In this document: one piece after another, positions 1 through 24,513 of the stretch
Layout: the number at the start of each line of letters is the position of its first letter
How positions within the stretch are numbered: position 1 is the first letter of the stretch
From: a virus
DNA: 24,513 nt
IMG/VR virus record: IMGVR_UViG_3300045738_000315
Location: 1-24,513 of that record
Direction: 5' to 3' (one strand)
Made by a program: the position numbers and the translations under genes
Notes under the pieces: generated by a model
What the model saw: the letters and a program-made list of their open reading frames with translations, nothing else
What the model was told of the DNA's origin: nothing
The model's database searches: none

Positions 1-119
1 TCCTGAGCCAATACAATTTTTTCATCTGCTGGCTTTACTTGTCCTAAATCAACTAATGTTTTGCCGATTATGAACAAGCATTTCTTTTCAAGCTCCCCTT
101 TATTTATTTCCTTTATCAT
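1..119 (-). CDS. Unknown small phage protein, 3'-truncated by window edge
   Basis: An open frame begins with ATG at 119-117 and runs off the left edge without a stop, giving 39 full codons. The visible peptide starts MIKEINKGELEKK and is charged with a short hydrophobic patch (CLFIIG). The start lies inside the end of the preceding gene (20-base overlap in another frame), in keeping with the tightly packed operon. I do not recognise the family; too little is visible. The absence of stops and the operon position are the only support. Confidence 0.5.
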   Translation of the reverse strand, partial: MIKEINKGELEKKCLFIIGKTLVDLGQVKPADEKIVLAQ

Positions 120-324
120 TATAATAATTATTATATTGATATTTATCATTATATTTATTTTTCATATAATCAACAATGGATGTATGCTCTTCTATTAAAT
201 TTTCAATCCAATCTTTTAAAATATCTAATTTCACTAATGTATCTAAATTTTTATATTGATCTGTTTTGATAAATTTAGCTTCTCCTGTATTAATATCCAT
301 TTTAAACATATCTACTTTTTTCAT
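100..324 (-). CDS. Hypothetical 74-residue early protein
   Basis: Small soluble protein, rich in Lys, Asp, Asn and Tyr, with a polar Tyr/Asn-rich C-terminus (DKYQYNNYYNDKGNK). No motif, signal peptide or membrane segment is visible and I do not recognise the family. The ATG overlaps the TGA of the upstream HTH gene as ATGA, the coupling seen throughout this operon, which supports both the start and that it is a real gene. Confidence 0.6.
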   Translation of the reverse strand: MKKVDMFKMDINTGEAKFIKTDQYKNLDTLVKLDILKDWIENLIEEHTSIVDYMKNKYNDKYQYNNYYNDKGNK

Positions 325-992
325 TGTGTTTTATTTTTAATTTGATATTTTTCTAATAATTGTTCTGCTTCCCTTTGGCTTTGCAGATGCATATCTATTT
401 TGCTCATTGTTTGCTTTGGATTAAAACCTTTTTCCCTTTTTGCCCAAATTTTTAATCTTCTGCCAATTTCAAAAGTGGGTTGATATTGCCACCTCATTCT
501 TTTATTTGTTTTAGATTTCGGCTCGCTCCAATAGTCATAGAAGCTCTCTAACATACTTTTAGAATAATTACAACTAAACACCTCATATTTAAAATTTTCG
601 CTTATAGAGAGTGTAGTTTTGTTAATTCTTTCTTTTATTACTTCTTTACTTATTTGTATGCTGTTTTCCGTTATCGGTTTATCCGTTATCGGTTTATTGG
701 GCTTCGGTTGCTCAAATACAAAATAATCATATCCAACAAACTTTCCCTTATCTCTTATTTGGATTCTTTCAATATACCCAGCTGCAATAAGTTCTTTAAA
801 GATATTTCCAATAGATCCTCTCCCCTCCATTGATGTGCTAACTATTCCATTTATGCTTAAATCCCAATCATTAGGTAAACTTAAAAGATAAGCCATTAAT
901 CCTTTTGCCTTTAAGCTGATCCCTTTATTCTTAAAAAGTTGGTTGCTTATTGTAGTATAGTTCTTATTCTTTATTACTCTTATTACTTCCAT
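321..992 (-). CDS. Replication-initiator-like helix-turn-helix protein
   Basis: 223 residues. The N-terminal ~90 residues (YTTISNQLF...SLKAKGLMAYLLSLPNDW...GRGSIGNIFKELIAAGYIER) match the winged-helix pattern at the start of many phage and plasmid replication initiators and DnaD-like replisome organisers, where it binds DNA at the origin. A linker at ~95-112 contains a short repeat (KPITDKPIT). The C-terminal ~80 residues (FYDYWSEPK...MRWQYQPTFEIGRRLKIWAKR) form a helical, basic module common in Bacteroidota phage proteins of this type. The start ATG lies 29 bases inside the end of the Mom-like gene. The HTH assignment is firm; the replication role is inferred from the family and from DnaA-like and SSB-like neighbours. 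Confidence 0.72.
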   Translation of the reverse strand: MEVIRVIKNKNYTTISNQLFKNKGISLKAKGLMAYLLSLPNDWDLSINGIVSTSMEGRGSIGNIFKELIAAGYIERIQIRDKGKFVGYDYFVFEQPKPNKPITDKPITENSIQISKEVIKERINKTTLSISENFKYEVFSCNYSKSMLESFYDYWSEPKSKTNKRMRWQYQPTFEIGRRLKIWAKREKGFNPKQTMSKIDMHLQSQREAEQLLEKYQIKNKTQ

Positions 993-1752
993 TTCTTTTC
1001 AAATATTTTTTAGATTTTTCTTTTAGTATCTGCTGCATTATTCTTTTTTCTTTACATTTTATCCCATAAACATAAGCATATTTCCCCCTCTCCTTTTTTA
1101 CTTTTGTGAACCCCTGCTCTATTAATTTATCAACTTCCACTTTAATTTGTTCTTTGGTTGCTTTTAAGTTTGGATTTTTTCTTCTAGCAAATCCTGTTAC
1201 TGCTCTTGTGTGGGGGGAAATACTACAATCTTTTCCATTTTTATCTCTCCATACCTGCGTTTTAATTTTTCCTAAAAAAGTCCAATTACACGCTTGATAA
1301 ATTGTTCCAATCTCCCCAGCATCATAATCAGAATATGCTACTACAAAAATAGGTTTTGATTTGTTGAATAATAGTTTACAAGCAGAAGAAACTAAAAAAC
1401 TTCCAGCCCAATTAGGAGCAAAATGAACACAAGCACCTCTACCTAAGCACCAAGCTGGATAACTAAATAAGGAATATTTGCCACTTATTTTAGTGTTATG
1501 AAAGCACGCTGCACCTACTAAATAATTGTCAAAATAAAGCCCAACAAATTTAGTGAAATTAATAGGTAAAGTCCCAAGCCATTCATATTTCAGGATTAAT
1601 GGTAATGCTTCTTTTCTGGTTATTTCTTTTATAACTGCATTATCTTTGGATAAATCAACATTTTCCCAATACCTACCAAAAAGATTATTCACCTCAGTTA
1701 TTTCTAACTTCTCTCTCATGGTTCTTTGATGGCATTTAAGCACTTCCATCAT
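964..1752 (-). CDS. Mom-like DNA modification protein (GNAT-type acyltransferase)
   Basis: 262 residues. The core carries a run typical of phage Mom-family proteins: KYEWLGTLP at ~55-63, then a GNAT-like strand (FVGLYFDNYLVGAACF), then LGRGACVHFAPNWAGSFLVSSACKLL and AYSDYDAGEIGTIYQACNW. In phage Mu, Mom converts adenine in DNA to a carbamoylmethyl derivative and so protects phage DNA from host restriction. By analogy this protein may hypermodify phage adenines; this is inference from motif resemblance. The C-terminal ~70 residues are highly basic and could bind DNA. The start is one of two adjacent ATG codons (1752 and 1749) overlapping the upstream TGA. It lies in the early operon, which suits modification of newly replicated DNA. 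A general GNAT acetyltransferase is the alternative. Confidence 0.62.
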   Translation of the reverse strand: MMEVLKCHQRTMREKLEITEVNNLFGRYWENVDLSKDNAVIKEITRKEALPLILKYEWLGTLPINFTKFVGLYFDNYLVGAACFHNTKISGKYSLFSYPAWCLGRGACVHFAPNWAGSFLVSSACKLLFNKSKPIFVVAYSDYDAGEIGTIYQACNWTFLGKIKTQVWRDKNGKDCSISPHTRAVTGFARRKNPNLKATKEQIKVEVDKLIEQGFTKVKKERGKYAYVYGIKCKEKRIMQQILKEKSKKYLKRNGSNKSNKE

Positions 1753-2120
1753 TCAAATATTGATAATTGCCCCATGCCTCCAAACATCATGGTTTGCCCT
1801 TCCAAAGCATTTAAAACTCTAACTTGACTTGCAACCCTTTGCTTCAAGCTAATTATACAGCCCTCCAGCTCCTCTAAAGTTCTGGCTACATAGTACCCCT
1901 TGCCGCAACTACAAAGCCCGTAAATCAAGTTATTCACTCTTATGTAATTTATTATCTTTCTCAATCTCGCTCCATTTATTTTCATTTTCTCGCAAACAAG
2001 AGTTCCACTTACTGCCAAATCTGCGCCAACTCTTAAACTTATTCCTTTCATAATAATGGGTACTAATTCCAACTCTGATTCGGTTAACTCGTATGTTATA
2101 TGTTCAAAATCGTTTATCAT
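1749..2120 (-). CDS. Small winged-helix-like phage protein with clamp-binding-like C-terminus
   Basis: 123 residues. The pattern ELELVPIIMKGISLRVG...ARLRKIINYIRVNNLIYGLCSCGKGYYVARTLEELEGCIISLKQRVASQVRVLNAL is one I associate with small proteins of Bacteroidota phages and prophages. The middle looks like a winged helix (helix, RKIINYIR recognition-type helix, then a beta hairpin at GKGYYV), followed by a C-terminal helix. The last residues read GQLSIFE, close to the bacterial beta-clamp-binding consensus QL(S/D)LF. The start is ATG overlapping the DUF3127 gene's TGA (ATGA). A DNA-binding role is inferred; the exact function is unknown. Confidence 0.6.
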   Translation of the reverse strand: MINDFEHITYELTESELELVPIIMKGISLRVGADLAVSGTLVCEKMKINGARLRKIINYIRVNNLIYGLCSCGKGYYVARTLEELEGCIISLKQRVASQVRVLNALEGQTMMFGGMGQLSIFE

Positions 2121-2419
2121 AATTCAAATGGATTTTCCTCATCAGATTCACTAACAGGGCGGATCATATCGCAATTAACATTAGTATAATATTTTCCATT
2201 CCATTCCCTGCTTTTAATAGTTAATTCCAGCTCAACAGTTTCTCCCTCTTTTCGGTTAGCCATTAAACTGATATTATCGTTAAAAATTGAGCAACATAAT
2301 TCATCCTTAAAAGGAGTAAATTGATTTACTATAAAATTTTGCTTTCTCCAAGTTGTACCGCTTTTACTTGTTCCTGTTTCAATTTCCAGGATTTTTTTAA
2401 TTCGGGCTTTGATCTTCAT
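2117..2419 (-). CDS. DUF3127 family single-stranded-DNA-binding-like protein
   Basis: 100 residues with the DUF3127 pattern: KIKARIKKILEIETGTSKSG-TWRKQNFIV near the N-terminus, a strand pair around CCSIFNDNI, and a GETVELELTIKSREWNGKYYTNVNCDMI region. The family is predicted to adopt an OB fold and is thought to act in ssDNA binding. The C-terminus ends acidic (SESDEENPFEL), much like the acidic tip with which bacterial SSB recruits partner proteins, though here two residues follow the Pro-Phe. It sits directly after the DnaA-like gene (ATGA overlap), which fits a replication role. No other SSB is visible in the window, so this is the best SSB candidate. Confidence 0.75.
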   Translation of the reverse strand: MKIKARIKKILEIETGTSKSGTTWRKQNFIVNQFTPFKDELCCSIFNDNISLMANRKEGETVELELTIKSREWNGKYYTNVNCDMIRPVSESDEENPFEL

Positions 2420-2868
2420 AATTTATATTGGTTTTTAATTATTTTTGATTGTTCCTCCCATCTTTTGTCTCTCAATAAATTGTTAAGCTCCCTTAATTCT
2501 CTATTTAGATATTTTGCTTGAGTTCTTTTTATGCTTAATAATGTAGATAAAACATCAAAATCATTTGCCGTTATTATGAACTTATGGTATTTATTTCTTA
2601 AAGGTTTTTCATATTGTAATAAACCCCTAAACTTTTTACATTGATATATAGCAGTAGCATGATGTAACCCCTTTACATAATCTTTGATTCTATCGTATGG
2701 CATTATAATCTCATTCCTTAGATAATAAATAAAAAACCGCCTTGCATCTATTATATTTCGTTTTCGGTTAATGTTATTTTCTAAATTAAAAACATCAACT
2801 TTAAACATTTGGCATAGAATTTTCTTTGCCTTTTCAACTCTTTCATCCCTTAATAATTTTTTATCCAT
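2416..2868 (-). CDS. DnaA domain IV-like HTH protein without AAA+ domain
   Basis: 150 residues. Residues ~35-80 (RKRNIIDARRFFIYYLRN...YDRIKDYVKGLHHATAIYQCKKF) match the C-terminal DNA-binding domain IV of DnaA. That domain has an Arg-rich helix, a HTH and the signature G-x-x-H-x-T; here it is GLHHAT in place of the usual GRDHTT. No Walker A or B motif or AAA+ domain is present, so the protein can bind DNA but not act as a full initiator. Residues ~105-150 form a charged helix, possibly a coiled coil. It may mark the phage origin or compete for DnaA boxes; both are inference. The start ATG overlaps the nuclease stop codon (TAATG). Confidence 0.72.
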   Translation of the reverse strand: MDKKLLRDERVEKAKKILCQMFKVDVFNLENNINRKRNIIDARRFFIYYLRNEIIMPYDRIKDYVKGLHHATAIYQCKKFRGLLQYEKPLRNKYHKFIITANDFDVLSTLLSIKRTQAKYLNRELRELNNLLRDKRWEEQSKIIKNQYKL

Positions 2869-3593
2869 TAGTATTCTATATTTATTACATTTGGCTTTAT
2901 AGCCCTTTTAGAGCATTGTAGCGGACACTTCTCACAAACATTGTAGTCAGTACTTGGCAGGGGGGTAAAGTCGCTTAAATCGGCTCTAAATCGTTCAATG
3001 GTATTTCGGTAATCTTCAAGCGTTTCCTCTGTTATATCTATGGATATGAATTTTACCCATCCGCTTTTACCAAAAACTAAATAGAAAAAAGGTAAATACT
3101 CCCCATGCATTCTATAATACATCTCCACATAATGCACCGCCTGGCTGTAATCCTTTAGCTCCAAATCCTTTCCCCAAGCGTATGGATTCCAACGGCAGCT
3201 CTCATCCTCTCTCGTTCCTGTATATTTTAAATCAAGTATTGCCATCTCTCCTTTATAGGTAATTAAGGCATCAGGATGCCCTATTAAGTCCTCATGCTCC
3301 CATTCAGGTTGCACTTCCAAAATCTTAATATCTAAATTATCAATAGTTTTTTTTGCGGATTCAATCAACTTATCCAAATCCCTTTGCTCTTTACTTGGGC
3401 TTCCATTTTTCAGTTTGGGTAACTCGTAAATTTCGCCTCCCCTTGTTGAGCCGATAACATATTGCTCAAAATAAAGTCCATGAAGCATTGCTTTAGTTGG
3501 ATAGGAACGCCAGCCATTCAAATAACTTTCCTCCCAAAGTATATCACAATACTCAGGATCGTTAAAACTTCTTATAGCTGATTGACTTATCAT
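2868..3593 (-). CDS. PD-(D/E)XK (Cas4/RecB-like) nuclease
   Basis: 241 residues. The catalytic core is visible as GHPDAL (D108), a strand, then ILDLKYTG (D121-x-K123), followed by a helix with a Gln-Tyr motif variant (KDYSQAVHYVEMYY). This is the arrangement of Cas4/RecB/lambda-exonuclease-type nucleases. Four cysteines are placed as in iron-sulfur members of this superfamily: Cys16 near the N-terminus and Cys220, Cys223 and Cys227 near the C-terminus. It may process DNA ends in phage recombination or replication together with the annealing-type protein encoded upstream. The ATG start follows a short gap after the 56-residue gene. The nuclease fold is well supported; the Fe-S cluster is inference. 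Confidence 0.8.
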   Translation of the reverse strand: MISQSAIRSFNDPEYCDILWEESYLNGWRSYPTKAMLHGLYFEQYVIGSTRGGEIYELPKLKNGSPSKEQRDLDKLIESAKKTIDNLDIKILEVQPEWEHEDLIGHPDALITYKGEMAILDLKYTGTREDESCRWNPYAWGKDLELKDYSQAVHYVEMYYRMHGEYLPFFYLVFGKSGWVKFISIDITEETLEDYRNTIERFRADLSDFTPLPSTDYNVCEKCPLQCSKRAIKPNVINIEY

Positions 3594-3630
3594 TTGTTTA
3601 TTCTATTTATTTTATTATATTACTCCGCTA

Positions 3631-3801
3631 TCAAAAGTTCGTTTCCACCTTTTCACAATGCTTCTGCTTTATTTTTAGGAACTTAAAGTACACATCTTCA
3701 ATGTCATCATAATGCAGATCTCTATCATCTTGTTTAAGCACATAATGCATTAGTGCAGCTGCAACAACTCTTATTTCTTTTTCATTTATTTCTATAATCA
3801 T
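3631..3801 (-). CDS. Hypothetical 56-residue early protein
   Basis: This short gene fills what otherwise looks like a 200-base gap. The ATG (3801-3799) overlaps the TGA of the upstream gene in the ATGA pattern used throughout this operon, and the frame stays open to a TGA at 3633-3631. The peptide starts MIIEINEKEIRVVAAALMHY and continues as an acidic then basic helix-rich sequence (DDRDLHYDDIEDVYFKF, then KIKQKHCEKVE). No known domain is recognised. The start coupling and frame conservation are the evidence that it is real. Confidence 0.65.
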   Translation of the reverse strand: MIIEINEKEIRVVAAALMHYVLKQDDRDLHYDDIEDVYFKFLKIKQKHCEKVETNF

Positions 3802-4187
3802 AATTTATTGTTTATTACTTTTGATTGATGTTTAATCTCATCCTCTCCAAGAGTTTCAGTATAATTCATTGTCTTAATTATCACGCGTGCGAGAGCTCTT
3901 TTTTCGGCTATCTCAATTCTAAAAGGTTGTCGGCAATTATCCTTTGTAGCACTTCCAAAAGTTTCCATTTTAGGAATCCACTCATCCCCCTCTCTTATTA
4001 AGCTGGTTGCTTTTATAATGCAGTTATCAAGCTCGGCTTTTATAACCTCAAATGTTACAGCTATTTCATTCTTGGCTTGGATTTTCTCAATGCCGCTTCT
4101 CGTTATAATTGAAAAGCCCCTTTTATCATTATATACATCAGACTTTTCCAAATCATTATCCTTATATATTTTATTTAATAAATTCAT
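3798..4187 (-). CDS. Unknown protein with a pattern like phage ssDNA-annealing proteins
   Basis: 129 residues. It contains a beta-rich middle (AVTFEVIKAELDNCIIKATSLIREGDEWIPKMETFGSAT) and a helical segment RIEIAEKRALARVIIKTMNYTETLGEDE. The combination of a sheet followed by 'AEKRALARV' and a short acidic tail resembles Rad52/Erf-type single-strand annealing proteins and their small relatives. The match is weak and the protein is shorter than usual for that group. Its position just upstream of a PD-(D/E)XK nuclease in the same operon is the layout of phage recombination pairs, which strengthens the idea a little. The start overlaps the upstream TGA (ATGA). Confidence 0.45.
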   Translation of the reverse strand: MNLLNKIYKDNDLEKSDVYNDKRGFSIITRSGIEKIQAKNEIAVTFEVIKAELDNCIIKATSLIREGDEWIPKMETFGSATKDNCRQPFRIEIAEKRALARVIIKTMNYTETLGEDEIKHQSKVINNKL

Positions 4188-4558
4188 TTCTCAAGGTAGG
4201 TTATTAGTTTGCAAATTGCATTATTAAATTCGGTTTCATTACTCAGCTTATTATCATCCATTACGCTATTTAAAGTTAAAGTTCCATAGCTTATCTCATT
4301 ATTTCCAATATGGATTTTATCACAAATTAATCTTCCATCTATTATTCTGCCTCTATAATAATGAATGACATCTCCACATATCCATTTTCGGTAAATAGGT
4401 AAATCCTCCACTTTAAGTTTCTTGTAATTGGATGAAGAGTAGGTAAGCTCGCTCTCATCATTGATTGCTTTTGAATCTACTTTTGCACTTAATTGCATAT
4501 CCTTTTGGCGGATAAGATGCATCTCATCTTTTAGTTCGATAAATCTTGATTGTTCCAT
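4184..4558 (-). CDS. Hypothetical 124-residue early protein
   Basis: I do not recognise this family. The N-terminal ~45 residues are polar and helical (MEQSRFIELKDEMHLIRQKD); the middle is beta-rich with aromatic residues (IYRKWICGDVIHYYRGRIIDGRLICDKIHIG), and the C-terminus is again helical. No metal-binding motif, signal peptide or membrane segment is visible. It starts 16 bases after the BT4734-like gene and ends in an ATGA overlap with the next gene, so it is translated as part of the replication/recombination operon. Confidence 0.55.
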   Translation of the reverse strand: MEQSRFIELKDEMHLIRQKDMQLSAKVDSKAINDESELTYSSSNYKKLKVEDLPIYRKWICGDVIHYYRGRIIDGRLICDKIHIGNNEISYGTLTLNSVMDDNKLSNETEFNNAICKLITYLEK

Positions 4559-4574
4559 AATTCAGGTTTTTGTT

Positions 4575-5111
4575 TTAGTTAATATAAGTTAAAAAAAATG
4601 GTTGTTTTATTCTACCCTGTGCATAATCTAAGTTAATGTTAAACTCACTTTCAATTTCATTGCACATACTTTTGTATTTTTCAAGATAAATAGCTGGATC
4701 AAGCGTATTAAAGGCACGCTCAATAAAAAACTTTAAACCCTTTCCGCTTGGGCTATCCATTACAAATAATGCCTTATCTTTTATTTTGATTTTAAATCGC
4801 TTGATTTCATTTTCGGTATTGTCGCTTAAATCTACATCAAATGGTTTAATAGGGTTTTCTTTTATTATACCTTCATTTAAGTTGTATTTGAATTTATTAA
4901 AAAGTGCAACAGGCAATCTCTTTTTAGCGTTATTGTATCCCCAGCTTTTATATTCAAAAATTCTTACTCCTTTTATTTGTTCTTTAAGTTGTTTTGATTT
5001 CATCTTATTTATTAACTCCTTAAAAGTAAGATAATAAATAGGGGGGTTATCCAATCCCTTTTTTAGCATTATTCCGTGTGGATAATAGCTTATTAATTTT
5101 TCAGTTTTCAT
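4575..5111 (-). CDS. BT4734/VirE N-terminal-like protein (primase-associated domain)
   Basis: 178 residues resembling the BT4734-like N-terminal domain found before primase/helicase modules in Bacteroidota mobile elements. Visible family features are KKRLPVALFNKFKYN (~63-77), an acidic position corresponding to the usual LDFD (PFDVDL), the PSGKGLKFFIE strand (~121-131, usually SPSGxGLK), and a final RIKQPFFLTYI in place of the usual 'SRxCFxSYD'. It is only this domain: no primase catalytic core or helicase is fused, so it may be a stand-alone DNA-binding or primase accessory protein. It is the first gene after the promoter-like element at 5144-5179, with an untranslated leader of roughly 25 bases. 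Confidence 0.65.
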   Translation of the reverse strand: MKTEKLISYYPHGIMLKKGLDNPPIYYLTFKELINKMKSKQLKEQIKGVRIFEYKSWGYNNAKKRLPVALFNKFKYNLNEGIIKENPIKPFDVDLSDNTENEIKRFKIKIKDKALFVMDSPSGKGLKFFIERAFNTLDPAIYLEKYKSMCNEIESEFNINLDYAQGRIKQPFFLTYIN

Positions 5112-5142
5112 AATTCTTTGTTTTTAGTTGATTAATAATAGA

Positions 5143-5199
5143 GCAAACATAAGTAAACTTTTTTAACAATTGTGCAAAACATTAGTAAACTTTATTAAC
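5143..5199. repeat. Pair of ~25-bp imperfect direct repeats overlapping the promoter
   Basis: Two copies, at 5143-5167 and 5174-5199, share GCAAA-CAT-AGTAAACTTT-TTAAC with about three differences and are offset by 31 bases (about three helical turns). A further short copy of CTTTATTAAC lies at 5202-5211. They cover the -7 and -33 positions of the candidate promoter. They could be operator sites for a phage regulator or short iterons for a replication initiator; the sequence does not decide between these. Confidence 0.6.
5144..5179 (-). promoter_or_regulatory. Bacteroidota-type promoter candidate for the early operon
   Basis: On the minus strand, TATGTTTG at 5151-5144 matches the Bacteroidota -7 consensus TAnnTTTG exactly. 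A TTTTG lies at 5179-5175, 23 bases upstream, at the long end of spacings reported for Flavobacterium promoters. Transcription would start near 5137, shortly before the ATG at 5111. It lies between the late-operon terminator and the first replication gene, exactly where a promoter is needed. The assignment is by consensus only. Confidence 0.5.
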
Positions 5200-5208
5200 C
5201 GCTTTATT

Positions 5209-5238
5209 AACAAAAGAAAAGCCGCCCATTTGGGCAGC
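5209..5238 (-). terminator. Intrinsic terminator ending the late operon
   Basis: On the minus strand GCTGCCC (5238-5232) pairs with GGGCGGC (5227-5221) around an AAAT loop, with one G-T wobble, and is followed at once by TTTTCTTTTG. The same hairpin on the plus strand has a C-A mismatch and no T run, so it acts on minus-strand transcripts. It lies 82 bases after the metallophosphoesterase stop codon and just before the early promoter region. Confidence 0.8.
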
Positions 5239-5320
5239 TAATCTTACTAAAACAAGTATTATGATTGCCGATTGAAGTGCTGGCCACACTAATTATTAAC
5301 TATGCAATAATACTAAAAAT

Positions 5321-6088
5321 TTACTTTACTCTAACAATTTTACTACCCAAATCCATTGGAATAAACATTGCTATTCTCCCCTCTAAAACAATTCCACATC
5401 CAATTGTCGGTTTCTTTGGAAAGTGTTTGCCATAAGCAAAAGCCATGTGGCCTACATCAATTCCGCATCCTACATTCATTCCAAATATAATATCATTGCG
5501 GCTTGCCATATAAGAAACTCCTCCAAAGCTGTGCGAATGCCCCATAACTGTTGATTGTCTATTAGCCATTGCCCTGCTCCTTGCACCATTTTGCCCACTA
5601 CTTCCTGTTCCATGTTCATATAAAACCCCATCTATCTCCCATTGCATTTTCCATTCCCATCCCTTTGGTGCATTCCAAATTTCTTCATAACTCTTTAAAA
5701 ATCTTTTCGGTAATCCAGCAGTTGTAGCTTGGCGAAAAGGTAAAGCCGAATGGTTGCCAACGCAAATTTTAACATCTCTAAAAGTTTTATACCACTTATC
5801 CATCTCCTTTTGTGCCTTCTCAGCTTCACTTTCAGCATTGAGCATACTTGGGCTTTTCTCAAAATAACTCATAGCCGCATTATCACACTCATCTCCAATA
5901 TGTACTATTTCACTTACTCCAAATCTATTAAAAACTTCATAGCAAAACTCTCTATAACTTAGATGCTCCTCAGTTTCCCTTATACAATATGGCTCATGCG
6001 TATCCCCTATAATTCCAACTCCACTCTTATTGCGAAATTGTTTTATTAATTCGTTTTCCGTTAGATTTAATCTTGGGCGAAATTGCAT
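5321..6088 (-). CDS. Metallophosphoesterase-like protein
   Basis: 255 residues from the ATG at 6088 (a TTG two codons upstream also fits). The calcineurin-type metallophosphoesterase motifs appear in order: GDTHEP (D29, H31), GDECD (D66), GNH (N112, H113), an isolated EHG (H159) and GHSHS (H184, H186). These residues bind two metal ions in the family, so the catalytic site looks complete. Substrates in this superfamily range from phosphoproteins to nucleic acids and cyclic nucleotides, and the sequence does not show which applies. It is the last gene of the late operon, after the lysis-type genes and before the terminator. A role in lysis, nucleotide or signal-molecule breakdown, or virion assembly are all possible. 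Confidence 0.8.
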   Translation of the reverse strand: MQFRPRLNLTENELIKQFRNKSGVGIIGDTHEPYCIRETEEHLSYREFCYEVFNRFGVSEIVHIGDECDNAAMSYFEKSPSMLNAESEAEKAQKEMDKWYKTFRDVKICVGNHSALPFRQATTAGLPKRFLKSYEEIWNAPKGWEWKMQWEIDGVLYEHGTGSSGQNGARSRAMANRQSTVMGHSHSFGGVSYMASRNDIIFGMNVGCGIDVGHMAFAYGKHFPKKPTIGCGIVLEGRIAMFIPMDLGSKIVRVK

Positions 6089-6143
6089 AAGCAAATTTAA
6101 GTAAATAGCCCCTTGCTTTCAGGTAGGATTTTTATCTTGCTAA

Positions 6144-6338
6144 CTACTTCTTGTTTATATCAGCTATTCCTTGCCCTAACACAAGAGCCATAATAGAATA
6201 TACTAATGATTGTGCAGTATCAGGATCAACTCCTAATTTATCACTTAACAGCTTTATTAAAATAGCTGCAACAGTATAAATAAACTTTTTACTTCCAAAC
6301 ATTTTTTTAATTGTTTGCGTAATAATCCACTTTTTCAT
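6144..6338 (-). CDS. Small membrane protein, holin candidate
   Basis: 64 residues with a basic amphipathic N-terminus (MKKWIITQTIKKMFGSKKF) followed by two hydrophobic stretches at ~19-32 (FIYTVAAILIKLL) and ~44-58 (SLVYSIMALVLGQGI), joined by a short polar turn. Small phage proteins with a 'GSKKF...LG...VLGQGIAD' layout are common near lysis genes and are often called holins or membrane proteins. It lies one base after the DUF5675 gene, supporting a lysis role, but the function rests on size, hydrophobicity and context. Confidence 0.55.
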   Translation of the reverse strand: MKKWIITQTIKKMFGSKKFIYTVAAILIKLLSDKLGVDPDTAQSLVYSIMALVLGQGIADINKK

Positions 6339-6339
6339 T

Positions 6340-6750
6340 TTATCGGTTTTTAATTATTAATTCAATTTTATCAAAACTTCCTAAATCGTACATCAATCTA
6401 TAAAATGCTTTTCGGCTATCTCCTACAAAGTTTAATGCTCTTGTATTGCCTAATAAAATGCAGCCCCTTGAATTCTTGGGATAATTTCCGATATGCATTA
6501 AAATAAATCCTCTATCTGCAACATCTAAAATATGTAAATGCTCATATTTATATTTGCTTTTATCTGTAAATCTTTTAACTACTTCATAAACTCCTTTAGG
6601 TATGCATGAGATTCTTTTTTTATTATCATCCCAAGGCAGCTCTAAAGTATGCCCATAAAATTCTCCATTCAGGTAAAGTTTGCCTATAACTGACTTATCC
6701 GTAAAAGTATCTCTAATCAATAATAAGCTCGCTTTCGGCTTTTCTATCAT
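6340..6750 (-). CDS. DUF5675 family protein, possible L,D-transpeptidase-like lysis enzyme
   Basis: 136 residues from the ATG at 6750, chosen because family members begin close to this point (MIEKPKASLLLIRDTF). A longer frame from ATG 6804 adds 18 basic residues that look unlike the family. Visible features are GKLYLNGEFYGHTLELPW, CIPKGVYEV, LHILDVADRGFILMHIGNY (H86) and SRGCILLG (C97). A conserved His followed by S-x-G-C is the catalytic signature of YkuD-type L,D-transpeptidases, so a peptidoglycan-active cysteine enzyme is plausible. DUF5675 has no settled function that I know of. Flanking small membrane proteins make a lysis cassette the best reading. Confidence 0.65.
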   Translation of the reverse strand: MIEKPKASLLLIRDTFTDKSVIGKLYLNGEFYGHTLELPWDDNKKRISCIPKGVYEVVKRFTDKSKYKYEHLHILDVADRGFILMHIGNYPKNSRGCILLGNTRALNFVGDSRKAFYRLMYDLGSFDKIELIIKNR

Positions 6751-6819
6751 AATGTTTTTTACTTTTATGAATCTTTTTTTTAATATCCGCCCCCATAAAC
6801 ACATCTCTACTTATGCCTT

Positions 6820-6999
6820 TTATTTTTTGCTTTTTCGCCACTCTTTTACAACCTTAACTATTCTAAATATGGTAAAGATTAAAGTTCCTAAAAGGATGGC
6901 TGTTCTTAATATCTCATCAATATTTGTTAAGCTAATTCCTATTCCTGTGGCATTTACCGCCACTAATTCTGCTGTATCTTTTATATCTGCTTGTGTCAT
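6820..6999 (-). CDS. Single-pass membrane protein, holin candidate
   Basis: 59 residues from the ATG at 6999, which overlaps the upstream TGA in the ATGA pattern typical of this genome; an ATG at 7020 would add seven residues. After a polar start (MTQADIKDTAELVAVNATG) there is one membrane segment, ~residues 29-49 (ILRTAILLGTLIFTIFRIVKVV), then a basic tail (KEWRKSKK). Short proteins with one late membrane segment and a 'KxWRxxK' tail are commonly found as phage holins. It is followed by the DUF5675 gene. Confidence 0.55.
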   Translation of the reverse strand: MTQADIKDTAELVAVNATGIGISLTNIDEILRTAILLGTLIFTIFRIVKVVKEWRKSKK

Positions 7000-7235
7000 A
7001 ATTCTATTTCTGGAGTCCATTCAGGGCCACTTACAATATTAAGTATCTCGCTATGAGTATACTGTGTTTTTCCATCTAAAAAGTTGGGAGTATCTCCCTC
7101 AAATTTCACTAAGGTTTGCGTTTCATCAACAGAATATCTTAAAGTATCTGCTGATGTTTCCATTACCTGTGAGAAATTAACTGAGCCAACTTCTGAGCTT
7201 TCTATTATTACATATTTTCTATTATGGTATGCCAT
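6996..7235 (-). CDS. Hypothetical 79-residue late protein after the tail adhesin
   Basis: Small soluble protein, beta-strand-like at the N-terminus (YHNRKYVIIESSEVGSVNFSQVM) with an acidic C-terminus (GPEWTPEIEL). I do not recognise it. Its place between the large tail protein and the holin candidate suggests a late, perhaps structural or chaperone, role. The start ATG is 12 bases after the adhesin stop codon, and the stop overlaps the next start. Confidence 0.6.
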   Translation of the reverse strand: MAYHNRKYVIIESSEVGSVNFSQVMETSADTLRYSVDETQTLVKFEGDTPNFLDGKTQYTHSEILNIVSGPEWTPEIEL

Positions 7236-7247
7236 TATTATTTCATT

Positions 7248-10200
7248 TTAACTTGGTACAACTTCCACAATATCGCCACTTGTCATATTAGTCATTGTAC
7301 CATCATTACTGCCTTCCACATCTGTTATAGTAGGGTATTCGGAAGTGCCATCTGGATCTCCCATTCTCCACCAATTAGTTAAATCGCCACTACTTACATA
7401 ATTCCCTGCATCTGTTTGTAAATCCGTTGCTACTCCACTATTATATATTGCAGTTACTTCTGCTGCTGATAGTGTAGTGGCGTTCCACCAAGCTATCTCA
7501 TCTAAATTACCTTCATAATAAAACCCAGCAGCGTTATAAGACGCAAACATTAAAGTTCTTGATGATGGGGTATAGGTTTCTGTATCATTTCTTGTTGCAA
7601 CAGAAACTCCATCAAAATATATTGTAGTAGTTGTTGCTCCTCCCATAGAACCTACTCTATCGAATGTTACTACTATATGATGCCAATTACCATCAGAAAA
7701 ATCATAGGCAGATTTAAGGAATTCAGCAGTAGCTGATCCATTATGTGTAGGCCATCTAACAAGAAAAGTAGTTGAAGTACACATAATATATTGGTACGTT
7801 GTATGCAAGAAAATTGGTACAGAAATTGTATCTGTTGTTTTCATCCAAAAAGACAAACTACCTGTGTCCCAAGTAACTGATCCAGAAGTCATGTAATCAT
7901 CCACTCCATCAAAATCTAATGAATACACATTGCTAAAAGCTGGTGTAGCTGCTCCACCATCTGAGATAGTCCAGCTATCACTACTTATTAAGTTCGCTCT
8001 GGCTGTTGCTGCTGCACCCCCACCTGTATAAATGCTATTGCCAAAATCAAGCGTTAATCCACTTTGAACACTTTGAGCATCCCAAGCAATTAATAAAGCA
8101 TCATAGTTTGCAGTTGATAGTGTTTGCCCTCTCATAAAATTAGTTCCAAAATCTGTTACATCTGCAATATCCCAACTGCTGATATTTTGGTCAAAAGCCC
8201 CTGATGGATTACCATCAAGCATATCCACCATAGTTGTTGCTGCACCTGTATTCCATCCTCCGATATTTTGATTGAAAATTACATTTAGGAAAAAGAGGTT
8301 ATCAAAATTGGTAACGCTACTAACATTCCAAGCACTAATATCTTGATTAAAAACTGAACATTGATAAAAGAATGAATCTAAATTTGTTACTCCTGCCATA
8401 TCCCAAGCTCCACCAATACCTGTTAAATCAGTACAATTATAGAAAGTCCTATTTAAATCAGTAGTATCTAATATAGTTGGTGCATCTGATGCAGTACAAG
8501 TCATGTCTATACAACCATTAAATGCCATACTTTGTGTAATATTCAAATCGCCCCATTGAGAAACTACTCTCATCTTTGCTTTATCTCCTACATCTGCAAA
8601 ACTAAATCCTCTTATTGTTCCTGACATTTTTATAGTGTAGGTGTCCTCTGCACCATAATCATGGGTTATTTCTGTTTGATTATATGTACTAATAATATCA
8701 CTACTCTCATCCCCCCAATCTACCAAAATACTAATAGTCCCATCATCAACTAATGGTAAAACAAATGTATCTGAAGCAGAGCCACTTGCAGTTGTATCTA
8801 TTGTAAAAGTAAAAGGAGTATCTGGTATTACTGTTAAATCAAGTTTAGATGTAGTCATAACCCCTCCTGCTTGTATTTTTATTATCATATCTCCATCATC
8901 TCCTGTTGCTGTTCCATCACTCATCCACATTACTGAATTTCCTTCAATTGGGAAAGCTGCATCTGTACTCCTTTCTGTAAAAGAATATTCGCTAATATTT
9001 ATTGTTCCTCTTGTTTTATGATTAAGTTGCTGATAACTATCTCTTGAATTTATTACTATTTTGCTCCCAACTTCTAATGGTTTTTCAATATCAAGTGATG
9101 TAACGCTAATAGTTGTATCTGTATTTTCTACATCTGCACTTGCTGTGAATTGTTGCCACACTCCATTTCCTGTATTTAAGACATTAAAAATATCTCCTGA
9201 TTTTATAAGTGTATTCTGCTCAAATAAATACAATGTAGTTTCTCCTTCCTCCTGATAGACAATAGGATTCATTGCATCAATTTCCAACTCGGTTACTGTA
9301 CTCCATGATGCAACTCTTGTTCTTAATGAACCCATCATTAATTGTTCCTTAAAAATAGATGATTGTTCTCCCCCTGATAATTTGGCACTTGCATTATTAT
9401 CACTCGGATTGCTTCCTCCTGTTCCTGTTGTTGTTGTTGTTGTAGAAATTCCATCATCATAAGAAACTTGCAGCCATTCGCTATCCCATTCATCCAATAA
9501 AATATTAAAAGTTCCTCTTAATAAATAATAAAACATCTCATCAACAGTATCATGTATTCTGCCAATAGGGTTAATATAAACAGGGCGGCTTCCTGTTCCA
9601 TCATTAATCATCCTATTTGTTTCACTTACAGCAGTAGATAAACTCCATTTGTAATCGGACTGCTGTTGATTAAATAAACGAGCTTCACATAATAGCATAC
9701 CAATACTTTTATTAAAAGTTCCACTTTGTCCATTTCTCCATGCCCCAGCAGCATCAGTATATCCACTATTTATGCCATCAGTCCAAATTAATGATGATGG
9801 CTCTCCCAAAGTTAAGGTATCTCCCCACCAAATATCTTTTACTTTTTGGGTTTGTGTTTCACTCCTTGCTGAATAAACTACTGTATTTATTGCCGTACCC
9901 GCTATCACAGAATTTAAAATGGTATTAAATTGAGAAACAGGATTATTATTTGCATACAAAACATCTGAATAAGTGACTCCTCCTGCCAATACAATACCAT
10001 TATACTCAGTCCCATGCCCCGAAAACACTATTGTTCCCAAAACATTCAGATAAGCCGCTAATGTAAATATCTCAAATTCCCAATCTCCCACAAATGCTGC
10101 ATCTGTTGCTATTTGTTGGCTTAAAATAGTTTGCTGACTTGTTCCAGGTGGGATAGAAAGAACCCCAACATGAGGATGCACATTGTATTGTTGAAAATAA

Positions 10201-11609
10201 TTCCATATGGTTGAACCTTGAGCAATAAAGTAATCGTACCAAACCGCATCCGCTCCCCCTGCTGCTTCATCAGGATAATCCCCCCATGTTGGAGTTAAGC
10301 CGCTCTGAATGGATAAATATTTAGCATTATCCCAATCGGTATCTCCATTAGGCCTTGCTCTTAGTGAAAAATTATACTGATAATCTATTGCATTCCCAGT
10401 ATTGTTAAACTCCAACTCAATATTTACATTAAATCCTCCAAAAGAATCGGCATCACTTATTACTCCCAATGGAGTTGATGTAATGTGATCTCTAAAAGAA
10501 TACCAAGAGCCAGAGTATGGTTGCGGAAATGTTTGGAAATAATTGTTATTTGATATGTTTTCAAGATCAACACTAACCTCCTTTAATTTAGGATAGTAAT
10601 CCCATGTACTTCCAGCTAATTTTTGAAGCCCCCCTTTAAATCCTCCTGCATTTGTTTCAATATCCTGGCTGTATAAACTAAAATGTGTATTGCCTAAATA
10701 ATCTTGACTTGATGAGAATGTTCCATTCCGCTTCCAAATTTGACTATCTATATTTTCAGGATTAGCAAAATCTCCTGTATCTGCTGTATTATATAACTCT
10801 ACTTGAGTAAAATAAAAGGTATTTTTCCAAAAAACAACTCGCATTCCCCACATCTTGCAAAAGGATTCCAATACTTTATATACACTTTTAACTTTGTAAA
10901 GTCCATCTTCCTTTAATTCATAGCCGCCCAACATCTGGCATTGGGTATAAGCTAAGGGGCTTACTGATGGATTGGCTGCTGGATGGTTTTCATACCACCA
11001 ATCAATAGCAGTTGAGAAAGTATAATCACTAACAAATCCATCAGTTGAATCTGAATCAGGAGTATTGCAATATTCCAATATAGTTTTTATCCAATAAATA
11101 AAAGTCTGATAGCCATCTGATATATAAGTATCAGCAGAGGCATAAGGGGAACTTCCTTGAACGCTGACCATATCATAACTTTTCAAAAGCCCAATCCCAT
11201 CAGTAGCACTTAATTCCACTTCATAAGGCAATGATACATCCTCTTTTGAAGATAAATCTATAAGTATATTTCCACTCCATAAAGGAGGATCAGATGTACT
11301 CCCTGTATTCCATATTACAACAGTAGCATCCCCCTCCTCATAAGTTTCCCTTAAATCTTTTATAAAGTTTTTTAAATGAACACCAAAAGCATTATTTTCA
11401 ACAACCAAAGAAATGGAGCATTTTGAAGCCATAATAGGGCTAAATTTTTCCTGCCCCTTTGTATCATATTTTATTTTTACACCTCCACCCCCTATTGTAA
11501 TTGGTATTGGTTGCCCTGAATAGTTTTTGTCAAATATTTTTAGCTTATAAAATCGCCCATTTGAGGAGAAAAATTTAGAGGTATATCTCGTTTTATGTGT
11601 TATTGGCAT
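7248..11609 (-). CDS. Large tail-tip/adhesin protein with PKD-like, DUF285 and LamG domains
   Basis: 1453 residues, starting immediately after the tape measure stop codon (TAAATG). Residues 1 to ~720 resemble tail-hub proteins of Bacteroidota siphoviruses, with a beta-rich N-terminus and repeated W/Y-rich blocks, and no enzyme motif is visible. A low-complexity linker follows (six Thr at 723-728, then Gly/Ser/Asn). At ~930-1020 there is a PKD-like domain (VDWGDESS, then HDYGAEDTYTIKMSG). At ~1030-1165 there are BspA-type DUF285 repeats, with Trp at 1069, 1094, 1119 and 1146, about 25 residues apart (pattern FNQDISAWNVSSVTNFDNLFF). At ~1226-1400 there is a LamG/concanavalin-type domain (SLDFDGVDDY, GNWHHIVVTFD, IYFDG, GNLDEIAWWN). 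The C-terminal half probably binds host surface glycans or proteins. Confidence 0.75.
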   Translation of the reverse strand: MPITHKTRYTSKFFSSNGRFYKLKIFDKNYSGQPIPITIGGGGVKIKYDTKGQEKFSPIMASKCSISLVVENNAFGVHLKNFIKDLRETYEEGDATVVIWNTGSTSDPPLWSGNILIDLSSKEDVSLPYEVELSATDGIGLLKSYDMVSVQGSSPYASADTYISDGYQTFIYWIKTILEYCNTPDSDSTDGFVSDYTFSTAIDWWYENHPAANPSVSPLAYTQCQMLGGYELKEDGLYKVKSVYKVLESFCKMWGMRVVFWKNTFYFTQVELYNTADTGDFANPENIDSQIWKRNGTFSSSQDYLGNTHFSLYSQDIETNAGGFKGGLQKLAGSTWDYYPKLKEVSVDLENISNNNYFQTFPQPYSGSWYSFRDHITSTPLGVISDADSFGGFNVNIELEFNNTGNAIDYQYNFSLRARPNGDTDWDNAKYLSIQSGLTPTWGDYPDEAAGGADAVWYDYFIAQGSTIWNYFQQYNVHPHVGVLSIPPGTSQQTILSQQIATDAAFVGDWEFEIFTLAAYLNVLGTIVFSGHGTEYNGIVLAGGVTYSDVLYANNNPVSQFNTILNSVIAGTAINTVVYSARSETQTQKVKDIWWGDTLTLGEPSSLIWTDGINSGYTDAAGAWRNGQSGTFNKSIGMLLCEARLFNQQQSDYKWSLSTAVSETNRMINDGTGSRPVYINPIGRIHDTVDEMFYYLLRGTFNILLDEWDSEWLQVSYDDGISTTTTTTGTGGSNPSDNNASAKLSGGEQSSIFKEQLMMGSLRTRVASWSTVTELEIDAMNPIVYQEEGETTLYLFEQNTLIKSGDIFNVLNTGNGVWQQFTASADVENTDTTISVTSLDIEKPLEVGSKIVINSRDSYQQLNHKTRGTINISEYSFTERSTDAAFPIEGNSVMWMSDGTATGDDGDMIIKIQAGGVMTTSKLDLTVIPDTPFTFTIDTTASGSASDTFVLPLVDDGTISILVDWGDESSDIISTYNQTEITHDYGAEDTYTIKMSGTIRGFSFADVGDKAKMRVVSQWGDLNITQSMAFNGCIDMTCTASDAPTILDTTDLNRTFYNCTDLTGIGGAWDMAGVTNLDSFFYQCSVFNQDISAWNVSSVTNFDNLFFLNVIFNQNIGGWNTGAATTMVDMLDGNPSGAFDQNISSWDIADVTDFGTNFMRGQTLSTANYDALLIAWDAQSVQSGLTLDFGNSIYTGGGAAATARANLISSDSWTISDGGAATPAFSNVYSLDFDGVDDYMTSGSVTWDTGSLSFWMKTTDTISVPIFLHTTYQYIMCTSTTFLVRWPTHNGSATAEFLKSAYDFSDGNWHHIVVTFDRVGSMGGATTTTIYFDGVSVATRNDTETYTPSSRTLMFASYNAAGFYYEGNLDEIAWWNATTLSAAEVTAIYNSGVATDLQTDAGNYVSSGDLTNWWRMGDPDGTSEYPTITDVEGSNDGTMTNMTSGDIVEVVPS

Positions 11610-14258
11610 TTATATAAATCTTTGTCTTGATATTTCGGCTTTATCCGAAACTAATACTATATTATCTCCCTGTATTCTGCCATGAACATTTACATTTGAT
11701 GTACCCATCATTCCCATAAGCCGATCCAAAGGGCTTACTACTTCTGGATTAAAAGCACTTGTTCCACTACCCTCTCCCAAAAGTCCTAATGTTGGCCCTG
11801 AAACTAATCCGCCCATTGCAAAAGGTATAGGAGTAGATGCTATTGCGGCTACTTGAGCTGCCCCAAAACCAGCAATAATTGCACTCATTGGAAGTCCTCC
11901 TGTTAAAGGTAGGGCGGCAACTGCCCCCATAACACCCTCAATAGTTGATATTATGGCATTCATAATACCCATAGCTTTCTCTCTTACTGCTTGCTTTCGC
12001 TTTATAACTTTCTCTTTTTTCTCCATTTGCTCATCTAAATCTGCTTTTTTTCCAGCAAAAGTTTCATCCAAAGTTGCTATTGCAGTTTGTTTTGCCTCAT
12101 CATTCATTATTGAATTTTCAATCCTTTCAAGTTGTGTTTCATAATCTTCATCAAGTTTCTCATTTTTCCCATCTCTTAAAATATCAAATTCAGCTTGCTC
12201 CTTTTCATTTACAGCAGAAATTAACCCACTAACTGAACTCATAATGGTTTTTACTTTATCCATTCCCTCTTGGAAATTACTAATCATTACCCCTACTGTA
12301 TATTTAGTTTGTTCTGCCATACTTTTAGTAGTATCTTCCCACTCCATTTTTATTGGCTCAAAAATCCCTTTAGTTTCTACACCTAAAGTTTCCATGCCTA
12401 AAGTAGGAATAGCTGTTGGAGTAAAATCTTCTCCTCCCCCTCCTGTTATGGTAGTTATTGGCCCCCCTCCTGTTATGGTAGTTATTGGCCCCCCTCCTGT
12501 TGGGGCTGCATCAGATTCGGGAAAAGTTTTTAGTACCTTTGATAGTTCTTCTGCTTGCTTTTTTAAATCTCCTATTCTTTTTGCTGTTCTTTCCCATCCT
12601 ACACTTCCCACTAACTGCCTTTCTATTGCCCCTGTAATTGCTCCTCCTATTCCTTGTGGCAATTGATCTTTTAATTTTTGCTGCTCATCCAATATTTTCC
12701 TTTCTATCTCAATCATTTTTTCCTTTGCAGCAATAGCTCTTGCCTCTTGGCGTAAAGTTCCAATATAATCTTTTGTTGCAGTATCTAATTTTTCTACATC
12801 TATTTTAGCGGCTGTTAATTTTCCGTAATATTCAGGAGCTAATATATTTAAAGCATTTAATGCCTTTTCTTTATCCTCTAAAGTTGAATTTTCATCTTTT
12901 AATACTTTTGTTAAATCGGTAACTTTTATTTTTTGTTCTAAAATGCTTTTTTCTGCTTTCTGGTTTGCATCTGTAACAGCTCCCATAACATCCGCAAATT
13001 TATTATATTGAGAGGTTGCTCTAAAAGCCGCTAAACCAATAGCCCCTATTGCAGCAGCCACAGCCAAATAAGGGTTGGCAAGCATTACTGCCCCAAGTTT
13101 TACAAATATTGGAATTAATGCGCTTACCCCTAATGATAATTGCCCAAATATCATTAACAGAGGGCCTATTGCTGCAACTACTAACCCCCATTTTACAATA
13201 TTCTTTTTTGTTTCATCTGATAATGATCCAAACCATTCAATTAATTTACTTACCTTTTCAATTACAGCTTCAAATACAGGAACTAAATGCCCCCCCATTT
13301 CTATTGCTATGCCCTCCATTTGAGATTTCATCCTACGCATAGCCCCTGTTACTCCAGCATCCATAATGGCTGCCATCTCTTTTGAAGCTCCAGCCGCATT
13401 TCTATTTGCTTCTGTTAATTCGTTAGTTTTTTTTGTATTTTCGGCTAATATTAATGCAGATTTAAAAGCTCTTTCTCCAAACATTTCCTGAGCTAATACA
13501 ATGCTAAAATTACTCTTAATTAGTTTTTGCATCCCCTCATCCCATGTTAATCCGCTTTTGGCTAATTTGGAATAGATTTTATTAAGATGCGTACCCATTG
13601 ATGATCCTTCCATCCCTGCATCTGCAAGCACCATTAATTTTGCACTCAATCCCTCAAAATCATCTCCAGCTAATCTTGCTGTTGCTCCTACTACGGGCAA
13701 TGCAGAGCCAAATTTCTCCATATCCATTGCAGCAGCACTACTTGCTAAAGCCATTATATCGGCAAATTTTCCACTTTCAGATGCTTCTGCATTAAAACTA
13801 TTTAAAGCAATTGCTGCTATCCTACCACTTTCAGCTAAATCAGTTGAGGTTGCTTGAGCTAATGCTAATATATTTCCTGTGGCATCTTTTATTTCCTCTG
13901 GTTTAAATCCTAATTTTGCTAATTCAAATTGTAAATCTGCAACTTGAGATGCAGAAAACATTGTAGCCGCTCCTAATGCTTTTGCGTTATCGGTTAGCAT
14001 TTTAAATTGCTCCCCTGTTGCTCCACTAACTGCCTTAACTTTAAGCATTGATTGCTCAAAGTCTGCAAATGTTTTAAGGGCTATTGCCCCAAGTCCAATG
14101 ATAGGTAGTGTTAAATTTCTTGAAAGATTAGCCCCTGTTCGCTTCATTGATGAGCCAAACTTCTTAATGCTCCTTTGGGCTTTTTTCATTGCCCTCTCAA
14201 AACCTCTTAAATCAGCTCCAAATACAATGTTGAGGAGTCCTATGCTTTTACTTGCCAT
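11610..14258 (-). CDS. Tail tape measure protein (TP901 core type)
   Basis: 882 residues. The N-terminal third has the TP901-type tape measure core (FADFEQSMLKVKAVSGATGEQFKMLTDNAKALGAATMFSASQVADLQFELAKLGF). Hydrophobic segments lie at ~354-413 and ~757-826; an acidic and basic coiled coil at ~650-755 joins them. A Gly-rich linker at ~589-610 is made of tandem GGGPITTIT units. By the usual rule of about 0.15 nm per residue the tail would be about 130 nm long. The start ATG overlaps the end of the frameshift-extension frame by 11 bases, as is usual for tape measure genes after the G/T chaperone pair. Confidence 0.9.
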   Translation of the reverse strand: MASKSIGLLNIVFGADLRGFERAMKKAQRSIKKFGSSMKRTGANLSRNLTLPIIGLGAIALKTFADFEQSMLKVKAVSGATGEQFKMLTDNAKALGAATMFSASQVADLQFELAKLGFKPEEIKDATGNILALAQATSTDLAESGRIAAIALNSFNAEASESGKFADIMALASSAAAMDMEKFGSALPVVGATARLAGDDFEGLSAKLMVLADAGMEGSSMGTHLNKIYSKLAKSGLTWDEGMQKLIKSNFSIVLAQEMFGERAFKSALILAENTKKTNELTEANRNAAGASKEMAAIMDAGVTGAMRRMKSQMEGIAIEMGGHLVPVFEAVIEKVSKLIEWFGSLSDETKKNIVKWGLVVAAIGPLLMIFGQLSLGVSALIPIFVKLGAVMLANPYLAVAAAIGAIGLAAFRATSQYNKFADVMGAVTDANQKAEKSILEQKIKVTDLTKVLKDENSTLEDKEKALNALNILAPEYYGKLTAAKIDVEKLDTATKDYIGTLRQEARAIAAKEKMIEIERKILDEQQKLKDQLPQGIGGAITGAIERQLVGSVGWERTAKRIGDLKKQAEELSKVLKTFPESDAAPTGGGPITTITGGGPITTITGGGGEDFTPTAIPTLGMETLGVETKGIFEPIKMEWEDTTKSMAEQTKYTVGVMISNFQEGMDKVKTIMSSVSGLISAVNEKEQAEFDILRDGKNEKLDEDYETQLERIENSIMNDEAKQTAIATLDETFAGKKADLDEQMEKKEKVIKRKQAVREKAMGIMNAIISTIEGVMGAVAALPLTGGLPMSAIIAGFGAAQVAAIASTPIPFAMGGLVSGPTLGLLGEGSGTSAFNPEVVSPLDRLMGMMGTSNVNVHGRIQGDNIVLVSDKAEISRQRFI
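12441..12505. repeat. 27-bp tandem repeat within the tape measure gene
   Basis: Two perfect 27-base units, 12441-12467 and 12468-12494, are followed by the first seven bases of a third at 12495-12501. In frame they encode two copies of GGGPITTIT followed by Gly-rich sequence. Copy-number change would alter the linker by nine residues without breaking the frame. Confidence 0.9.
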
Positions 14259-14529
14259 GATCTTCTAATTTTTTAATGTATTCCGCTCTCTTTTTTAGTT
14301 TATCGTAATCCACTTTTGCATCCTTACTCTCCCATCCAAATCTAATTAACTCCTTTAGCTTTATCTGTTTGCCTCTTGGCAGTTGAATATTTAATAAATA
14401 ACAGGTTTGCCATCTTACTCTCTCCCAATCGCTCCTATCTCTTAGCTGCTCTAATTCAAAAAACCCATCCAACTTATTAAAAAAGTGCCTCGGTATCATA
14501 TCATAAAACTCCTCAACACCCATCCCCAT
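14248..14529 (-). CDS. Tail assembly chaperone T domain, made by -1 frameshift from the upstream gene
   Basis: The frame downstream of the first ATG (14529) encodes 93 residues, but the frame is open upstream and reads continuously from the slip site at 14598-14592. Through frameshifting, codons from 14592 onward add 21 residues (ending LTWDKLETIAFGQ) to this segment. That upstream stretch continues the domain smoothly (FGQMGMGVEEFYDMIPRHFF), so 14529 is probably not the main start. The joined product would be 104+21+93 = 218 residues. The T part has a Trp-rich start, then MGVEEFYDMIPRHFFNKLDGF and a basic helical tail. This type of extension links the chaperone to the tape measure during tail assembly. 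Confidence 0.75.
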   Translation of the reverse strand: MGMGVEEFYDMIPRHFFNKLDGFFELEQLRDRSDWERVRWQTCYLLNIQLPRGKQIKLKELIRFGWESKDAKVDYDKLKKRAEYIKKLEDHGK

Positions 14530-14558
14530 CTGCCCAAAGGCAATGGTTTCAAGTTTAT

Positions 14559-14598
14559 CCCAAGTTAGCTTTTTACTCGCTTGGGCTTTTGCTTTTTT
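14559..14598 (-). promoter_or_regulatory. Programmed -1 ribosomal frameshift signal
   Basis: The heptamer A AAA AAG occupies 14598-14592 on the minus strand, in the zero frame of the chaperone gene (codons AAA 14597-14595 and AAG 14594-14592). Six bases downstream, CCCAAG (14585-14580) can pair with CTTGGG (14564-14559) around a 15-base loop that contains the zero-frame stop codon. Slippery site, spacer and hairpin together are the standard layout for -1 frameshifting in tail chaperone genes. Confidence 0.78.
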
Positions 14599-14903
14599 TC
14601 AGTTTTGCCCCCCATCATTTCAGCTAATACTTCCATACATCTTGATATTCCTTCCATATCGCCATCCATTAAATCAGCTAAATCATCTACTGTTATTTTG
14701 CATTCCTGCTTTGCAGCTCTATACCCATCCTCAATTCCGCAATGTATTAAAACAAGAGCATCATCCAAACTCATATCAGCTCCTAAATTATTTAAGCCAG
14801 CCAATGTAGTTCCTGTTTTCTTTGAGTATTTACGCAAAGCATTGAATCCAAATTTAATACAGTATTTCTTCCCCCCTAATTCTACAAAAGTGTAATTTTC
14901 CAT
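14565..14903 (-). CDS. Tail assembly chaperone G
   Basis: 112 residues in the zero frame. The N-terminus (YTFVELGGKKYCIKFGFNALRKYSKKTG) and the helical middle (MSLDDALVLIHCGIEDGYRAAKQE, DDLADLMDGDMEGISRCMEVLAEMMGG) fit the small chaperone encoded before tape measure genes in siphoviruses and gene transfer agents. The C-terminus is basic (KTEKKQKPKRVKS) and is encoded over the slippery run. It is expected to coat the tape measure during assembly and to be absent from the finished tail. Most ribosomes would make this short form and a minority the 218-residue fusion. Confidence 0.78.
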   Translation of the reverse strand: MENYTFVELGGKKYCIKFGFNALRKYSKKTGTTLAGLNNLGADMSLDDALVLIHCGIEDGYRAAKQECKITVDDLADLMDGDMEGISRCMEVLAEMMGGKTEKKQKPKRVKS

Positions 14904-14914
14904 TTTTTCAAGTT

Positions 14915-14973
14915 TTTAAAAATACCCTCACCCAAACGCAACCCACCTGAAAAAAGGATGCGAATGGGGTATT
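14915..14973 (-). terminator. Terminator-like hairpin after the major tail protein gene
   Basis: On the minus strand AATACCC (14973-14967) pairs with GGGTATT (14927-14921), and an inner CGCA (14962-14959) pairs with TGCG (14940-14937), giving a long imperfect stem followed by TTTAAAAAC. It occupies nearly the whole 84-base gap between the major tail protein and the chaperone gene. The T run is short, so it may be a weak or partial terminator or an mRNA-stabilising 3' hairpin. Confidence 0.5.
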
Positions 14974-14987
14974 GAGTATTAAGTTAT

Positions 14988-15431
14988 TTATGCTTCTGTT
15001 TGTGTTAATTCGCCTGTTCCTGTAAAAGATAAACTATAAGTTGCAGTATCTTCTGTGGGGGCTGAAACACTAAAAGCTGTTAGCCATGCAGTTCCCTCAT
15101 AATAAATATTACCTGTTGTAGCTACTACACTTCCAAATCTTATAACTACTGATGTTCTTGTAATTATATAACTATTAAGCATATCATCTGCTCCATTTGA
15201 TAATACTGAGCCACCTACATCTTGCCAAGCATAAGCTCCATCCACACTTACATCCCAATTTCTCGCCCCTTCCATATTTTCCGCCCACGCGTTACTCTCC
15301 TTATTTGAAATATCGCGCGTACTCATATTTACATTTAGAGTTCCACTTTGAGCATAAGCTACTAATATGTTTGTTGTTGCATCAAATACCTTAATATCCG
15401 TTCCGTTTATTGCTGTTGTTAAATTTGCCAT
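14988..15431 (-). CDS. Major tail tube protein (TP901-1 type)
   Basis: 147 residues. The sequence has the features of the TP901-1-like major tail family: an N-terminal NGTDIKVFDATTN, a strand and loop with STRDISNKESNAWAENMEGARNWDVSVDGAYAW, and a C-terminal VSAPTEDTATYSLSFTGTGELT. Many copies form the tail tube. The gene is preceded by an A-rich leader and followed by a terminator-like hairpin, both fitting high expression. The position between head-completion genes and the chaperone pair matches the usual siphovirus order. Confidence 0.85.
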   Translation of the reverse strand: MANLTTAINGTDIKVFDATTNILVAYAQSGTLNVNMSTRDISNKESNAWAENMEGARNWDVSVDGAYAWQDVGGSVLSNGADDMLNSYIITRTSVVIRFGSVVATTGNIYYEGTAWLTAFSVSAPTEDTATYSLSFTGTGELTQTEA

Positions 15432-15465
15432 TTTCTTTCTATTTTAATTAATTAATTTTCATTTT

Positions 15466-15810
15466 TTATATATATAATGCTGCAATCGTTACACTTGTTA
15501 CAGCTGAGTAAGTAATTGCAATCTCTCCATTCCCATCATTAAAGGCGGATGGCTTGAAAGGGCCAATAAACGCCTCTCCAAGTCCAGCAACTGCTATACT
15601 TGCATTTGCCTTTGTTAAATCCCCATAAATATTTGAATCAACGCTTGTAGTTTCGGCTGTAATAGTAACAGTTACTAAATCTTCCGCACCATTTTTAATA
15701 TGCAAAAAAGTAGAGCCGCCATTATCAGCAGTATCTCCACCGCCAGTAGCAGCCGAATAAGTTACACTACCCCCTGCCTCAGTTATCTGTTGTATAGTCA
15801 GTTCCGCCAT
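15466..15810 (-). CDS. Small beta-rich phage structural protein, possible decoration protein
   Basis: 114 residues. The layout is MAELTIQQITEAGGSVTYSAATGGGDTADNGGSTFLHIKNGAEDLVTVTITA..., then a Gly-rich strand with EAFIGPFKPSAFNDGNGEIAITYSAVTSVTIAAL. I recognise this as a common small phage protein with a conserved 'G-F-P-x-x-x-F-N-D-x-x-G' block, found among head and tail genes and often described as a structural or decoration protein of unknown role. The all-beta sequence suits that. It overlaps the upstream small gene by 32 bases in another frame. The exact position on the virion is not shown. Confidence 0.65.
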   Translation of the reverse strand: MAELTIQQITEAGGSVTYSAATGGGDTADNGGSTFLHIKNGAEDLVTVTITAETTSVDSNIYGDLTKANASIAVAGLGEAFIGPFKPSAFNDGNGEIAITYSAVTSVTIAALYI

Positions 15811-15988
15811 TTTCCTCTATTTTTATTTTTTTAGTTTTTTTCTTTTTTTCTTTTTTTGGAGTTTCAATATATTCTCCTTTTATCAACTCATCTAATTCCG
15901 CTTCAATAGTAATCCAAACATAAGTCCCAGCCGTTATAGTTTTACCATGTCTTTTGCTTTCCCAATCTTTTATTAATTTATATCTCAT
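15779..15988 (-). CDS. Small hypothetical protein in the head-tail gene cluster
   Basis: 69 residues. The first ~40 (MRYKLIKDWESKRHGKTITAGTYVWITIEAELDELIKGEYIETP) resemble small phage proteins with a short beta barrel-like start and a 'DELIKxGY' helix. The next stretch is a Lys-rich tail (KKEKKKKTKKIKIEENGG). Such small proteins are common beside head genes, but I know of no assigned function. Its end overlaps the start of the next gene by 32 bases, and the A-rich run there gives the basic tail. Confidence 0.6.
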   Translation of the reverse strand: MRYKLIKDWESKRHGKTITAGTYVWITIEAELDELIKGEYIETPKKEKKKKTKKIKIEENGGTDYTTDN

Positions 15989-15991
15989 AAT

Positions 15992-16393
15992 TTAATTATT
16001 TATTAATCTTACTCTAAAATTTAATGATTTTACATAAACTCCATCATCTGCATCCTTTACATCAAAATCCTCATTATAGCTTAAATATTGTATGCCTTGT
16101 ATCTCTACTCCTGAATAAGTCCCGTTTACTCTATCTAATGCTGTTCTAACCGCATCTGCAATATTAGATGCCTCTTCATAAGTTTTACTAAAACACATTA
16201 CTAAGATAGCATTTTCATCTAAAGGGCTTACTCCATCCTTTATATCTGTTGGCGAATCTCCTGTTACTTGATAAACAGCAAATGGAAATTCCGCTCTCCT
16301 TGTTGCTACATTTGGATAAATCCTATTTCCTATTAAAGCTCCAACAGGAGCATCATCCCTTAAAATACTATATATTGCAATGCCTACTAACAT
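15992..16393 (-). CDS. Tail completion / tail terminator protein (DUF3168-like)
   Basis: 133 residues. The order YSILRDDAPVGALIGNRIYPNVATRRAEFPFAVYQVTGDSPTDIKDGVSPLDENAILVMCFSKTYEEASNIADAVRTALDRVNG fits DUF3168 tail completion proteins (HK97 gp10/gp11 region), which cap the tail tube and join it to the head. Its start overlaps the gp10-like stop codon (TAATG). The position between the gp10-like gene and the major tail protein agrees with the function. Confidence 0.8.
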   Translation of the reverse strand: MLVGIAIYSILRDDAPVGALIGNRIYPNVATRRAEFPFAVYQVTGDSPTDIKDGVSPLDENAILVMCFSKTYEEASNIADAVRTALDRVNGTYSGVEIQGIQYLSYNEDFDVKDADDGVYVKSLNFRVRLINN

Positions 16394-17007
16394 TATGCTC
16401 CTAAAGTTCCATATTTTTTTAATTTTCTCGCATGGGCTTTTATTGCTTTTGCAGCTATATCTTCAGCACCTTTAAATGCGTTTTTTGTCATACTAATTTT
16501 ATTTCTATTCCAAGCTGGATCCATAAATTTTGTTGCCCTACCTTTATATTTTCCAAAAAACATAGTGGTATCTCCATCCTCAAGCCAAGCACCATAATAT
16601 CCGCCTTTATTTTTCTTAAATTTACCTTTTAATCTTGGCCCTAAATATATTCCTAAATGGTTTTTGCTATCTCTTGTTCTAAAAAATCCAATACTTTCTT
16701 TTAATGTGCCTTTTGTAATTCTTTTACTATGATCAGGAGGATAAGTAACTCCTCTTACTACTGTTAATGGGCTTGATTTTTTACTATCTCCCAATTTTGG
16801 AGCTAACCCTTTCGCATCCATCATTGCTGGCTTGGCTATTTTTTTCCAAAGCCGTACCCATAACAAATCTTGCTTTATCCCAATATCCTTACTCAATTTA
16901 CCAAACATATCTGCAATCTCCTTTGCTCCTTGTAATTTAATAAAGGATTTTGATGATTGAGCCGATTGCCCAAATCCTTTCCTCTCTATCGCACTTAGAT
17001 TCCCCAT
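16393..17007 (-). CDS. HK97 gp10-like head-tail / neck protein
   Basis: 204 residues, basic. The N-terminus is Ser/Gln-rich, then FIKLQGAKEIADMFGKLSKDIG, a core with a Gly-rich stretch (YYGAWLEDGDTTMFFGKYKGRATKFMDPAW), and a basic helical end. This fits the HK97 gp10 family of small neck or tail-completion proteins, though it is longer than the usual ~140-190. It sits between head closure and tail completion, where gp10 is normally encoded, and overlaps the upstream stop by one base (TAATG). Confidence 0.72.
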   Translation of the reverse strand: MGNLSAIERKGFGQSAQSSKSFIKLQGAKEIADMFGKLSKDIGIKQDLLWVRLWKKIAKPAMMDAKGLAPKLGDSKKSSPLTVVRGVTYPPDHSKRITKGTLKESIGFFRTRDSKNHLGIYLGPRLKGKFKKNKGGYYGAWLEDGDTTMFFGKYKGRATKFMDPAWNRNKISMTKNAFKGAEDIAAKAIKAHARKLKKYGTLGA

Positions 17008-17366
17008 TAATCCTTTTGCTTTGTTATTATTTTTAAAAATCTTTCTCTCCCCTCAATTTGTTCTACTGTTTCCAAATAATAATATTTGGTTACACTTTGT
17101 GGGGCGAAAGTAATCCTATATTCCATTGTTGCTGCAACAGAACTATCTAAAAAAGAATCCACATCCAAATTTCTAATATAAAAAATCACTTTAGTTGTAG
17201 CTGTAATTTTATCAGCATCCTCTCCCTCACTTCCTCCTTTCCATTCTACCTTTGCCCATACTGTTCTATAAGTACTCCAAGAATCTATTTCTGTTTCCCC
17301 ATAATCATTTACCTCAACTGATGGCTCTTCAATAGTTATCCTTCTATCAAGCTCTCCAATTAGCAT
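17007..17366 (-). CDS. Phage head closure / head-tail adaptor protein
   Basis: 119 residues, matching the head-tail joining (SPP1 gp16-like) pattern: an opening GELDRRITIEEPSVEVNDYGE, a WSTYRTVWAKVEWKGGSEGEDADKITATTKVIFYIRN strand set, and a closing YYYLETVEQIEGRERFLKIITKQ. The protein closes the portal channel after packaging. The ATG lies seven bases inside the end of the upstream connector gene. Confidence 0.83.
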   Translation of the reverse strand: MLIGELDRRITIEEPSVEVNDYGETEIDSWSTYRTVWAKVEWKGGSEGEDADKITATTKVIFYIRNLDVDSFLDSSVAATMEYRITFAPQSVTKYYYLETVEQIEGRERFLKIITKQKD

Positions 17367-17935
17367 GTTTGCACCTTAAATTGCTCCAATAAATATTGAG
17401 CCGATTTTGGTAGCTCTGTGGCTATTCTACCCACTACCACCTCTTGTCTATTCTCATACCAATTTCCAATAGTTAAAAGCACTGCCTCTTTTATCCCTTC
17501 TGGAACAAAGGCAGCAGAACTCCCATAGCCAACAGTATATTCTACAACAACTGCATTTATTCTATCCGCTAAAGTTGGAAATGATTGGCTTGGTTTTAAT
17601 CCGATTCTTGCTGGCTGATGTACTAAATCTGTAATATAAACAGAAGATGCTAATGTTTGCAATGAATTATCACTATCATAATAAGTAATACTATCAAAAT
17701 CACTAACAGGGCTTTTAAATAAAGTGGCAATATCATTCCAAGTATCTCCATATTGAATGATAACAGAATCAATAAAAATTCTATTGGTAAATATTTGAGC
17801 CGATTGTGTTGCTGCACTTACAAGATTGTCTATGTAAGTATCATCCGCACTTGTATCAACTTTCAAATGTGTTTTCGCTTCAGCAGTTGTTAAAATTGCT
17901 GTTCCTGAATCTTCTATGCTAAAACTCTTTGCCAT
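17360..17935 (-). CDS. gp6-like head-tail connector
   Basis: 191 residues. The opening TTAEAKTHLKVDTSADDTYIDNLVSAATQSAQIFTNRIF is the diagnostic start of the phage gp6-like (HK97 gp6/SPP1 gp15) connector family, which forms a ring below the portal. The C-terminal half is longer than the minimal family domain, with beta strands followed by helices around VPEGIKEAVLLTIGNWYENRQE, also typical. It is the first gene after the capsid terminator. Confidence 0.83.
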   Translation of the reverse strand: MAKSFSIEDSGTAILTTAEAKTHLKVDTSADDTYIDNLVSAATQSAQIFTNRIFIDSVIIQYGDTWNDIATLFKSPVSDFDSITYYDSDNSLQTLASSVYITDLVHQPARIGLKPSQSFPTLADRINAVVVEYTVGYGSSAAFVPEGIKEAVLLTIGNWYENRQEVVVGRIATELPKSAQYLLEQFKVQTC

Positions 17936-17947
17936 CTCTTTTTAGTT

Positions 17948-17974
17948 AAAAAAAGGGCGGCGTTTAAACCGCCC
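17948..17974 (-). terminator. Intrinsic terminator after the major capsid gene
   Basis: On the minus strand GGGCGG (17974-17969) pairs perfectly with CCGCCC (17960-17955) around an 8-base loop, followed by seven T (17954-17948). It lies 21 bases after the major capsid stop codon and 13 before the connector start. It would leave a capsid-rich transcript with partial read-through to the tail genes. Confidence 0.85.
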
Positions 17975-17994
17975 CTTAAATTATTTACTTACTA

Positions 17995-19215
17995 TTATGC
18001 TTCAATCAAGTTAGCAAATGCAGTAGCATTTTGTACAGCATCACCATCAAATAGTCCTGTTACTACCATTCTTGGTTCTCCCGTATCGGCATTTGTATAT
18101 GGATCAAATAGAAAATCTAATCCCCCAAATTGAGCTATATGCACTTTAGTAAAATCTCCAAATAAAACGTGTTCTTTTCCAGATACTCCACTTGATGCAA
18201 CATTAGATGAAACAAAAGCGTAAATTCCGTTAATAGTTTTATCTCTCATATCATAAGCAGCAGAAATATTTGCAATCAGAGGGGATACTTTAATAGCTGC
18301 ATAAGCATCAGCATCCATTAAATAAGCCATTCTTGCACCCTCATAAGTGCCATCATTCCCAATATAAGTATTCTCCAATGTAGATGCAGTTGCTCCAGTA
18401 AAAGCAGCAGTTGAACCAGCAGCAGCATCAGCAAAAATTGATAGAGGTGCAGATGTTACATCAGCTGTATTAAGTAAAGCAGTTTCCAAAGTAGAAGCCA
18501 TATTAGCAGCAATATTACCTTGTAATGCAGATTCTAAAGATGGATTCTGTACGATTGACTCTTGACTCATACTAACAACAGAGATTAGTTTCTTTGGTGT
18601 TAAAGTTACAGCCGATAAATCTCCAGCAGATGAAACAGCAGATCCACCAGTTTCAGCTATCCAAGATGATGCAACTGCTGAAAATACTGGAAATTTTAAA
18701 TCATTTATTCCCCCGTAAAAATTAGCTCCAGCGGAAGTTAATACTAAGTTGCTTTCCAATTGGTCAGTAAAGCTCATTGTTGTTTCACTACTGGTAGATG
18801 CTGTTGCCCAAGCTCTTGTTAAAACAGAAGATGGAATACCCACTCCTTTAAAGCTTTGCCCTGTGTATCTTGATTCATTTCTTGCTTCCTGATCCATTTC
18901 TTTGTAAATCCCAGAAACATTACCACTATAAGCCGCTCTCATAGCTCCTTGAAATGTAAATTGTTCTAAATCTTTATCCGCTTTTGGCTCAACAGCCACG
19001 CCCGATATTAAAGCTGATTCTCTTAATGATTTTTCAATCTTCTCAGCTCGTACAATTTTGGAAGCATAATCATCTGCTTTTGCCAATAGGGCATCAACAG
19101 TTGTATTTTCTTCCTCTGTTAAATCGCGATTATTTTCAGCTTCAGCAGTTTTTTGGATAACTTCCAATTCTCCTAAAGTTTCAGAACGCAATTCTTTAAG
19201 TTCTATACTTTTCAT
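17995..19215 (-). CDS. Major capsid protein, HK97 fold
   Basis: 406 residues. The first ~100 are charged and helical (KELRSETLGELEVIQKTAEAENNRDLTEEENTTVDALLAKADDYASKIVRAEKIEKS), the scaffold-like delta domain typical of HK97 gp5. The rest follows the family pattern: IPSSVLTRAWATAS, FYGGINDLKFPVFSAVASSWIAETG, LTPKKLISVVSMSQESIVQNPSLESALQGNIAANMASTLETALLN, and a C-terminal DFTKVHIAQFGGLDFLFDPYTNADTGE. The protease encoded upstream is expected to remove the delta domain, at a site the sequence does not pinpoint. The start is preceded by a run of nine A, the Bacteroidota-type leader. Confidence 0.92.
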   Translation of the reverse strand: MKSIELKELRSETLGELEVIQKTAEAENNRDLTEEENTTVDALLAKADDYASKIVRAEKIEKSLRESALISGVAVEPKADKDLEQFTFQGAMRAAYSGNVSGIYKEMDQEARNESRYTGQSFKGVGIPSSVLTRAWATASTSSETTMSFTDQLESNLVLTSAGANFYGGINDLKFPVFSAVASSWIAETGGSAVSSAGDLSAVTLTPKKLISVVSMSQESIVQNPSLESALQGNIAANMASTLETALLNTADVTSAPLSIFADAAAGSTAAFTGATASTLENTYIGNDGTYEGARMAYLMDADAYAAIKVSPLIANISAAYDMRDKTINGIYAFVSSNVASSGVSGKEHVLFGDFTKVHIAQFGGLDFLFDPYTNADTGEPRMVVTGLFDGDAVQNATAFANLIEA

Positions 19216-19238
19216 TTTTTTTTATTTAATATTAATAT

Positions 19239-20141
19239 TTACTTTCTTTTCTTTAATTCTATCTTTAAACGCAATAAACTTCTTTTCACTAAATCCTTTT
19301 CTTGTTTATCGTTTTCTTGTTTCTCTTTATGCAAAGCTAAACTTCTCTTTGCAAGCGTTAAGTCATCCGCATCAGGATATGCAGGATAAGTTACAGGAGA
19401 TACATCATATAATCTTTTAACTTTATTGATTGTACGAATATCATCTCCATCATCATTTATATCCCATGTGTCCGATTGTACAGTAAAAGCAAAACTTGAG
19501 GATGTCAAATCCCCTCTTTCCATACTTATTACTAAATCATTTCCATAGGTTGTAGATGGCACATTAAAACTATATTGCAATCCTGTTTCCGTTTCCTCAA
19601 GTTTAAGCGTTCCGCTTGTAGTTCTTGCAAGTAATTTGGATGGATCATGATTTACCAAAGCTCTTACATCATTATCTAAAACATCCGAGAATGCTCCTGG
19701 AGCTATCATCTCCCTAAAACCCCCCAAATCATCACTCAATTGATTAAATACGCTTGCATGGCCTGTTACAGTTGTCGTTCCATCATCTCTTTTTTCAGTT
19801 CGGGTTTCTGTATTGAAATATCTTTTTTCCATAGTTATGTTTTTTGTCCATATATCTTTTACCTCTTTTTGCAGAGGTTTGTTTCTTTCTTTATCTTCCT
19901 CAACTTCCTCATCAATTATTTCTACTATTTCTTCATCATCATCTTCTTTATCCTTTTCATATACGATTGTATAAGTATCATCATCTTCTGTTACTGAAAT
20001 AATATGTCTTTTTTCTAATTTCATTTCTTCTAATTCATTATAATCTTCATTATCTTTTTCAGCTTCCTCTTGGGTTTCATATTTGCATTCTCCTGTTTCT
20101 CCCGATTTCCATTTTCCGTTTTCACATTCTTTAGCTGGCAT
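19239..20141 (-). CDS. Prohead maturation protease with acidic N-terminal extension
   Basis: 300 residues. From about residue 104 (MEKRYFNTETRTE...) the sequence is a HK97-type prohead serine protease (peptidase family U35): TGHASVFNQLSDDLGGFREMIAPGAF, ALVNHDPSKLLART with catalytic His165, MERGDLTSSSFAF with the catalytic Ser near 214-216, and RLYDVSPVTYPAYPDADD. Residues 1-103 are extra: a short Cys-containing start (MPAKECENGKWKSGETGECKY) and a strongly acidic stretch (~62-85, nearly all Glu/Asp). Met104 could also serve as an internal start giving a ~197-residue protease. The extension may act as a scaffold. The C-terminus is basic. Confidence 0.87.
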   Translation of the reverse strand: MPAKECENGKWKSGETGECKYETQEEAEKDNEDYNELEEMKLEKRHIISVTEDDDTYTIVYEKDKEDDDEEIVEIIDEEVEEDKERNKPLQKEVKDIWTKNITMEKRYFNTETRTEKRDDGTTTVTGHASVFNQLSDDLGGFREMIAPGAFSDVLDNDVRALVNHDPSKLLARTTSGTLKLEETETGLQYSFNVPSTTYGNDLVISMERGDLTSSSFAFTVQSDTWDINDDGDDIRTINKVKRLYDVSPVTYPAYPDADDLTLAKRSLALHKEKQENDKQEKDLVKRSLLRLKIELKKRK

Positions 20142-20142
20142 G

Positions 20143-21318
20143 TTATAAGTTTTGAATTTTTGTTATATTAAGTGGCAGGTAAAGCTCGTTCCCATCTGCC
20201 ACACTATTTAGATTTTCTTTCCTTCTAATTTCATTGATTGTGAGGTATCCATTGTTTATTCCTGTTTTATATGCATCCGTTCTATCTTTTATATTTCCTC
20301 TTAGCAATCCATTTACATTCCATTCCACAAATAATTTCCCCTTTTCGTTTTTCTTAAATAATTTTCTATTCATTTCGCTTTCCATTCTCCTTATATAAGG
20401 CATCAGAGTATAAGTAACATAGCTTTGACTCAATGATTCGATATTATTAAAGCTGGATTTGCTATGTTCTTGGAGCATGAAAGTCGGTATATTGAACATG
20501 CGGGCCACCTCAGTAATACTAAAAATTCGACTGGCTAAAAATTGCGATTGCTCTGGACTTATAGTTATGGGTTTAAAGGTTAGCCCTTCCTCAAGTATTG
20601 CAGTTGATTGAGCATTTTGCAGTTGGTTATAAGTGTTTGAGAATGAATCCCTCAATCTCAATATGGCACTTTCCGAGAGGGCCCGATCGGTTTCTAATAC
20701 CCCTGAAAGCTTGGCAGAATTAGTGAAATATTTTGAGCCGTAGGTTTCCAAACTAATACCCCATCCAATCGCATTTGCATTTTGGGTAATGGGGCTTAGT
20801 CCTATAATTCCATCTTGACTTATTCCTTTAAAATGCAAAACATCATAATCATCAAGAACTGCATTGCTATCTTTATTATGATAAAATATTTGCCCATCAT
20901 TTATTTTAACTTGAATATCTTGAGCATTCAATGGTAGTAATTCTTGAGGCGCACCCCCTCCATTTCTTATTATCTGTACATAAGAATTTCCGCTTAAACA
21001 CAAATCCATCATTATTTTTTCAAAAAACGCTACCGAACTCATGTAGTAATTCGGTTCATTATGTACTAAATTATAAACTGCATTTTTGGATGCAAGAGTT
21101 TTATCGCCATTTGGTTGGCGTTCATAAACATTTACTGGCAGAATGCTTATTGATTCTGAGAGTAATCTAACAGCACTCCAAACTGCTGTAAAGGTTAGGG
21201 CAGTATTTTTATCTACCGAAATACCAGAGCCAGAACCTCTACCCATACTCATAGCAGATAAAAAATCTCTTTTCTCTTTTTTCTTAAATAAGTTTGTAAA
21301 GAAATCAGTTATTGCCAA
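20143..21318 (-). CDS. Portal protein, HK97 gp3 type
   Basis: 391 residues with the portal pattern: a short amphipathic start (ITDFFTNLFKKKEKR), FTAVWSAVRLLSESISILPVNVYER, NEPNYYMSSVAFFEKIMMDLCLSGNSYVQIIRNGGGAPQELLPLNAQDIQVKIN, a 'DVLHFKGISQDGIIGLSPI' block, the clip-region ALSESAILRLRDSFSNTYN and EEGLTFKPITISPEQSQFLASRIFSITEVARMFNIPTFMLQE. The 12-subunit ring forms the DNA gate. The start is TTG (21318); the in-frame upstream codons contain no ATG before a stop, and the sequence begins like known portals from this TTG. Confidence 0.93.
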   Translation of the reverse strand: MAITDFFTNLFKKKEKRDFLSAMSMGRGSGSGISVDKNTALTFTAVWSAVRLLSESISILPVNVYERQPNGDKTLASKNAVYNLVHNEPNYYMSSVAFFEKIMMDLCLSGNSYVQIIRNGGGAPQELLPLNAQDIQVKINDGQIFYHNKDSNAVLDDYDVLHFKGISQDGIIGLSPITQNANAIGWGISLETYGSKYFTNSAKLSGVLETDRALSESAILRLRDSFSNTYNQLQNAQSTAILEEGLTFKPITISPEQSQFLASRIFSITEVARMFNIPTFMLQEHSKSSFNNIESLSQSYVTYTLMPYIRRMESEMNRKLFKKNEKGKLFVEWNVNGLLRGNIKDRTDAYKTGINNGYLTINEIRRKENLNSVADGNELYLPLNITKIQNL

Positions 21319-21367
21319 TAGTATAGTTTTTGGATTTTTGCAATTATACGCATATTAAAATCTTTAT

Positions 21368-21580
21368 TTATCCAACTTGGTTGTGTTTTTTTATTCTTTT
21401 ATTTCTGCTCGTTGTGTAGCTATTATAGTCAGAATATTTACGCTTTCCAAAATGTTTCTCATGTTCTATTTCTGTTTTTTCATACGCCTCCATATAAGTT
21501 TTAGAATCTTTTGCGTATTTCCAGAATCGTTCATCAAATCCATTGGGACTTAATAAAGCCAATATTTTTAAATCAATCAT
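21368..21580 (-). CDS. Small conserved phage protein between terminase and portal
   Basis: 70 residues, ending in a basic stretch: YEKTEIEHEKHFGKRKYSDYNSYTTSRNKRIKKHNQ. A 'YEKTExExxxxFGxRKYxxYxSYxxSRxxRxKK' pattern is one I associate with small hypothetical proteins of Bacteroidota phages located near the terminase. No function is assigned. The ATG overlaps the terminase TGA (ATGA), so it is translated with the packaging genes. Confidence 0.65.
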   Translation of the reverse strand: MIDLKILALLSPNGFDERFWKYAKDSKTYMEAYEKTEIEHEKHFGKRKYSDYNSYTTSRNKRIKKHNQVG

Positions 21581-23115
21581 AATATTAAAAGCCCTCGATT
21601 ATCGTACACACTATCACCCTCTTGCTCCTCACTCATGTACTCCGCCAATGCACAAATACAAGCCACAACTCCATCAATTTTCTCCTTTGATTTTTTCTTA
21701 CTCGGCTTATGGTTATCGGCTGCATCAATTTCAAGCTGCACATTTCCCATCATCCATCTTAGTACAGGATTGCCATCATGCTGTATTTCTTTTGATAAGA
21801 TGAGCTTCTCCATCATTTTTGTAGGAGCGGATAAACTCGCAAATCCCTGGCCTAAAGGTGACATATTAGCACCATCTGCCATTAGATCAATGGTAATTTG
21901 GCTGGCATTCCAACGATCGTACGCAATACTTTGAATCCTATATTTTTTTGAAAGCTCATTTATCTTTTTTCTTACAAAAGAATAATCAGTAACATTGCCA
22001 GGAGTAGCAATCATATACCCTTGACTTATCCAACTCATGTAGTCCACCCCATCTCTATCACTCCTTGCTTTAGCGTTATCTTCAGGAACAAAGAAATAAG
22101 GTTTTATTTTAAAGAGATTATCTACCTTAAACAATAAAACAAAAGCCGTTATATCTCGGGTGGTGGCCAAATCTAATCCGCCCCAGCATTCCATATTACT
22201 TAAATCTCCAAGCTCCCCCTCACACTCCATCCACTCCTTATCTCCCATCCATTTAGTTTCATTAGTTGTCCAGATGTTTAGATGCAATCTTTTAAAAGTA
22301 TTCATGTAGCTGGGAATATCCATTGCCTTTTTACTTTCCCTTTTCATGTAGTCCTTTCTTAAACTTACTCCATAATTGGGATTACATTTTTTCCAAGTGC
22401 TTTCCAATGTGACATCATCCTCATCATTTGCTTCATAAATTACAGGTAAAAAACTATCATCAGTTATGCTACCATCTAAAACCTTTTTTGCATAATCATA
22501 AACCTCATAACAGATACTATTCTTATCATATCCAGCAGTTGTAATGGCTATTACTAATGGCTCTCTCCTGCTTCCTGTTGATGTTAAAAGCGTATCCCAT
22601 AAATCTCTATTTGGCTGGGTATGTAGCTCATCAAAGATTATGCAATTAGCATTAAAGCCATGCTTTGTTTTACTATCCGAACTTATCGCCTGAAAGAAAT
22701 TACCCTTGCTTTCATTTACGATTGAGTTTCTTAAAACCTTTGCTCTGCTTCTTAACTCAGGATTGTTTAATACCATTCCTTTTGCTATCTCAAAAACTAT
22801 TCCTGCTTGGCTTCTATCTCCAGCAGCAGCATAAATTTCTCCTCCTCTTTCACTATCTGCAAAAAGCATAAGCAAAGATAGACTTGCCGCCCATGTGGTC
22901 TTTCCGTTTTTTCTGGGTAGCATAATAAAGGCAGTTTTATATTTTCTAAATCCTGTATCTTTATGCTTCCATCCAAATATCTTTTTAGTGATATCATTTT
23001 GCCATCCCTCTAATAATAAAGGTTTGCCAGCAAGCTCTCCTTTGGTATGAGTTACAAATTTAGAGATGAAGCTGGTTGCTCTTTCTGCCGCCTCTTTATC
23101 AAAATAATACTTCAA
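21577..23115 (-). CDS. terL: Large terminase subunit
   Basis: 512 residues. The packaging ATPase has Walker A PRKNGKT (P67-T73; Lys72 binds phosphate) and Walker B CIIFDELHT (D162, E163). The nuclease domain begins with GGLDLATTRDITAF (D315), then AYDRWNASQI and DGVVACICALAEYM, with the metal-binding Asp pattern of P27/HK97-like TerL. It cuts and pumps DNA through the portal. The start is TTG at 23115, overlapping the methyltransferase TGA (TTGA); no earlier ATG fits, and family members begin this way (FDKEAAERATSFISKFVTHTKGELAGKPLLLEGWQ). The length is normal. Confidence 0.94.
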   Translation of the reverse strand: MKYYFDKEAAERATSFISKFVTHTKGELAGKPLLLEGWQNDITKKIFGWKHKDTGFRKYKTAFIMLPRKNGKTTWAASLSLLMLFADSERGGEIYAAAGDRSQAGIVFEIAKGMVLNNPELRSRAKVLRNSIVNESKGNFFQAISSDSKTKHGFNANCIIFDELHTQPNRDLWDTLLTSTGSRREPLVIAITTAGYDKNSICYEVYDYAKKVLDGSITDDSFLPVIYEANDEDDVTLESTWKKCNPNYGVSLRKDYMKRESKKAMDIPSYMNTFKRLHLNIWTTNETKWMGDKEWMECEGELGDLSNMECWGGLDLATTRDITAFVLLFKVDNLFKIKPYFFVPEDNAKARSDRDGVDYMSWISQGYMIATPGNVTDYSFVRKKINELSKKYRIQSIAYDRWNASQITIDLMADGANMSPLGQGFASLSAPTKMMEKLILSKEIQHDGNPVLRWMMGNVQLEIDAADNHKPSKKKSKEKIDGVVACICALAEYMSEEQEGDSVYDNRGLLIL

Positions 23116-24398
23116 AATAGTTTAGTTTGGCTATCCATTATTCTTTTATCTTCTATTGCTTTGTTTATTCTTGCTTTCGCAATTTTGCAATAGTCCTTAT
23201 CTAAATCTATACCTACAAAATTAAACCCTTCTAATGCACACGCCTTTCCTGTTGAACCTGAACCCATAAAACAATCTAATACTATTCCGTCTTTAGGTGT
23301 TACAAGTCTTACTAAGTATCTCATTAAGTCAGTAGGTTTTACTGTTGGATGGTTGTTTTTGTTTTTAGTTTGAATTTCAACTCTATCACTACATCTACAT
23401 TTATCTTTTTGGGATAAGCCAATAATTGGCTTGTTGCAATTGCCACACCTCCTTGTAGTATTTCTTCCACAATCTTTGTCTTCAAAATCTTCTAACCCTT
23501 CATTCCTGTCTTTCTTACTTGCTTTTGCACAATAGAAAAATCTACTTGCATTTCCTTTGTCAGTAAAATGTTTCCCTGTGGAATTATATGGTCTATTATT
23601 ATAGGTTACCCCCTCTTTTGTATTACCTTTATCACTATCCTTCCATCCACTTGTAGTATAAGGAAACAAATCTTTTACTTCATTACTTCCATCATGTATA
23701 AAGTTAGCAGGGAATCTGCCTTCCGTATGTTGTTGTCCTCTGTTACTACCATTCATATTACTATCATAACCAACCTTTCCGCTACCAATATTTAAAACAT
23801 CATCTGTTTCAATCCTACACGCATCTATATTAATTCCACCTACTCCATTCTTTAATACATTATTAGCGACAGTTCCTTTAAAGGGCTTACGAGCCATTGT
23901 AATAGGTTCTAAGGCAGGTTTTAAAGCTGTTCCCCACCCCTCCCATTCAGAAGTTCCTTTTGTTATTGTTCTTTCTCCAATTTTAGCACCATCAACACCA
24001 CCACCCATTGAGTTGCTTGGTTGCATTAATCTTTCTTCAGTTCCTAAAACTTCTCTTTCATTTCCCTGCAATTTATCAATAGCTTTACCTATGTTATGAC
24101 TTTTAGGAAAACCTGAACCATAAACCCAAGCAATCATATCTCTAATTTCAAATCCTGCATCTTCTATATTTACTGCCATTCTGTGTTGTGTTCTAGTTCC
24201 TGCAAAACTTAAAAGATAGCCACCCTCTTTTAATACTCTAAAGACCTCTGTCCAAAGTTCTACACTTGGTACATCATAATCCCACTTCTTACCCATAAAC
24301 GAAAGTCCATAAGGGGGGTCTGTAACTACTGAATGAAAGTAATTATCAGGAAAGTTTTTTAATTCCTTTATACTATCTCCATTTAATATCTTAATCAA
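23112..24398 (-). CDS. DNA methyltransferase, DPPY beta type (N6A or N4C)
   Basis: 428 residues. The order of motifs is circularly permuted as in the beta group: catalytic DPPYG (residues 27-31), then a long central region with the target-recognition part, and the AdoMet-binding motif DCFMGSGSTG (375-384) near the end, preceded by NHPTVKP. A Zn-ribbon-like insertion has Cys318, Cys321, Cys334 and Cys336. Methylation of adenine N6 or cytosine N4 in phage DNA is expected; DPPY alone does not separate the two. It is probably an orphan methylase, as no endonuclease partner is seen. The start is TTG, eight bases inside the small terminase gene. The C-terminus reads DSQTKLF. Confidence 0.88.
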   Translation of the reverse strand: MIKILNGDSIKELKNFPDNYFHSVVTDPPYGLSFMGKKWDYDVPSVELWTEVFRVLKEGGYLLSFAGTRTQHRMAVNIEDAGFEIRDMIAWVYGSGFPKSHNIGKAIDKLQGNEREVLGTEERLMQPSNSMGGGVDGAKIGERTITKGTSEWEGWGTALKPALEPITMARKPFKGTVANNVLKNGVGGINIDACRIETDDVLNIGSGKVGYDSNMNGSNRGQQHTEGRFPANFIHDGSNEVKDLFPYTTSGWKDSDKGNTKEGVTYNNRPYNSTGKHFTDKGNASRFFYCAKASKKDRNEGLEDFEDKDCGRNTTRRCGNCNKPIIGLSQKDKCRCSDRVEIQTKNKNNHPTVKPTDLMRYLVRLVTPKDGIVLDCFMGSGSTGKACALEGFNFVGIDLDKDYCKIAKARINKAIEDKRIMDSQTKLF

Positions 24399-24513
24399 AA
24401 TAATTTATTTGAGTGTTGTTAGTTATCTTAGGAGCAGAGATACTACTTCTACTGCTTGGTGTAAATCCAAACTGAACAGCAATCTTTAAAGCATTAGCCA
24501 AACTATCATTACT
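24391..24513 (-). CDS. terS: Small terminase subunit, P27-like, C-terminal end (5' part outside window)
   Basis: A frame open from the right edge of the window encodes 40 residues ending at TAA (24393-24391). It reads NDSLANALKIAVQFGFTPSSRSS, then ISAPKITN. The 'L-F-G-(F/L)-T-P-S-S-R-S-x-(I/L)' motif is diagnostic of the C-terminus of P27-family small terminase subunits, which recognise the packaging site. Its stop codon overlaps the methyltransferase start by eight bases. Only the tail end is present, so the DNA-binding part lies outside the window. Confidence 0.8.
   Translation of the reverse strand, partial: SNDSLANALKIAVQFGFTPSSRSSISAPKITNNTQINYFD

Follow-up and report, generated by a model that had tools for sequence, protein, structure and literature searches.

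Our analyses of the window, by which we mean the whole 24,513-nt stretch of DNA under study (a 24.5-kb viral contig with terminase, portal, capsid and tail genes), indicate that its minus-strand gene at 964–1752 is, judged by sequence and predicted structure, a member of the Mom family, within a clade that carries Glu-Trp where Mu-type Moms carry His-Tyr. The product is probably a GNAT-fold, CoA-donor-dependent modifier of DNA bases with an anti-restriction role, encoded in an exchangeable slot. The data below directly support its place in the family and in the clade, its predicted fold and residue pattern, the exchange at the slot and the fusions of its relatives, and we infer its CoA donor, DNA substrate, modified-base product, anti-restriction role and timing. 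The new element is the Glu-Trp clade itself, which has hundreds of members in viral metagenomes and was seen in two isolated phages.

964–1752, minus strand: mom-like gene of the Glu-Trp-type Mom clade (262 aa, ATG start); key residues H8 Q9, E57 W58, R105 G106, C108, H110, S118, D142, E147, G149, Y152, N156, Y225 and Y250-K252

The plus strand is closed across this interval. A first-pass annotation of the DNA had proposed a Mom-like gene here, and profile searches bear that proposal out. The protein scores 66.2 bits for the Pfam Mom family (PF25680), whose cut-off is 27.1 (E = 4e-18; model positions 3–194 of 202), and matches PHROG 1384, 'Mom-like', with E = 3e-18; at these values the resemblance is not chance. 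Both sequence blocks named in the annotation, GRGACVHFAPNWAGSFLVSSAC and AGEIGTIYQACNW, are present in the ORF. No other Pfam GNAT family matched the protein at E ≤ 0.1, and a sequence profile of ten Mom-like proteins, among them Mu Mom and that of the window, found the solved structure of Mu Mom (PDB 8BV8). An AF2 model for which 40 relatives were used alongside the window protein (pLDDT 88.7, pTM 0.82) is of high confidence across most of residues 1–250. Structural comparison of this model came out in favour of the annotation as well: the top PDB structure in Foldseek was 8BV8 (E 1.1e-9, TM 0.58/0.68), ahead of all other GNATs, with tRNA(Met) cytidine acetyltransferase as runner-up and further GNATs behind it, from E 1e-4, and the best match in a viral structure library was 'Mom' (2e-12). 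Structural hits confined to unrelated GNATs, which the annotation had named as its refutation, were thus not what we obtained.

Mu Mom (gp55) and the window protein are only 18% identical, but have in common the fold, the Pfam family, the position of a serine and an R/D/Y/N core. The depositors' title of 8BV8 describes an 'inactive mutant S124A', and the alignment equivalent of Mu S124 is S118 of the window protein, which is invariant in both the Glu-Trp and the Mu-type clades. Mu R111, D149, Y159 and N163 correspond to R105, D142, Y152 and N156, and the residues common to both proteins comprise R105, S118, D142, G149, Y152, G161 and Y225. Two differences stand against these similarities, namely the change from His-Tyr to Glu-Trp and the replacement by Glu of Mu R154, at which most Moms have His, and the window protein has in addition an N-terminal AHQ...LFG.W module that Mu Mom lacks. 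Both proteins have a basic C-terminus ending in Y-x-K. The very basic C-terminus noted in the first-pass annotation is real, with a net charge of +12 over the last 60 residues, but its description as untypical has to be dropped since the corresponding Mu Mom tail is more basic (+15) and the clade median is +11.

Two sequence styles were apparent in our first alignment, which comprised ten Mom-like proteins. In place of the His-Tyr pair of the Mu-type clade the window protein has E57-W58. Glu-Trp occupies these columns in all 66 aligned members of its clade, whereas all 78 aligned Mu-type proteins have His-Tyr there (H58-Y59 in Mu, 241-aa numbering). The column of E147, which precedes the invariant Gly of GxxYQAxN by two residues, is His in Mu-type proteins (Arg in Mu, Lys in Y8A) and Glu in 66/66 clade members, an invariance that is partly by construction as E147 lies inside GEIGTIYQ, which together with EWL served as a clade-finding scan pattern. 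The Glu-Trp invariance is not due to such selection, because 66 of the 80 clade loci lacked a match to the EWL pattern and all of these carry EW; an artefact of the scan was therefore rejected. Nor is the contrast between EW and HY pattern-made, since most Mu-type proteins were found by a pattern containing neither motif. Invariant or nearly so among the 66 clade members are R105 G106, C108, S118, D142, G149 T150, Y152 Q153, Y225 and Y250-P-K-R, with H110 kept in 63, as well as Q9, R13, LFG and W29 of a clade-specific N-terminal module, AHQ...R...LFG.W. We take the His-Tyr column to belong to the active site, a label that draws on its invariance and on the Mu mutants H48/Y49 (GTG-start numbering). 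DruA carries a motif, GTxYxAANW, that is similar to one of the clade, and a kinship with it is conceivable.

In a quick maximum-likelihood tree a branch with an SH-aLRT value of 99 sets the Glu-Trp clade apart, and on this evidence the clade is monophyletic. It is large and mostly composed of uncultivated phages. The window protein as a single query retrieved no relative from the viral contigs, and an alignment of three proteins (that of the window with those of phage f2b1 and Vibrio phage 501E54-1) was needed, which retrieved 463, the best six being 52–56% identical to the window protein. Prokaryote genomes yielded only 12 clade loci in about 85,000, some of which are perhaps prophages or contaminating phage contigs. 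Among the annotated phages examined, only f2b1 and 501E54-1 belong to the clade; the Listeria, Proteus, Vibrio K412 and Synechococcus examples among them are of the His-Tyr type. The f2b1 and 501E54-1 proteins, annotated as hypothetical, share the RGAC, YSD and GE[IL]GT motifs with the window protein (37 and 32% identity, respectively), and both phages are large. Unlike the window gene in its operon, the f2b1 gene has ribonucleotide reductase genes on either side and that of 501E54-1 lies near genes for an endonuclease subunit and thymidylate synthase.

The neighbourhood of the mom-like gene in the window is a run of overlapping minus-strand genes.

100–324, minus strand: 74-aa ORF, last of the overlapping run
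321–992, minus strand: winged-helix replication-initiation/helicase-loader-like protein (PHROG 4707, replication initiation, 2e-19; HTH_36 match of 8e-5, below the Pfam cut-off)
1749–2120, minus strand: PHROG 2113 conserved phage protein, directly upstream of mom with an ATGA overlap
2117–2419, minus strand: DUF3127/SSB-like protein (Pfam and PHROG matches)
2416–2868, minus strand: protein with a DnaA C-terminal (DNA-binding) domain (8.5e-9)
2868–3593, minus strand: PD-(D/E)XK/Cas4-like nuclease of the replication module (weak matches)
4575–5111, minus strand: BT4734-like/primase-helicase N-terminal-like protein, at the head of the presumed operon (weak matches)
5144–5178, minus strand: weak candidate for a promoter of the Bacteroidota type (TTTG-N-TANNTTTG), upstream of the first gene

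The DnaA-like and SSB-like neighbours that the first-pass annotation had listed are thus both present. Overlaps within the run measure 1–4 nt, except that mom and the winged-helix gene share 29 nt (mom and its upstream neighbour share 4 nt), and these overlapping gene ends argue for a single transcript that would carry the replication genes and mom. The candidate promoter was the one site found in a scan of the window in which 1.97 were expected, which is not above chance. In Mu, mom is a late gene activated by C and its translation is controlled by Com (PMC4461284, PMC6483171), a double control of a protein whose premature or excess production is toxic (PMC4461284). Whereas Mu mom lies with com at the right end of the genome, the window gene sits in an overlapping replication operon instead of under a Mu-style late-gene and Com arrangement, and no com-like ORF overlapping or partnering it was seen. 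From this operon position we infer that it may be expressed earlier than Mu mom.

The place occupied by mom in this operon appears to be an exchangeable slot. Sister phages were found through their terminase, and ten of their records hold the PHROG 2113 gene, which in relatives is the constant left-hand boundary of the slot. In seven of the ten the slot is empty, the PHROG 2113 gene being followed directly by the replication protein, and in three it is filled: in L174 by an N6_N4 methyltransferase (2e-25), in L175 by a C5-methyltransferase-like protein (2.7e-12) and in L181 (record G037) by a Mu-type Mom (Pfam Mom, 4e-18). The last stands in the same slot of the same operon, adjoining the same PHROG 2113 gene, but differs from the window protein in being of the His-Tyr type (NHYSKKP...FDRMW, with the RMW motif), and its gene runs into the contig end. 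Together with the window this makes four occupied slots, all of them with DNA-modification genes. In two of the seven slot-empty records, L176 and L177, the replication gene is immediately followed by an N6_N4 methyltransferase. Short C5-methyltransferase-like proteins (~216 aa) were also noticed at L175:3704-4360, L176:1621-2271 and L174:1511-2161; two of them have an SSPPCPTHS motif, and their match to the Pfam model is confined to its first third.

1742–1761, minus strand: left slot seam AATATTTGAATGATGGAAGT, PHROG 2113 3' end/mom start
985–1007, minus strand: right slot seam AATATTTGAAAAGAAATGGAAGT, mom 3' end/downstream gene start

In the window, the seam AATATTTGAA..ATGGAAGT thus occurs on both flanks of mom, and the slot-empty records L172 and L173 have one copy only, the end of the PHROG 2113 gene joining exactly onto ATGGAAGTAATAAGAGTAATAAA, the start of the replication gene. 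Because of this seam join, the last nine residues of the mom-like protein (NGSNKSNKE) are the 5' end of the downstream replication gene read in another frame. The repeat may be a mark of exchange, but is suggestive rather than proof of an exchange mechanism, as random pairs of 40-mers from the region matched equally well in 31 of 4946 trials.

Among the immediate neighbours of 42 representative clade members, 69 of 83 are on the same strand and 46 abut the gene; recognisable immediate neighbours include primase/helicase, DnaB, RusA, ParB-like, methyltransferase and terminase small subunit genes, and NinG, DNA polymerase I, ERF and AAA ATPase genes lie nearby. Mu-type Moms can stand beside replication genes too, as in Geobacillus PK3.6 and Roseobacter CRP-902. 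The replication-operon position on which the first-pass annotation remarked is real, but is no peculiarity of this phage, recurring in the clade and in some phages with Mu-type Moms. A neighbour-based link to DNA modification is not general, because an N6/N4 methyltransferase was found in only 4 of 49 clade-member records, a weak co-occurrence. Glu-Trp Moms are fused to an N6_N4 methyltransferase in two Acidobacteria loci (L188:6001-7932 and L190:5938-7929) and to a GIY-YIG nuclease in a Bacteroidales contig (L189:5986-7725), and these fusions are possibly stand-alone modification or restriction proteins. In jumbo phages a Mom is fused to a restriction-like endonuclease (PMC7824862). This Mom shares with the window protein a domain used in DNA modification; the window mom has no fused nuclease, and the Glu-Trp fusions differ in carrying methyltransferase or GIY-YIG domains and in being on bacterial contigs.

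By homology, the mom-like protein would bind a CoA-type donor in its GNAT cleft, and the core of S118, R105, D142 and Y152 would transfer a group from it to a DNA base. Phage DNA marked in this way would resist host restriction endonucleases, as in Mu, where Mom-modified sites resist the restriction enzymes of the host (PMC4461284, PMC6483171). Since mom occupies a slot within the replication operon, the enzyme would be produced together with the replication proteins and be active during copying of the DNA, unless it is a weaker enzyme or under some other control. Between the PHROG 2113 and winged-helix genes, related phages swap DNA-modification genes, or have none, at conserved seams. Three points weigh against this explanation: the changes from His-Tyr to Glu-Trp and from His to Glu at the putative active site could reflect use of another donor, base or substrate, co-occurrence with N6/N4 methyltransferases across the clade is weak, and the slot evidence comprises only four occupied slots.

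As His-Tyr is replaced by Glu-Trp at the presumed active site, the Mu product, and with it the modified adenine suggested in the first-pass annotation, cannot be assumed for the window enzyme. The exact Mu reaction, yielding N6-carbamoylmethyl-adenine with Glu-Trp as a functional substitute for His-Tyr, is a narrower form of our explanation and a serious possibility that we would place somewhat below an even chance. It fits the shared family and predicted fold, the retained Ser, Arg, Asp, Tyr and Asn of the core, and the Mu-type Mom in the same slot of a sister phage, which is expected if the two are interchangeable. However, a residue pair that is invariant in each clade yet different between them, a second site changed from His to Glu and a clade-specific N-terminal module point to altered chemistry or specificity. 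Slightly less probable, in our view, is that the clade represents a second kind of Mom that makes a different, undescribed DNA modification, is common in uncultivated aquatic phages, and is swapped with methyltransferases and a Mu-type Mom at a dedicated slot of the replication operon. An ordinary acyl (e.g., acetyl) transfer to a nucleobase amine of DNA or RNA, instead of carbamoylmethylation, seems unlikely to us. The second-best structural neighbour, the tRNA(Met) enzyme, speaks for it, and if His-Tyr serves the unusual part of the Mu reaction, its absence here would agree with that part having been lost; Karambelkar in 2020 reportedly described the Mu Mom chemistry as iron-dependent. The match to TmcA is nevertheless far weaker than that to Mom and covers the GNAT core only, and slot exchange and fusions tie the clade to DNA methyltransferases and not to RNA genes. 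Among products, that of Mu is the likeliest single reading, plain acyl transfer comes next, and other chemistry is possible.

Two further alternatives question whether the gene encodes a working Mom at all. A decaying or inactive remnant is suggested by Leu in place of P251 in the YPKR end and by the derivation of the C-terminal residues from the start of the downstream gene, but is very improbable given a full-length ORF that retains the clade-invariant core residues and a predicted structure that is confident over most of residues 1–250. An unrelated GNAT acetyltransferase acting on a protein or small molecule and merely resembling Mom could be imagined since the fold is common to GNATs, ~800 PDB chains matching the model at E ≤ 10. 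We rejected this alternative as hardly tenable: the Mom profiles are strong and stand alone among the Pfam GNAT families, the E-value for Mu Mom is five orders of magnitude better than that for any other structure, and the Mom-wide Ser, Tyr and YxK positions are retained.

Among exotic anti-restriction modifications Mom is the textbook example, with a reaction mechanism that is unsettled. With the essential Ser kept and His-Tyr swapped, the Glu-Trp clade constitutes a natural test of the role of His-Tyr. In addition, its members may mark phage genomes with modified bases that are currently annotated as 'hypothetical' or lumped with Mu Mom, and the slot provides a clean example of the exchange of DNA-modification genes at one operon position.

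23112–24398, minus strand: separate N6/N4 DNA methyltransferase (Pfam and PHROG matches), adjoining terminase

This methyltransferase, the second DNA-modification gene of the phage, has a long insertion, its residues 22–408 aligning to a 221-position model. Elsewhere in the window, the minus-strand gene at 7248–11609 encodes a tail protein of 1453 aa that combines DUF285 (BspA-like repeats) with a C-terminal LamG/concanavalin-like domain and is a candidate receptor-binding part, and a DUF5675 protein (6340–6804, minus strand) beside a small holin-like ORF probably marks the lysis region.
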